From a virus, in the IMG/VR virus record IMGVR_UViG_3300033148_004295, positions 1-48,007 of that record: a stretch of DNA of 48,007 nucleotides; one strand, 5' to 3'. Under the pieces are notes generated by a model. It had not been told where the DNA came from, made no database searches, and saw only the letters and a program-made list of their open reading frames with translations. Below are positions 1-48,007 of this stretch, one piece after another. Both the position numbers and the translations under genes were made by a program. Every line of letters begins with the position of its first letter. The first letter of the stretch is position 1.

Positions 1-114
1 AGGCCAAAGACCCCCCCTTGCTAAGTGGGGCGATGGAGACAGGATTGGTGATGCAGAGCAACCAGTAGTTGCAATGTGTACTGTGAGTACAGTTTCATAA
101 TGATTTTTGTAGGC
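1..114. repeat. Left copy of the 114-bp terminal direct repeat
   Basis: Bases 1-114 are identical to bases 47894-48007, including a run of seven C. The repeat contains the end of one coding frame and the start of the next, so it lies inside the tail operon and not at a boundary between transcription units. The simplest reading is that the genome was assembled as a circle and cut here. A true direct terminal repeat of a linear virion genome is possible but would normally not sit inside an operon. Confidence 0.95.
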
Positions 115-1122
115 GGTATAAGAACATCGAGTAAGTCTGTTTGGGGTTTCCACACTTATGGGGGCTCTCTTGCCTGGAGCTATGATACAGGCGGTGATAT
201 AAAAGATTTACATTTAGACAGGACAAACGAACAGCTTTATGCTGTTGGTGAAAAATCTACATATAATCTTTGGAAATTGAATAGTATTTCTGGAGGATTT
301 TTAAATCAGTATTATGCTGATAATGGTAATACTGAGTTTGACCCTTTAAACACAGTAGCCCTTGATAGTTCTGGTAATATATTTGTTGGTGGTAAGGCAA
401 CTTGGAATCATAATTTATGTGGTAAAGTTCCAACCACAATGGATTCTATTACAAATTTCAGACCAGGAGACGGGGGCATTGGAGTAACCCGACATGCTTA
501 TACTGTAGTAATAGACTCCGATGGTGATATTTGGGTTGGTTCAAACAGGTCCTCCAGTCAGGATATATGCAAATATGATGCTGCTGACCTTACCGCAGTA
601 TTGTGGGGTAGGGCAAATACAGGTGATTGCTACGCTGCCACTATATCAAGCACAGGTAAAGTAATATTTGGATATACTACAGGTGGTTTGTATTGTTACG
701 ACATATCTGCCCCTGGGGATGCCGAATGGTCAAACACATCAGATTATACATCACGAGTGAACGCTATAACTTTTGATAGTAACAACAATATGTATGTGGC
801 TTGGGGAACAAACTTATCAAAAGTGAGTTTGGTAGATGGCTCTCAAATATGGAATATAGCTCATGGCACGAATCTTTATGATATTGCAATAGATGTTTCT
901 GATAATATTTTTGTTTGTGGTGCAAGAGCAGGAAGTTACACAATTTGGCAGGTTGATACTGTAACCCCGGCACTAACAGGTATAATAGATTCAGGTGGTG
1001 ATTGCTATACAATTGCTTGTAGTGCATTAGGTTATAATAGTTTTTTGAAACCACGCGATGTTAGAACTATAAAAATACTGGTAGCAGCAGCCAATAACAA
1101 GGTTTATTACGAGGATGAATAA
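100..1122 (+). CDS. Beta-propeller tail protein (PQQ/WD-like repeats)
   Basis: 340 residues with repeated short strands such as DSSGNIFVGG, DSDGDIWVGS, DSNNNMYVAW and DVSDNIFVCG, spaced about 50-60 residues apart, the pattern of a beta-propeller. The ATG at 100 is chosen over one at 76 because it overlaps the TAA of the preceding 76-codon frame (TAATG), which implies coupled translation. The gene abuts the nozzle-like gene without a gap (TAA then ATG). Its C-terminus (KILVAAANNKVYYEDE) resembles the start of the next protein (SKVLVAAGNNCLEYED). I infer a tail component, perhaps a receptor-contact or tail-tip accessory module. No catalytic residues are seen. Confidence 0.75.
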   Translation: MIFVGGIRTSSKSVWGFHTYGGSLAWSYDTGGDIKDLHLDRTNEQLYAVGEKSTYNLWKLNSISGGFLNQYYADNGNTEFDPLNTVALDSSGNIFVGGKATWNHNLCGKVPTTMDSITNFRPGDGGIGVTRHAYTVVIDSDGDIWVGSNRSSSQDICKYDAADLTAVLWGRANTGDCYAATISSTGKVIFGYTTGGLYCYDISAPGDAEWSNTSDYTSRVNAITFDSNNNMYVAWGTNLSKVSLVDGSQIWNIAHGTNLYDIAIDVSDNIFVCGARAGSYTIWQVDTVTPALTGIIDSGGDCYTIACSALGYNSFLKPRDVRTIKILVAAANNKVYYEDE

Positions 1123-2787
1123 ATGGCTGTAACACTAACCGAACAAGTGGTAAGTAAGGTGCTTGTTGCGGCTGGTAATAATTGTTTGGAGTATGAGGAC
1201 GTGGCTGGAAGCTTAACTGCAATAACAAATGCAACAGACGTAGATACCTCTGACCAACTTATAATGTTTGAAGCTTTTCAAAAAGCAATAGTGGTCAACG
1301 GCGCTATACTTAGAGTTGCCGATTTTATAAATACAAAGATTGATTTGGGTTCTGGAAATGAATTGACTTCTCCACCGGCTAAGGGAGATATTTTAACCCA
1401 AACGACCAGCGGGGCTAAAATGGTAGTTGATTTTGTAGATACTACCAAAAGGTATATTTATGGTTATACCACTTATGGGACTTTTGTAACTACAGCAGGA
1501 TATACTTTAGTTTCTGGTGATGAGACAGCCACAATGGACCCCAATCCTGCACCAAAGCCAGATGTTGTTAGTCAGGCTTCAACAATGCCCCATTGGTATG
1601 AATATACCACTTACCCTGATATAGTTCTTTCAGTAGCTAAGTACGGCCAAGAAATAGGTTCTACGAAAAAGTTCGGCAGCTTACCTGCGAAAGCATATCT
1701 TGGTTGCTTATATCGGGGCAGAGTGGTTCTTGCCGGAAATCCTAACTATCCTCATCAATGGTATATGTCAAGACAGGCTGATGTTTGGGATTTTGCTTAT
1801 CTTGCTAATGACGCTCAAACACCTGTAGCTGGTAACAATGCCGATGCCGGAGAGGTTGGAGATATTATAAGATGTTTAATTCCATATAAAGACGATTATC
1901 TTATTTTCGGATGTGCAAATACAATATGGGTTTTAAGAGGAGACCCTGCTGCTGGTGGCTCTTTGGATGAAGTTGATTTAACGGTAGGAATATTTGGAGC
2001 AAACAGTTGGTGTTTTGATGGTGATGGTAATTTATATTTTTGGGGGACAGGCGGAATTTATGTAATGCCTGCTGGGTTTGGAGCTGTCAAATGTCTTACT
2101 GAAAATACGTTACCAAATATTGTGGCAGATGAGGATGTAAACCCATCAACACATCGCATAACAATGGGCTATGATAGGAAAAGAAGGGGAGTATTAACCT
2201 GTATTACAAAGTTATCTGATGGTTCAAATTCTAATTATTGGTATGATTTAAGAACTGGCGGGTTTTTTCCAGAGAGCTACCCTGATGAGTGTGGGGCCTA
2301 TTCACTGTTTTATTATGCAGCTAATGATAAAGATTATGCAGATTTGTTAGTGGGGTGTACTGATGGTTACGTCAGGAGATTTGATGATACTGCGAAAGAT
2401 GATGCAGGGACAACAAGCAAAGCAATAAACAGTTATTGTACTTTACCAATTCAACCACTTGCGGCAGACGGAGACCACGAAGGTAAATTAACTTCTTTGA
2501 CGGTAACAAACGCTGGGGGTGCTTCCGATGGAGATTTTGGGGATACTGATGGTGTTGACTACAGCTTATATGCAGGGAATGACGCGGAGACAGTTTTAGA
2601 GGATATTATAGATGGGGCTGCTGCAAAAGAAACAGGAACACTTTCAGGTACGGGTAGAAAAGAAAGAGTACGGCACAGAGTTCGTGGTGCATATTTGGGA
2701 ATTAAATTAGGGAATAGTGCAGCAGATGAGACATGGGCGGTGGAAGCTATAGCTGGGGAAGTAGTTCCGGCAGGAAAATTAAAATAA
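1123..2787 (+). CDS. Tail nozzle-like protein (T7 gp12-type / stabilization protein)
   Basis: 554 residues. The central part (about 195-310) has a pattern known from podovirus tail tube B or nozzle proteins: GRVVLAGNPNYPHQWYMSRQ, then IRCLIPYKDDYLIFG, then a strand and glycine rich stretch ending FWGTGGIYVMPAG. This class forms the propeller-shaped distal end of the short tail and holds packaged DNA. Its place just after the beta-propeller gene and before the internal virion and fibre genes fits. The start ATG directly follows the previous stop. The assignment rests on motif resemblance and context. Confidence 0.7.
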   Translation: MAVTLTEQVVSKVLVAAGNNCLEYEDVAGSLTAITNATDVDTSDQLIMFEAFQKAIVVNGAILRVADFINTKIDLGSGNELTSPPAKGDILTQTTSGAKMVVDFVDTTKRYIYGYTTYGTFVTTAGYTLVSGDETATMDPNPAPKPDVVSQASTMPHWYEYTTYPDIVLSVAKYGQEIGSTKKFGSLPAKAYLGCLYRGRVVLAGNPNYPHQWYMSRQADVWDFAYLANDAQTPVAGNNADAGEVGDIIRCLIPYKDDYLIFGCANTIWVLRGDPAAGGSLDEVDLTVGIFGANSWCFDGDGNLYFWGTGGIYVMPAGFGAVKCLTENTLPNIVADEDVNPSTHRITMGYDRKRRGVLTCITKLSDGSNSNYWYDLRTGGFFPESYPDECGAYSLFYYAANDKDYADLLVGCTDGYVRRFDDTAKDDAGTTSKAINSYCTLPIQPLAADGDHEGKLTSLTVTNAGGASDGDFGDTDGVDYSLYAGNDAETVLEDIIDGAAAKETGTLSGTGRKERVRHRVRGAYLGIKLGNSAADETWAVEAIAGEVVPAGKLK

Positions 2788-2796
2788 GGAAAAGTG

Positions 2797-3627
2797 ATGC
2801 CAATAGAAGATTTAATTCAAAGTTTCCAACAACAGCAAGAAGCAGCAAGACAAGCAAATATACAAAGATATGAAGAAGCTTTACAGATATATGATGAAAT
2901 CATAAAACAATATCGGCCCGAAGGTGGTTTTTTAAAGGGGGCCTACGCTGAACTTGGGAGAGAAAAAGAAAGAACTCTTGCGGGTCAGCAACAGCAATTA
3001 GTAAGTTCTGGTTTATTTGGCACATCTATAACTGCTGGCTTAGGTCAAAAATGGGAAGCCGAGGTTGGTCAACCTGCGAGATTAAAACTTGAAGATGTTC
3101 GTATGGGCAGGCTTTCCGAGGCTTTACAGGCTAAGGCTGGCGCGGTTGAAAGGAGAGAAGATGTTGGTCCTGATTACTCTCTAATTGCACAGTTAGCGGC
3201 ACAGGCTGGAGGGAGGCCGGTAAGTGCAGCAGGATTACCTACAGCACGACCTTCAATAAGCGAACTTTATGGTGAACAAATTGGTGGTGAGGCTTTTTTA
3301 AGAGGAACTTCAACTGCTTCAACAGCACCGAGACCTGTTTCTCAACCTTATGTGCCAAGAGCAGAAAGACCAGGCTATGTATCCCCATACACACAGGCTG
3401 TTAGTGCGGGAGGTGCGGTTAAAGGTAAAGTACCCTTTGACCCAACTATGGGCATGTTGGACTATGCAACTGCCACAAAACTTGATGCTTTTCAGCCAGG
3501 TCAAGCACAACAACTTGATTACTCATTAGGGCCAGTTCCCGAAGCTGCAAAAGCGGGTCTTAGAAAGATAGCTCCAAAAGCCTCTGAGCGTGGTTTGTAC
3601 GAATTATATCACGGACTTGCAAGATAA
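2797..3627 (+). CDS. Putative internal virion protein
   Basis: 276 residues. The N-terminal 60 residues are a charged Gln/Glu-rich helix containing YEEALQIYDEIIKQYRPEGG, followed by LVSSGLFGTS and a helix with KWEAEVGQPARLKLEDVRMG. This arrangement recurs in podovirus genomes next to internal virion genes. The C-terminal half is Pro/Ala/Ser-rich and probably disordered. ATG 2797 is preferred over GTG 2794 because AAGGA lies 6 bases upstream. It probably assists DNA ejection or tail assembly; no enzyme motif is visible. Confidence 0.6.
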   Translation: MPIEDLIQSFQQQQEAARQANIQRYEEALQIYDEIIKQYRPEGGFLKGAYAELGREKERTLAGQQQQLVSSGLFGTSITAGLGQKWEAEVGQPARLKLEDVRMGRLSEALQAKAGAVERREDVGPDYSLIAQLAAQAGGRPVSAAGLPTARPSISELYGEQIGGEAFLRGTSTASTAPRPVSQPYVPRAERPGYVSPYTQAVSAGGAVKGKVPFDPTMGMLDYATATKLDAFQPGQAQQLDYSLGPVPEAAKAGLRKIAPKASERGLYELYHGLAR

Positions 3628-3634
3628 AGGTGTT

Positions 3635-6511
3635 ATGAGTTTAACAAACCCCATACCACAAATAAAAAGAGAAAACTGGTCATCCGCAATTGAGTTTTCC
3701 AAAAAAACCAGACAGGCTTTACAGCAGCTGGCCCATCTTAGACTTGGTGTAGATTCCTCACCTACGTTTGCAAGTTTAACCCTTAATGACCTTACTGCTA
3801 CTCGATTAGTTCAATCAAGCTCCACAAAAGAATTAGTGTCAGTTTCAGACTTAACAAATTGGATAGCTGGAACCGCTAATGAGATAGACATAACTGATGA
3901 TGGTGATGGTACAGTTACTATTGGGATTGTCAATCCACTAATAGTTGGCAAGGGAGGTACAGGTGCAGCCACACTAACAGACCATTCTTTATTAGTAGGT
4001 TCGGGGACAGACCCAATTACAGCTTTGGGGGTGGCTGCAAATGGACAGTTACCTATTGGCAGTACCGGTGCTGACCCTGTACTTGCAACCTTAACCGAAA
4101 CAGCTAAGCAAGTCTTAGTAACAAACGGGGCTGGTTCAATCACACTCTCAACACCACAGGACATAGACACAGACTCATATCCTGTCTTTATAAATACCAA
4201 CACTGCTTTATCTCCGATGATTATGACAGGCGGTGAAATATCAGAAGGAACAAACGCAGGAACAGTCAAGGTTGGTGCTTTGACAGCAATGCTCAGAACT
4301 ACTGATTCTGAAACAGGGACACTCACAAGAATAACATTAGCCGAGCAGGACAATATAACCCTTGCTGCTGCGGATACTTTTTATAATATCATACTGACAT
4401 ACGGAGACCCTTGCACAATAGCTACTTCTGAGAGTAGTCCTGCCGGAACCAATGCAATAGGAATAGGGCATTGTCTCAAAGAAGCTAACGATACCTTACA
4501 CTATTCTATTGCAGGATTAAGGCTTAACGATGGTGTAAGAAAATTACACCACAGGGCCAGCAAATTACGCAATATTGAAAAAAGTTCTGGTTGTGCAGTA
4601 GCAAGTACAGGAACAAGGAACTTTACAATTAGTTCAGGCTATTTTTATCGTGGAATAAATCAATATTTTTTTACAGAAAAAGACACATCTGATACCGACA
4701 CATTTGACTACTTTTATTATAATCCAACAACTTCTGCTTGGGTTAAAGATAACAATGGTGGTGCTCATTATACTGCGTTAGATAATGTTCAGTATAATAA
4801 CGTAGAAGCGGGTACGGGTTTAGCAAATCTTACAGTAAATAAATATACAACCAATTGGATATTTGTTCATCCAGACGACGGGCACATTATAGTATTGTAT
4901 GGTCAAATTAACAGCACTTTGACAGACGCAGAGAATGATGATATTCCAGCAAACCTGCCCCCGATTATAGACAAGATGGGTTGTTTGTTAGCTAAGGTTA
5001 TAATTCAACAAGGTTCAGATACACTTGTTGTAGAAAATTTAGAGTATTTTACATTTGAGCGAGATATTACAGTTGACCATAATGAGTTAGCTGGATTGCA
5101 AGGTGGTACGACAGACGAGTATTACCACATGACCGCTGCGGAACATACATTAAGCGCAGCTATACTGGCCCTTACTCCTACAGACGGAAACTTTATTGTA
5201 GGAGACGGGGCTACTTGGGTTACAGAATCAGGAGCAACTGTACGAACATCAATGGGTTTAGGCACAGCAGACAATGTTGAGTTTGCTGGTATAACTGGAA
5301 CAAGTCTTGATTTAAGTGCCCACGAAGTAACTTGTGGAAGTATAAACAGAGCAACAGGGACTCTGACCTTAGAAGTTGGTGGAACCCCACAATTATCTCT
5401 TTCCAGTACGGTAGCTACTTTCGCCGGTACTATTGTTGCTGCGGGGGGTAATCTTAACCTCGGTGTCGATGACACCACCAGAGGGGTGATAACTGCCTAC
5501 GGCCCAAGTGCGGGTGTTTATGGTGGAACCTTATCGTTGCACACAGGAGCAGAACACGATGACGCAATAGAGTCCTACTATGTTCGAGCTTATGAAGATG
5601 ATTTACAAATAGGTGGGACTGCTGGGGTTGCTGTAACTATAGCTGGAACTACGGTTACTTATGCTGGTGATGTAGTTATAACAGGCACAGCTACCTATTC
5701 GTCTAATATCATAATTCCCAATGATGGTTGGATTGGTTCGGTAACAACAAATCAGGCCATACAAATTGCTTCTACAGGAAATATCACAATACCTCAAAGA
5801 CTCGATGTTACGGGGGATGTCCAGGTAACTGGAAATATATTGTTAATGACAGATAATGGGGGGGTTGGTTACAGTGATAACTCACCAATGCTTGTGTTTA
5901 ACAATGCCGATGACCAAGTGGAAGTTACCGGAAAACTTACAGTATCCTCCACAGCCACGGTTTCCGGGGACCTCACAGTCAATACAAACACATTGCATGT
6001 TGATAGTTTCAATGCCTATGTTGGTATAGGCACACTCACCCCTGAAAGAGCACTTCATATTGAGGATGGGGAGATTGTGGTTAAACATGTTGGCAGGTCG
6101 AGGTTAATTTTTAAAGCTTACACTGCGGGGGATGTTGAGGATGCCCCCGGCTTTGATTTCCTAAAATCACGCGGCAACACAATAGGGTCTGATGTTGAAA
6201 CTCACGATGGGGATTTTTTGGGGCGGCTTATTTGGTATGGGGTGGACAGTGATAATGATGACAGAGTAGCTGCTAAACTAATGATTATTCAAGATGGGGA
6301 CTCAACAGGGAGTGATGTTCCTGCAAGTTTTGAGTTTCACACCGAGCAAGCAAATCCTGCGGGTTTAGCCGCAAGATTTACTATTCTTTCTGATGGCGGT
6401 ATAGTAGTCCCCTATCTTAAATCTGGCACAACACAGGCCAACGCTGGTGCTGCTGCTGGTGAATTGTGGGTGGATACTGACGATAGTAATAGAATTAAAA
6501 GAGGAACCTAA
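3635..6511 (+). CDS. Tail fibre / receptor-binding protein
   Basis: 958 residues. The sequence is low in charge and rich in Thr, Gly and Ala, with repeats typical of trimeric fibres (GSGTDPITALGVAANGQLPI, VTNGAGSITLSTP) and beta-helix-like stretches (TGTATYSSNIIIPNDG). The C-terminus ends in GELWVDTDDSNRIKRGT, a common fibre ending. The N-terminus (residues 1-60) probably anchors to the tail. ATG 3635 is used because an in-frame ATG at 3590 lies inside the previous gene, and AAGGTG sits just upstream. It probably determines host range by binding a surface receptor. Confidence 0.8.
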   Translation: MSLTNPIPQIKRENWSSAIEFSKKTRQALQQLAHLRLGVDSSPTFASLTLNDLTATRLVQSSSTKELVSVSDLTNWIAGTANEIDITDDGDGTVTIGIVNPLIVGKGGTGAATLTDHSLLVGSGTDPITALGVAANGQLPIGSTGADPVLATLTETAKQVLVTNGAGSITLSTPQDIDTDSYPVFINTNTALSPMIMTGGEISEGTNAGTVKVGALTAMLRTTDSETGTLTRITLAEQDNITLAAADTFYNIILTYGDPCTIATSESSPAGTNAIGIGHCLKEANDTLHYSIAGLRLNDGVRKLHHRASKLRNIEKSSGCAVASTGTRNFTISSGYFYRGINQYFFTEKDTSDTDTFDYFYYNPTTSAWVKDNNGGAHYTALDNVQYNNVEAGTGLANLTVNKYTTNWIFVHPDDGHIIVLYGQINSTLTDAENDDIPANLPPIIDKMGCLLAKVIIQQGSDTLVVENLEYFTFERDITVDHNELAGLQGGTTDEYYHMTAAEHTLSAAILALTPTDGNFIVGDGATWVTESGATVRTSMGLGTADNVEFAGITGTSLDLSAHEVTCGSINRATGTLTLEVGGTPQLSLSSTVATFAGTIVAAGGNLNLGVDDTTRGVITAYGPSAGVYGGTLSLHTGAEHDDAIESYYVRAYEDDLQIGGTAGVAVTIAGTTVTYAGDVVITGTATYSSNIIIPNDGWIGSVTTNQAIQIASTGNITIPQRLDVTGDVQVTGNILLMTDNGGVGYSDNSPMLVFNNADDQVEVTGKLTVSSTATVSGDLTVNTNTLHVDSFNAYVGIGTLTPERALHIEDGEIVVKHVGRSRLIFKAYTAGDVEDAPGFDFLKSRGNTIGSDVETHDGDFLGRLIWYGVDSDNDDRVAAKLMIIQDGDSTGSDVPASFEFHTEQANPAGLAARFTILSDGGIVVPYLKSGTTQANAGAAAGELWVDTDDSNRIKRGT

Positions 6512-6513
6512 AA

Positions 6514-7365
6514 ATGGCTATTCGAGTAACTTACGGGGACGTAGCTGATTACGCAAGATTAGGAGTTATGGCGGGACAAGCCAGAGCAGCAACCGAGGCT
6601 GTAGAGCGTCAAGCCGCGATGGATAGACAGGTAATGCAAATACAGGCCCAACGTGCAAGCCAGGAACGCGCTCAAGAGCATCAGAAACAGATGGCTGAAT
6701 TTGATGCTTTTCTCGATATTCAGAAATACCAGAGAGCAGAAGCTTTTGAGTTGGAAAAAATGGAACTCAGGTCCCGGCATGATTTTGAAATGGTTGAGGC
6801 CAAAAGAGAAGCTGATTTCCAATATCAGTTACAACGTGAGCAGGCGAGAAAACAAGAGATGGAAGCTAAACTTAAAGCTCTGGCGAGTAAAGCTCCTGTG
6901 GAAATGGGGGGTGATGGGTTTTTGTCAAGAGAGCAGTATGAAGATGCTGTAATTAAAGTTCAAACAGGAGTAGGGGTTCCACAAAGAACAGGGGTTGATT
7001 TTAGAAAACTTGAACAAGATTATCAATATTATCTCGATACGGTAGCACAATATAAAAAAGGGCATGATTTTAAACGGGGACCAGGCCAGCGTTTAGGTGT
7101 AGGTGTTTTAGATAAAAGGGGTAAAGTAATCAGAGAGGCTACCCCGGCAGAACAGCAGCAATTAGCTTACGCTGAGAAAAGATTGGCAGAGACACAGCAA
7201 CAATTAAGCCCCCAAGCAAGTCGGGGTGAGATTCAAATGAAAGACCAATTAAAGAAAATTCTTCCTTCACTTAATCCAGAATCACAAGTTTCTCTGCAAA
7301 AAATAATTGATGAAGGAAATCCTGAAAAAATGAGAGCCGCGTTAAATAGGATTGCATGGAGATAA
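6514..7365 (+). CDS. Coiled-coil internal virion protein
   Basis: 283 residues. Residues 20-125 form a long, highly charged heptad-like helix (Gln, Glu, Lys, Arg and Ala with very few Gly or Pro). The C-terminal third contains a second helical region ending IIDEGNPEKMRAALNRIAWR. Placed between the fibre and the giant ejection protein, it resembles in position and composition the middle internal virion (core) proteins of T7-like phages. The start follows the fibre stop by two bases. No enzymatic motif was recognised. Confidence 0.6.
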   Translation: MAIRVTYGDVADYARLGVMAGQARAATEAVERQAAMDRQVMQIQAQRASQERAQEHQKQMAEFDAFLDIQKYQRAEAFELEKMELRSRHDFEMVEAKREADFQYQLQREQARKQEMEAKLKALASKAPVEMGGDGFLSREQYEDAVIKVQTGVGVPQRTGVDFRKLEQDYQYYLDTVAQYKKGHDFKRGPGQRLGVGVLDKRGKVIREATPAEQQQLAYAEKRLAETQQQLSPQASRGEIQMKDQLKKILPSLNPESQVSLQKIIDEGNPEKMRAALNRIAWR

Positions 7366-7367
7366 AA

Positions 7368-10300
7368 ATGGCAGACATGTTTGCTGATATTGTAAATGCG
7401 ACACCAGAAGGATTACAAGAAGTTCAAAGAGAGCCAAGTGGTAAGGATATATTTGCAGATATTGTAGAAGCTAAACCAGAAGATTTGAAAATAGGTTTTG
7501 GTGAGGCCTTTATTGAAGAACCTCTTGAGAAAGTTCCATTCAGTCCTATTGGTATATTAAAAATGGGAGGGATTATTGCTTCCGCGCAAAGACTAAACGC
7601 TGATAAATATGAAGAAATGTTTGCCCAACCACTTGAGGAACAAACTTTTGAGCAAAAATATATGCGGCCATCAGCAAAACTTATGAAAGAACAAGATATA
7701 AAAGTAGTAACTGATTTTCTTGAAGAAATGGCTGAACGGGAACGCAGGGGATATACAATAATGGGCCGTGTTGGTCAGATTACCAGTGCTATGCCTGCTT
7801 TTATGATTGAGTTCTTAGCAACTGGAGGCATAGCAAAGGTTGGTTCTAAAGCTGCACAAAAAGTCGGTGAGAGGATACTAAAAGAGTCGGCTAAAAAGGG
7901 CTTAGGTAAAGCTGCTGTAGGGTTATCTAAATTTGCTGCGAGTGCTGGCGCAAGAGCTATGGCTATGCCTCATCGCGGGGCCGAGGCAATATTAAAAAGA
8001 CAATTGCCGGAAGGTTTTGATTTTGATGAACTTGGTGATATTCATATTACAAAACCTGATGAAAGGGTTTGGACCTCAGTTTGGAAGGGGGCTTTAGACC
8101 ATTACATAGAGATTGCTTCTGAACAAGCTGGCGAATATCTTGGCCCTGTTATTAACAAACACATTATAGGCAGATTGCCTTTGTTGGGAAAATTTACCGG
8201 AGCTTTACAACGAGCTTGGTTAAGAAAATATCCAAATAAAAACGCTGCTGATTTTTTGACAAAATTATATCGTAAAGGGGGGTTTCACGGGGTTCTTACT
8301 GAAATTGGTGAAGAAGATTTAGGTTGGATTTCACGTGCTATTCTTAATGTAGAAGATTATGGTGCTGGTAAGGACTCAAGTATAGGAGATAGATTAAAAG
8401 CAGGTTTGGCCCAAGATATAGAAAACTTACCAGCAGAACTCATTGCTTTTTCTGTGCCGGGAACAGCGGCAAGAGGGTCTAACTTTCTACTAAGTAAGGG
8501 GCAGGCAATTCCTGAATATACTGTGGTTAAAGTGAACTCAGAAACAGGAAAGGTTATAAGTCAAGAAGGAAAGTTTGATTCCCCTCTTACTGCTTACGAG
8601 GCGGTGAAAGAAAAAACTACTCCAAATGACAGATATAACAAGATAGAATATGAAATAAGGGAACCTGGGGAGTCTTTAACAAAACCAAGAACTTATGATG
8701 AGACGGGTACAGCCGAAGAGGCTTATGCTGAGGAGGAAGCAAGAAAGGAAAAAGAGTCTCTCAAAGAGCAAGCTACTTATCAATTTGAACAACCAAAAGG
8801 CCGGTATCTTATAAAGCAAGCCGACAAAGAGGGGAATGTTATTTTTGAAAGCAGGTTTGAAACAGAAGAAGAGGCCCATTTATATAAACAAGGAGCAGAA
8901 CGGATGCTGCCAGCGAAAGTACGTGGTACAATTGAAATAATCAAATTAGCAAAGGATGGTAAAACTCCGGCAGTCTTACCAGAGGAGTCTTATTATAAAG
9001 AGCCTCCCTCAGACGTACCTACTTATATTGAAACCGCAGAAGGAACTTTAGGTTACGACCCCGGCATTTATAACATATCAGAAGTAGAGCAGTTAGCTCT
9101 TGCTGCGGAAATGACTTATGCAGATGCCTACCAGTTATATATGGATATAAACGATACCAGTAAGAGGGGCTTGAATAAAAAGAAAGCCAAGTCTCTTATT
9201 GATGCTTTGAGTATCCATTTGAATAAAGAAAACCCTACTCCCAAACTTAGTCAAGGGTTTTTCAAGGATATTTATAACAAAACATTAAGGGGCCTAAAAA
9301 CATACCATTATTCGATGTCTCGTATCTATCAGGTACTTAAAGACATGGACGGTGGACGAGAGGGGCCTTTAGTTAATACAGTTTATCGTCCTTTGAAAAC
9401 TGCTTTAGTCCAAAGCCATATAAATCGTAATAATTTACAGCCGGAAATTCTTAAATTTTTTACAGACAATAACATAGACCTTGTTAAATTATTTAAAACC
9501 TCCGATAGAATTGTAGAAAAAGGAAAGACATTCAAAATTAGTTCCTTACAAAAAATTCAAGTTTATCTCAATACTTTAAATCCTAATAATCTTAGGCATT
9601 TACAAAATACTTTGTCTAAAAAGAATATTGACCAGATTGTAACCTCTATGACAGAAGAAGATTTTATGGTTGCTCAGTGGTTACTTGATAAATACTCAGA
9701 AGGTTTTACTGAAACGGCGGATGTTTATAGGCAATCTGTTGGACAAGATTTAGAACAAGTCGATAACTATGTCCATATTGATGTTGATAAAGACTTTGTT
9801 AATTTTCAACAGGACTTAGAAGAGGAAGTAATTACACGTAAAAAAAAGATTAAACGCAAAGTTCCAAGAGGTTTTACAAAAGAAAGAACAAAAAGCGGTG
9901 CTCCTTTAAGATTACGCGATGCTTTGTCTGCTTTTGTTGACCACGAAATGAAACGCCGACATTACGTTGCTGTTGAGTTAAACGCCAAGGATGCTTTACA
10001 GTTAATCAATGACCCTAAATTATCTTCAAGAATAAATAATACAACAGGGGTTCCTTTTTCCAATATTCTGAAAAAGTGGGTTGAGGATTCTACAACTGAA
10101 AGAGTTGATGAAATCAATAATTGGTTTAATAAGTTCATGGGAGGCTTGAGGCGTAATTATGTTACATACGCTCTTGGTTTTAATCTTGTTACAACTATGA
10201 GACAACCTGTTTCTTTTTGGTTAGCTTCTGCGAAAGACCCCCTTGTGTTATTAAACTCCTTATCTAACGCGCACAAACTGTCAATGAATTTTAAGAAATT

Positions 10301-11198
10301 TTCAGAGGAAGCTTTTGAAAAAAGTAATATTCTAAAAGCGAGATTTATAGAACGCGAGTTAAAAGAACTCGCAATGTTGAAATCTCCAAAGAAGGTGTTA
10401 GGAAAAAAACTTAGCAGAGAAAATGCCTTTGCTCTCATTAGAGCTATGGACAAGGTTACAGTAACCTCTGTGTGGCAAGGGGCTTATGAGGCGGGGCAAC
10501 AAAGGGGGATGACTCCGGTGGACGCTGCTCAGTATGCCGACAGTGTTATCATTACAACACAGCCAATGGGGGGTTTAGAGGACTTGCCGGATATATTCCG
10601 AGGAGGTACTTTTTCTAAAATGTTCACAGCTTTTCAAAATCAAATCAATCAACAGTACAATTTTTGGGCTTACGATGTTATCCAGGCCAAAAGAAAAGAC
10701 AAGATAAACAATCTTGAGTTAGCCTGGAGAGTACTGACTGGCCATATTATCCCTGCGTTTATAATGGGCCTCGTAAGTAGAGGAAGATTGCCGGACAAAG
10801 ATGAGGTTTTAAGAGACCAAGCGGGATATCTTGTAATGCCTTTATATTTTTTTGGTAGTTTGGTTAGCAACTTAATACAAGGTTACGGTGGACGGGAAAC
10901 CTTAGCTTTACAAGTATTTGACGATATTGCAGATATTAAAGAACATAAGGGTCCAAAACCCAAGATAAAAGCAGGGCTAAGGGGAATTGGCAGAGGTCTT
11001 GGAATACCCCTCAATCAACTCATTCGTACAGTAGAAGGGGCTTTAGACCTTTTTGAGAAAAAGGACACAGATTTTCGTAGGCTGGTTTGGTCTAAATACA
11101 TGTTGCAAAAACGAGAAAAACCAAGTATCAAGCGTCCAGTATTAAGACGAAAAAAAAGAGGTGGGAGGGCAAGGCGTGCAAGACAAAGAACGCGATGA
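7368..11198 (+). CDS. Giant internal virion / DNA-ejection protein
   Basis: 1276 residues, the largest gene. The N-terminus carries two copies of a short motif (MFADIVNATPE and IFADIVEAKPEDL). Two mainly hydrophobic segments (ITSAMPAFMIEFLATGGIA near 145 and LPAELIAFSVPGTAA near 365) could contact membrane. The C-terminal third contains AYEAGQQRGMTPVDAAQYAD and LVMPLYFFGSLVSNLIQGYG, which resemble the ends of very large polyvalent virion proteins. I see no lytic transglycosylase or peptidase signature. ATG 7368 is chosen because GGAG lies 6 bases upstream; an ATG at 7356 overlaps the previous gene. It is the likely counterpart of T7 gp16 by size and position. Confidence 0.6.
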   Translation: MADMFADIVNATPEGLQEVQREPSGKDIFADIVEAKPEDLKIGFGEAFIEEPLEKVPFSPIGILKMGGIIASAQRLNADKYEEMFAQPLEEQTFEQKYMRPSAKLMKEQDIKVVTDFLEEMAERERRGYTIMGRVGQITSAMPAFMIEFLATGGIAKVGSKAAQKVGERILKESAKKGLGKAAVGLSKFAASAGARAMAMPHRGAEAILKRQLPEGFDFDELGDIHITKPDERVWTSVWKGALDHYIEIASEQAGEYLGPVINKHIIGRLPLLGKFTGALQRAWLRKYPNKNAADFLTKLYRKGGFHGVLTEIGEEDLGWISRAILNVEDYGAGKDSSIGDRLKAGLAQDIENLPAELIAFSVPGTAARGSNFLLSKGQAIPEYTVVKVNSETGKVISQEGKFDSPLTAYEAVKEKTTPNDRYNKIEYEIREPGESLTKPRTYDETGTAEEAYAEEEARKEKESLKEQATYQFEQPKGRYLIKQADKEGNVIFESRFETEEEAHLYKQGAERMLPAKVRGTIEIIKLAKDGKTPAVLPEESYYKEPPSDVPTYIETAEGTLGYDPGIYNISEVEQLALAAEMTYADAYQLYMDINDTSKRGLNKKKAKSLIDALSIHLNKENPTPKLSQGFFKDIYNKTLRGLKTYHYSMSRIYQVLKDMDGGREGPLVNTVYRPLKTALVQSHINRNNLQPEILKFFTDNNIDLVKLFKTSDRIVEKGKTFKISSLQKIQVYLNTLNPNNLRHLQNTLSKKNIDQIVTSMTEEDFMVAQWLLDKYSEGFTETADVYRQSVGQDLEQVDNYVHIDVDKDFVNFQQDLEEEVITRKKKIKRKVPRGFTKERTKSGAPLRLRDALSAFVDHEMKRRHYVAVELNAKDALQLINDPKLSSRINNTTGVPFSNILKKWVEDSTTERVDEINNWFNKFMGGLRRNYVTYALGFNLVTTMRQPVSFWLASAKDPLVLLNSLSNAHKLSMNFKKFSEEAFEKSNILKARFIERELKELAMLKSPKKVLGKKLSRENAFALIRAMDKVTVTSVWQGAYEAGQQRGMTPVDAAQYADSVIITTQPMGGLEDLPDIFRGGTFSKMFTAFQNQINQQYNFWAYDVIQAKRKDKINNLELAWRVLTGHIIPAFIMGLVSRGRLPDKDEVLRDQAGYLVMPLYFFGSLVSNLIQGYGGRETLALQVFDDIADIKEHKGPKPKIKAGLRGIGRGLGIPLNQLIRTVEGALDLFEKKDTDFRRLVWSKYMLQKREKPSIKRPVLRRKKRGGRARRARQRTR

Positions 11199-11340
11199 GA
11201 TTTTAATAGAATTAAGAACAGATATGTGTTGGGTAAAAAAGATGCTGTCTAATCACCTGTCCCACCATAAGAAAGCAACTTACATTCTACTGACTTTTAT
11301 TGGTGGTTTGATTATTGCTCTTATTGTTGCCCTGGTTTAG
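11176..11340 (+). CDS. XhlA-like small membrane protein (candidate holin)
   Basis: 54 residues from a GTG start with GGAGG 7 bases upstream. The first 30 residues form a charged amphipathic helix (QDKERDEILIELRTDMCWVK), then a His-rich linker (NHLSHHKK), then one transmembrane segment (ILLTFIGGLIIALIVALV) at the very C-terminus. XhlA-type hemolysin/holin partners have this layout. It overlaps the end of the giant virion gene and is the last gene of the plus-strand operon, a plausible site for a lysis gene. Its last 54 bases also overlap the 3' end of a minus-strand gene. Confidence 0.6.
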   Translation: MQDKERDEILIELRTDMCWVKKMLSNHLSHHKKATYILLTFIGGLIIALIVALV

Positions 11341-11643
11341 GGCTTTGTCAATGGTGGTAACACAATGCAAAACCCTGTTTATAATCCAGTCGGGTACGCC
11401 GTTTCTGCCCTTTTGGGTTAAATACCGAAGGTCGTCTGCAACATTTATTACTACAGCTTTCAAATCCTCACTTTCCTTTTGGAGTTTGTCATTATGCTTA
11501 ATTGCCTCGTTCCAAGTGAGTTCCAGTTTATTGTAATCGGCTTGGAGTTGTTCAATTTTAGCATATAGAGCAGTCTCACCTTTTGCCTCTGGACAACCTA
11601 AACGGTGCATAGGAAGTTTACATTTGCAACTCTTACATTCCAT
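11287..11643 (-). CDS. Cys-rich N-terminus plus coiled-coil protein, unknown function
   Basis: 118 residues from the ATG at 11643, supported by AAGGAG 6 bases upstream; an in-frame ATG 39 bases earlier lacks a site. The N-terminus has a zinc-type cluster (CKSCKCKLPMHRLGC). Residues 30-65 form a helix likely to be a coiled coil (YAKIEQLQADYNKLELTWNE). The C-terminus is Asn/Gln-rich. It is the last gene of the minus-strand block and converges with the holin-like gene, overlapping it tail to tail by 54 bases. I do not recognise the family. Confidence 0.7.
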   Translation of the reverse strand: MECKSCKCKLPMHRLGCPEAKGETALYAKIEQLQADYNKLELTWNEAIKHNDKLQKESEDLKAVVINVADDLRYLTQKGRNGVPDWIINRVLHCVTTIDKALNQGNNKSNNQTTNKSQ

Positions 11644-11644
11644 A

Positions 11645-11791
11645 TCATTCTCCTTCTGGAACTCTTTTATATTTAACACCATTACAATCTATGTCATCTT
11701 CACACCAAGTAACTTCTTCTGCTGCAAGACCATACTCATTCCACCATTGCAGATAAATTATTTCCGGTGGGCCTTTTTGTTCTTCTGGCAT
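11645..11791 (-). CDS. Small acidic phage protein
   Basis: 48 residues beginning MPEEQKGPPEIIYLQWWNEY and containing VTWCEDDIDCNGVKYKRV. This resembles short phage proteins that pair an IYLQW motif with a WCED motif; their function is unknown. GGGAAA lies 5 bases before the ATG, and the TGA stop is one base before the next gene's start codon, so the two are probably coupled. The short length keeps confidence moderate. Confidence 0.6.
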   Translation of the reverse strand: MPEEQKGPPEIIYLQWWNEYGLAAEEVTWCEDDIDCNGVKYKRVPEGE

Positions 11792-11821
11792 TTTATTTCC
11801 CTTTAATTAGTTGAGGTCTTG

Positions 11822-12520
11822 TTAGAAACGACTGTCGTGATATTTTTCACCCTTACCTATTGGCATCGGAATTACTTGCGGAACACCGTTTATAACAACG
11901 CCAACTGATAATACTGAACGTATTTTTACGCGAAAACCGTAAGCAAACGCCATAGCCTTATCGTCCACCAAGCAACCTGTGTCCATTCCAAATAACCTTC
12001 TAAGTGGATTAACAAGGTATTTTACACCCGCAGCAGAGTGATGGTGCCCAACAACACATGATAACCCCATTTTACGCACAAGGTTGAAAGCTGGATATAA
12101 TCCAGAGGTACTGCCATCCCCATGATTGTAATATACATCATCTTCGAGGAGGTCATCAACCCAATTCCAATTAGGGGTATCCCATATATCTTTATGGTTG
12201 CGTAAAAATTTTGCAGGAATATTTACTGTCTCGGCTAATCGAATAACCCTTCTATCATGGTTGCCTAATACAACCGTAGCTTCTGGAAAGGCCTTTCTCC
12301 ATTTCTGAATAGCTCTATACGCCAAGTCAAACTCATCAGAGGGTCCCGGCATTTCTGGATGGTGTGCATGAAAAGAGATACTATGCCAATCTGTTATATC
12401 ACCTATGAAAATGGTGCGGTTAGTTTTATACTTCCTGCGAACATCACGGCAGAAATCTAAAGCACCTTTACGGCTGCAAGGCTCATGTAAATCACCAATA
12501 ACTAAGATTCGGTTACTCAT
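11822..12520 (-). CDS. Calcineurin-like metallophosphoesterase
   Basis: 232 residues with the metallophosphoesterase motifs in order: GDLHEP (near 9), GDITDWH (near 40), GNHDRR (near 92), NHGDG (near 134) and GHHH (near 157). These supply the His, Asp and Asn ligands of a two-metal centre that hydrolyses phosphoesters. The family includes phosphatases for nucleotides, RNA and protein; the substrate here is unknown. ATG 12520 overlaps the TGA of the preceding gene and has GGAG 6 bases upstream. It ends a run of genes that look like nucleotide metabolism (MazG-like, DUF4406), so a nucleotide role is inferred. Confidence 0.8.
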   Translation of the reverse strand: MSNRILVIGDLHEPCSRKGALDFCRDVRRKYKTNRTIFIGDITDWHSISFHAHHPEMPGPSDEFDLAYRAIQKWRKAFPEATVVLGNHDRRVIRLAETVNIPAKFLRNHKDIWDTPNWNWVDDLLEDDVYYNHGDGSTSGLYPAFNLVRKMGLSCVVGHHHSAAGVKYLVNPLRRLFGMDTGCLVDDKAMAFAYGFRVKIRSVLSVGVVINGVPQVIPMPIGKGEKYHDSRF

Positions 12521-12930
12521 AGCTGCTCCAGCCAAATTTCTAATGCTCTTAAATCAGCTTCTTCAACACCAGTAATTACACGATATGGAATACCAAGTTC
12601 CTTGGCTTTATCAATCTCTCTTTTCATCCCTTCGCTTATATGGTCCTCCCAATTTGCTATAATTACTGCATCACCTTGAGACACGATTTCACAATCAACG
12701 TCAAGTATCTGGTCAATATCCAAGTAGCCTTTTGCTACAGCAATCCGAGGAAACAAATCCATTTCCGCAGGAACATACAAATCTAAATTGTATCCAAAGT
12801 ACAACCGCAGTTTCTTGGCCCAATCCACAGCCTTTTTAATATTAAAGTTTATTATCTCTGGAGTAGCTGCTCTACCCGCTCTGCCTCTAATTGGGTGGGA
12901 GAGATAAGTTTTAATTCTATATTTTAACAT
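12517..12930 (-). CDS. DUF4406-like / nucleoside deoxyribosyltransferase-fold protein
   Basis: 137 residues. KTYLSHPIRGRAG at the N-terminus, FGYNLDLYVPAEMD in the middle, then VSQGDAVIIANWEDHISEGM and a helix KREIDKAKELGIP fit the nucleoside 2-deoxyribosyltransferase-like fold (DUF4406). Family members bind or act on nucleosides or nucleotides. The gene overlaps the metallophosphoesterase by 4 bases and follows a MazG-like gene, pointing to a nucleotide-processing cassette. Biochemical activity cannot be read from the sequence. Confidence 0.7.
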   Translation of the reverse strand: MLKYRIKTYLSHPIRGRAGRAATPEIINFNIKKAVDWAKKLRLYFGYNLDLYVPAEMDLFPRIAVAKGYLDIDQILDVDCEIVSQGDAVIIANWEDHISEGMKREIDKAKELGIPYRVITGVEEADLRALEIWLEQL

Positions 12931-12940
12931 TGGTTTCCTT

Positions 12941-13369
12941 TCACAATCGAATACATGATTTACATAATCTCACAGTCCCATATGGGCGAGCATTTTCTAA
13001 TCTTTCAATACATTTCTCACAATATCCCATAGCCTTGTAATCAGGCTTATTCTTTGCTTTTTCTTCTTCTAAAAGTATAATACCGAGAAGGCTATATACA
13101 GCGTTGTCTAAAAGTGTGTCAATAACACTCTCATCTTTGACAAGTACCTTACCACTGTTAGCAAACTGCTCAATTCTGGACCACTTATCTTGTAGCCTTA
13201 CAAGTACCCCCATAAATGGTGTGATACCAATTTTCTCAACTGCGTGTAGATTCTTCAAAGGGTCCTCAGTTCCAGAATAATCGTGATTTTTGCGGGAATG
13301 CAAATCAGCCATATTTTGTAATATTTCATAAAATCTTGGATGACCATATTTACCTGTGTAATTACTCAT
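12941..13369 (-). CDS. MazG-like / DUF1599 (nucleotide-associated) protein
   Basis: 142 residues. HPRFYEILQNMADLHSRKN, HDYSGTEDPLKNL and ESVIDTLLDNAVYSLLGIIL match the all-alpha NTP pyrophosphohydrolase pattern of DUF1599/MazG-like proteins, with conserved acidic residues for metal-nucleotide binding. The C-terminus adds a two-CxxC knuckle (GYCEKCIERL and VRLCKSCIRL), probably zinc-binding and apparently an extra module. It is part of the coupled run at 11.6-13.9 kb. A role in clearing or altering the nucleotide pool is inferred. Confidence 0.7.
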   Translation of the reverse strand: MSNYTGKYGHPRFYEILQNMADLHSRKNHDYSGTEDPLKNLHAVEKIGITPFMGVLVRLQDKWSRIEQFANSGKVLVKDESVIDTLLDNAVYSLLGIILLEEEKAKNKPDYKAMGYCEKCIERLENARPYGTVRLCKSCIRL

Positions 13370-13639
13370 TTAATTCTCCTTATCTAATTCACTAATATTC
13401 CCATTTTTGGCTTTCTTTTTATCCTCATAAGGCACTGCCACTTGACGATATAGTCCCATCTTTGCACATTCCAGTACACCAATAACTTCATTGAGTGTCT
13501 GATACCTCAACCCATTATCTTTAATATAGTTATGACATATTGTTGTTATTACAAAGTTAAGAACCACTGGGGTGTTTATTGTAAAACCATCAGCCCAATC
13601 TTTAAAGGATTTTCTACATTGTTTGTTTATATATGGCAT
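13370..13639 (-). CDS. Conserved phage protein (DUF6899-like)
   Basis: 89 residues starting MPYINKQCRKSF, with LNFVITTICHNYIK, YQTLNEVIGVLECAKMGLYR and VAVPYEDKKKAKNGNI. This order of motifs matches a small phage family (DUF6899-like) without known function. The start ATG overlaps the previous stop by one base (TAATG), and the stop abuts the MazG-like gene, so it is co-translated with the nucleotide-metabolism genes. Confidence 0.7.
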   Translation of the reverse strand: MPYINKQCRKSFKDWADGFTINTPVVLNFVITTICHNYIKDNGLRYQTLNEVIGVLECAKMGLYRQVAVPYEDKKKAKNGNISELDKEN

Positions 13640-13821
13640 TATTTCCCTTTCTTACCTATAATAATAAAAGCTTCTGTTAATGTTATTTGACCAATTTCCT
13701 TACCGTTCTCATCAACATCATAGGCCGCGACACATCTGCTACCATCTTTCTTATGAAGATGCTCCACACTACACACACCCTCACATGGCCTTCCATCACA
13801 ACTACAAAATACTTTATTCAT
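13639..13821 (-). CDS. Small Cys-rich protein
   Basis: 60 residues from the ATG at 13821, with GGAG 7-8 bases upstream. A longer in-frame reading to 13911 would add a hydrophobic stretch but lies inside the previous gene and lacks a ribosome site. The N-terminus contains FCSCDGRPCEGVCSVEHLH, four Cys and a His compatible with one zinc site. The rest is a small beta-rich region (GKEIGQITLTEAFIII). Function unknown. Confidence 0.65.
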   Translation of the reverse strand: MNKVFCSCDGRPCEGVCSVEHLHKKDGSRCVAAYDVDENGKEIGQITLTEAFIIIGKKGK

Positions 13822-14080
13822 TCTGTGTCTCCACCAATATATTACCACTATTATCCAATTCAAAACCAACCTTATCAGGAATACTATTATATAAGCGAAT
13901 CTTGCCATCATCTTTGAATCTAAGCAAATACCAAACCTGCCCTGTCTCTTCCGTTCCTATAACACAAACCCCACCACTATCCTTTTCCAAAGACAGTTTT
14001 ATTGTTTTCGTTACCGTTTTTTCAATTTTTCTTTTAATGTTAAGTGTAGAGACCCTTTTAGTTATTTTTTTCTTAGCCAT
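13814..14080 (-). CDS. Small basic protein, unknown
   Basis: 88 residues from ATG 14080, which overlaps the stop of the upstream gene. The N-terminal 30 residues are Lys-rich (MAKKKITKRVSTLNIKRKI). The remainder alternates strands (GQVWYLLRFKDDGKIRLYNS). The basic tail may bind nucleic acid, but this is inference only. Its end overlaps the following gene by 8 bases. Confidence 0.65.
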   Translation of the reverse strand: MAKKKITKRVSTLNIKRKIEKTVTKTIKLSLEKDSGGVCVIGTEETGQVWYLLRFKDDGKIRLYNSIPDKVGFELDNSGNILVETQNE

Positions 14081-14327
14081 TTTCCAACCTTTCAAAATCT
14101 TTTTTTGTACTGCATTTCACATAGAAGCTACATTTACCATCTTTGTCAGGTTTCCAATCCCCGTATGTGGGGTGGAATGGAATTGTTCTTAGGAACCTGT
14201 AGCAATGAGAACTTAAATGACAGTTACCATTTTTACAAAGCCCAAATGCTCGAAGGTATCCCTCGTCATACTTCTTTTTATCAACAGGTCTTGGCGAGCT
14301 TCCTTTACCAGCTTGTCCGGCTACCAT
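14073..14327 (-). CDS. Cys-rich small protein
   Basis: 84 residues from the ATG at 14327, whose first base is the last base of the ninG stop (TGATG). It contains LCKNGNCHLSSHCYRF and later CSFYVKC, five or six Cys in a spacing seen repeatedly in small proteins of this genome and probably metal-binding. HPTYGDWKPDKDGKC precedes the last pair. Function unknown; its position suggests co-expression with NinG. Confidence 0.7.
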   Translation of the reverse strand: MVAGQAGKGSSPRPVDKKKYDEGYLRAFGLCKNGNCHLSSHCYRFLRTIPFHPTYGDWKPDKDGKCSFYVKCSTKKDFERLENG

Positions 14328-14746
14328 CACAAACCCTTTTCTTTTTTTAATATTTTAACTCCCCTTTTACACAATTCAATTATTTTTTCTAATTCATCTC
14401 TGGTAAGAGAATTGGGGGGTTCTCTGGATACCCTTTTCAAATGGTCAATACCTTCTTGACCTATTTTGTCTAACAAATAAGGATAGTAGTTTTCGGGACA
14501 CCCACCAAGCCAAGTGTTACAATAGTTACATTGAACAGCCGCATTAAGTGGGTGGTATCTTGTTTTCATCCAAGTTCTCACAATAAAGTGCCCACAGTGC
14601 ATGTGATTTTTGTAATGTTTTATCTTACCACACGTAATACATTGAACATAACCTGTGTCAGTTGCAGCTTTTAACCGAATAAACAAGCTAAACCACTTAT
14701 CCGCTATTTTAATCAGTTGCCTAATTGTCTTTTGTTTCTTTGCCAT
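14327..14746 (-). CDS. ninG: NinG-like (Rap) recombination nuclease
   Basis: 139 residues. The zinc-finger and HNH-type core reads CITCGKIKHYKNHMHCGHF, then TRYHPLNAAVQCNYCNTWLG, then NYYPYLLDKIG, the pattern of lambda NinG/Rap. In lambda this protein stimulates RecBCD-independent recombination and cleaves branched DNA such as Holliday junctions. The N-terminus is a basic helix. The gene overlaps its upstream neighbour by 26 bases and its downstream one by 1. It lies in the replication and recombination half of the genome, as expected. Confidence 0.85.
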   Translation of the reverse strand: MAKKQKTIRQLIKIADKWFSLFIRLKAATDTGYVQCITCGKIKHYKNHMHCGHFIVRTWMKTRYHPLNAAVQCNYCNTWLGGCPENYYPYLLDKIGQEGIDHLKRVSREPPNSLTRDELEKIIELCKRGVKILKKEKGL

Positions 14747-14990
14747 TTGGTAAATTCAAAAACCTATATCCATATTCCACCACATTGTGAGACACATACT
14801 TCTCAGCCGCACGTACAGCATCTATGAGTGTACTAACTTCAAACTTGGGCTGCTCTATCCCCACACCACACTCATCAGAATACACTTTTGGGCCAATAAA
14901 GTCGCAATCTTCATCATCAGCACACCTATCGTATCCTCTGTAGAGACCATCCGGTCTAAGTACAATAATTAAGACGTTATTTGCTGACAT
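14721..14990 (-). CDS. Hypothetical protein
   Basis: 89 residues from ATG 14990 with GGAG 6 bases upstream. It begins MSANNVLIIVLRPDGLYRGY, then an acidic Cys-containing stretch (CADDEDCDFIGPKVY), then a helix (TLIDAVRAAEKYVSHNVVEY). I do not recognise a family. It overlaps both neighbours, so it is part of the transcript from the promoter at 15.2 kb. Confidence 0.65.
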   Translation of the reverse strand: MSANNVLIIVLRPDGLYRGYDRCADDEDCDFIGPKVYSDECGVGIEQPKFEVSTLIDAVRAAEKYVSHNVVEYGYRFLNLPNGKETKDN

Positions 14991-15147
14991 TTTGTTCTCC
15001 AAATGTTTTTTCAAATCTTTTTTTCATCTGATTGTGGACATTTTTATCACGCTTAGTTCGCCCATAATCATTAGCAGTATAAAGTAACCAAAAAGTATGT
15101 TCTTCAATATCGTCCTGATTTAGTTTTGTTTGTTTTAATTTTTCCAT
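14977..15147 (-). CDS. Small hypothetical protein
   Basis: 56 residues, first gene downstream of the promoter at 15182-15210. It begins MEKLKQTKLNQDDIEEHTFW and continues with a basic helix (GRTKRDKNVHNQMKKRFE). GGGG lies about 9 bases before the ATG, a weak site. Its stop overlaps the next gene by 14 bases. A mostly helical charged protein; function unknown. Confidence 0.55.
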   Translation of the reverse strand: MEKLKQTKLNQDDIEEHTFWLLYTANDYGRTKRDKNVHNQMKKRFEKTFGEQNVSK

Positions 15148-15181
15148 ATTATTAGCCCCATACTTTAGAAATCGCTATCAC

Positions 15182-15210
15182 ATTATACCATAACTGAACT
15201 AAGAAGTCAA
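15182..15210 (-). promoter_or_regulatory. Sigma70-type promoter P1
   Basis: Read on the minus strand: TTGACT (15205-15210), a 17-base spacer, then TATAAT (15182-15187) preceded by ATGG. It overlaps the 3' end of the primase gene and would start RNA near 15175, just ahead of the 56-residue gene. Same consensus as the seven other promoters in this window. Confidence 0.85.
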
Positions 15211-16011
15211 GGAAATAATTTTATTTCGCACAAATACTTGACCTTTTTCTTTTACCCACTGTCTTAAATCCTTTGCCTCTGGTACAATAACTGTAATATC
15301 AGGACAGGGTGTTGCAAATAATTTATAGCCTTGAGATATTTCTCTACCAAGGGTCAGCGCTCCCTTTTCCCCCACTTCATCATTATCTGCAATAATGACT
15401 ATTTGTGATGGCTTCTTTTTGATACAAAACTTGATGATATGGTCCTTACCTGTTTGGCAAGATAGCCTACCAATAGCACGGAGGCCCATATCTAAAGCTG
15501 TAGCTGTGTCCGTGAAACCCTCGCAGATATAAAGAGTGTTTAAATTGGTCCAATCCAACGGGGGGATAAAAACCCCAACAGCACTTCCCTTAACCATCCT
15601 TTTTGAACCATTAGGAAATCTCCTTTGTATTCCCACAATCTCGTTATTACTGTTAAAAACAGGCATAGTAAAGGCAGCGCCGTCCCAACCTATTTGCATT
15701 TGCCTCAAGGTTTTTATAGAAATATTGACATCTTTACTTAAATCCTTCAAAAGGTATTCTGATTTTTCAATGTCCCAATAACAATTTTGCAAGATGTTCC
15801 AGTTAATGTTTATTGGTCTTTTTTTCTTCACCGGTTTGGGTTTGAAATCACCGGGTTTGAGGATATGAAGCCAACCAGCCTCTCCGGCCATTTTCACTGC
15901 ACCTTCTGGAGTTCTAACACAAATAGCAGCACTTCCATCTTTTGCATACAAACAACCATCGTTGTACCGTTTGCAAATGGGGCAAGCATTTTGATTATCA
16001 CATCTTTCCAT
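15199..16011 (-). CDS. Toprim DNA primase
   Basis: 270 residues. An N-terminal zinc cluster (CPICKRYNDGC, then CVRT) would recognise the template. The toprim core follows: LYICEGFTDTATALDMG (near 162, catalytic Glu) and IVIIADNDEVGEKGA (near 208, metal-binding Asp pair). Primases of this type lay down RNA primers for lagging-strand synthesis. It is shorter than DnaG and has no fused helicase; the helicase is a separate gene just upstream at 16.6 kb. The start overlaps the preceding gene by 14 bases. Confidence 0.85.
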   Translation of the reverse strand: MERCDNQNACPICKRYNDGCLYAKDGSAAICVRTPEGAVKMAGEAGWLHILKPGDFKPKPVKKKRPININWNILQNCYWDIEKSEYLLKDLSKDVNISIKTLRQMQIGWDGAAFTMPVFNSNNEIVGIQRRFPNGSKRMVKGSAVGVFIPPLDWTNLNTLYICEGFTDTATALDMGLRAIGRLSCQTGKDHIIKFCIKKKPSQIVIIADNDEVGEKGALTLGREISQGYKLFATPCPDITVIVPEAKDLRQWVKEKGQVFVRNKIISLTS

Positions 16012-16213
16012 TACGCCACTTCAACACTGTAATTGAAATACCAAAACACAAAAAGCTAAAACCCACACAATAATACAGCCCCGGCTCAAAGTCTGAATGA
16101 AATTCCATAAAATCCCAATACACACAAACGGGCAATGACCAACACGCCAGGTCAATCCGTAAATCCAAATCTAATTCCCAAGTTTTTTTCTTATTTAAAT
16201 ATTCTATACGCAT
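15998..16213 (-). CDS. Small protein, paralogue of the 86-residue gene at 16.4 kb
   Basis: 71 residues from the ATG at 16213 (TGATG overlap, GGAG upstream). It has NKKKTWELDLDLRIDLACWS then LPVCVYWDF and a hydrophobic stretch VGFSFLCFGISITVLKW. The same order (charged strand, Trp-Leu-Pro, aromatic segment, hydrophobic strand) is seen in the neighbouring gene 16373-16633, so the two probably arose by duplication. It may be membrane-associated. No function known. Confidence 0.65.
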   Translation of the reverse strand: MRIEYLNKKKTWELDLDLRIDLACWSLPVCVYWDFMEFHSDFEPGLYYCVGFSFLCFGISITVLKWRNGKM

Positions 16214-16389
16214 CAAAAAGTCTCCAAATCAATATCTGATATTTTTTCATCAAAAAGTCCCTTCCTTTTCAAACCCAATAACTCAGAAGCTTTTGGACAA
16301 TACCAACAATTCTTTGGTAGAGGTGGGAAAGGCCAAGCTTTCAGAATTTTCTTACCAATAACAATAGCTTCTTTAATCGTTAGCTTCAT
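16213..16389 (-). CDS. Small Cys-containing protein
   Basis: 58 residues from ATG 16389, with AGGTGG upstream; an adjacent in-frame ATG is equally possible. It has an N-terminal helix (KLTIKEAIVIGKKILKAW), then FPPLPKNCWYCPKASELLG with a CxxC, and an acidic end. It sits between two paralogous genes and overlaps both. Function unknown. Confidence 0.6.
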   Translation of the reverse strand: MKLTIKEAIVIGKKILKAWPFPPLPKNCWYCPKASELLGLKRKGLFDEKISDIDLETF

Positions 16390-16633
16390 CATACCACCTA
16401 TTGATTTCAATATATAATTGGAAACATAAAATCCTAATAATAACCTCTCCGCACCAGCCAGTTGATTTTACTTTTACAAAAGTACAATGGCCTTCTTCAT
16501 CAAATCCCAAATCCTTGTCAAATTTTCCAAAGTGGGGTGAGATAAAGATAGGTAATGCCCACGACCATAAATCAACATCAAGGGTGATTAAAGTATCAAA
16601 GGTTCTTTTTTTATTAGCCCAACAAAATTCCAT
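16373..16633 (-). CDS. Small protein, paralogue of the 71-residue gene at 16.1 kb
   Basis: 86 residues from ATG 16633, the last base of the helicase TGA (TGATG). It contains ANKKRTFDTLITLDVDLWSW, LPIFISPHFGKFDKD and IIRILCFQLYIEINRWYD. The arrangement parallels that of the gene at 15998-16213. A longer frame to 16687 lies inside the helicase gene and is rejected. Strand-rich with hydrophobic segments; function unknown. Confidence 0.65.
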   Translation of the reverse strand: MEFCWANKKRTFDTLITLDVDLWSWALPIFISPHFGKFDKDLGFDEEGHCTFVKVKSTGWCGEVIIRILCFQLYIEINRWYDEAND

Positions 16634-17475
16634 CAAAAAGACCTTTCCTTTACGTCGCGGAAACTCATCCACTCTGATAACCAGCACACAGGAACTTTTC
16701 CAACAGGCCCGTTCCTATTTTTAGCTATTATAATAAAACCTTCTCCGGTGTCCTGACTACCAACATCAATCTCTTTTATATCATAATAATCCGGGCGGTG
16801 AATCAACAAAACCACATCAGCATTTTCCTCAATCTTCCCACTGTCCCTAAGATGAGAAAGTTTTGGCTCGTGTGATTCTGTCTCGGTTGGTTTCCGGTTC
16901 AATTGGCATAAAAGAACCACAGGGATATTCAACTCTTTTGCCATAGCTTTAATATCTTTAGTGATGTTTCCCACATCTTCATAACTCCGGCCCGTCCCCA
17001 TATCGGCACCAAGGAGTTGTAAATAGTCTATGAACACACAACCTGCTTGGATTTGTTTCAGTTCGTTCCTAATCAATGATGGGGTAAGGTAGTTGTTATC
17101 ATCTATAAAGATTTTTCTTTTCCCCAAATCAATCAAGCATTCTTCTATGTTTGTTTTTATTTGCTCTGTCATTCCACCCTTCTTGATAGAGTGCAGGTTA
17201 TAGCTGGAAATATTTGCTATCATCCTCTCTGCTAATATTTGGAAGGACATTTCCGCAGAGAATACGGCCACAGGGTTTGTTTTCCCTGCGTGAAGTATGA
17301 AGTCCGTCATAAGAGACGTTTTACCTATACTTGGCCTGCCAGCAACAACTATTAGCTCAGAAGGCTTAAAGCCTAATAACATCTCGTCAAGTTCGTAGAA
17401 ACCCGTCTCAATACCTCGTTCCGGATTTTGTAGTTTCTCAAATACTTGGTTAAGATTTTCTGATAAATTCTTCAC
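16633..17475 (-). CDS. DnaB-type replicative helicase (RecA-like domain only)
   Basis: 280 residues. Walker A is VAGRPSIGKTSL (near 44-55), the motif after it is AVFSAEMSF, Walker B is CVFIDYLQLLGA (near 145), followed by VVLLCQLNRKP and LRDSGKIEENADVVLLIHR (arginine-finger region). These are the C-terminal motor motifs of DnaB hexamers, which unwind DNA ahead of the fork. The usual N-terminal primase-interacting domain of about 170 residues is absent, so this is a motor-only form. It overlaps genes on both sides and is followed by the primase. Confidence 0.9.
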   Translation of the reverse strand: MKNLSENLNQVFEKLQNPERGIETGFYELDEMLLGFKPSELIVVAGRPSIGKTSLMTDFILHAGKTNPVAVFSAEMSFQILAERMIANISSYNLHSIKKGGMTEQIKTNIEECLIDLGKRKIFIDDNNYLTPSLIRNELKQIQAGCVFIDYLQLLGADMGTGRSYEDVGNITKDIKAMAKELNIPVVLLCQLNRKPTETESHEPKLSHLRDSGKIEENADVVLLIHRPDYYDIKEIDVGSQDTGEGFIIIAKNRNGPVGKVPVCWLSEWMSFRDVKERSF

Positions 17476-17666
17476 AAAATTACTCCATCAAGTTCTACAA
17501 AGCCAAAAGTTACCTTGTTAATAAACCTTTTCAATCCAAGTTTAGCGTTCTTTTCGCAGGTATAACAACCCCCTGTAGCTAATACCTTTCCGTTCCAAGC
17601 CTTAATTTCCCACGTCCAAGGAGTAACAGCATAACTTGGTCCCCTATATTTAATCTCAGCTTTCAT
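17472..17666 (-). CDS. Small protein, DUF1508-like appearance
   Basis: 64 residues. WTWEIKAWNGKVLATGGCYT followed by CEKNAKLGLKRFINK resembles short DUF1508-type modules, but the match is weak. It lies between the replisome-type gene and the helicase and overlaps both (11 and 4 bases). Function unknown. Confidence 0.6.
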   Translation of the reverse strand: MKAEIKYRGPSYAVTPWTWEIKAWNGKVLATGGCYTCEKNAKLGLKRFINKVTFGFVELDGVIL

Positions 17667-17934
17667 TTTGTTGGTTCTCCAAATACCTCTGCTTAATCGT
17701 TTTTCCAGTTACATGTACAGATGGGGTGGGTTGCCTTTTCTTCCAGTTTCTAAACCAAGTCTGTATTGCCAATTTCCAAGACCTCATTTTTTTATATCCA
17801 CGTGAGGTCATTACAACCCATCCCATTTCTTCGTTTCGCAGCATAAACCAATCAACATCAAAAGCTGTAAAACCTATCGAATCAGCGTATGCCTTGGCTT
17901 CTTCGGGCGTTGGTTTTACAAAATGCTTACTCAT
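17656..17934 (-). CDS. Replisome-associated C-terminal-type domain protein
   Basis: 92 residues from ATG 17934, which overlaps the HNH stop; GGAGAG lies 7 bases upstream. The sequence KPTPEEAKAYADSIGF, then DVDWFM, GWVVMTSRGYKKM and SWKLAIQTWFRNWKKR fits a module often found at the C-terminus of phage replication initiators or helicase loaders. Here it stands alone. Its place right before the helicase suggests it helps load or stimulate it, which is inference. Confidence 0.65.
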   Translation of the reverse strand: MSKHFVKPTPEEAKAYADSIGFTAFDVDWFMLRNEEMGWVVMTSRGYKKMRSWKLAIQTWFRNWKKRQPTPSVHVTGKTIKQRYLENQQNES

Positions 17935-18398
17935 TTTGAATCTCTCCGGCATTTATTATTGTTATTTTCTTTTACAGTAACAAACCTGATATTTCCTGGT
18001 TCATAATGTCCATCATTATCTATCCGGTCAATCTGTAAACCTCTAATTTGTTTGAGATTTACGATACCTAAATCTTGAGTAATGTGTCTGTAAAAATCAT
18101 CAAAATTCTTAAATTTGTTTTTAATCCCTCGACCACCGTAGTCTTTATAATTATGAATTTTAAGGTCATTGCAGCGGCGATTTATGCCGTAGTAGCGTCT
18201 TCGTAAACAACCATTAAAAGTTTGACGATAGTTTTTGCTGGCTCTGCGACATATTTCTTTACCTTTCTCTGTTTGCCAATATTTTTTACAGCATTTTTTA
18301 CACTCTGGACGCAAGCTATGCTTACCCGCGGGATGTTTATAAAAATATTCTAATGTAGCTGGATATTCTGTTTTACACTTTGTACAGATTTTAATCAT
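17931..18398 (-). CDS. HNH homing-type endonuclease
   Basis: 155 residues from ATG 18398. The N-terminus has two zinc pairs (CTKCKTEYPATLEYFY and CKKCCKKYW). The HNH core is YGGRGI, FDDFYRHI, LQIDRIDNDGHYEPGNIRFV and KENNNNK, matching small free-standing HNH enzymes that nick DNA and promote their own spread. It sits between ssb and a replication gene, with a GC-rich folded segment directly upstream (18416-18545). Translation of the following gene starts in its stop codon. A longer frame to 18473 would run through the structured segment and is rejected. Confidence 0.85.
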   Translation of the reverse strand: MIKICTKCKTEYPATLEYFYKHPAGKHSLRPECKKCCKKYWQTEKGKEICRRASKNYRQTFNGCLRRRYYGINRRCNDLKIHNYKDYGGRGIKNKFKNFDDFYRHITQDLGIVNLKQIRGLQIDRIDNDGHYEPGNIRFVTVKENNNNKCRRDSK

Positions 18399-18415
18399 TA
18401 TATTTTCCAAAAATT

Positions 18416-18545
18416 GCAGAGGCCGTCCCCGAAGGGCAGAGCCGACCGGCCAAAGCGGTGTCCGGCACACCATTAAAGCAGCCCGTTAGTCCGGCCAACG
18501 ACTATTGAGGACGCACCCCGTTTTACTTAGCTGCTTCTCGTAACT
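18416..18545 (-). ncRNA. GC-rich structured segment upstream of the HNH gene
   Basis: About 130 bases clearly richer in GC than the surroundings. On the minus strand it contains AAGCAGC pairing with GCTGCTT (7 bp) around an inner hairpin TAGTC/GACTA, then GGTGT-GCCGG-ACACC, then GGCCG...CGGCC enclosing CCC-TTCG-GGG, a stable UUCG tetraloop. It ends about 18 bases before the HNH start codon. It could be a translational control leader, a mobile-element RNA or an intron remnant. I could not fit it to a group I core. No protein is encoded. Confidence 0.55.
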
Positions 18546-18560
18546 CAAAAGGATAGTTTA

Positions 18561-19013
18561 TTAACCTCCAACAAAGGGGCTTTTCGGAGCAGCCGGAGCT
18601 TGTGGTGTTGGCTGTGGGTAATTCTGAGTTTGTGGAGCAGGATTAGAATGATAACCGTCCTGTTGCTGCTGACCTTGTTGCTGCCCACCACCTTGATTCC
18701 CACCACAAAAGTAGAACCTCTCGGCCACAGCTTTCAGTTTGCTTCGCCTTTGTCCTGATGTAGTATCTTGCCACTCATCAAGCTTCAATCTGCCTTCAAT
18801 CAAAATTGGCTTACCTTTGTTAAAATATTTAGCAATGTTCTCTGCGGTCTTGCCCCAAGCCTCTATATCAATAAAAGTAGTTTCTTGCCTTGTTCCCGCT
18901 TGGCTGCGAACCTGACGATTAACGGCAATCCCAAAATTGCAAACATTTGATGTTCCAACAATTTTTAACTCAGGGTCTCTGGTGAGATTTCCAAGTAATA
19001 TTATTCTATTCAT
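18561..19013 (-). CDS. ssb: Single-stranded DNA-binding protein
   Basis: 150 residues. The N-terminal 105 residues are an SSB OB fold: MNRIILLGNLTRDPELKI, CNFGIAVNR, TFIDIEAWGKTAENIAKYF and LIEGRLKLDEWQD. A Gln/Gly/Pro-rich linker follows. The protein ends KSPFVGG and lacks the acidic DDIPF-type tip used by cellular SSBs to recruit partners. It coats unwound DNA during replication and recombination. The start overlaps the preceding gene by 4 bases. Confidence 0.93.
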   Translation of the reverse strand: MNRIILLGNLTRDPELKIVGTSNVCNFGIAVNRQVRSQAGTRQETTFIDIEAWGKTAENIAKYFNKGKPILIEGRLKLDEWQDTTSGQRRSKLKAVAERFYFCGGNQGGGQQQGQQQQDGYHSNPAPQTQNYPQPTPQAPAAPKSPFVGG

Positions 19014-19369
19014 AATTTTTTCCTTATATTCAACAACGTTTCTTCACTTAAACTTTTCAAACTAACTTCTTTACCGTTCACTTTCACTGTGATTTCAATC
19101 TTTGGCTTGGCTTTTTTGACAAACTCAAGGCAAAAGAATGGAAAGCAGTAACCACAGGTTTCATCCAAAAACAAACTATGTCTATCAATGCGGGATATTT
19201 TGCAAGTTTGACCAACAAATTTTCCTTTTGCACTTGTCTCATATCCAAAACTGCCCAATTCGTTATTTACAGTTGGTGTTCTCAGTACCTTAACCATATC
19301 ACCGACTTCTGCATCATATAGTTTAACCCACTCTGCCTGTAATATTTTGTATGCTTCTTCTACAGTCAT
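19010..19369 (-). CDS. Paralogue of the 114-residue gene flanking groES
   Basis: 119 residues. The N-terminus (EEAYKILQAEWVKLYDAEVG, then DMVKVLR) closely matches the gene at 19695-20039 (REAYQVLQAEWVKLYNVEVG, then DTVKVLR). The C-terminus (IEITVKVNGKEVSLKSLSEE, then TLLNIRK) is a module also present at 19.7 and 22.4 kb. Residues 35-90 look like a small beta barrel. Family unknown to me. ATGA overlap with groES upstream suggests coupled translation. Confidence 0.75.
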   Translation of the reverse strand: MTVEEAYKILQAEWVKLYDAEVGDMVKVLRTPTVNNELGSFGYETSAKGKFVGQTCKISRIDRHSLFLDETCGYCFPFFCLEFVKKAKPKIEITVKVNGKEVSLKSLSEETLLNIRKKL

Positions 19370-19698
19370 TTTGGTTTCCTTTCTTTAATAGGTTTCCTTT
19401 CTTTAATAATTGATAAAACGTAGCTGTCATCCATTAAAATTACATAATTACTTCCGTCAAAATCAACTTCCATTTGACCAGGCCCCTCTGGTGCGTACAA
19501 AATCTTATCCCCAACATTTACTTGTGGTTTAATTAACACCCCGCCAATAGAAGATTTTAAACCCGGCCCTACCGCTACAACCTCACCTTCTTGAAATGAG
19601 GCGTACCTACTACCGGGCAATTTAATACCACCAGAGGTTTCATCTCTAACAATCTTCTTTACTATAACTCTGTTTCGTATAGGTACTAATGTTTTCAC
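19366..19698 (-). CDS. GroES-like co-chaperonin
   Basis: 110 residues: LVPIRNRVIVKKI, then GGIKLPGS, EGEVVAVGPG, VNVGDKILYAPEGPGQMEV and NYVILMDDSYVLSII. This is the GroES fold, including a mobile-loop region near residues 18-32. Phages such as T4 (Gp31) and RB49 supply a co-chaperonin so that host GroEL folds the capsid protein; the same role is inferred. A C-terminal extension (KERKPIKERKPK) is encoded by an 18-bp tandem duplication. It overlaps both neighbours, which are paralogues of each other. Confidence 0.85.
   Translation of the reverse strand: MKTLVPIRNRVIVKKIVRDETSGGIKLPGSRYASFQEGEVVAVGPGLKSSIGGVLIKPQVNVGDKILYAPEGPGQMEVDFDGSNYVILMDDSYVLSIIKERKPIKERKPK
19373..19408 (-). repeat. 18-bp tandem duplication at the groES 3' end
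   Basis: The plus-strand unit GGTTTCCTTTCTTTAATA occurs twice in a row (19373-19390 and 19391-19408) without mismatch. It encodes the repeated KERKPI of the GroES tail, and each unit contains AAAGGAAAC, so the ribosome site for the following gene is also duplicated. Confidence 0.95.
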
Positions 19699-20039
19699 TT
19701 TACTCCCTTTCTAATATTAAGCAAGGTTTCTTCACTTATCTCAGACAACTTGACAGTTCTACCGTTTATTCTTACATCAATTTCAATCTTTGGCTCACCC
19801 TTTTCAACAAACTCAAGGACGAAGAAAGGATAGCCATAACCATCATCTAAGACAATGTTATGGCCAATCCCCTCCACCCTTTTCTTTTGTTTAACAAACA
19901 TACAACTTTCCCAACTATTGCTCCAACCTAATTCATTCTTTTTAGCCTTTCTCAACACCTTAACTGTATCACCAACTTCTACATTATATAGCTTAACCCA
20001 CTCCGCCTGTAATACTTGATATGCTTCTCTAATGTTCAT
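19695..20039 (-). CDS. Paralogue of the 119-residue gene flanking groES
   Basis: 114 residues with the same plan as the gene at 19010-19369: an N-terminal helix and Val-rich strand (LQAEWVKLYNVEVGDTVKVL), a variable centre, GYPFFVLEFVEKGEPKIEI, and the C-terminal module VRINGRTVKLSEISEETLLN. It overlaps groES by 4 bases (ATGA). The pair bracket the co-chaperonin, which hints at a shared task or at a local duplication. Function unknown. Confidence 0.75.
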   Translation of the reverse strand: MNIREAYQVLQAEWVKLYNVEVGDTVKVLRKAKKNELGWSNSWESCMFVKQKKRVEGIGHNIVLDDGYGYPFFVLEFVEKGEPKIEIDVRINGRTVKLSEISEETLLNIRKGVK

Positions 20040-20055
20040 TTTGTCTCCTTTCAGT

Positions 20056-20265
20056 TTATACTAAAATTTTCCATAATTTACTCATACAATGATTAGAGAA
20101 GTCATTGTGAACATGGTAAATTTCCTTCCTTTGCTCAGTACCAGCAGCACTACCATCATCTATTTGTACAGTACTGTTAACTGTAATAGTTACCATGTAA
20201 TACCGCTGATGACCTTCTTTTATTTGCTTCTTACATACATCACACGTGTACTTTTTACTTTTCAC
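20056..20265 (-). CDS. Small zinc-ribbon protein
   Basis: 69 residues. KKYTCDVCKKQIKEGHQRYY begins the protein, and HVHNDFSNHC later supplies His and Cys, enough for one zinc site. The layout resembles small treble-clef or ribbon proteins of phages. Function unknown; upstream of the groES cluster in the same transcript. Confidence 0.65.
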   Translation of the reverse strand: MKSKKYTCDVCKKQIKEGHQRYYMVTITVNSTVQIDDGSAAGTEQRKEIYHVHNDFSNHCMSKLWKILV

Positions 20266-20293
20266 TTCTCTCCCTTTCTTCGTTTATTCAGAA

Positions 20294-20698
20294 TCATTTG
20301 GTTAGTTTCCAGTATTTGTTGGGCGGTGCAACTATTACGCCATTTTCCACTGCAAGCATGATAGCCTTATCTATAAAAGCTGCTAATTCTGCACGATTTA
20401 ATAGAGCTTTGGATTGTACAAACTCTTTTTTTGTCCCTGCATTTTCTGTTAATAATTGCTTACATATTACACCGTCCATCTCTATTTTACTATAACCTAA
20501 ATGGTCAGCAAGTGGCTGTACCACGCAGGAGAAATAATACTCAAACTGGTCGTGAGTATTGTCTTCTGATTCCTTTGCGATAGTTATCTCAACCCGCTGG
20601 CCTTCTGGCAGGCTTTTAAGATAGGTTTCAAACAAAGCATATCTGTCCAGTTTCAGCTTTCCTTCTGCAATTTCTGCATAGAATTTAGTTTTTTGCAT
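20294..20698 (-). CDS. Conserved phage protein, possibly NinB-like recombination factor
   Basis: 134 residues from ATG 20698, preceded by GAGGGAG. It contains EGKLKLDRYALFETYLKSLP, then VEITIAKESEDNTHDQFEYY, FSCVVQPLADHLGY and a helix before a terminal VIVAPPNKY. This ordering recalls phage proteins of the NinB-like group, which bind DNA in recombination. The match is by eye and partial. It lies next to the Cas4-like nuclease and ssb, consistent with a recombination role. Confidence 0.55.
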   Translation of the reverse strand: MQKTKFYAEIAEGKLKLDRYALFETYLKSLPEGQRVEITIAKESEDNTHDQFEYYFSCVVQPLADHLGYSKIEMDGVICKQLLTENAGTKKEFVQSKALLNRAELAAFIDKAIMLAVENGVIVAPPNKYWKLTK

Positions 20699-21017
20699 CA
20701 ACTCCCTCATAAATGTATTTAAGTAATGGTTCCGCAGCGGTAAAGATTTCTTCCGGCTCTATGCCACCGCGAATCGCCATTTCAGTTGTTCTGGTCAGTA
20801 CGTTCTGGAGTACAATCAACCCCTGTGTTTGGGCATCAGTTATTGGAGCACCTGGAGCTACACCAATCTTACTGTATATCCACTTTACAAAGTTCTCTGC
20901 TAATTGTGGAGGGTCAAGACCCTGTCCTTTATCACTCAAGTATAGCTGGACAGCACGTTCCAAAGATGATTGACGGACTATAAGTAATTGCTCAAAAGCG
21001 GTTTTTCGATAGGCCAT
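20685..21017 (-). CDS. Hypothetical helical protein
   Basis: 110 residues, almost entirely helical: FEQLLIVRQSSLERAVQLYL, LAENFVKWIYSKIG, TQGLIVLQNVLTRTTEMAI and IFTAAEPLLKYIYEG. It lies between the Cas4-like nuclease (3-base gap) and the NinB-like gene (overlap of 14 bases), so it is probably part of the recombination and replication module. No known motif. Confidence 0.65.
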   Translation of the reverse strand: MAYRKTAFEQLLIVRQSSLERAVQLYLSDKGQGLDPPQLAENFVKWIYSKIGVAPGAPITDAQTQGLIVLQNVLTRTTEMAIRGGIEPEEIFTAAEPLLKYIYEGVDAKN

Positions 21018-21020
21018 ATT

Positions 21021-21923
21021 TTATTCTCCTTTAGTATTCCTATAAGGGTTGTAAGGACACACATCGCGGCAAAGACAATAGCTTTTACACCGTATAGCAT
21101 CGCTTGGCCTTTCCTCAATGTACAATTTAAGACCTTTGAGCATCGCCATTTGTGTTTCAGCATCAGCCTTAGTCATAGGGACCCGCTCATTATTTTTTAC
21201 AATAGTTGCTTTAACTGCCTTTTTTTGCCCCTTTTTCATAATTGCAAAACATGGTGGCCTCTGCCAACGCTCATCCGGGGTACAAGGCTGTGATTCGTTT
21301 CTATGTATAAGGTATCTGGATTCAATATAATCTAATACCTCTTGTTTTGACCATACAGGTACTTCAATAGTCTGAAAAGGAATGGCCGGATAATCTCTTT
21401 GTATAGCTTTACTCGCCATCCAATCTCTTAAAATAGCGTGTATTCTCAACCTTTTAACCGGCTTACCTAATGTAGTTTCGAGTAAAAACTTGTAAAGGTT
21501 AAGTTGTGCTTCCCACTCAATTTTTAAACCCAGAAGGTAACTCCATATAGAGGTTACCTTATAATCATCCACAGATTCTTCATCAATCTCATATCTGTCA
21601 ATTTGCCCTGATAAATCGGTTTCTAAAAGAGTGCCATTTATTGTAATTTGCTGAGAATGTGTGTCCAAAGTACATCGTGTTTCAATCAGAGCTTTGTTGT
21701 CGTGTTTTGCCAACACCGCATGCACACCAGACCCTAACAATGACCATAGAAACTCACTTGCATCGCGTTCAATGATATCCCAATTTTCGAAGGTAAGTTG
21801 CCGCATAATTGGTGGTGCAATTAACTGCGTAACTCTAATCACATCTGGTTGGGGTTTTTGAATACTGTTTATTACCGCCTGATAGATACCCCGCGGAAGA
21901 TTATAATAGTTCGTAAGAATCAT
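21021..21923 (-). CDS. PD-(D/E)XK exonuclease, Cas4/RecB-like
   Basis: 300 residues. GSGVHAVLAKH (near 64) supplies the family His; LSGQIDRYEIDEESVDDYKV (near 104-123) holds the catalytic Asp and the D-x-K pair; AQLNLYKFLL (near 138) is the QxxxY motif. Cys at PCTPDERWQRPPC and the terminal CKSYCLCRDVC could hold an iron-sulfur cluster, as in Cas4 and AddB. It probably resects DNA ends in phage recombination. The N-terminus MILTNYYNLPRGIYQAV is echoed by a 19-codon frame at 22102-22161. Confidence 0.85.
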   Translation of the reverse strand: MILTNYYNLPRGIYQAVINSIQKPQPDVIRVTQLIAPPIMRQLTFENWDIIERDASEFLWSLLGSGVHAVLAKHDNKALIETRCTLDTHSQQITINGTLLETDLSGQIDRYEIDEESVDDYKVTSIWSYLLGLKIEWEAQLNLYKFLLETTLGKPVKRLRIHAILRDWMASKAIQRDYPAIPFQTIEVPVWSKQEVLDYIESRYLIHRNESQPCTPDERWQRPPCFAIMKKGQKKAVKATIVKNNERVPMTKADAETQMAMLKGLKLYIEERPSDAIRCKSYCLCRDVCPYNPYRNTKGE

Positions 21924-21952
21924 TGAAAGTCTCCAAATGAGGGCAAATACCT

Positions 21953-22105
21953 TTATTTTCGTATTGTATTATCCACATCATCTTCCGTTAGAGTTCCAAA
22001 AATATAATTATAAACATCCAATAAATCTTCCAATTCAGTATTGTCATCACTAATAAAATCATATATTCTGTCAATTATTTTAGTTATTGTTAGTTTTTGT
22101 TTCAT
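21953..22105 (-). CDS. Small acidic protein
   Basis: 50 residues, MKQKLTITKIIDRIYDFISD followed by an acidic helix and GTLTEDDVDNTIRK. GAGGA lies 5 bases before the ATG. The start overlaps the TGA of the 19-codon frame before it. It lies between the truncated nuclease-start copy and the nuclease itself. Function unknown. Confidence 0.6.
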   Translation of the reverse strand: MKQKLTITKIIDRIYDFISDDNTELEDLLDVYNYIFGTLTEDDVDNTIRK

Positions 22106-22161
22106 AATATCCTCATTTCCCCAATTCCTTTAGGTAAGTTGTGATAATTTGTCAGTATCAA
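22102..22161 (-). pseudogene. 19-codon truncated copy of the Cas4-like nuclease N-terminus
   Basis: A TTG-initiated frame with TAGGAG 6 bases upstream encodes MILTNYHNLPKGIGEMRIL. Ten of the first twelve residues equal the start of the nuclease at 21923 (MILTNYYNLPRG), but the DNA has diverged at many codon positions, so it is an old duplicate or a maintained mini-gene and not a recent copy. It overlaps the next gene by 4 bases (ATGA), so translating it could couple to that gene. Confidence 0.55.
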
Positions 22162-22170
22162 GTCAATCTC

Positions 22171-22356
22171 CTAAATTACTTCAAATTTTACTTTAACAGG
22201 AGTAACAAGACTGTCGCTGTTCAAGTCGTGGTATGGTATTACTCTACCATTTGATAGACGAACACCAAACCCCGTGTCCTCTTTAAAACAAAGACAACGC
22301 TGATAATAAAACTTTGCCCCTACTTTCAAATCACCAAATCGTTTTTTCGCTCTCAT
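22171..22356 (-). CDS. Small protein with SH3-like pattern
   Basis: 61 residues, first gene behind the promoter at 22401-22429. FGDLKVGAKFYYQRCLCFKE followed by GVRLSNGRVIPY and VTPVKVKF resembles short beta-barrel phage proteins built as one strand-rich domain. No function is known for them. The leader is about 40 bases. Confidence 0.65.
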   Translation of the reverse strand: MRAKKRFGDLKVGAKFYYQRCLCFKEDTGFGVRLSNGRVIPYHDLNSDSLVTPVKVKFEVI

Positions 22357-22400
22357 ATCAACTCCAGAAATTTAATTTTTGTGTTGAGGTTACTCAGCCC

Positions 22401-22429
22401 ATTATACCACAAACACATCCAAAAGTCAA
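22401..22429 (-). promoter_or_regulatory. Sigma70-type promoter P2
   Basis: Minus strand: TTGACT (22424-22429), 17-base spacer, TATAAT (22401-22406) preceded by GTGG. Its -35 overlaps the last codons of the 98-residue gene. It would drive the 61-residue gene and the nuclease, groES, ssb and helicase run. Confidence 0.85.
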
Positions 22430-22722
22430 GCCTTATTTTTCATATCTTCAAATATATTTCCGGTGATTATGTACCAATCACGATGTAAGGGGGTGTTAGC
22501 GTTATGTACCTGTAAGTCCCCATTCTTACTTGAAGCACCTATTAGGCCATCAACTTCTACAAACAAACGAGGCTGCTCTTTATCTGCAATATGATAACCA
22601 TAGTCCCCGTGCTTAATAGGAGCTGTTTCTGCCTTTTTGATTTTAGCCAGTGTTTCATCGCTAACATCTGATAATCTGGCAACTTCGCCGTTAATTTTGA
22701 CTTCAATTTCAATTTTATTCAT
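22426..22722 (-). CDS. Protein with N-terminal copy of the ING-SEET module
   Basis: 98 residues. The N-terminus IEIEVKINGEVARLSDVSDE then TLAKIKK is the same module found at the C-terminus of the two groES-flanking proteins. The rest (KEQPRLFVEVDGLIG and DWYIITGNIFEDMKNK) is unlike them, so the module has moved between proteins. GAAAGAAA upstream is a weak ribosome site. Function unknown. Confidence 0.7.
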   Translation of the reverse strand: MNKIEIEVKINGEVARLSDVSDETLAKIKKAETAPIKHGDYGYHIADKEQPRLFVEVDGLIGASSKNGDLQVHNANTPLHRDWYIITGNIFEDMKNKA

Positions 22723-22774
22723 TTTCTTTCTCCAATGTTTTAATTGTCATTTTGTTATTTATAATTTCAAGAAA

Positions 22775-22803
22775 AGCCGGATTTACCGTTCCCTGTACCG
22801 GCT
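22775..22803 (-). terminator. Possible rho-independent terminator
   Basis: On the minus strand AGCCGG (22798-22803) pairs with CCGGCT (22775-22780), extended by TAC/GTA inside, followed by TTTTC. It sits between the 54-residue gene and the 98-residue gene. The stem is short and the T run brief, so it may only attenuate. Confidence 0.45.
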
Positions 22804-22840
22804 AAAAATAAGAGAAAAGAGGATTAGATGAGAACAGTAT

Positions 22841-22871
22841 TGTCTGCAACTTTTGCGTATCCTATATCAAA
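22841..22871. repeat. Imperfect repeat, copy A
   Basis: TGTCTGCAACTTTTGCGTAT followed by CCTATATCAAA matches copy B at 23071-23100 (TGCCTGCAACTTTACATATT, CCATATCAAA) except for about five substitutions and one indel. The two copies flank the 54-residue gene. Copy A lies outside any recognised gene. Confidence 0.7.
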
Positions 22872-22885
22872 AAGAATTATTTCTT

Positions 22886-23050
22886 TCAAACGCCGAGCTT
22901 TTTTAGCTGCTCAAGTAGTGTTTTTGCACACTTCCTACATAGTCGTATTTCAATTGTGTCTATTTTGATAACATAAACAACCCAGTAATGATTAAAACAT
23001 CCATTCATACAACCGCCACTAAGCCCCGCTCTCTTCTTTTCCACGTGCAT
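22886..23050 (-). CDS. Small Cys-rich protein
   Basis: 54 residues: GGCMNGCFNHYW near the start and RLCRKCAKTLLEQL near the end form two Cys pairs that can hold one zinc. AGGGG lies 7 bases before the ATG. It is bracketed by two copies of an imperfect 31-base repeat, one of which starts at the stop codon of the upstream peptidase gene. Function unknown. Confidence 0.6.
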   Translation of the reverse strand: MHVEKKRAGLSGGCMNGCFNHYWVVYVIKIDTIEIRLCRKCAKTLLEQLKKLGV

Positions 23051-23070
23051 TGTAATACCCCTATTCTATT

Positions 23071-23100
23071 TGCCTGCAACTTTACATATTCCATATCAAA
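23071..23100. repeat. Imperfect repeat, copy B
   Basis: Counterpart of the copy at 22841-22871. Its right end covers the stop codon of the peptidase gene (23096-23098). This suggests a local duplication event that introduced or displaced the 54-residue gene. Confidence 0.7.
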
Positions 23101-23884
23101 TCTCTTGTTTATACATAGCTTGCTCAATCATAAATTCAAAACAGCTTTCACAAATTGTATATCCATATATTTCATCTCCAAGCCAGTGGCCACAAAAATC
23201 GCAGAGTTTTACACCATAGGTATCATATAAGTTTGGCATTTTGAAATCCTGCACAAATTTTACATTTTTGTACTCATCATAGAAAGATATAAAAGCAGCT
23301 ACTTGTTTTCTCAGAGTTTTTATACAAACATAGCTGTCTTTTGAGTGAGAATACCTATGACCAATACCGAGGTTCATACAGCATATATTGGTATCAAGGC
23401 TCACTATATCTGAAAATGAGCCTATGCCAATTTTCCAATAGCTCGAAAGTGCTGTACGAAATTCGATACTATCTAACCCATAAGTAACTACGTCATCTCC
23501 TTCTCTGTCAAATTCAACAATCCAGTTGTAGTCTTTCAAATTATGGTATTGTGCGGTTGATTTACAAATTTCCTCGTAGTCTGTCAACAACAAATCAGCA
23601 CCGAGCTTTTCAGACAGGTCGTATGCTATAGCACAGCCGAGCCTGTCATCTAAACCGCGAGCATAAACCCTCTCTAACTTACCAGATTTTGTTTTGCGAT
23701 TACGGATAAACTTCGCAGGAATAACAGTGTCAAGATGTGCTACAAAAAGAATATCGGCACCATTATCAATAAAAACTCTGTGCTTTTCCAGTGTATCTCC
23801 AAGAATAAAATCATTAAAATGTTCAAAGATTACTGCCTTTGGAGATAGCCACCATTTTAGGTTTTTTATTATAGTATCTGTCAA
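23096..23884 (-). CDS. M28/M42-like zinc metallopeptidase with C-terminal zinc ribbon
   Basis: 262 residues. Metal and catalytic motifs in order: VAHLDTVIP (His50, Asp52), ARGLDDRLG (Asp79/80), LLTDYEE (Glu104/105), EFDREGDD (Asp126) and HRYSHSKDSYV (His180). They fit a two-metal aminopeptidase-type core reduced in length. Residues 228-248 add CDFCGHWLGDEIYGYTICESC, a zinc ribbon. The TTG at 23884 is preferred because GAGGAG is 5 bases upstream and the codon overlaps the previous TGA. The substrate is unknown; perhaps it processes a host or phage peptide. Confidence 0.75.
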   Translation of the reverse strand: MTDTIIKNLKWWLSPKAVIFEHFNDFILGDTLEKHRVFIDNGADILFVAHLDTVIPAKFIRNRKTKSGKLERVYARGLDDRLGCAIAYDLSEKLGADLLLTDYEEICKSTAQYHNLKDYNWIVEFDREGDDVVTYGLDSIEFRTALSSYWKIGIGSFSDIVSLDTNICCMNLGIGHRYSHSKDSYVCIKTLRKQVAAFISFYDEYKNVKFVQDFKMPNLYDTYGVKLCDFCGHWLGDEIYGYTICESCFEFMIEQAMYKQEI

Positions 23885-25191
23885 ACCAACTCCTCTACTA
23901 TTCTTTCTGCACAATCAAGGCACTCATCACAGTATTTTTTGCCCCCACGTTCTGTCAATTCTAAGTAAAACTCACCACACTCTGAACACTGTGCATAACT
24001 ACCTATACAATCATCACAAACATATTCGTCCTCACCTTTGACATAATTTGTAGAGGGGTGGTACTCCTCACAATCACTACAAAGATAATAGTTTTCAATA
24101 CAAACACCACATACTTTTCCACCACCACTGACGGTAAAACTGTCCACTGTTCTGCAATACTCACCACAATTATCGCAACAAGTATAATAATCACTCAAAC
24201 AAGCATCACAAACGTGCATTTCAGTGCTCGAAACATACTGGATATCATTGTAATGCACATACTCTTCGCACTCATCACAATAAACAAAATCATGTTCTAA
24301 GCAATCCTCACAAACACGCTCATCATTTATGGTTACTGTTTCATCTTCTCTACAATCTTCACCGCAGACAGTACAGGTGCAGCTTTCTTCAAGATACCCC
24401 TCTGTGTTTGTCCGGCCTTCATAATAGCCTGCTTGAGGGTGTAATAGAGTAAGTGTATTTCCTTCTATCCTATAATATGCTAAAGTGTCTGTATATGGTA
24501 TTTCCCCATCTTTGTATTTCAAACCACTTACCACAAAAATGCTATAATCTGTAACCTCTTTGCCATTTAACAGCAGACAGCTTACCCCAGCACTATTATA
24601 TTTTCTATAATACCAGTTATGCTTTTTAGCATAGTTTTCCATAAGTTGATTCAAATATGAATTTGACGAGTATATTCTATCTAATAAATACTGACCATTA
24701 TCAAGTTTGCTTACTATTGCCCTTGCAGAGTCGTTTGCAAGATACATAACAAGCTGATGAAACCTGTCTGGGTTGACTTCGTATAACTTAGTTTTTTTGT
24801 AGTTATCCCCTGTCATGCAAGATGAACCACCCACAGCTTTATAGTAATTTATAGTTATTTCTTCCCCTGTGCATAGTTCAACTCGTAAATCAGAGAATAA
24901 TTGTTCATTTATTTGTGCTGCAATCTTTTGTATTACTTCATCAGGCAAAACTCCATTATTTAGCTGGAGTTTTTTTGCCAAAAATCGTCCGGTTTTGATT
25001 TTCATTCTTTTGCTGCCGGAATTAAAGGCTAAAAAACCCACCGTCCCATCTTTGGGTTTGTCCGGCTGATACTTGTTTAACTTTTCCGCAAGCGGTGATA
25101 CCACAGCAGCCAACTCGCTCGCACGATACTCTTGCATTACTGCCTCAATAATTATTTCTTTCAAAAATGAGCTTACACTTGACTTCATCAT
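23881..25191 (-). CDS. Protein with five tandem zinc ribbons
   Basis: 436 residues. The N-terminal 270 residues include KAVGGSSCMTGDNYKKTKLY, YEVNPDRFHQLVMYL, DRIYSSNSYLNQL and HNWYYRKYN, a pattern I associate with an uncharacterised phage family. Residues 273-424 hold five CxxC-(16-19)-CxxC units: Cys pairs at 273/294, 305/328, 339/361, 371/392 and 402/421, spaced about 32 residues. Such arrays usually bind RNA, DNA or protein. First gene behind promoter P3, and translationally coupled to the peptidase. Start is at one of two adjacent ATGs, with AGGA upstream. Confidence 0.8.
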   Translation of the reverse strand: MMKSSVSSFLKEIIIEAVMQEYRASELAAVVSPLAEKLNKYQPDKPKDGTVGFLAFNSGSKRMKIKTGRFLAKKLQLNNGVLPDEVIQKIAAQINEQLFSDLRVELCTGEEITINYYKAVGGSSCMTGDNYKKTKLYEVNPDRFHQLVMYLANDSARAIVSKLDNGQYLLDRIYSSNSYLNQLMENYAKKHNWYYRKYNSAGVSCLLLNGKEVTDYSIFVVSGLKYKDGEIPYTDTLAYYRIEGNTLTLLHPQAGYYEGRTNTEGYLEESCTCTVCGEDCREDETVTINDERVCEDCLEHDFVYCDECEEYVHYNDIQYVSSTEMHVCDACLSDYYTCCDNCGEYCRTVDSFTVSGGGKVCGVCIENYYLCSDCEEYHPSTNYVKGEDEYVCDDCIGSYAQCSECGEFYLELTERGGKKYCDECLDCAERIVEELV

Positions 25192-25214
25192 ATTTTCCTA
25201 ACTTAACTATCTAC

Positions 25215-25243
25215 ATTATACCAAAAATCAAAACCAAAGTCAA
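25215..25243 (-). promoter_or_regulatory. Sigma70-type promoter P3
   Basis: Minus strand: TTGACT (25238-25243), 17-base spacer, TATAAT (25215-25220) preceded by TTGG. RNA would start near 25208, about 17 bases before the five-ribbon gene. Confidence 0.85.
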
Positions 25244-25302
25244 GAAGAAAATCAAAATGAGTACAAATGCTCTCTTCACAAATCACTGATGAAACAAATC
25301 CT

Positions 25303-25392
25303 CTATTGGCTATTGCTTAGTATGCTGCAATACAAGCTAAAAGCAATACAAAACCATACAACCAGTATTATTTTCAGTTTTATGTCAATCAT
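25303..25392 (-). CDS. Possible 29-residue membrane peptide
   Basis: MIDIKLKIILVVWFCIAFSL then YCSILSNSQ, one hydrophobic segment with basic residues before it. GAGG lies about 8 bases before the ATG. Short, unrelated to anything I recognise, and supported only by the ribosome site and membrane-like composition. Confidence 0.4.
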   Translation of the reverse strand: MIDIKLKIILVVWFCIAFSLYCSILSNSQ

Positions 25393-25509
25393 TATCTAAT
25401 CCTCTACTAATTTGTTAAAACACATACTACAACACTAACAGGAAACTCATCAACCGTCCACAGTATGTGGGACTTGTATAATGGCCTTTTTAGTGCTGTA
25501 GTGCAAGTT

Positions 25510-25626
25510 TTAGCCTTTTCTATTTTTCTTATAGTTATTACAGTGAAATGGATAGAGATATTTGGCTAAGCAACAATCTTTTTTATGCTTGCAGTTTTTA
25601 CAATTTTGCGTTGAACCACGTTTCAT
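25510..25626 (-). CDS. 38-residue Cys-rich protein
   Basis: MKRGSTQNCKNCKHKKDCCL followed by AKYLYPFHCNNYKKNRKG. The CxxC, CC and final C spacing recurs in other small proteins here (14.1, 28.4, 30.0 and 39.4 kb) and suggests a single zinc knuckle. AAGGGG lies 6-7 bases before the ATG, a strong site. Confidence 0.6.
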   Translation of the reverse strand: MKRGSTQNCKNCKHKKDCCLAKYLYPFHCNNYKKNRKG

Positions 25627-25684
25627 TATTATAATCCCCTTGCATAATTATCAATTTAAAGTCAATAAAAATCTTTGATTTTTC

Positions 25685-25834
25685 TTAAGGATTATTTTGC
25701 TTTTTTAGTAGTTTTATCAAATATCGGATATTTTCACGAATAAACTTTTTACCACTATTTCGTTCAGGTATCCAGTAACGTAACAACCGCCGAGCCTGAA
25801 AACCCTTAGAGGGTCTATGGTCTAATATACTCAC
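25685..25834 (-). CDS. 49-residue basic protein
   Basis: GTG start with an AAGGGAACTAAGG leader containing good ribosome sites. It encodes MSILDHRPSKGFQARRLLRY, then a second basic helix (FIRENIRYLIKLLKKQ). Strongly basic and helical, so nucleic-acid binding is possible. No family recognised. Confidence 0.5.
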   Translation of the reverse strand: MSILDHRPSKGFQARRLLRYWIPERNSGKKFIRENIRYLIKLLKKQNNP

Positions 25835-25872
25835 CCTTAGTTCCCTTTACTCCAAACCATCATATCCCCCTA

Positions 25873-26112
25873 TTATATTGATTTTTCGTAATCGTCAATT
25901 ATACTTTTGTCTGTTTCTTGTTCTACTGTCCACTGCTCAGTATCAAGAGTATAATCATACTCGGCAACACCAAGTTCATCCCCCTCACCCTCTTGTACTT
26001 TTTTTACAGCTTCATCCGCACTATCGGCGTCAATCCAGATATACTGATTGTGAACTTCTTTTACACACACACACGATATAGCATTTTCTACCCCCTTATC
26101 TTGCACCCCCAT
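25873..26112 (-). CDS. Small acidic beta-alpha protein
   Basis: 79 residues. CVKEVHNQYIWIDADSADEA followed by VKKVQEGEGDE matches a short strand-strand-helix pattern (strand, DADSxDEA, helix) common in phage and plasmid proteins of unknown role. The start is uncertain: the ATG at 26112 has a poor site, whereas AAGGGGG lies inside the frame. It overlaps the preceding small gene by 17 bases. Confidence 0.6.
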   Translation of the reverse strand: MGVQDKGVENAISCVCVKEVHNQYIWIDADSADEAVKKVQEGEGDELGVAEYDYTLDTEQWTVEQETDKSIIDDYEKSI

Positions 26113-26206
26113 TATATGCGTCTATTGCATTTTCAATCGTTTCAGCGGTAATTTTATTACCCCGCTCCAGTTCTTCATTTACATAGTCTGCAATATACTG
26201 ACTCAT
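26096..26206 (-). CDS. 36-residue protein
   Basis: MSQYIADYVNEELERGNKIT then AETIENAIDAYNGGAR, an amphipathic two-helix protein. AAAGGGA lies 7 bases before the ATG. Function unknown. Confidence 0.5.
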   Translation of the reverse strand: MSQYIADYVNEELERGNKITAETIENAIDAYNGGAR

Positions 26207-26219
26207 TTTTAGTTCCCTT

Positions 26220-26384
26220 TTATTCTAAATCATCAGATTGTTCACAGTGGTTGCACCGCCATAAGCCATCATTACGCCACAATTCTGATAATACTGTAAT
26301 ATCCCCGTTGTCTGCTAATTCCTTAAACTTTGCCCATGTTACTTTAGTAACACTCCTGCACTTACAACACAATATATGGTACAT
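26220..26384 (-). CDS. Small zinc-ribbon protein
   Basis: 54 residues from one of two adjacent ATGs, with AAGGGG 6 bases before the one chosen. MYHILCCKCRSVTKVTWAKF and GLWRCNHCEQ give two CxxC pairs about 40 residues apart, a single zinc ribbon. Function unknown. Confidence 0.65.
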   Translation of the reverse strand: MYHILCCKCRSVTKVTWAKFKELADNGDITVLSELWRNDGLWRCNHCEQSDDLE

Positions 26385-26394
26385 CATAATCCCC

Positions 26395-26574
26395 TTAATC
26401 TTCATCTATAATACGTTTTACTGTTCGATATAGGCCTATGTCTGTTTTAGTCCCCCAAGTAGTATTATATAGACCCTGTTTATCCTGTTTTAGCATGAGT
26501 ATATTGGCAATCCTTTTGCCAACTCTGCTAAGATGTGCATTGTTGTTAGTTTGTCTATCGTACTCTACACTCAT
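26395..26574 (-). CDS. Small basic protein behind promoter P4
   Basis: 59 residues from ATG 26574 with AAGGAG 7 bases upstream. An in-frame extension to 26667 is excluded because promoter P4 lies inside it. It contains HLSRVGKRIANILMLKQDKQ and TKTDIGLYRTVKRIIDED, two basic helices that could contact nucleic acid. Function unknown. Confidence 0.65.
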   Translation of the reverse strand: MSVEYDRQTNNNAHLSRVGKRIANILMLKQDKQGLYNTTWGTKTDIGLYRTVKRIIDED

Positions 26575-26587
26575 ATCATATCTCCTT

Positions 26588-26607
26588 AATTCTCTATAAT
26601 TCTCTAT
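26588..26607. repeat. Tandem 10-bp repeat in the P4 leader
   Basis: AATTCTCTAT occurs twice in a row between the P4 start point and the ribosome site of the 59-residue gene, so it lies in the RNA leader. Confidence 0.85.
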
Positions 26608-26634
26608 ATTTGAAAACACTTTTTCGATTTTTGC

Positions 26635-26663
26635 ATTATACCATAAACACAAACGAAAAGCAA
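26635..26663 (-). promoter_or_regulatory. Sigma70-type promoter P4
   Basis: Minus strand: TTGCTT (26658-26663), 17-base spacer, TATAAT (26635-26640) preceded by ATGG. The -35 is the weakest of the set, which would fit a need for an activator; a shared 21-bp motif lies 88 bp upstream at 26751-26771. Confidence 0.8.
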
Positions 26664-26667
26664 GCAA

Positions 26668-27022
26668 AAAGTAAAATTCTCATCGGTAGCTTATTTTCAT
26701 AGGCAAAACTGCTCTTTTAACAAATACTGCTTGTATTCCTCATAACCACTACAATCGTTATAACCGTTATATTCTGCAGATAAATTAAAATGCCTTTAAC
26801 CTGCACAAATCCCCTATTAAACAACCACTAACATGCTATAATACCATCAAAACTTGTCTAATATGTAATTATTGCGTATTGCCTCTTTGTGTTGTCCTTT
26901 TTGCTCAAAACTGCTTTATAACGTCTTCTTATCTGACTATAAATAAAACTTATCGCCTATTTATTATAGGATGATGAGCGACCAGTTTTCCACCAACCGC
27001 CCATCATTTCTTTGTCATTGGA
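26668..27022. other. Non-coding stretch upstream of P4
   Basis: About 350 bases with no convincing gene on either strand; only short frames of 20 codons or fewer. It is AT-rich and contains the 21-bp motif at 26751-26771. Otherwise I see nothing in it. Confidence 0.6.
26751..26771 (+). promoter_or_regulatory. Shared 21-bp motif, copy 1
   Basis: ACAATCGTTATAACCGTTAT then A. It agrees at 17 of 21 positions with the copy at 33534-33554 and at 18 of 21 with the reverse complement of 33744-33764. Internal GTTATA half-sites repeat at 9-bp spacing. It lies upstream of P4 and is read opposite to P4 transcription. Confidence 0.6.
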
Positions 27023-27160
27023 CTACTCGTTTTGGCCTTCAATCCAGTACTCATCATATAGCTCATCTTCAAAGTCATCACAGTCAGACGGTACATTGGC
27101 TGTTGCACAATCCAACGTACAGTACTCACACAGCCCATTACACCTATTCTCATCGTACAT
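27023..27160 (-). CDS. 45-residue acidic Cys-rich protein
   Basis: MYDENRCNGLCEYCTLDCAT then a very acidic tail (CDDFEDELYDEYWIEGQNE). Four closely spaced Cys suggest a metal knuckle. AAGGAG lies 8 bases before the ATG. It overlaps the preceding gene by 11 bases. Confidence 0.6.
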   Translation of the reverse strand: MYDENRCNGLCEYCTLDCATANVPSDCDDFEDELYDEYWIEGQNE

Positions 27161-27350
27161 CAGCGGACTCCTTACGTTTTCTATTCTCTAATAACCGGTT
27201 GACAGCTACTTGTAACTGAAATATGGAGGTTGTTCTACCATATTCTCCATTCTCATCAGCTTGAAGCACTTCACCATGTTGTTCATAGTCATTGATAACC
27301 TTACAAGCAGCCCACAATAATTCATCTTTTCTTTTAGGATAGCTTGGCAT
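27150..27350 (-). CDS. Small helical protein
   Basis: 66 residues with AGGAGG 6 bases before the ATG, a near-perfect site. KRKDELLWAACKVINDYEQH and IFQLQVAVNRLLENRKRKES are charged helices. An alternative frame on the same strand from 27412 is not supported by a ribosome site. Function unknown. Confidence 0.65.
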   Translation of the reverse strand: MPSYPKRKDELLWAACKVINDYEQHGEVLQADENGEYGRTTSIFQLQVAVNRLLENRKRKESADVR

Positions 27351-27360
27351 AAATCACCTC

Positions 27361-27447
27361 CTAACACAAAGCCAAATAACAAAATCCAGTTAGTATCAAT
27401 ATCTGATACCACTCCGACAGGTTTAGTTTTGCAAGGATATACTTCAT
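27361..27447 (-). CDS. Possible 28-residue membrane peptide
   Basis: MKYILAKLNLSEWYQILILT then GFCYLALC, with AAGGGGG 6-7 bases before the ATG. First frame behind promoter P5. Too short to assign; the site and hydrophobic C-terminus are the only support. Confidence 0.45.
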   Translation of the reverse strand: MKYILAKLNLSEWYQILILTGFCYLALC

Positions 27448-27490
27448 ATCATACCCCCTTAACTAAATAACCTTGTTATCACTATTGTAT

Positions 27491-27519
27491 AGTATAACAT
27501 AAAGCAAGTGCTATGTCAA
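27491..27519 (-). promoter_or_regulatory. Sigma70-type promoter P5
   Basis: Minus strand: TTGACA (27514-27519, perfect -35), 17-base spacer, TATACT (27491-27496). It differs from the other seven in the -10 and in having TTATACT instead of GGTATAAT. Confidence 0.75.
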
Positions 27520-27591
27520 GCACAAAATCAAATAAAAATAAACTACTCTATATCCTGCGTAATGTATCAATACCAGCTAACCAGTGCCACT

Positions 27592-27738
27592 CTAAGCTGC
27601 TGGCCATAGTATCGCAGGGTCAATGCTTTCATCAGCCACCACGCGAGCACTTAGGAGTATTGTAAAACCCCCTGGGGGGTGTAGGTGGGGCGTCTGTGGA
27701 AAAGGAAGGACCGCTGTGGGTTGTGTAGTCAGCCCCAT
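27592..27738 (-). CDS. Doubtful 48-residue proline-rich frame
   Basis: It encodes MGLTTQPTAVLPFPQTPHLH and then PPGGFTILLSARVVADESID. No ribosome site is seen before the ATG. GC content is higher than in neighbouring genes, and a short hairpin of C5 against G5 followed by TTTT (27666-27680) lies inside it. It may be a gene acquired from elsewhere or simply structured intergenic DNA. Confidence 0.3.
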   Translation of the reverse strand: MGLTTQPTAVLPFPQTPHLHPPGGFTILLSARVVADESIDPAILWPAA

Positions 27739-27743
27739 ATATA

Positions 27744-27932
27744 TTATAAATTTTTGAAATAATAATATATTCTGGATAACAAAGGTCTTTTAATTGGTAT
27801 GGGGTACTCCTCTAAAACCATACGTGCTTTATTACAAACACAGCACATCTCAGGATATGTTCTTGGACAAGCTGCAATTTGTTTTAATGTTTCTCTAAAG
27901 GCTTTATTTTCAATTTTTAAACTATTTTTCAT
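27744..27932 (-). CDS. Small Cys-containing protein
   Basis: 62 residues from ATG 27932 (GAGG 7-8 bases upstream). IENKAFRETLKQIAACPRTY then MCCVCNKARMVLEEY and a basic aromatic end. The leader before the ATG (GTGTGCGGATGAAAA) is nearly that of the next gene upstream (GAGTGCGGATGAAAA). Function unknown. Confidence 0.6.
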   Translation of the reverse strand: MKNSLKIENKAFRETLKQIAACPRTYPEMCCVCNKARMVLEEYPIPIKRPLLSRIYYYFKNL

Positions 27933-27955
27933 CCGCACACCTCATTCTGGATAAA

Positions 27956-28144
27956 TTAGCTACATTTTGTTTGATTAACATTGGGTTCTTTTCGTTTGAG
28001 GTCCATTAACCAAGTCCAGGATACAAGACATTTACAATCTGGACAATACCATTCTGGAATACTAATATATCCAAACTCATTGATTGGTAATTCTACCTCG
28101 TGTGTTCCACAAGGACAGCTCACATTGTATTTTACTGTTTTCAT
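27956..28144 (-). CDS. Small zinc-ribbon protein
   Basis: 62 residues from ATG 28144 with AAGGAG 5 bases upstream. VKYNVSCPCGTHEVELPINE and PEWYCPDCKCLVSW provide two CxC/CxxC pairs, a compact ribbon. Function unknown. Confidence 0.65.
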   Translation of the reverse strand: MKTVKYNVSCPCGTHEVELPINEFGYISIPEWYCPDCKCLVSWTWLMDLKRKEPNVNQTKCS

Positions 28145-28165
28145 CCGCACTCCTTATTAGAGATA

Positions 28166-28378
28166 TTAAAGGTCTTGTAACTGCTTATATAATTCTGACG
28201 ACACAGCACAATAAAACTGATTACCTTCCAGGCCCTTATCAATTCTTACTGGAATACCTTCAAACTGAGGCACACTTATCCTCTGTAATTCGTTGTGAGT
28301 CCTCATTGAACCTTCAAGAGAAAATTTAGGAAGGTCCTTGCCATTTTCATCAGTAAAATATGTATTAGTTTCAAACAT
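28166..28378 (-). CDS. Hypothetical protein
   Basis: 70 residues: MFETNTYFTDENGKDLPKFS, then a strand-rich centre (RISVPQFEGIPVRIDKGLEG) and a helix (SSELYKQLQDL). AAGGAGA before the ATG is a good site. No recognised family. Confidence 0.65.
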   Translation of the reverse strand: MFETNTYFTDENGKDLPKFSLEGSMRTHNELQRISVPQFEGIPVRIDKGLEGNQFYCAVSSELYKQLQDL

Positions 28379-28387
28379 AATCTCTCC

Positions 28388-28573
28388 TTAATTATCCGGT
28401 AAGGGACACCAATCTGGTGGGGTTACTTGTGTAAAATCTTGCACACCACCCCCACATATTATCTTATCTACATTCTCTCTGACTTTAACACACTCATAAT
28501 ATGCAAATCCTCGGACATACCTACAGTAGGGACACTCAAAACAAAACTGTATTTCTTCATGTAACACTTTCAT
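28388..28573 (-). CDS. Small Cys-rich protein
   Basis: 61 residues. CFECPYCRYVRGFAYYECVK and later PPDWCPLPDN, a spacing (CxxCxxC, C, WCPL) seen in short phage proteins and probably zinc-binding. Function unknown. Confidence 0.65.
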   Translation of the reverse strand: MKVLHEEIQFCFECPYCRYVRGFAYYECVKVRENVDKIICGGGVQDFTQVTPPDWCPLPDN

Positions 28574-28580
28574 ATTAACC

Positions 28581-28697
28581 TCACTTAATTAGCCTAATTA
28601 AAGTACTTATTACGTACAGCGCCAAGGTAAATTGACCAAAACCGCCGATGGTTAAAATTACCCCACACCATATTAGAGTCTTTTTCTTAATACTCAT
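28581..28697 (-). CDS. 38-residue membrane protein
   Basis: MSIKKKTLIWCGVILTIGGF then GQFTLALYVISTLIRLIK: a basic N-terminus and one or two hydrophobic segments. AAGGAG 6 bases before the ATG is a strong site. Function unknown. Confidence 0.6.
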   Translation of the reverse strand: MSIKKKTLIWCGVILTIGGFGQFTLALYVISTLIRLIK

Positions 28698-28722
28698 AAA
28701 CTCTCCTTATGTTACTATTAGC

Positions 28723-28848
28723 TCAGTTAATGCTAAATCTTGACCAGTGGTAAAAATACCTATTTATCAAATCAAGAGTCTCCTGGTCCTTAATAACCAG
28801 AATGTAGTTTGTAAAGTGATATATTACTGTTCCCCAATTATTCATCAT
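28723..28848 (-). CDS. 41-residue protein
   Basis: MMNNWGTVIYHFTNYILVIK then DQETLDLINRYFYHWSRFSI. AGGA lies 5-8 bases before the two adjacent ATGs, and the first overlaps the previous TGA. Aromatic-rich; function unknown. Confidence 0.5.
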   Translation of the reverse strand: MMNNWGTVIYHFTNYILVIKDQETLDLINRYFYHWSRFSIN

Positions 28849-28967
28849 ATTTTCCTAAAACGCACCAGAATCGATTGAGAGCGTTTGAGGGCATCTAACT
28901 GTCGAATAATAACAGTCCGTAACAAATAGACGTAGGTACGGCCTCTATTTCTTGGTCTGGTGCTCAT
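28845..28967 (-). CDS. 40-residue basic protein
   Basis: MSTRPRNRGRTYVYLLRTVI then IRQLDALKRSQSILVRFRKI. Start overlaps the previous stop (ATGA), stop overlaps the next start. Strongly basic, possibly RNA- or DNA-binding. Function unknown. Confidence 0.5.
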   Translation of the reverse strand: MSTRPRNRGRTYVYLLRTVIIRQLDALKRSQSILVRFRKI

Positions 28968-29197
28968 CCTGACACCTCATACAACGGATTTTCACAGCAT
29001 TTCCCCAAGTCTCCCAAGTAAGCTGTGGCGTGCTGGCAATTTACGCAGGTGAATAGTTTCCCGTTTTTAACTGGACCGTGCTGCTCCAGATAGTCCATAA
29101 TTTCATTTATACCTTGTGCTATAGCAATTTCTATGTGTGGGTCTCGGTGGTAATTTGCAACAGTAAGACACCAAGGCTCTAAATCAATTCTTTCCAT
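28964..29197 (-). CDS. Small Cys-containing protein
   Basis: 77 residues. The N-terminal half is helical (IEIAIAQGINEIMDYLEQHG), the C-terminal half has TCVNCQHATAYLGDLGKCCE, a zinc-type cluster. It is followed without gap by the 40-residue basic gene. Function unknown. Confidence 0.65.
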   Translation of the reverse strand: MERIDLEPWCLTVANYHRDPHIEIAIAQGINEIMDYLEQHGPVKNGKLFTCVNCQHATAYLGDLGKCCENPLYEVSG

Positions 29198-29200
29198 TTT

Positions 29201-29392
29201 TCAATCTCCCAACCATATTGTAAGGGCCATAAATGCTGTAAAAAGAAACCACACCGGACCTAATAATGGCATCAATCCAAATAAGACAATAATATCTCTA
29301 TAACGAAAAACACATCCCCCATAGTTATAACAAATACCGAGCAGGGAAGCCAAATAACCCAATCCTAACCATATCACCAAAAGTTGTATCAT
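29201..29392 (-). CDS. Small two-helix membrane protein
   Basis: 63 residues with two hydrophobic segments ([18 protein letters not shown] and [20 protein letters not shown]) separated by a short polar loop. It overlaps the SEC-C gene by 4 bases. Function unknown. Confidence 0.65.
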
Positions 29393-29559
29393 TTTCTTTC
29401 TCCTAAATTACCTGTTAGTTTCTTCCAACAACAAAATTTTAATTTAGAGCCTGAACCGCAGGGGCATAAATCATTCCGTCCAACCTTAATAATCCCTTGA
29501 ATTGGTGCTTTGACCTTTATTTTCCCCTGTGATTTTAATTTCATCTCACTTAGTTTCAT
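29389..29559 (-). CDS. SEC-C motif protein
   Basis: 56 residues from ATG 29559 with GGGGA 5 bases upstream. [20 protein letters not shown] is the SEC-C zinc motif (CxCx8CC), first described at the SecA C-terminus where it binds zinc and SecB or ribosomes. The N-terminus is a short basic region. The motif also occurs in many small accessory proteins, so a link to secretion is not implied. Confidence 0.75.
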
Positions 29560-29887
29560 AGTATTCCCCACTATACAAATCCCTTAAATTTTTCTTGTGT
29601 TTAATATAATTATCATATTTTGCCTTAATCTTAGAACGTGGATAACAATAATTCCAACCTTTCTTTCTCCAAGGCCAGTGTTTTTTAAGTAACCTCAAAC
29701 CTGTACGATTTTTTGAATAAGTAGCATCATCCATATAGCATTTGTGGGGAGTAACTATGTTCAATATATGAACAACAAGCACTGCCAGCCACCTGTATCT
29801 CAAGTTTATAAATTTTGGTTTTGATGTCAGCCAATCATCTAATTCAGATATATGTGAGAAATAGAATTTCATTTTAGTTGGTTTCAT
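29546..29887 (-). CDS. Basic hypothetical protein
   Basis: 113 residues from ATG 29887 (ATGA overlap, GGGAG upstream). It has a hydrophobic segment ([19 protein letters not shown]) and a Lys/Arg/Trp-rich second half ([20 protein letters not shown]). Family unknown. Confidence 0.6.
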
Positions 29888-30225
29888 TTTTTCTCCCAAT
29901 ATTTACAGTACTCTGGTCCTGTGGTATAATTTCGTCTAACATCCGAACAGACCTGTTTTCTCCATCTACAGTCTTTACAGTATTTCTTATTTTTCTTGGT
30001 TTTCCTTTTTAAGTAAGCCACAACAAATTCCCAAAGCTCTTTATAAGCTTTAAGTGTTTCTAATGTAACCACCTCTGGTCGAAAGACTTCCCGAATAGCT
30101 TGCTCATAAGTTTTTGTTTTATAGTTAGCAACTACAAAACGATAGAAATCCATTGGTTTGCCCGGAAAATTCTGTATTTTTGGTTTGGGTATAAACCAGT
30201 TTAATATCATTTTAATTAGCTTCAT
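29884..30225 (-). CDS. Protein with C-terminal Cys knuckle
   Basis: 113 residues. The N-terminus is a hydrophobic or basic helix; the centre is helical (YEQAIREVFRPEVVTLETLK). The end, KYCKDCRWRKQVCSDVRRNY with a final EYCKYWEKK, has the CxxC-C-C spacing shared by several small proteins here. Function unknown. Confidence 0.65.
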   Translation of the reverse strand: MKLIKMILNWFIPKPKIQNFPGKPMDFYRFVVANYKTKTYEQAIREVFRPEVVTLETLKAYKELWEFVVAYLKRKTKKNKKYCKDCRWRKQVCSDVRRNYTTGPEYCKYWEKK

Positions 30226-30572
30226 TTAAACTTCTCCCCATCATAAATCTCAACCCCAAATACCGGACCACCGCCTTCTTGTACTTCTTTAACCACAACA
30301 AGTTTTTTCTTATAAATGTCTGTTTTCCTACGTAGGAAATTAGGCTTTTTCAGGAAATAATTACGAATCCCGTTGAGGTAGCAGAGTATCCTTACTGCGG
30401 TGAATATTAAGAAAATGTAATTATGTGTCAACAATACCCACAATACCCAAAACACATCCGAAACTAATCCAGATATAAAACCATATCTTCTGACCTTGTG
30501 TTTTAGGCTCAATAAGTATATTGCCAATATTCCGAAAATTGTTATAAGTGCTTGTAAGATAAGACTATACAT
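30222..30572 (-). CDS. Membrane protein with cytoplasmic tail
   Basis: 116 residues. Three hydrophobic segments (ILQALITIFGILAIYLLSL, ISGLVSDVFWVLWVLLT and YIFLIFTAVRILCYLNGI) followed by a basic then beta-rich tail. The topology and Trp-rich second segment resemble small YgjV/PnuC-like phage membrane proteins. No function can be given. Confidence 0.65.
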   Translation of the reverse strand: MYSLILQALITIFGILAIYLLSLKHKVRRYGFISGLVSDVFWVLWVLLTHNYIFLIFTAVRILCYLNGIRNYFLKKPNFLRRKTDIYKKKLVVVKEVQEGGGPVFGVEIYDGEKFK

Positions 30573-30849
30573 TGCCCAAATCCCCTTTTATCGTTTCAAA
30601 CCTATTGTCAAAATCTTTAGCAACCCACGTTTGATAATTTAAAATATAGCAGTTACAAGAAAACTCTATTTGATATTTGTGTAAAAATTCAGCAATATCT
30701 CCTTTTAATTTTGCAAGAGTTTTTCGTTTCTTAAAAGACCAAGCAACAGAAACTACTGGGGAATCTGGTGAAGCTTGAACAAGTAACCTCCACCGAAAAT
30801 CATTATCATAGTTAGCCCATATAAAATAAGCATTTGGTCTATATCTCAT
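30565..30849 (-). CDS. Hypothetical protein
   Basis: 94 residues from ATG 30849, with GGAGG 7 bases upstream and TAATG overlap with the previous short frame. The in-frame ATG at 30951 is rejected because the shorter start has the better site. Strand-rich first half (WRLLVQASPDSPVVSVAWSF), helix, then strands. No known family. Confidence 0.6.
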   Translation of the reverse strand: MRYRPNAYFIWANYDNDFRWRLLVQASPDSPVVSVAWSFKKRKTLAKLKGDIAEFLHKYQIEFSCNCYILNYQTWVAKDFDNRFETIKGDLGNV

Positions 30850-30938
30850 TATTTGGCCTCCGAGACAGTACCATTCTGATTCCATTGCAATAAGGTTCCA
30901 GCTGGAAGGGCTTTCTTTCCAGTATAAAGTGCTCTCAC
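30849..30938 (-). CDS. Possible 29-residue peptide
   Basis: GTG-initiated frame encoding MRALYTGKKALPAGTLLQWN then QNGTVSEAK, starting 14 bases after the polymerase stop. It ends in TAATG overlapping the next gene, which suggests coupling. No strong ribosome site precedes it. Confidence 0.4.
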   Translation of the reverse strand: MRALYTGKKALPAGTLLQWNQNGTVSEAK

Positions 30939-30951
30939 ATAACAGCCACAT

Positions 30952-32793
30952 TTACTTTGCTTCGGAGTACTTTTTACCAACCCCAATCTCAACAACCAAA
31001 GGCACACAAAGTGTAACAGCCATTTCCATTGCTTCTTTAACCAGAGGCCGAGCTTCTTCAATATATTCATCTTTAATCTCCAATACCAACTCATCGTGTA
31101 CAATTAAGCCTATCTTCAAATCCCATTCAGGATGTTTTAGACCAAGATTCCTCACATTAGTAGCAGCAACTCTAATCATATCAGCACAGTAGCCCTGAAT
31201 GAGAAAATTAAATGCTTGCCGGTAAGCCTTGGGTGTTAGGTCATACAATCTTCTCCTACGACCAGTGAAGGTATAGACATATTTGTGATGCCTCAGAAAA
31301 TTACTGCACCTTTCAATAGCTCTTTTCACACCTGGGTACAGATTCAAGAAACTATCAATAAAACCCTGAGCCTCCTCCTCAGAGACATTAAGGGTTTTCG
31401 ACACACCATAGGCTGTGGTTCCATATATGATTGGAAAAACTACACAGTTCTTAGCTTTGTTTCTCTTTATTTTGTATTTTTTCTTATGACCTTTGAATTT
31501 TTTATGGGACTTGTAAAGTTCTTTATCAGGAATTCTGAGCTTAAATATCTTGTTAGTAGTTTCCAAATGAACGTCTTTACCATTATTAAAACAATCTATT
31601 AGACCAGGGTCTTTTGAAACTTGAGTAAGACCTCGCAACTCTTGACCATCATAATCACAAGCCAGAAGAGATTTTCCCGCAGGGGTAATAATGATTCCCC
31701 TGAAATCAACAGGATAATCTTTGTTTAACTTTGGAAGCTGCTGAACATTTGGCTTAGATGAACTGAGGCGGCCTGTTCTGGCTACAGTGTTATGAAAACT
31801 TGCCCTCACTCTGCCATCTTTATCAATGAAATCTGGGAGTGGTTCCAGAAAGCCTTGGTACAGTTTTGTAGCTATTTTATATTTTCGCAGCAAATCAATA
31901 AACCTATGCTGACCTTTCAATTTAAGTAAAGTAGCTTTACCCACGCTTGGGTTGCCCTTATCCGTGAGTTCTTCAATAGTCAATCCAAGTTTATTCTGGA
32001 TAATGTCAATTAAATCCTTAGAACTACGCATATTTGTACCAGAGAGTATTTCAGTTTCCTTTGTAAAAAGCTTACCCTGTGTTTGGTATTTGATTCCTAC
32101 AGAGTCCCTCAACTCAAATTCCATATTTGATATATCCTTAGAAACCTGTAATGCCAGCCGGTCTATTTCTTCTGTGTCAATCAACACGCCATTTATAGCC
32201 AAGTCCATCAGAACGAATTGGAAGGGCATCTCTATCTCATAGAAAAGCTTATCAAGTTTCTGCTGGTATAACTTACGATTGAATATCTCGTGCAGTTGCC
32301 AGGCCCAGATTGCATCGTTTGTAGCATACTTGATAAATTCCGGCGATGAAAAACCATATTTTGCAGCTTGGTCGTATGTCAGGGGTTCTTCAACATTGAG
32401 ATATTTCTTGGCTAAATATTTTAAACCTTTCTTCATGTTCTCATTTATAAGGTGTGCTGCGGTCATAGTGCAGAAGATGTTGGGAGTTATTCTTGTACAG
32501 CCTACTTTGTGCAACACCTTTAAATCAAAAGGTGCTCCGTGAAAGATAAGTTTTTGAAATGCCGGTTGCCAAGCTATATTCTTTTTCAGGGTATTTAAAA
32601 TCTCAACACGCTCAGGATTATCCTCCAAATTTATATAACAAGCCCTCTGACCATCACAATGACTAAAACCTCTTATATCCAGCTTATAGTAGTTCGTATC
32701 CGTAGTCTCGGTATCCAAGGCCAGTTTGTCAGATTTGATATCGTCTACCCAGGCCTTGAAACCAGTATAGGTTGTGATGTAACTTCTTTTCAT
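30952..32793 (-). CDS. Family A DNA polymerase (3'-5' exonuclease plus polymerase)
   Basis: 613 residues. Exonuclease motifs: LALDTETTD (Asp27, Glu29), HGAPFDLKVL (Asp90) and YATNDAIW (Tyr156, Asp160). Polymerase motif A is LLACDYDGQELRGL (Asp380; DYDGQELR instead of the usual DYSQIELR), motif B is NKAKNCVVFPIIYG (near 445-458) with one residue more than usual between Lys and Phe, and motif C is VHDELVLE (566-573). No 5'-3' nuclease domain. It is the phage replicase. The start overlaps the TGA of the zinc protein before it. Confidence 0.93.
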   Translation of the reverse strand: MKRSYITTYTGFKAWVDDIKSDKLALDTETTDTNYYKLDIRGFSHCDGQRACYINLEDNPERVEILNTLKKNIAWQPAFQKLIFHGAPFDLKVLHKVGCTRITPNIFCTMTAAHLINENMKKGLKYLAKKYLNVEEPLTYDQAAKYGFSSPEFIKYATNDAIWAWQLHEIFNRKLYQQKLDKLFYEIEMPFQFVLMDLAINGVLIDTEEIDRLALQVSKDISNMEFELRDSVGIKYQTQGKLFTKETEILSGTNMRSSKDLIDIIQNKLGLTIEELTDKGNPSVGKATLLKLKGQHRFIDLLRKYKIATKLYQGFLEPLPDFIDKDGRVRASFHNTVARTGRLSSSKPNVQQLPKLNKDYPVDFRGIIITPAGKSLLACDYDGQELRGLTQVSKDPGLIDCFNNGKDVHLETTNKIFKLRIPDKELYKSHKKFKGHKKKYKIKRNKAKNCVVFPIIYGTTAYGVSKTLNVSEEEAQGFIDSFLNLYPGVKRAIERCSNFLRHHKYVYTFTGRRRRLYDLTPKAYRQAFNFLIQGYCADMIRVAATNVRNLGLKHPEWDLKIGLIVHDELVLEIKDEYIEEARPLVKEAMEMAVTLCVPLVVEIGVGKKYSEAK

Positions 32794-32966
32794 ATTTTCT
32801 CACTTTGAGGAAAACGATTACAATTAAACTTTCTAACTCCGGCGTTGGCTTCACGCAAACAATATTCACATACTGGAAATAGATTGTCTCGATACCTGAA
32901 ATCTGTTCTATAATCTGTCAAAGGAAGTTCTGAACCACATTCAACACAATCTTTTGTATCACGCAT
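32790..32966 (-). CDS. Small zinc-ribbon protein
   Basis: 58 residues: KDCVECGSELPLTDYRTDF and VCEYCLREANAGVRKFNC, two CxxC pairs plus a terminal Cys, like the zinc modules attached to HNH proteins but without HNH residues. It directly follows the 66-residue gene and overlaps the polymerase start, so it is probably co-translated with polymerase. Confidence 0.65.
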   Translation of the reverse strand: MRDTKDCVECGSELPLTDYRTDFRYRDNLFPVCEYCLREANAGVRKFNCNRFPQSEKI

Positions 32967-33167
32967 TTAAACACCTTCCCAAACCTTTTTATCTTCGTTG
33001 TAAATTAAATGGTCCCAACCACCTGTAGCTGCGTTTATTATCTCATTTCTCCAACAACAGTTTAAACAAGTCCTTATAGCCACAAGACCCAATTCAGGCA
33101 CATCCATATAACCATAGTGCCACTTGTGCCAACCAAGCCGACATTTAATTTTTTGTATTGTTTTCAT
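32967..33167 (-). CDS. Small Cys/His/Trp-rich protein, first gene of the polymerase transcript
   Basis: 66 residues. CRLGWHKWHYGY then LVAIRTCLNCCWRNEI and GGWDHLIYNEDKKVWEG. Cys and His placement is compatible with one zinc site. It lies immediately downstream of P6; the start codon is only a few bases from the predicted RNA start, so the leader is very short or the RNA comes from P7. Confidence 0.65.
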   Translation of the reverse strand: MKTIQKIKCRLGWHKWHYGYMDVPELGLVAIRTCLNCCWRNEIINAATGGWDHLIYNEDKKVWEGV

Positions 33168-33173
33168 AATCGC

Positions 33174-33202
33174 ATTATACCATAATTGGATGTCAAAGTC
33201 AA
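33174..33202 (-). promoter_or_regulatory. Sigma70-type promoter P6
   Basis: Minus strand: TTGACT (33197-33202), 17-base spacer, TATAAT (33174-33179) preceded by ATGG. Predicted RNA start near 33167, at the first codon of the 66-residue gene. Confidence 0.85.
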
Positions 33203-33217
33203 GAACAAAATCTACAA

Positions 33218-33260
33218 ATTTATAGATTATTTTAAAAAAGTGTCTATATATTTATAGATT
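33218..33260. repeat. Two copies of ATTTATAGATT upstream of P6
   Basis: The 11-mer occurs at 33218-33227 (with the leading A) and at 33250-33260, 32 bases apart (three helical turns), just behind the P6 -35. They could be operator half-sites or simply AT-rich upstream sequence. Confidence 0.5.
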
Positions 33261-33354
33261 CGCGGGGAACCAGGATTTGAAAGCTACAAACGTGTATTAT
33301 AATTAAACAAGGTTACTATTCAGGATTCATTCTCCCTGCGAATCCTTCATACAA
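33258..33354. other. Inverted repeat in the P7 leader
   Basis: Bases 33258-33269 pair with 33343-33354 over 12 positions (GATTCGCGGGGA; one G-U pair when read on the plus strand). The right arm can also pair locally (GGATTC 33332-33337 with GAATCC 33350-33355), so two folds exclude each other. No tRNA cloverleaf fits. No gene is seen between 33203 and 33438. Confidence 0.55.
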
Positions 33355-33438
33355 CCAACTGATTTATATTAAGATTATCAAGCATCCTGCTTGAGTGCTC
33401 ACCTCGTGTTCGCAAAGGAATAAGATTCTTATACACCT

Positions 33439-33468
33439 ATTATACCATAAATGGTCTTATCTTGTCAA
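33439..33468 (-). promoter_or_regulatory. Sigma70-type promoter P7
   Basis: Minus strand: TTGACA (33463-33468), 18-base spacer, TATAAT (33439-33444) preceded by ATGG. It produces a leader of about 265 bases before the first gene. The shared 21-bp motif lies 66 bp upstream at 33534-33554. Confidence 0.8.
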
Positions 33469-33533
33469 GGAAAAAGTGAAATAAATCTGCCCAAAATAGT
33501 AGATTCCGTGGAAATTACTCAAAAATAATCCCT

Positions 33534-33554
33534 ACAATCATTATAATTGTTATA
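33534..33554 (+). promoter_or_regulatory. Shared 21-bp motif, copy 2
   Basis: ACAATCATTATAATTGTTAT then A, upstream of P7 and read opposite to it. The first 17 bases form an inverted repeat (ACAAT-N7-ATTGT). Matches the copies at 26751 and 33744. Confidence 0.6.
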
Positions 33555-33580
33555 GCTTAACACCCCCTGTTGGGGGCAAT

Positions 33581-33615
33581 ATCTAACATTCCAAAAAGTT
33601 AGATACTTATCTAAC
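33581..33615. promoter_or_regulatory. Three ATCTAAC heptamers
   Basis: ATCTAAC at 33581-33587, its reverse complement GTTAGAT at 33598-33604, and ATCTAAC again at 33609-33615. A candidate operator between the divergent promoters P7 and P8. A CCCCC-TGTT-GGGGG hairpin lies just to the left (33563-33576). Confidence 0.5.
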
Positions 33616-33648
33616 ACGATTTTTAAGCTAAAAATAAGGGTGTGCTTA

Positions 33649-33734
33649 TTAAGAGAATATTAAGATTCTATTAAGATTACTGAAATTATACTTATTAAGA
33701 AAATGTTAAGATTATATTAAGATTTATGTTAAAC
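33649..33734 (+). promoter_or_regulatory. TTAAGA direct-repeat arrays (11-bp period)
   Basis: TTAAGA begins at 33649, 33660 and 33671 (steps of 11 and 11), then at 33695, 33706 and 33717 (11 and 11), with a degenerate TTAAAC at 33729. Direct hexamers every 11 bp are the arrangement bound by OmpR/PhoB-family response regulators. The arrays lie 85-170 bp upstream of the P8 -35 and are the most ordered repeat in the window. Confidence 0.7.
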
Positions 33735-33769
33735 TGTAATGATTATAACGATTATAACGATTACAGTTT
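33731..33769. promoter_or_regulatory. Shared 21-bp motif, copy 3, within a 10-bp inverted repeat
   Basis: AAACTGTAAT (33731-33740) and ATTACAGTTT (33760-33769) are perfect inverted repeats. Between them GATTATAAC occurs twice in tandem. The reverse complement of 33744-33764 is the 21-bp motif found upstream of P4 and P7. It lies 55 bp upstream of P8. Confidence 0.65.
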
Positions 33770-33819
33770 TTATAATACTAAATTATTTGCAAAATATCAA
33801 GAAATTATGAAGATTTTTC

Positions 33820-33848
33820 TTGACTTTTGTTCCTAATTATGGTATAAT
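33820..33848 (+). promoter_or_regulatory. Sigma70-type promoter P8 (late/structural operon)
   Basis: TTGACT (33820-33825), 17-base spacer, TATAAT (33843-33848) preceded by ATGG. It is the only promoter of this consensus found on the plus strand and would drive the terminase and structural genes. RNA would start near 33855. Confidence 0.88.
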
Positions 33849-33886
33849 AGAGGTATGAAAAATATAATTTTTTCAAAATGTGGGTT

Positions 33887-33926
33887 CCTGGGGCTGTAGT
33901 CCGGTATAGAAGCGACACAGCCCAGG
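33887..33926 (+). other. Leader hairpin of the plus-strand operon
   Basis: CCTGGGGCTGT (33887-33897) pairs with ACAGCCCAGG (33917-33926): ten base pairs with one bulged G and a 19-base loop. It lies in the RNA leader between P8 and the first gene. It may control stability or translation; no T run follows, so it is not a terminator. Confidence 0.55.
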
Positions 33927-33953
33927 CCCATAAATCTTAACATTTGGATTTAT

Positions 33954-34121
33954 ATGAAAAAGTGTGAGCATTGTGGAGTAGTTAGACCTAATTCTGCCTT
34001 TCTTCCAAGAGAGGATAAAATTGGACTGTATGCGTGGTGCAAGCGTTGTATGGAATTAGAGGACAGGGTGGTATTTACAAAGCATAGCAAACTACAGTAT
34101 GATAAAGGCTACATCAAATAA
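33954..34121 (+). CDS. Small zinc-ribbon protein, first gene of the structural operon
   Basis: 55 residues. MKKCEHCGVVRPNSAFLPRE then YAWCKRCMELED, two CxxC pairs forming one zinc ribbon like those fused to HNH proteins. The stop overlaps the terminase small subunit start (TAATG). The role is unknown; its place right behind P8 makes a regulatory or packaging-associated role possible. Confidence 0.65.
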   Translation: MKKCEHCGVVRPNSAFLPREDKIGLYAWCKRCMELEDRVVFTKHSKLQYDKGYIK

Positions 34122-34774
34122 TGGCAGAGAAATTAAGGAAACCGCGAAAGCCCCTTAACAAAAAAGAGGAAGCTAAAAAAGATTATGCTAAGTGGAATGA
34201 TGAGCCTAAAAAATATAAAATACGAAAACGAGCAAAATTTAACTATGATTATATTCAGGTAGCAGCCAGGTTAATTGCTGCGGGGCACACAGAGTCAGAT
34301 ATAGGCTATGTGCTTGGTGTAAAAAAATCTACTATTGCTTCGTGGAAGCAAAGGTATCCTCAGTTTAAGCGAGCTTGCGATAATGGAAAAACTATGGCAA
34401 AAGCTTATCTTGTGTCCAAAGGATTACGCGCGGCCTGCGGTTATGACTATGAGGAAGAAACTCTTGAAAATAGAGTAGTTGGGCATGACGAGGAAACAGG
34501 AGAAGAAATAAGGGATTTGGTGTGTATCAAGAAAGTGCATAAACATCAGAAACCAGATGGTTCTCTTTTGATGTTCTTTTTAACAAATATGGCCCCTGAT
34601 GAATTTAGCCATACTAAAAATATCAAGATTGATGAAACCAAGAAGAACTTGAATTTGCAACTTACAGGAGAAATAGAGTCGGATATGATTAGGATGTTTG
34701 CAGGAAAACTTCTTGAAGCCGCGGATAAGGCAGATAAAAAAAAGAAAGTAGAAGCGAAAGTAATTGAGTCTTAA
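34121..34774 (+). CDS. Terminase small subunit (probable)
   Basis: 217 residues. The N-terminus is Lys/Arg-rich. Residues 44-85 contain a helix-turn-helix (VAARLIAAGHTESDIGYVLG, KKSTIASWKQRYP), the DNA-recognition element of small terminases. An acidic centre and a Lys-rich C-terminal helix follow. It would bind the packaging site and hand DNA to the large subunit, whose gene overlaps it by 11 bases. Confidence 0.75.
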   Translation: MAEKLRKPRKPLNKKEEAKKDYAKWNDEPKKYKIRKRAKFNYDYIQVAARLIAAGHTESDIGYVLGVKKSTIASWKQRYPQFKRACDNGKTMAKAYLVSKGLRAACGYDYEEETLENRVVGHDEETGEEIRDLVCIKKVHKHQKPDGSLLMFFLTNMAPDEFSHTKNIKIDETKKNLNLQLTGEIESDMIRMFAGKLLEAADKADKKKKVEAKVIES

Positions 34775-36782
34775 AATCTTTGATTCGCCTGAGTCATTTT
34801 TAAAAATTATACCCACAGATTTAAGGGAAAATATTGAATTTCGTATGAAGATTCATTCCCTTATCACAGAAGATACTTCTTTACAGAAGTTGTTTTTGGA
34901 GTTGATGTTTGTAAAACCCCAAATATATTTCAATACATGCGCGTTTACGTTTGACCCTCGAAAAAAACGAGGGTATAAAAACATTCCTTTTATCCTTCGG
35001 CCAGCACAGAGTGATGTTGTAGATGCCTTGAAAGAGCATATTGATTTTGGTAAAGACTTATTGATTGATAAAAGCAGAGATGAAGGAGCGACTGAGATTG
35101 TGTGCAAGCTTTTTGCTTTATACTGGAGACTTGAGCCTCAGTGTCAACTTTTAGTTGGTTCTCGTAAGGCTGAGTTTGTTGATAAAGGAGTAGAGATAAA
35201 CAAGGGCCAGCTTATTGGAGACCATAAATGTTTAATGCACAAAATTATTTATGGTGTTACCCATTGGCCTAAGTGGATGCAGCCTAACTTTTATAAAACT
35301 TATTTACACTTAGAGAATTTAGATAATAGTGCTGTTATTGATGGAGAGGCTACAAATGAGAACTTTGGTGCAGGAGATAGACGAAAAGCTGTTTTGGTTG
35401 ACGAGCATGGCCGAATTGACCACCGGATGGCGGGAGCTATTGTGGACAACCTTCCAGATACAACCGATTGTACTATTTATAATTCTACTCATTTTTACGG
35501 TGTAGGCCACCCTTATAATAAGTTACTCTCAAGTAGCAAAATAGATGTAATAGTGTTACCGTGGGAACGCAATCCAGAAAAAAACGAGGGCATATATAGG
35601 TCTCCAGAATATGATATTATTGAAATTAGGGATATTGATTATTATAATAATATTTGTCCAGAAGCTTTTGAAAATGTAAAGCCAATGGAACCTTTTAAAT
35701 TAAGTTCATTTGAGAGAGATTTATTAACACTTCCAACAGCACATAAACTTAAAAATATAAAATTCATTGCAGATGGAGGAGATGGGAATGAGGGGGGTTG
35801 GAGAAGTCCTTGGTATGACGCGGAGGAAAAGAAACGAACTCGAAGGGGTATGGCGCAGAACGTTGACCGGAATCCTATGGGTGCTGGTGATATGTTTTTT
35901 GCACCCGCTGTTCTGCGTAGAATAGGATTAGATACAATAAGACCAGCAAACCATAAGGGGGATATTCAGTTTGATTTGAGAGTAGGGGCGGGAATCCCAA
36001 GAATAAGTAATCCACGTTTTGTCGAAACAGGCAGAAAGAGACTCAGATGGTGGGGGAAACTTGTCAATGGGAAGCCAAACCAGAAGCATAATTATATCGT
36101 GGCTTGTGATGTTGCGAGAGGAACAGGGTCTTCAAACTCTGTAGCACAGATTGTAGATGTAAATACAGGTGAACAGGTAGGTATATGGGTATGCCCCAAC
36201 ACCACACCAGACTCCTTTGCAGACCAAGCAGTTGCAATTTGTAAATGGTGTGGAGGTTTGACAAGGTCTGCTTATTTGATTTGGGAAGAAAATGGACCAG
36301 GACAGTCCTTCGACCAGAGGAGGAGAAAACTTGGATATACTTTTGTTTATAGGAGAGCAGACGAAGTAGGGAAAACCAGAAAAAAGAAAAAAACATTTGG
36401 TTGGCATAGCAGCAGGACAGAGAAGTTTTATTTGTTGCAGGAACTTGATTTGTGTTTAGCCAGAGGTTTGCAAACCAAACCAAGTGATAAATTTGTAATT
36501 GTGCGCGATGAGAGAACTTTAACAGAACTTGGAACATACATAACTTTTGAGAATGGAAAGGTTGGACCTTCTGGATTATCCGAGGACGAAGATTCTGGTG
36601 CTGGGGCGGGACATGGGGATAGAGTAATTTCTTTAGCTATGGTTCCTTTGGCTATGAAGGAACAACCAAAGGCGGCTGTTGTTGTGGAAAGGAAGCTACC
36701 AACAAATAGTTTTGCTTACAGAGAGCAAAAAAGAAAAAATGCTTTAAATAGAATAGATAGTAAGAGGAAATTTTTGCGATAA
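34764..36782 (+). CDS. Terminase large subunit
   Basis: 672 residues from TTG 34764, inside the end of the small subunit gene. ATPase: deviant Walker A LIDKSRDEGATEIV (near 100-113), Walker B AVLVDEHGRID (Asp213, Glu214) and coupling motif NSTHFYG. Nuclease: IVACDVARGTGSSN (Asp449), LIWEENGPG (Glu508/509) and GHGDRVIS (Asp619), the RNase H-like metal ligands. It packages DNA into the prohead and cuts concatemers. The start codon is not certain because no good ribosome site precedes the TTG. Confidence 0.92.
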   Translation: MSLKIFDSPESFLKIIPTDLRENIEFRMKIHSLITEDTSLQKLFLELMFVKPQIYFNTCAFTFDPRKKRGYKNIPFILRPAQSDVVDALKEHIDFGKDLLIDKSRDEGATEIVCKLFALYWRLEPQCQLLVGSRKAEFVDKGVEINKGQLIGDHKCLMHKIIYGVTHWPKWMQPNFYKTYLHLENLDNSAVIDGEATNENFGAGDRRKAVLVDEHGRIDHRMAGAIVDNLPDTTDCTIYNSTHFYGVGHPYNKLLSSSKIDVIVLPWERNPEKNEGIYRSPEYDIIEIRDIDYYNNICPEAFENVKPMEPFKLSSFERDLLTLPTAHKLKNIKFIADGGDGNEGGWRSPWYDAEEKKRTRRGMAQNVDRNPMGAGDMFFAPAVLRRIGLDTIRPANHKGDIQFDLRVGAGIPRISNPRFVETGRKRLRWWGKLVNGKPNQKHNYIVACDVARGTGSSNSVAQIVDVNTGEQVGIWVCPNTTPDSFADQAVAICKWCGGLTRSAYLIWEENGPGQSFDQRRRKLGYTFVYRRADEVGKTRKKKKTFGWHSSRTEKFYLLQELDLCLARGLQTKPSDKFVIVRDERTLTELGTYITFENGKVGPSGLSEDEDSGAGAGHGDRVISLAMVPLAMKEQPKAAVVVERKLPTNSFAYREQKRKNALNRIDSKRKFLR

Positions 36783-37057
36783 TGGAAATAAAGACTCACA
36801 CCTTTAATGGAGTAAGGTATAATATACTTTCATTTAGCATTAAAGGGACTACTGATACTGGGAATACACCAAAAGATTTACTTAATTGTGCAAAAAAGGG
36901 TACGCGAGATGAGTTAATTACTTGGATTCACGAAGCGATGCACGCTTGTGAGTGGAATAAATCCGAAAAAGTAGTTGACAGAACATCCAAAGACATAGGT
37001 CGTTTGCTTTGGAGATTGGGGTATAGGCGGGTAAAGTCCACTAAAAACGAAAGCTAA
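36782..37057 (+). CDS. Small HExxH protein
   Basis: 91 residues. TWIHEAMHACEWNKSEKVVD contains HEAMH, a zincin-type HExxH, with downstream acidic residues and a conserved end RLLWRLGYRR. This looks like a small phage family that keeps the motif; peptidase activity is possible but unproven. It lies between the terminase and portal genes (one-base overlap with the terminase stop), where prohead proteases often occur, though those are usually serine enzymes. Confidence 0.7.
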   Translation: MEIKTHTFNGVRYNILSFSIKGTTDTGNTPKDLLNCAKKGTRDELITWIHEAMHACEWNKSEKVVDRTSKDIGRLLWRLGYRRVKSTKNES

Positions 37058-37062
37058 AATAA

Positions 37063-37155
37063 ATGAGAAAAACTAAAATACATACAAAATGTGGCAAAGA
37101 TTCTCCTGCCACTTTAAAGTGTTTAGAAGATTTTTATGGGGTAGATGAGGAATGA
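37063..37155 (+). CDS. Possible 30-residue protein
   Basis: MRKTKIHTKCGKDSPATLKC then LEDFYGVDEE. Its TGA overlaps the portal start (ATGA), which argues for coupled translation; the ribosome site is weak. Function unknown. Confidence 0.4.
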   Translation: MRKTKIHTKCGKDSPATLKCLEDFYGVDEE

Positions 37156-38906
37156 GTATCAAAGACACAAGAGACATAAGAACGCCATTTCCGGTAAGGT
37201 TGCAAAACGCAACAAAGGCTTGGCAAAAAATGGTGGAAACCCCTTTGATTCACAGGAAAAAGATGTTAGACCAGTGGGCATCAAATTATTATTCTCGAAC
37301 AAAGGTTGAAGGTCATTTGTTGAATTTTACTGATAGGGCAGTTAGTATTATTGTGCCTTACCTGATAATGAATAACCCCAAAGTTTTAGTGAGGACTAAA
37401 ATACCAAAATTACGACCTTGGGCGTACACTACAGAATTAGCAATAAATCATTTGATGGATGAGATTAAGTTTGCAAAGTATTGCTTACGTCCCGCAGTTT
37501 TCAATAGTATGTTTGGTTTAGGTATAACTAAAACGGGGATAATGAAAGCGGAGGAAGTAGAGTTTAATGGTTATCTCCACGATATAGGTCAGATTTATAC
37601 TGATGTGATTGATGACTCAGATTATATAGGGGACGTATCAGCACGAAACCGAGAGAACTTTGAGATAGAGGGACATTTTTACTACTTACCAACAGAGTAT
37701 GCAAGGGAGTTTTTTGGGAAAAAACACGCGGACGCAATAAAACCAACACACAAACTTCACGGAGATGAGAGTCCTGATACTATATCAAAACCTGGTTTTC
37801 TTTCTCAGGATTTTCATACCCTGCGAGAATGGACCAGATTTGTAGATATTTGGCTTCCAGATGAGGATGTGATAGTTACTATTTTACCAGAGACCTATAG
37901 ACACATTCTTCGTACTGTTGATTATGATGGTCCTGAAGGTGGTCCTTTTGATGTACTAAGCTACAAGCATTTTCCCAACTCTCCTGTACCGATACCCCCA
38001 GCTTGGGGTTGGACAGATTATGATACTGCTGTAAATGTACTTGCAAATAAGATGAGATTTCAAGCGGAGAATGAGAAGTCTGTTACAGCTTACTCTGCTG
38101 ATGCAGCAGATGATATGAAACGAGTAGCGGCTGCTCCAGACAGAGGAACAGTACGAGTTAATGATGTGGACGCAATGAAGGAAATAAAATTTCCGGGCGT
38201 GAATCCAGATAGTTATAATTGGATAGCTTATATTGAGAATCAATTTTCTATTAGTGGGGGGAATTTATATACTGTTGGTGGTCGTGGTGTTCAAGCTAAA
38301 ACTTTAGGTCAGGAGCAAATGCTACAGTCTAACGCTTCACGGATTTTAGAAGATATGGTTGGACAGGTCCACGATTTTACAGAGTCTATAATGAGGAAGT
38401 GGGCCTTTAATCTCTGGACGGACCCTTTAATCTTTATGCCGGAAGTTAAGAGAATTCCAGGGGTTGTTGATTTAGACGTTGTATTCGACCAAGCTGCGAA
38501 AGAAGGGGATTTTTTGGATTTTTCATTCACAATTGAGCCTTACAGTATGCAACGCTACTCACCTACGCTGGAATACCAGAAAATGATGTCCTTTTTAACG
38601 CAATGGGTATTGCCTATAAGCCAAATGGCTGCACAACAAGGTGTGTCTTTAGATATTGATATAGTAACTAAAGATTTAGCTCGTTATCTAAATATTGATA
38701 ACATCGACCAGTGGTGGCGTTCTGCTGTACCTCAAAATATTGGTTTAGGGCCATATCAACCGCTCTCCGGCACAGTTATACCGAAGGCACAAAATAAAGG
38801 CATCCAAGATGGTAGAGGGGGAGACACAGAAACAGGCAGTCGTTCTGCGAATCTTGAACAACAACAAGCCAGAGCTTTCCAGCAGAGTTCAAAGCCGGTG
38901 GCATAA
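37152..38906 (+). CDS. Portal protein (head-tail connector)
   Basis: 584 residues. Position (terminase, then this, then scaffold and capsid), length and sequence character identify it: an N-terminal region with YLIMNNPKVLVRTK, a central wing (FVDIWLPDEDVIVTILPETY) and a helical clip/stem region (YNWIAYIENQFSISGGNLYT) followed by RGVQAKTLGQEQMLQSNASR. Portals form the dodecamer through which DNA enters and leaves. The C-terminus is Gln/Ser-rich and probably flexible. Confidence 0.8.
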   Translation: MSIKDTRDIRTPFPVRLQNATKAWQKMVETPLIHRKKMLDQWASNYYSRTKVEGHLLNFTDRAVSIIVPYLIMNNPKVLVRTKIPKLRPWAYTTELAINHLMDEIKFAKYCLRPAVFNSMFGLGITKTGIMKAEEVEFNGYLHDIGQIYTDVIDDSDYIGDVSARNRENFEIEGHFYYLPTEYAREFFGKKHADAIKPTHKLHGDESPDTISKPGFLSQDFHTLREWTRFVDIWLPDEDVIVTILPETYRHILRTVDYDGPEGGPFDVLSYKHFPNSPVPIPPAWGWTDYDTAVNVLANKMRFQAENEKSVTAYSADAADDMKRVAAAPDRGTVRVNDVDAMKEIKFPGVNPDSYNWIAYIENQFSISGGNLYTVGGRGVQAKTLGQEQMLQSNASRILEDMVGQVHDFTESIMRKWAFNLWTDPLIFMPEVKRIPGVVDLDVVFDQAAKEGDFLDFSFTIEPYSMQRYSPTLEYQKMMSFLTQWVLPISQMAAQQGVSLDIDIVTKDLARYLNIDNIDQWWRSAVPQNIGLGPYQPLSGTVIPKAQNKGIQDGRGGDTETGSRSANLEQQQARAFQQSSKPVA

Positions 38907-38933
38907 ATGAATTTTAATTAAAAGGAGACAAAA

Positions 38934-39419
38934 ATGGATAATGTCAAACAAAACATAAGTTGGTGGCTTGTAATATTGTGCATACTGTCTCTAAGCATTG
39001 TAGGTTGCCGAGGCGTGTTAGATAGGCTCACGCCAGCAACAATTCCAGAAATTTCTGCTGATTACTCAGAGATTAAAGTTCCAGTAGTTTTGGAGGATAT
39101 TGGTTCCCTGCGAGATGCTCGGAAAGTGAGGAGCAGTATTATCATCAAACACCGCACGGAACAATTAGATTTGTTGCGGTTGGCACAAGATGATGAGTTG
39201 GCTTTTAAAGATGCTATTGGTTTTATTGAGGCCTCTATAGGCGCAGCAGAAGCTCTTCAGGATTTTGTAGTTGGTTCGGATGACCAACCATTTAGTTTGT
39301 TAGGGATTTTGGCTGGATTGACAGGTGGTGCGGCGATTGGAAAGTGCTTGAAGCGTAAGGGGGACTTTAGTCCAGCCGAGTACGAAGAAGCAATCATAAA
39401 GGCAAAAAATGGTAGTTAA
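38934..39419 (+). CDS. Phage lipoprotein, unknown
   Basis: 161 residues. The N-terminus has a signal-type segment (SWWLVILCILSLSIVGC) ending in a lipobox LSIVGC. A helical acidic region follows, then a second hydrophobic Gly-rich segment (LLGILAGLTGGAAIGKCL) and KRKGDFSPAEYEEAI. Outer-membrane spanins and superinfection-exclusion proteins share the lipobox, but the second membrane segment is unusual for either. AAGGAGAC before the ATG is a strong site. Confidence 0.65.
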   Translation: MDNVKQNISWWLVILCILSLSIVGCRGVLDRLTPATIPEISADYSEIKVPVVLEDIGSLRDARKVRSSIIIKHRTEQLDLLRLAQDDELAFKDAIGFIEASIGAAEALQDFVVGSDDQPFSLLGILAGLTGGAAIGKCLKRKGDFSPAEYEEAIIKAKNGS

Positions 39420-39546
39420 GAATTTGTGTGAGGGTTGCAAGCTTTCTCGGCACTGTAATCTTCATAGGAAACAAATAAAGTTATCTAAGCGTGAGAAAAG
39501 GACGTGGGTAACTGAACAATGTACAGACTATAAGGAGAAGAAGTAA
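39409..39546 (+). CDS. 45-residue Cys-containing protein
   Basis: MVVKNLCEGCKLSRHCNLHR then a basic stretch and VTEQCTDYKEKK. The CxxC-C-C pattern matches the small proteins at 25.5 and 30.0 kb. It overlaps both neighbours (TAATG at its end). Confidence 0.55.
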   Translation: MVVKNLCEGCKLSRHCNLHRKQIKLSKREKRTWVTEQCTDYKEKK

Positions 39547-39722
39547 TGCCTGCAAAGACAGAGCGACAGCGTAGATTTCTTGGTGCAGAATTAGCTCGTA
39601 AACGTGCTGGTAAAAAAACCAAAACCAAGATGTCCGCGGCTCAATTATCAGAGTATCTGTCGGGGTCTAAAAAAAGACCTCTTAGAGCTAAGAAAAAAGT
39701 TTTAAAAAGGAAAAAGAAATAA
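39546..39722 (+). CDS. Small very basic protein
   Basis: 58 residues. MPAKTERQRRFLGAELARKR then AGKKTKTKMSAAQLSEYLSG and a Lys/Arg tail. This opening is common in small phage proteins near capsid genes. It probably binds DNA or an acidic scaffold. AAGGAG lies 8 bases before the ATG. Confidence 0.65.
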   Translation: MPAKTERQRRFLGAELARKRAGKKTKTKMSAAQLSEYLSGSKKRPLRAKKKVLKRKKK

Positions 39723-39723
39723 T

Positions 39724-40092
39724 ATGGCTGCCGAAGGTAAAGTAAAACTTATTGTTGAGGTAACAGGGCTTGGCGAGGATGAGGTTTTTGCTGATAATTA
39801 TGCAACAGATGTTCCTGCGAGGAAATTAAAACACTACGCAGTAATAGATGAGGCAGACACAGCACAAGCTCTTATACTGGGTGATGTGGCTACCGAGGAG
39901 TTGTTAGTTATTAAAGCCATCAGTGGGGATATAGAAGTTGACTTGAATTGTGCAGATGTGGCTTCGTTTGATGCTGATTTTACTATTCCAGAAGGAAAAA
40001 GTGATATTGTTACTCAACCAGCCGGTACGGTTTATTGGAAGGGGGATGAGGCCACAGATGCAATAGAATATCTTCTTATTGGAACGGAGTAG
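39724..40092 (+). CDS. Small acidic putative virion protein
   Basis: 122 residues, acidic and strand-rich: KLIVEVTGLGEDEVFADNYA, ELLVIKAISGDIEVDLNCAD and GTVYWKGDEATDAIEYLLIG. Composition and position fit a head or tail accessory protein. No known motif. Confidence 0.6.
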   Translation: MAAEGKVKLIVEVTGLGEDEVFADNYATDVPARKLKHYAVIDEADTAQALILGDVATEELLVIKAISGDIEVDLNCADVASFDADFTIPEGKSDIVTQPAGTVYWKGDEATDAIEYLLIGTE

Positions 40093-40323
40093 GTGAAAAA
40101 GACCGAAACAGAACAGTACAAGGTTCTCAAGGAACTTGCGGGGTTAATATATTTTTGCTATGATGGTAATGAGAAACAATTAGGAATACCAACAAAAAGA
40201 GATTTTATTGATATATTGGAAGGCCTGAGACACCTAAAGGTTCTGATTAAATATATGAAATTTGATATTGAAGCAACCAGACGGGAAGTTGATTATTTAA
40301 AGGGTTTGTTGAAAGGAAAATAA
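40093..40323 (+). CDS. Small helical protein
   Basis: 76 residues from a GTG directly after the preceding stop, with GGAG only 3 bases away. KVLKELAGLIYFCYDGNEKQ, then FIDILEGLRHLKVLIKYMKF and a terminal coiled helix. Function unknown. Confidence 0.55.
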   Translation: MKKTETEQYKVLKELAGLIYFCYDGNEKQLGIPTKRDFIDILEGLRHLKVLIKYMKFDIEATRREVDYLKGLLKGK

Positions 40324-40683
40324 TTGCCCCGATATTACTATATGTGCCATAAATGCAAAAATGTGTTCGATGCCTTTAGACCTATCTCAAATAGGAATGA
40401 ACCTATTTCCTGCAAAAACTGTGGAGGAGAAGGAAAGAGACATATAGAGTCTGAGTTAGATGGGATAAATATTATAGCTGAGAATGTAAGAGTATCAAGG
40501 TCTTTGGCAATGCCCATAGATAAAGTTAAATCAGGGGAGGCTTTCAAAACACACCCAGGAGCAGATTTCGGTAAGCCAAACAGGGGCGGTATGTGTCCGA
40601 TGACAATTCATAGCCGGAATGAGAAAATGCAAAGGATAAAAGAACGGTCCAAAGCAATGGGAATACCTTTACAGGAGATGTAG
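40324..40683 (+). CDS. FmdB-like zinc-ribbon protein
   Basis: 119 residues from TTG 40324, with AAGGA 8-9 bases upstream. MPRYYYMCHKCKNVFDAFRP and PISCKNCGGEGKRHIE are the FmdB zinc ribbon (CxxC, CxxC). The C-terminal part (GKPNRGGMCPMTIHSRNEKM) is basic. FmdB proteins are small putative regulators; similar genes occur near phage capsid genes without assigned roles. Confidence 0.7.
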   Translation: MPRYYYMCHKCKNVFDAFRPISNRNEPISCKNCGGEGKRHIESELDGINIIAENVRVSRSLAMPIDKVKSGEAFKTHPGADFGKPNRGGMCPMTIHSRNEKMQRIKERSKAMGIPLQEM

Positions 40684-40701
40684 TTTAAATAGGAGACGAA
40701 A

Positions 40702-41073
40702 ATGAAACAGTATTACAGTTATAAATTTACTCCAGTGGATGGGTTACATTGTACCTTAAAAATAATTGATATGGAATACAACGATGAGATAATCCCTGCG
40801 ATTGAGCTTACTTATGTTCAAAATAGCAGAAAGAAAGTTTCATTTGCAATGTTGAAGGATGTATTGGCAAATAAAAATTTAATTCCAGAATTGGCAGATT
40901 GTTTAAAAGGTTTAGCGGAGGATAAGAAACCCCCCAAAATTGCAAAATGCAAGAAATGTGGACAGGATTTTGAAAAAACAAAACCAGCACAAAAATATTG
41001 TATATTTTGTAGAAAGAGAAAGGGCCAAACAATAAGTGTTGGTGATAATGAAACTAAAATCAAGGAGACATAA
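40702..41073 (+). CDS. Protein with C-terminal zinc finger
   Basis: 123 residues. The first 80 are strand then helix (LHCTLKIIDMEYNDEIIPAI). The end holds KCKKCGQDFEKTKPAQKYCI then FCRKRKG, two CxxC pairs. Its stop overlaps the scaffold start (TAATG). AGGAGAC before the ATG is a good site. Function unknown. Confidence 0.65.
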   Translation: MKQYYSYKFTPVDGLHCTLKIIDMEYNDEIIPAIELTYVQNSRKKVSFAMLKDVLANKNLIPELADCLKGLAEDKKPPKIAKCKKCGQDFEKTKPAQKYCIFCRKRKGQTISVGDNETKIKET

Positions 41074-42101
41074 TGTCAGGTGAAAATAAATTTGACACAG
41101 AAGAAACAATTATTCCCGCGGAAGTGCAGGAAGTAATGGCAAAGTATGATACTGAGAACAAGGGTGTTGATGATAATGAAGATGTTGCTATTTCTAATGG
41201 GGATAAACAAGATGACTCAGAAGATAAAGGAGATAGTTCAGAAGCAGATGGAGAGGACAAAAGCACAGATAACAAAGAGGCAGATAGCGAGTCTGGAGGC
41301 TCAGTGGGAGACGAGGAAGCCAGTGGGGATACCGATGATACTGAGCCAATTCCCCAAGAACAGGTAAATATTGCAAGGAGGTTGGGTTGGTCCGATGATT
41401 ATATTGTTGAAGTAGCCAGTAACAATCCAGAGATTCTGGAAGATATGGTAGCTTTAGCTGGCCGTCAAACCCAACAGCCCCAAGTTCAACAAAAAGAGGA
41501 ACCTGCTCCCAAGAAAACGCAGGAAGTAAAAGAAGTGGGCAAAGTCGAATTAGACGGCGAAGCCCTTAAAAAGATGAAGGATAATTATGGTGATGAAGTA
41601 GTGGACGCGGTTATTAAACCACTTGCTGATGGTTTGAATAAAACGATTGACGAATTAAATGCCCTGCGGGGCAACGTCTCTGGCGTAGAACAAACCAATA
41701 AGCAAAATCAGGCTATAAAGGATTTTGAAGAAGCTAATGCTGTGTTTGATAAACTTTCAGAGACTTTTGAGGTTTTTGGTAAAACAGAAACTCTCCCAAA
41801 ATTAGCTGACGGGTCTTTTGATATGAAATCTCCTGCTGTAAAAGCGCGTGCAGACCTTTTTAGGGTTGCACACATTTTTCGTAGTGGGGGTGATTCGTGG
41901 CAGGATTCTTTGAAAAATGCCGTAAGGTGGTATAAGGGCGAAAATGCCGAGAAATCTTTAGAACGAAAAATCGTTAAAAAGATAAATAGCCGAAGGAAGA
42001 AATTTTCCCCGCGACCTACGTCTAAGAGAACCAAGCAAAAGGTTGGGTCAAGGGAAGAAGAGGGTGTTAAGTTAGTTGAGGATGCCTATAAAACAAAGTA
42101 G
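41073..42101 (+). CDS. Scaffolding protein
   Basis: 342 residues. Residues 1-95 are highly acidic and low in complexity (DDSEDKGDSSEADGEDKSTD). A helix near 98-125 (ARRLGWSDDYIVEVASNNPE), Gln/Pro linker, long coiled-coil (residues 160-210) and a basic C-terminus (KKINSRRKKFSPRPTSKRTK) follow. This is the usual composition of podovirus scaffolds, whose basic end binds the capsid protein during prohead assembly. It lies directly before the capsid gene. Confidence 0.75.
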   Translation: MSGENKFDTEETIIPAEVQEVMAKYDTENKGVDDNEDVAISNGDKQDDSEDKGDSSEADGEDKSTDNKEADSESGGSVGDEEASGDTDDTEPIPQEQVNIARRLGWSDDYIVEVASNNPEILEDMVALAGRQTQQPQVQQKEEPAPKKTQEVKEVGKVELDGEALKKMKDNYGDEVVDAVIKPLADGLNKTIDELNALRGNVSGVEQTNKQNQAIKDFEEANAVFDKLSETFEVFGKTETLPKLADGSFDMKSPAVKARADLFRVAHIFRSGGDSWQDSLKNAVRWYKGENAEKSLERKIVKKINSRRKKFSPRPTSKRTKQKVGSREEEGVKLVEDAYKTK

Positions 42102-42102
42102 G

Positions 42103-42126
42103 TTACAGAGCTTTGGCTCTGCGTAA
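42103..42126 (+). other. Hairpin between scaffold and capsid genes
   Basis: TTACAGAGC (42103-42111) pairs with GCTCT...GTAA (42116-42126) over nine positions with a two-base bulge. It starts right after the scaffold stop, with no T run. It may stabilise or separate the capsid message. Confidence 0.5.
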
Positions 42127-42147
42127 TTATAATTGAGGGATGAGAGC

Positions 42148-43236
42148 ATGGAAATTACGATGGAACAGGCCATTGATGTTGGCTATTCTGTGTTTGCTGC
42201 TCATAAAAAAAACGATTTGCAGATGACTTTTGCCAAGACAAACTATCAGGCGCTAAACGACTGTTTTGGCAAAGACAAGACAATCTTACAGGGCGGCGAC
42301 CAAATTAAGAGTTGGATTACTCTGAAAGATACCGGCAACGCAAAACACGTTGGTACGGGCTGGGACGCGGACTCACACAATACTCGAAATATCAATGTTG
42401 AGGTAGTTTCAAAATGGAAGCAAGCTACTACAAATATTGATTATTCTCGTATTGAGCTTGGTTACACCCAAGATGATAAACTGAGAACCTACCGGTATCT
42501 CCAAGGTCAGAAACTTAATATGTTTCGTGAGTTTGCTGATTTACTGTATGATAGTATGTGGTCAACTCCAACAAGTGCAACTGATAATTTAAACCCGAAT
42601 GGGTTTCCTGCGTGGCTAAGTGCTGGAACCGATGACAGTGAGGGCGACTGGACAGGCTATCAGGCTCAGTATAGTGATGGTAGCGGCACTGCTTATAATA
42701 TTGGTACTGTGGAATGTGCCAGCGGCACTAATGACCGTTGGGCTTCTTGGTATGGGGACCATAAGGGCGTGTTGGGAGATAATCTATTAGACCTGATTGA
42801 TTTAGCAATGATGAAAACCAGATTTATTCCCCCAATGATTCCAGAGAAGGTAGATAATCCTACGAATATGCACAACTTTAGATTTTACACCAACGCTAAA
42901 GTTCGCAGGAATATCAACGCATTGCTGCGGAAGTCTGATGATAGAATAGGCTCGGACCTGGCTAAGTACAGTGGCGTGCCCTTCTATCAAGGTATTCCAG
43001 TTCTTTATGTTGAGATTCTTGACGATGCTAATACGGACACATATGATACTGACCCATTTTTCGGAATAAATATGGACTATATGGAGGTTTATGTGTCGAA
43101 GGCTAATAATTTTGTTGTTAGTCCTCCGAAGGCGAGAGACCAGCAACACAACATTTTCTCAGTTTACTTGGACCTTTCGTATGCATACCATTGCCGTAAT
43201 CGCCAGAGACTCGGGTTCTTATTGAACGAGCAATAA
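42148..43236 (+). CDS. Major capsid protein
   Basis: 362 residues from ATG 42148, with GAGGG 8 bases upstream; a TTG-initiated extension to 42133 is rejected. It follows the scaffold gene and has a capsid-like composition: NINVEVVSKWKQATTNIDYS, LLYDSMWSTPTSATDNLNPN, MHNFRFYTNAKVRRNINALL and VPFYQGIPVLYVEILDDANT. An HK97-type fold is likely but not proven from motifs. There is no visible N-terminal delta domain, consistent with a separate scaffold. Confidence 0.8.
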   Translation: MEITMEQAIDVGYSVFAAHKKNDLQMTFAKTNYQALNDCFGKDKTILQGGDQIKSWITLKDTGNAKHVGTGWDADSHNTRNINVEVVSKWKQATTNIDYSRIELGYTQDDKLRTYRYLQGQKLNMFREFADLLYDSMWSTPTSATDNLNPNGFPAWLSAGTDDSEGDWTGYQAQYSDGSGTAYNIGTVECASGTNDRWASWYGDHKGVLGDNLLDLIDLAMMKTRFIPPMIPEKVDNPTNMHNFRFYTNAKVRRNINALLRKSDDRIGSDLAKYSGVPFYQGIPVLYVEILDDANTDTYDTDPFFGINMDYMEVYVSKANNFVVSPPKARDQQHNIFSVYLDLSYAYHCRNRQRLGFLLNEQ

Positions 43237-43259
43237 AATACCCAATTTAGGAGTTTATT

Positions 43260-43328
43260 GTGGCGAGAGAAGTTAGATTGACGGATGGATTTCCGCAATC
43301 TTTAAGGTGGGGTAGAGGAACAACGTAA
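43260..43328 (+). CDS. 22-residue microprotein after the capsid gene
   Basis: GTG-initiated frame with TAGGAG 6 bases upstream: MAREVRLTDGFPQSLRWGRG then TT. A hairpin (GGGG...CCCC, 43303-43340) overlaps its stop. The strong site and location between two head genes make it more credible than its length suggests. Confidence 0.5.
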   Translation: MAREVRLTDGFPQSLRWGRGTT

Positions 43329-43365
43329 CTCTCCCCATCACTAATCCTAATTATAGGAGAATAAA

Positions 43366-44493
43366 ATGTTAAGTAGATTTTCGTATCTCAACCCCGCGGC
43401 TGAGAAGATTAGAGTGTATTACCAAGGGACCAGTACAATTCGAGAAGGTATGCCTGTTTGTTTCGACTATGATTCAACCGCAAACATAGATGGTTATGAT
43501 ATTGTTGATGGTGCTGGTGCTACAACTGATGAAGGCCACCAAAATGAAGGTAAGTACATTCGTGTAGAGGACCCTGTATCAGCTAATTTACAATGGTTTG
43601 CAGGTGTAGTTGCTGGTGCCGAATATGCTGGCAAAGCTGGACCTCGTTGGTTAGAAATTTTCATTCCCAACGGGGCTGTTGTTCCAGTTAGAACAGACGC
43701 GAGTACAACTGTTGGTGTTACTGTTCTTGGTATTGCTAATGGCAGTACACTTTGTGCGTCAGGCGGTCGTGCTGTTGCTGTAGCTATGGAAACAGTGGAT
43801 AGGTCAACAGATAACGACATAGTATTAGCCAAACTTGACCCATCTATATTTGGTTTGTATCAAATAGGCGTTGGGTCTGGTCAGCAGTTTAATGGTTTAA
43901 CTGGTGCTGTTGCAAATACGTTGAGAAATGTTTTTGCTGCAACCTCTGGAACAGTGTGTGGTTTAATGACACATACAACGGCAAGCGGGGATATCGCGGA
44001 TTCCTTCAATATGTGGAGTTCTTTGAACTATCTTGCTGTTACAGGGGCTGTTACTGGTGCTGGCTATATACGTGCTGTTTTAGCTCAGTGTAATCTGGAG
44101 GGTGCAACAATGAACAACAGTGCCCTTTATGCTTGGGCACTCCACGCTCAGTTGCACGGTACTGTTACAAATACTGAAATGCAGCGTTGTGCTGCTGCTT
44201 GTTTTGAGTATGGCTTGTCTGAGAATCCAGACACAGGCGATGCCGATGTAATCTTCCTATATGCCAACGGTGCTGAGGATGTTGATTCTTATGTTCACAT
44301 GTGGGGAGATGGTGAAAAAGCCACAGTTATCTGGAAGTTTTCGGGATGTGGCGGCGAGTCTTACAGCAGCCTTATTAAAAAGGGAGGCACAGGTGGTATG
44401 TGGACAAATACTGGCGCTTGGATACAGATACCAATAGATGTTGATGGAACCACATATTATATTCCTGCCGGTGCTGCATTGTCAGAAGCATAA
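43366..44493 (+). CDS. Putative head decoration or second capsid-associated protein
   Basis: 375 residues. The first 150 residues are beta-rich and resemble capsid cement proteins (GAGATTDEGHQNEGKYIRVE, RWLEIFIPNGAVVPVRTDAS). The rest, with NTLRNVFAATSGTVCGLMTH and MWGDGEKATVIWKF, may fold separately. It follows the capsid gene, with AGGAG before the ATG, and a terminator ends the unit. Assigned by position and composition. Confidence 0.6.
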   Translation: MLSRFSYLNPAAEKIRVYYQGTSTIREGMPVCFDYDSTANIDGYDIVDGAGATTDEGHQNEGKYIRVEDPVSANLQWFAGVVAGAEYAGKAGPRWLEIFIPNGAVVPVRTDASTTVGVTVLGIANGSTLCASGGRAVAVAMETVDRSTDNDIVLAKLDPSIFGLYQIGVGSGQQFNGLTGAVANTLRNVFAATSGTVCGLMTHTTASGDIADSFNMWSSLNYLAVTGAVTGAGYIRAVLAQCNLEGATMNNSALYAWALHAQLHGTVTNTEMQRCAAACFEYGLSENPDTGDADVIFLYANGAEDVDSYVHMWGDGEKATVIWKFSGCGGESYSSLIKKGGTGGMWTNTGAWIQIPIDVDGTTYYIPAGAALSEA

Positions 44494-44505
44494 GTTTGAT
44501 TTAAC

Positions 44506-44536
44506 GGAAGGGGGCATTGTGCCCCTTTCCTTTCTT
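44506..44536 (+). terminator. Rho-independent terminator
   Basis: GGAAGGGGGCA (44506-44516) pairs with TGCCCCTTTCC (44520-44530) as an 11-bp stem with one G-U pair and a three-base loop, followed by TTTCTTT. It ends the capsid unit, probably with partial readthrough to the tail genes. Confidence 0.8.
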
Positions 44537-44559
44537 TAAAATTTTTCAGGAGACAGTAA

Positions 44560-44937
44560 ATGAAAAGATTTAAGATTGATTTGTCAGAGTACAATGTAGA
44601 GGTTACCACTAACAGAAGAAATGAAGAAACTAAGAAGATTGAGTTAGTAACCGAAAGTATCCCATATCCTTTGAAAGACAACCTTTATAGTTGGTTGAGG
44701 CTACCTGGAATGTTCAAAGGTGGGGTTGAGATTTGTGATGCTTGTGATTTAGCGAAGTCTATTAAGAACGCCGGTGATGACATTATTCTTGATGAGCACG
44801 AGATTGGTCTATTAAAAACAGCAATGGATACCCTTATTGCACAGAAGAATGACCCCGCCAGAGGCATACAAGCACTTGGTGGTGATGTGCACGAAGAATG
44901 TATTCGGCGTGTATTCAAGGCTGACGAGGTAAATTGA
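44560..44937 (+). CDS. Hypothetical protein of the head-tail region
   Basis: 125 residues. Strand-rich start (FKIDLSEYNVEVTTNRRNEE), then a helical region (CDACDLAKSIKNAGDDIILD, EIGLLKTAMDTLIAQ) and VHEECIRRVFKA. AGGAGAC before the ATG is a good site. No family recognised; perhaps a head completion factor or assembly chaperone. Confidence 0.6.
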   Translation: MKRFKIDLSEYNVEVTTNRRNEETKKIELVTESIPYPLKDNLYSWLRLPGMFKGGVEICDACDLAKSIKNAGDDIILDEHEIGLLKTAMDTLIAQKNDPARGIQALGGDVHEECIRRVFKADEVN

Positions 44938-44962
44938 GGCAGATTTATATATACTATAACTG

Positions 44963-45013
44963 AGGAGAGATTTTCTGTCTCCTAAAAGCTGATGAGCGGG
45001 GTAACCCCCCGCT
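44963..45013 (+). other. Two successive hairpins
   Basis: AGGAGA (44963-44968) pairs with TCTCCT (44978-44983), and AGCGGGG (44995-45001) with CCCCGCT (45007-45013). Neither has a T run. They separate the 125-residue gene from the tail adaptor gene and may be RNA processing or stability elements. Confidence 0.55.
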
Positions 45014-45033
45014 TGTTGGCTGAAAGGTAAAAT

Positions 45034-45792
45034 ATGAGTTCACTTGAGTTGGCGTTTTCAGACGTTTATCACGCGGTTGAGTTGTTTCTTGGATGGGGGA
45101 GTTCTCCTTCTGCGGAAGAGGTTACGAAGGCTAAAAATTTAACGTATCGTGGCTATCGGAGATTCCTTCAACCTATAAACCTGAGAACCGGAAAATTACA
45201 TGTTTGGTCTTTCTTAGAACAACACGATGTTATTATTACAACTGCTGGTAAGTGGGAGTATGCCTTGCCAATAGATTTTGGTTACTTGACACGTAAGTTT
45301 GAGTTTGGTGGTTCTAAAGGATTGCCCCCGATGAGTGAGAGAAGTGTTGGTGATGTAATGCAAGCACGTGTAACCAGTACAGCTACATCTTACCCACGAA
45401 TCTTCGCTATTAGAAATGCCAAGTACATCAAAGAGATAGGTACAACTAAAGATGTTATATTTTACCCAACCCCAGGAAGTGTGAGGCAATTCAATTACAG
45501 TTACGTAATGAGTCCCCCAAAGCTGATAGATGATGATGATTTCTTTGTTGGTGGAGTTTGGGCTTCTGAAGCAATTCTGGAATCAGCCCTTGCAGCAGCA
45601 GAAATCGAACAAGACGATGTTGTGGGCATCCATAACCAAAAAGCTGAGGAGTTGATACAACAGCTTATTCAGACAGATTTAAGAAGCGCTCCTGCTACGT
45701 GTGGCAGGGTGTATGATAGCAGCTTAGTAAAAGGTGATAGATATTTTCATAGGTATCTGAGTTTAATCGAGGACGGCGTGTATGAGGATTAA
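45034..45792 (+). CDS. Tail adaptor protein (T7 gp11-like)
   Basis: 252 residues. LTYRGYRRFLQPINLRTGKL, HVWSFLEQHDVIITTAGKWE, then YALPIDFGYLTRKF and RQFNYSYVMSPPKLIDDDDF match the tail tubular A/adaptor class, which joins portal to nozzle. The helix-rich end (QKAEELIQQLIQTDLRSAPA) fits portal contact. It overlaps the HNH gene by 11 bases. Confidence 0.75.
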   Translation: MSSLELAFSDVYHAVELFLGWGSSPSAEEVTKAKNLTYRGYRRFLQPINLRTGKLHVWSFLEQHDVIITTAGKWEYALPIDFGYLTRKFEFGGSKGLPPMSERSVGDVMQARVTSTATSYPRIFAIRNAKYIKEIGTTKDVIFYPTPGSVRQFNYSYVMSPPKLIDDDDFFVGGVWASEAILESALAAAEIEQDDVVGIHNQKAEELIQQLIQTDLRSAPATCGRVYDSSLVKGDRYFHRYLSLIEDGVYED

Positions 45793-46270
45793 GCCAAGAT
45801 ATACTGAGAAGCAGAAACAAAAAGCTCTTGCTTTTTATAAAGAGGGCTATAGTTCGCGGGAAGTAGAAATCAAAACAGGTGTAGGTCATAGGACTGTTGC
45901 CCGTCTTACAAAGAAATTAGGTGTTTCACGTAAACGAGGGGCCTTCGCTCCTAAAACCCCACACAATTTTGGTAAAAACGCAAACCGGTGGAAAGGTGGG
46001 ATATTTGACCCAAGTCGTAGAAAGTACCATTTAAGAAAAAAGTTTAATATGACTCTTGAGGAATATGAGTTATTGCTTGAGAAACAAAACGGAGTTTGTG
46101 CTTTGTGTGGTAATCCCCCTGTTGGCAGACATTTATCTGTGGACCATAACCATATAACAGGTAAAATAAGGGGATTACTTTGTGTGAGGTGTAATCAAAT
46201 GATTAGTGTATTTGATGATTTTAATATTGGTTTTGAAAAGATAGGTAATTATTTATTGAAAGGAAATTGA
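45782..46270 (+). CDS. EndoVII-type HNH endonuclease with N-terminal helix-turn-helix
   Basis: 162 residues. Residues 5-50 hold a helix-turn-helix (ALAFYKEGYSSREVEIKTGV, GHRTVARLTKKLG). Residues 90-160 hold the EndoVII core: LLEKQNGVCALCGNPPVGRH, LSVDHNHITGKIRGLLCVRC and NQMI (DHNH catalytic, two CxxC zinc pairs). Such free-standing enzymes act as homing nucleases or resolve branched DNA. It is inserted between tail genes, so mobile origin is likely. Confidence 0.85.
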   Translation: MRIKPRYTEKQKQKALAFYKEGYSSREVEIKTGVGHRTVARLTKKLGVSRKRGAFAPKTPHNFGKNANRWKGGIFDPSRRKYHLRKKFNMTLEEYELLLEKQNGVCALCGNPPVGRHLSVDHNHITGKIRGLLCVRCNQMISVFDDFNIGFEKIGNYLLKGN

Positions 46271-46271
46271 C

Positions 46272-46739
46272 ATGAGTACCGCTAACGTGAATTTTGAATT
46301 AGAGCAGAGCGGTGTAGGAATGGGAATAAATAAAGTCAGCCAATGGATTGACCACACTGATTTCACAGATGGCGGTGGTCAGTATGGGACACTGACAATG
46401 ACCCAACAGCTTCCTGCTGGTGCTTTTGTAATTGGCACAAAGGTTACAGTAGAGGAGGCCTTTGATGGTGGAACCAACAATTTGAAAGTTGGTAAATCGA
46501 GTGGTGAAGATGAGTTTTGTGATGGTGCTAACCTTGATGTTGGGAGTGTTGGTATTGTAGGTGATAGTGCCGAGGACCCGTTGGAGTTTCTTGCCGATGC
46601 AGCAAGTGTTTATCTACGAATAGATGAAGGTTCCGATTGGGGTGATATTACTGCTGGTAGGATTTTTGTTGAAGTATTCTATCTGAGTACAGTAACGGAA
46701 CTTAATAAAGGCTATCCAAATAAACATCGTTCAAATTAA
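46272..46739 (+). CDS. Small putative virion protein
   Basis: 155 residues, acidic and strand-rich. TANVNFELEQSGVGMGINKV, then GQYGTLTMTQQLPAGAFVIG and AGRIFVEVFYLSTVTELNKG. It seems to be a single beta sandwich, possibly a tail or head decoration. It starts one base after the HNH stop. Confidence 0.6.
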   Translation: MSTANVNFELEQSGVGMGINKVSQWIDHTDFTDGGGQYGTLTMTQQLPAGAFVIGTKVTVEEAFDGGTNNLKVGKSSGEDEFCDGANLDVGSVGIVGDSAEDPLEFLADAASVYLRIDEGSDWGDITAGRIFVEVFYLSTVTELNKGYPNKHRSN

Positions 46740-46749
46740 GGAATAAATG

Positions 46750-47094
46750 ATGGCGAGATACTACGCTGGTACAGACTCTACCTTGGTTAGTGATGCCGGT
46801 GGGTCTGTACGTGTAACTATTGCTGATAATGTTGGTCAGGGGAATGACGGCACTTCTATACCTTGTCGCAAGGTTTTCATTACACAGGACACAAGTAATA
46901 CGGGCCAAATACGGGTGAACGTAAGTGCTGCCGCTTCTAATACTCTTGGAATTAAAGTGCCAAAAGGTGCGACAACTGCGGCCAATGGTCCTGGGGAGCA
47001 ACCACCCCTTGAGTTAAACATCGCTGATGTAAATATGTTGTATTTTTATTCTGGTACGAACGGGGATACTGTAGATATACTATACCTTAAATAA
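46750..47094 (+). CDS. Small putative virion protein
   Basis: 114 residues from the second of two adjacent ATGs, with AAGGA 7 bases upstream. VRVTIADNVGQGNDGTSIPC, FITQDTSNTGQIRVNVSAAA and LYFYSGTNGDTVDILYLK outline a beta sandwich. A decoration role is inferred from composition and place. Confidence 0.6.
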   Translation: MARYYAGTDSTLVSDAGGSVRVTIADNVGQGNDGTSIPCRKVFITQDTSNTGQIRVNVSAAASNTLGIKVPKGATTAANGPGEQPPLELNIADVNMLYFYSGTNGDTVDILYLK

Positions 47095-47103
47095 GGAGAA
47101 GCG

Positions 47104-47763
47104 ATGTGTAAGCGGAACCAAAGAGCAATCAAAGCGCTTCTGGTTGTTATACTCCTTTTCTTTATGGTATGGTTTAGTTTGCCTATGGCTGCTTTGAGAG
47201 TCAGAGACTCAGCAGTGATGGTACATATTGAGGTTTGTGGTTTCCATTATGGGCAAGCTTCCGGTGTAATTATAGACAAGGGTGTAATCTTAACAGCCGG
47301 ACATGTTGTTAGAAGTGCCGAAGTAATACACATAACAACCGATGATGGTGTAGAATTAGTCTCAACTGAATTTATCAAAGCTGATGATATAGACCTCGGT
47401 TTGATTATTTTTGACAGTAATGAAGTATTACCACATTCTAAGTTATCCTTCTGCGAACCTTATGTTGGACAAACTGTATTTGGGATAGGCAGTCGTTATG
47501 GTTTGTTTAATAGTTTCTTCAAGGGAGTTACCTCTGCTAAAGGCAAATTAGTACCTATGTTTGGTAATAAAGGTTTATTGCAGCTTGATATAGCCGGGAA
47601 TCCGGGAGACTCTGGTTGTGCAATATATAATCGTTGGGGCAGTGTTGTAGGTATTCTTGTAGGCGGTGGTGGAGATGGTATAACTTTTTGTGTCCCATCT
47701 AAAATATGTAAGTTATTTTTAACTAAATATAAAGTGGATAAAGCTTTTAAGGATGCCAAATAA
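47104..47763 (+). CDS. Membrane-anchored trypsin-like serine protease
   Basis: 219 residues. One hydrophobic segment near the N-terminus (ALLVVILLFFMVWFSLPMAA, residues 11-30) would export or anchor the enzyme. The chymotrypsin-fold triad is His67 in LTAGHVV, Asp97 in DDIDLGL and Ser170 in GNPGDSGC. It is shorter than HtrA and has no PDZ domain. The gene is in the tail operon, with AAGGAG upstream, and overlaps the next gene (TAATG). It may cleave a host surface protein, a virion protein or itself; the target is unknown. Confidence 0.85.
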   Translation: MCKRNQRAIKALLVVILLFFMVWFSLPMAALRVRDSAVMVHIEVCGFHYGQASGVIIDKGVILTAGHVVRSAEVIHITTDDGVELVSTEFIKADDIDLGLIIFDSNEVLPHSKLSFCEPYVGQTVFGIGSRYGLFNSFFKGVTSAKGKLVPMFGNKGLLQLDIAGNPGDSGCAIYNRWGSVVGILVGGGGDGITFCVPSKICKLFLTKYKVDKAFKDAK

Positions 47764-47993
47764 TGCACATTAGGTTTCAATTACCTATAAAAGGCTTACA
47801 TCGTGGCGGTGCAGTTGAGCAATCTCCTGCGATGACTTCCGGCCACATGAATAATGTACGAGCAAGGGATGTATTAGAAAATAGAGTGCGGATAGGCCAA
47901 AGACCCCCCCTTGCTAAGTGGGGCGATGGAGACAGGATTGGTGATGCAGAGCAACCAGTAGTTGCAATGTGTACTGTGAGTACAGTTTCATAA
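47763..47993 (+). CDS. N-terminal fragment-like tail protein preceding the propeller
   Basis: 76 residues: RFQLPIKGLHRGGAVEQSPA then TSGHMNNVRARDVLENRVRI and GQRPPLAKWGDGDRIGDAEQ. This opening (GL...P...NVR..D..NR.R.GQRP) is the start I expect of long phage tail proteins, not of a 76-residue protein. It ends in TAATG shared with the propeller gene, which continues at base 100 after circular joining. So it is either a naturally split gene or a frame interrupted by mutation. Confidence 0.7.
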   Translation: MHIRFQLPIKGLHRGGAVEQSPAMTSGHMNNVRARDVLENRVRIGQRPPLAKWGDGDRIGDAEQPVVAMCTVSTVS

Positions 47994-48007
47994 TGATTTT
48001 TGTAGGC
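47894..48007. repeat. Right copy of the 114-bp terminal direct repeat
   Basis: Identical to bases 1-114. On a circular map of 47,893 bp the two copies are one locus. Confidence 0.95.

Follow-up and report, generated by a model that had tools for sequence, protein, structure and literature searches.

What do phased TTAAGA hexamers do in the gap between the two divergent operons of an unclassified phage, and which protein reads them? The stretch of DNA analyzed here (the window) comprises the 48,007 bases of IMG/VR record IMGVR_UViG_3300033148_004295; it carries a 114-base terminal direct repeat, has a unit of 47,893 bp, and is the complete, circularly assembled genome of that phage. Leftward genes start at ~33.2 kb and rightward genes at ~33.95 kb, leaving an intergenic region of ~790 bp. 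The left, or replication, operon has the DNA polymerase A gene near its head and further encodes a DnaB_C helicase, SSB, an exonuclease, NinG, a GroES-like protein, and a TOPRIM-like primase assigned by eye. The right operon opens with a small zinc-finger-like ORF, the terminase small subunit (TerS), and a terminase-like large protein, and its later genes were called structural by their position. The GroES-like product is a phage co-chaperonin (Cpn10, E 9e-16) encoded at 19366-19698 on the minus strand. tRNA and close database searches of the window returned no match, and no Rfam family was detected in the window or its close relatives. Identification of the host through a related prophage was dropped, since a search of the genome contigs found no terminase relative, and the annotated phages were too distant.

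The hexamers fall into two groups on the plus strand. Array a (33649-33676) has exact TTAAGA copies starting at 33649, 33660, and 33671, and array b (33695-33722) at 33695, 33706, and 33717, both in 11-bp steps; a degenerate extra hexamer, TTAAAC (33729-33734), follows 12 bp on. All of these lie where the original prediction had placed them. The DNA is noncoding, with a G+C content of 16%, and, as expected of an operator for an OmpR/PhoB-class response regulator, it repeats a 6-8 bp site directly two or more times at ~11-bp steps. Single TTAAGA hexamers are not over-represented in the contig (43 found, 50 expected), whereas exact TTAAGA-N5-TTAAGA pairs are limited to the four within these arrays, and the reversed control pattern is absent throughout. 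In 20,000 simulations under a first-order Markov model of the local AT-rich intergenic DNA, 0.0004 pairs and no triples arose, against the four pairs and two triples observed, and no other period in the stretch is as strong as 11 bp. This phasing rules out pure chance. Local duplication has left its mark in the form of a 34-bp block present at 33645-33678 and again at 33691-33724, 46 bp apart and 91% identical, and this duplication is the reason that the window has a second triple. Low complexity or duplication alone, however, does not account for the conserved single triple of the relatives.

Those relatives were found by a terminase-based scan together with a scan for the triple array itself. 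Three close ones, L005, L007, and L067, share the gene layout of the window at 61-73% protein identity, with values of 67-75% for the polymerase and 63-74% for the large terminase. In the same divergent intergenic region, each bears one triple array, corresponding to array b (array a being an extra copy in the window only), followed at 11 bp by a degenerate fourth hexamer (GTAAGA, ATAAGA, or GTAAGT); the middle hexamer in L005 is TTAAAA. Across the conserved array of the four phages, 17 of 18 hexamer positions are invariant, compared with 6 of 10 spacer positions (p = 0.04). The two next relatives, L243 and L268 (~70% terminase identity), retain the 11-bp phasing with looser hexamers, TTAAAG in the former and TTAGAG/TTAAAA/TTAAGT/TAAGAT in the latter, at another spacing to the promoter, which in L268 is itself of a different type. 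The conservation among related phages that the original prediction called for is thus borne out in the close clade and fails in relatives with ~45-56% identical terminases, none of which has an 11-bp array upstream of terS.

Two promoters flank the arrays. The rightward one, which the original prediction called P8, reads TTGACT-N17-TATAAT with an extended element, TATGGTATAAT (33820-33848, plus strand), and the leftward promoter of the replication operon reads TTGACA-N18-TATAAT (33439-33468, minus strand). All four phages place the rightward -10 exactly 126 bp from the start of the last TTAAGA of the array, with zero gaps in the intervening sequence at 70-87% identity. The distance to the leftward -10 is instead 129, 221, 221, and 257 bp, and every pairwise alignment there contains gaps. 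A constant spacing on the right and a variable one on the left argue for coupling of the array to the rightward promoter, that of the structural genes. This fixed placement is confined to the four close phages and is not kept in L243 and L268. Directly upstream of the rightward -35 lies a degenerate, promoter-proximal pair, TCAAGA-N5-TGAAGA (33797-33813, plus strand), whose counterparts are TTAAGA-N5-TAAAGA in L007 and L067 and TTAAGA-N5-CAAAGA in L005. It, too, is rigidly placed, each of the four phages having 80 bp between it and the final hexamer of the array. On the other side, between the left promoter and the arrays, is a dyad, GTTAGATA-CT-TATCTAAC (33598-33615), kept in L005, nearly kept in L067 and L268, and absent from L007.

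The same arrays recur in bacteria. A scan for triple TTAAGA in one genome per bacterial or archaeal species returned at least 118 stretches, nearly all of them intergenic among the matches listed. Gene names at these sites were read from the sequences and from Pfam tallies. Among the matches listed, the array separates a histidine kinase gene from a BcrA-type ABC transporter in Paenibacillus and Bacillus, and an OmpR-family regulator from a transporter of that type in Tenericutes/Bacilli; it precedes pstS in Firestonebacteria, Ignavibacteria, and Omnitrophica, and pstB or pstA in Brocadiaceae. With genes farther off in the same loci as the control, and again among the matches listed, ABC_tran was found in 25 of 100 genes starting at an array (4 of 95 far genes) and the PstS-type PBP_like_2 in 7 of 100 (0 of 95), while genes ending at an array included HisKA in 15 of 92 (3 of 95) and the OmpR-type Trans_reg_C in 12 of 92 (2 of 95). 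The corresponding p-values are optimistic because the matches include related species (Paenibacillus/Bacillus, Tenericutes) that are not independent. Bacterial arrays do sit next to two-component genes of the OmpR family or to typical targets of such systems, in matches drawn partly from related species. -10-like hexamers peak at fixed offsets from them in both orientations. One phylum, covered by 199 genomes, gave five matches in four of them, one of which had been picked because of its match, compared with none for the reversed pattern. A close likeness is to the two-component/BcrA-type ABC operators of Paenibacillus and Bacillus (L120, L192, and others), in which three TTAAGA and a degenerate fourth follow one another in 11-bp steps. 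These differ from the phage in having a -10 immediately after the fourth hexamer, at an offset of 20, where the phage has only a TATAAC (offset 21) and its good promoter is 126 bp off. A rightward promoter directly at the array, using this TATAAC 21 bp past the last hexamer in three of the four phages (AATAAC in L005), was considered and set aside as possible but weak. Among other IMG/VR contigs, L053, L112, and L076 also have TTAAGA/CTTAAY arrays, several in some; L053 and L112 place a TATAAT-like -10 after the array at the Pho-promoter offset of 11, making these candidate phages with host-regulator promoters.

A second comparison is with Pho boxes, the sites of PhoB, SphR, and PhoP, which have been defined as 11-nt direct repeats (PMC4415409). 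Cyanobacterial SphR/PhoB sites string together three or more CTTAACCT boxes of 8 bp, separated by 3-bp linkers (PMC1906773). The cyanobacterial SphR core, CTTAAY, is the complement of TTAAGA (PMC1906773). On the minus strand, array a becomes CTTAATAG-aat-CTTAATAT-tct-CTTAATAA and the phage array CTTAATAT-aat-CTTAACAT-ttt-CTTAATAA, that is, CTTAAYA every 11 bp in the layout of a Pho box. The resemblance extends to the number of direct repeats (two, three, or more), the AT-rich 3-bp linkers, and the intergenic position beside a promoter. The differences lie in polarity and context. In pst promoters, CTTAAYA boxes read towards the gene and end ~10 bp (10-12) before the -10; phage boxes face left, with their backs to the structural promoter, whose -10 lies ~125-150 bp downstream, and there is no phosphate gene nearby. 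Nor is there a convincing -10 at an offset of 10-12 leftward of the array in any of the four phages. One candidate, a minus-strand TATAAT at 33690-33685 after array b, was rejected as the -10 of a leftward Pho-type promoter since it is 4 bp away rather than 10-12 and is absent from the relatives. Boxes that replace the -35, end ~10 bp before the -10, and read towards the gene are therefore not what the phage has. Because its boxes point leftward with no -10 at the Pho offset, the array is not a standard Pho promoter, and it is in its anatomy that it appears to be a Pho-type operator.

Together, these comparisons favor, tentatively and at a little less than an even chance, a reading of the arrays as a multi-site operator for an OmpR/PhoB-class response regulator, most likely that of the host, tied to the structural promoter. 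Bacteria use sites of this type to dock regulators that sense nutrients and stress, and through one of them the phage may time its late genes by a host signal. Our restraint has a precedent: predicted Pho boxes in phages often fail binding tests and are unreliable (PMC10976474), which is why the reading is held at this level. The host's regulator is the likeliest candidate because no response-regulator domain, OmpR-type winged helix, or other regulator family was recognized among the phage proteins scanned. A winged-helix regulator, probably supplied by the host, would read the array head-to-tail, one site per helical turn. Cooperative binding might then spread from the strong array to the weak, conserved pair abutting the -35, across intervening DNA of constant helical phase. 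Given the good sigma-70 elements of the promoter, the regulator would tune it and not be its only switch. The sign of this control could be either, activation or repression of the structural promoter; the array has its center ~150 bp ahead of the rightward -10, a long way off for a classical activator. Response-regulator control of P8, as the original prediction had it, is supported in part, by the retained array with its fixed 126 bp to the promoter and by the bacterial arrays beside OmpR-family two-component genes and pst/ABC operons.

Host two-component control of phage core genes has already been shown for a few cyanophages. In the nearest published example, host PhoB binds several promoters of cyanophage S-PM2d, including that of the DNA polymerase (PMC10976474). 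Like the window, S-PM2d and P-SSM2 carry putative sites for a host two-component regulator within the phage genome, at core genes such as DNA polymerase (PMC10976474). In those phages, however, the boxes are scattered and weak, whereas a conserved multi-site array marks the divide between structural and replication genes here; and they are cyanophages, while the phage of the window is unclassified, with no auxiliary phosphate gene recognized. If the operator reading is true, a phage lineage unrelated to these would offer a clear example of virion production linked to host physiology, through a conserved, rigidly spaced multi-site operator at its structural promoter. Triple TTAAGA (CTTAAY) arrays may also serve as a usable marker of OmpR-family operators in several bacterial phyla.

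The reader of such an operator could instead be encoded by the phage itself, as a regulator with no recognized fold, for example one of the small zinc-ribbon-like ORFs or an unassigned left-operon protein, acting on the rightward promoter. Phage late promoters are commonly under phage factors, and many left-operon ORFs match no family. Wider relatives open the left operon with the gene for a Sigma70_r4-like helix-turn-helix protein, which is missing from the clade of the window. The explanation nevertheless seems distinctly unlikely: TerS is the only helix-turn-helix protein found among the window proteins scanned, and the motif coincides with a widespread type of bacterial operator. The Sigma70_r4-like protein, ~100-120 aa long, was seen in L249, L258, and L263 (Pfam-tested) and in L255, L256, and L260 (by eye). 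Its gene is the first of the left operon, beside that of DNA polymerase, where the clade of the window has zinc-ribbon-like ORFs. L268, at both of its divergent promoters (5017-5034 and the left one), and L258, at its left promoter, have another promoter type, about GAACAAA-N(4-7)-TTGAGATTCGTATA, compared with TTGACA/TATAAT in the window; this type is possibly read with the Sigma70_r4-like protein. Returning to the host-regulator operator, a bolder form of it would hold that an uncultivated phage lineage has placed its structural operon under a host PhoB/OmpR-class regulator through a strong, amplified operator of 3 to 7 sites. Late genes would be gated by a host signal (e.g., phosphate or envelope stress) without a metabolic gene of the regulon, the ancestral Sigma70_r4-like regulator gene having been lost in the same lineage. 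So extended, the proposal is doubtful.

The strongest rival, named as an alternative in the original prediction too, is that the locus is an origin of replication, in which the AT-rich 11-mers would serve as iterons, or as an unwinding element, next to 9-mer initiator boxes at the point where the genome diverges. Two distinct tandem repeat families do lie side by side: next to the 16% G+C array, between it and the rightward promoter, are three 9-bp tandem repeats, GATTATAAC GATTATAAC GATTACAGT (33741-33767, plus strand), and on the left side there is an inverted-orientation set, TACAATCAT TATAATTGT TATAGCTTA (33533-33559, plus strand), also seen by eye in relatives. The operons diverge here, DNA polymerase A is near the head of the left one, and the cumulative GC skew reaches its minimum at the array, a minimum that is fully confounded with gene direction. 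Origins built of iterons or 9-mers and AT-rich repeats likewise combine adjacent 11-mer and 9-mer families in AT-rich DNA at a divergence point. They differ in that no initiator gene was recognized among the phage proteins scanned, many ORFs matching no family, and in that only one clade of the phage family has the 11-mer array. The array therefore cannot be the core origin of this family, whose distant members do without it; two of these, L249 and L253, have the 9-bp repeats by eye with no TTAAGA array. The hexamer and its 11-bp spacing, in turn, match response-regulator operators in unrelated bacteria. An origin at this site is judged unlikely. A literature search for TTAAGA arrays in phages or origins returned nothing relevant. 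The 9-bp repeats (TAYAAYCNN/GATTATAAC), which flank the array in inverted orientation, are found by eye in L247 as well as in L249 and L253, all distant relatives with no TTAAGA array, and for this reason may be an older element than the array.

Packaging offers another use for the site, as a pac or cos sequence at which a ring-shaped TerS would bind the array, phased at 11 bp, a short way upstream of the terS gene. The distance from array to gene is ~390 bp, an HTH_23-like domain is present in TerS, and phased sites suit a DNA-wrapping ring, an established idea for small terminases. Four phages whose TerS is 36-49% identical (L011, L013, L249, and L253) nevertheless have no such array, and no mark of a genome end was seen here, the 114-bp terminal repeat sitting elsewhere in the contig, away from the arrays. 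The absence of the array from diverged terminase relatives makes packaging the less likely use, and we regard it as very improbable. Two other features of terS loci were seen in the relatives. Upstream of terS in L011 (4960-5420) and L013 (4340-4880), both 45% relatives, ~400 noncoding bases look mutually conserved and structured, with no Rfam match. In L243 (457-1387), the gene for the terminase small subunit occurs twice in tandem, the first copy being shortened.

Finally, the repeats might act as RNA. The minus-strand unit of the array, AAUCUUAAYAUU, is like a nut-type boxA and occurs once in each divergent leader, which would suit an antitermination signal; in the right leader, AAATCTTAAYATTT is conserved after a covarying hairpin, and its left-leader counterpart is present in all four phages. 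Yet the arrays sit between the two promoters and are transcribed from neither, so that an RNA role for them is unlikely, and exact 11-bp phasing of DNA is unexpected for boxA; the chance that this explanation is right appears slight indeed. The leader copies are of interest in themselves. The right leader has AAATCTTAACATTT, one inverted copy of the array unit (33932-33945, plus strand), and the left leader its counterpart, AATCTTAATATA (33376-33365, minus strand). The shared AATCTTAAYAT is thus present once per divergent leader, mirror-placed about the array and conserved in the four phages, and it resembles a nut-type boxA. The hairpin of the structural-operon leader (33890-33923) is conserved in six phages (the window, L005, L007, L067, L243, and L268), with several pairs in which both partners have changed and a loop (CCGRWAWAGAAG) that hardly varies. 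Hairpin and the following AAATCTTAAYATTT together possibly form an antitermination or translation-control element.
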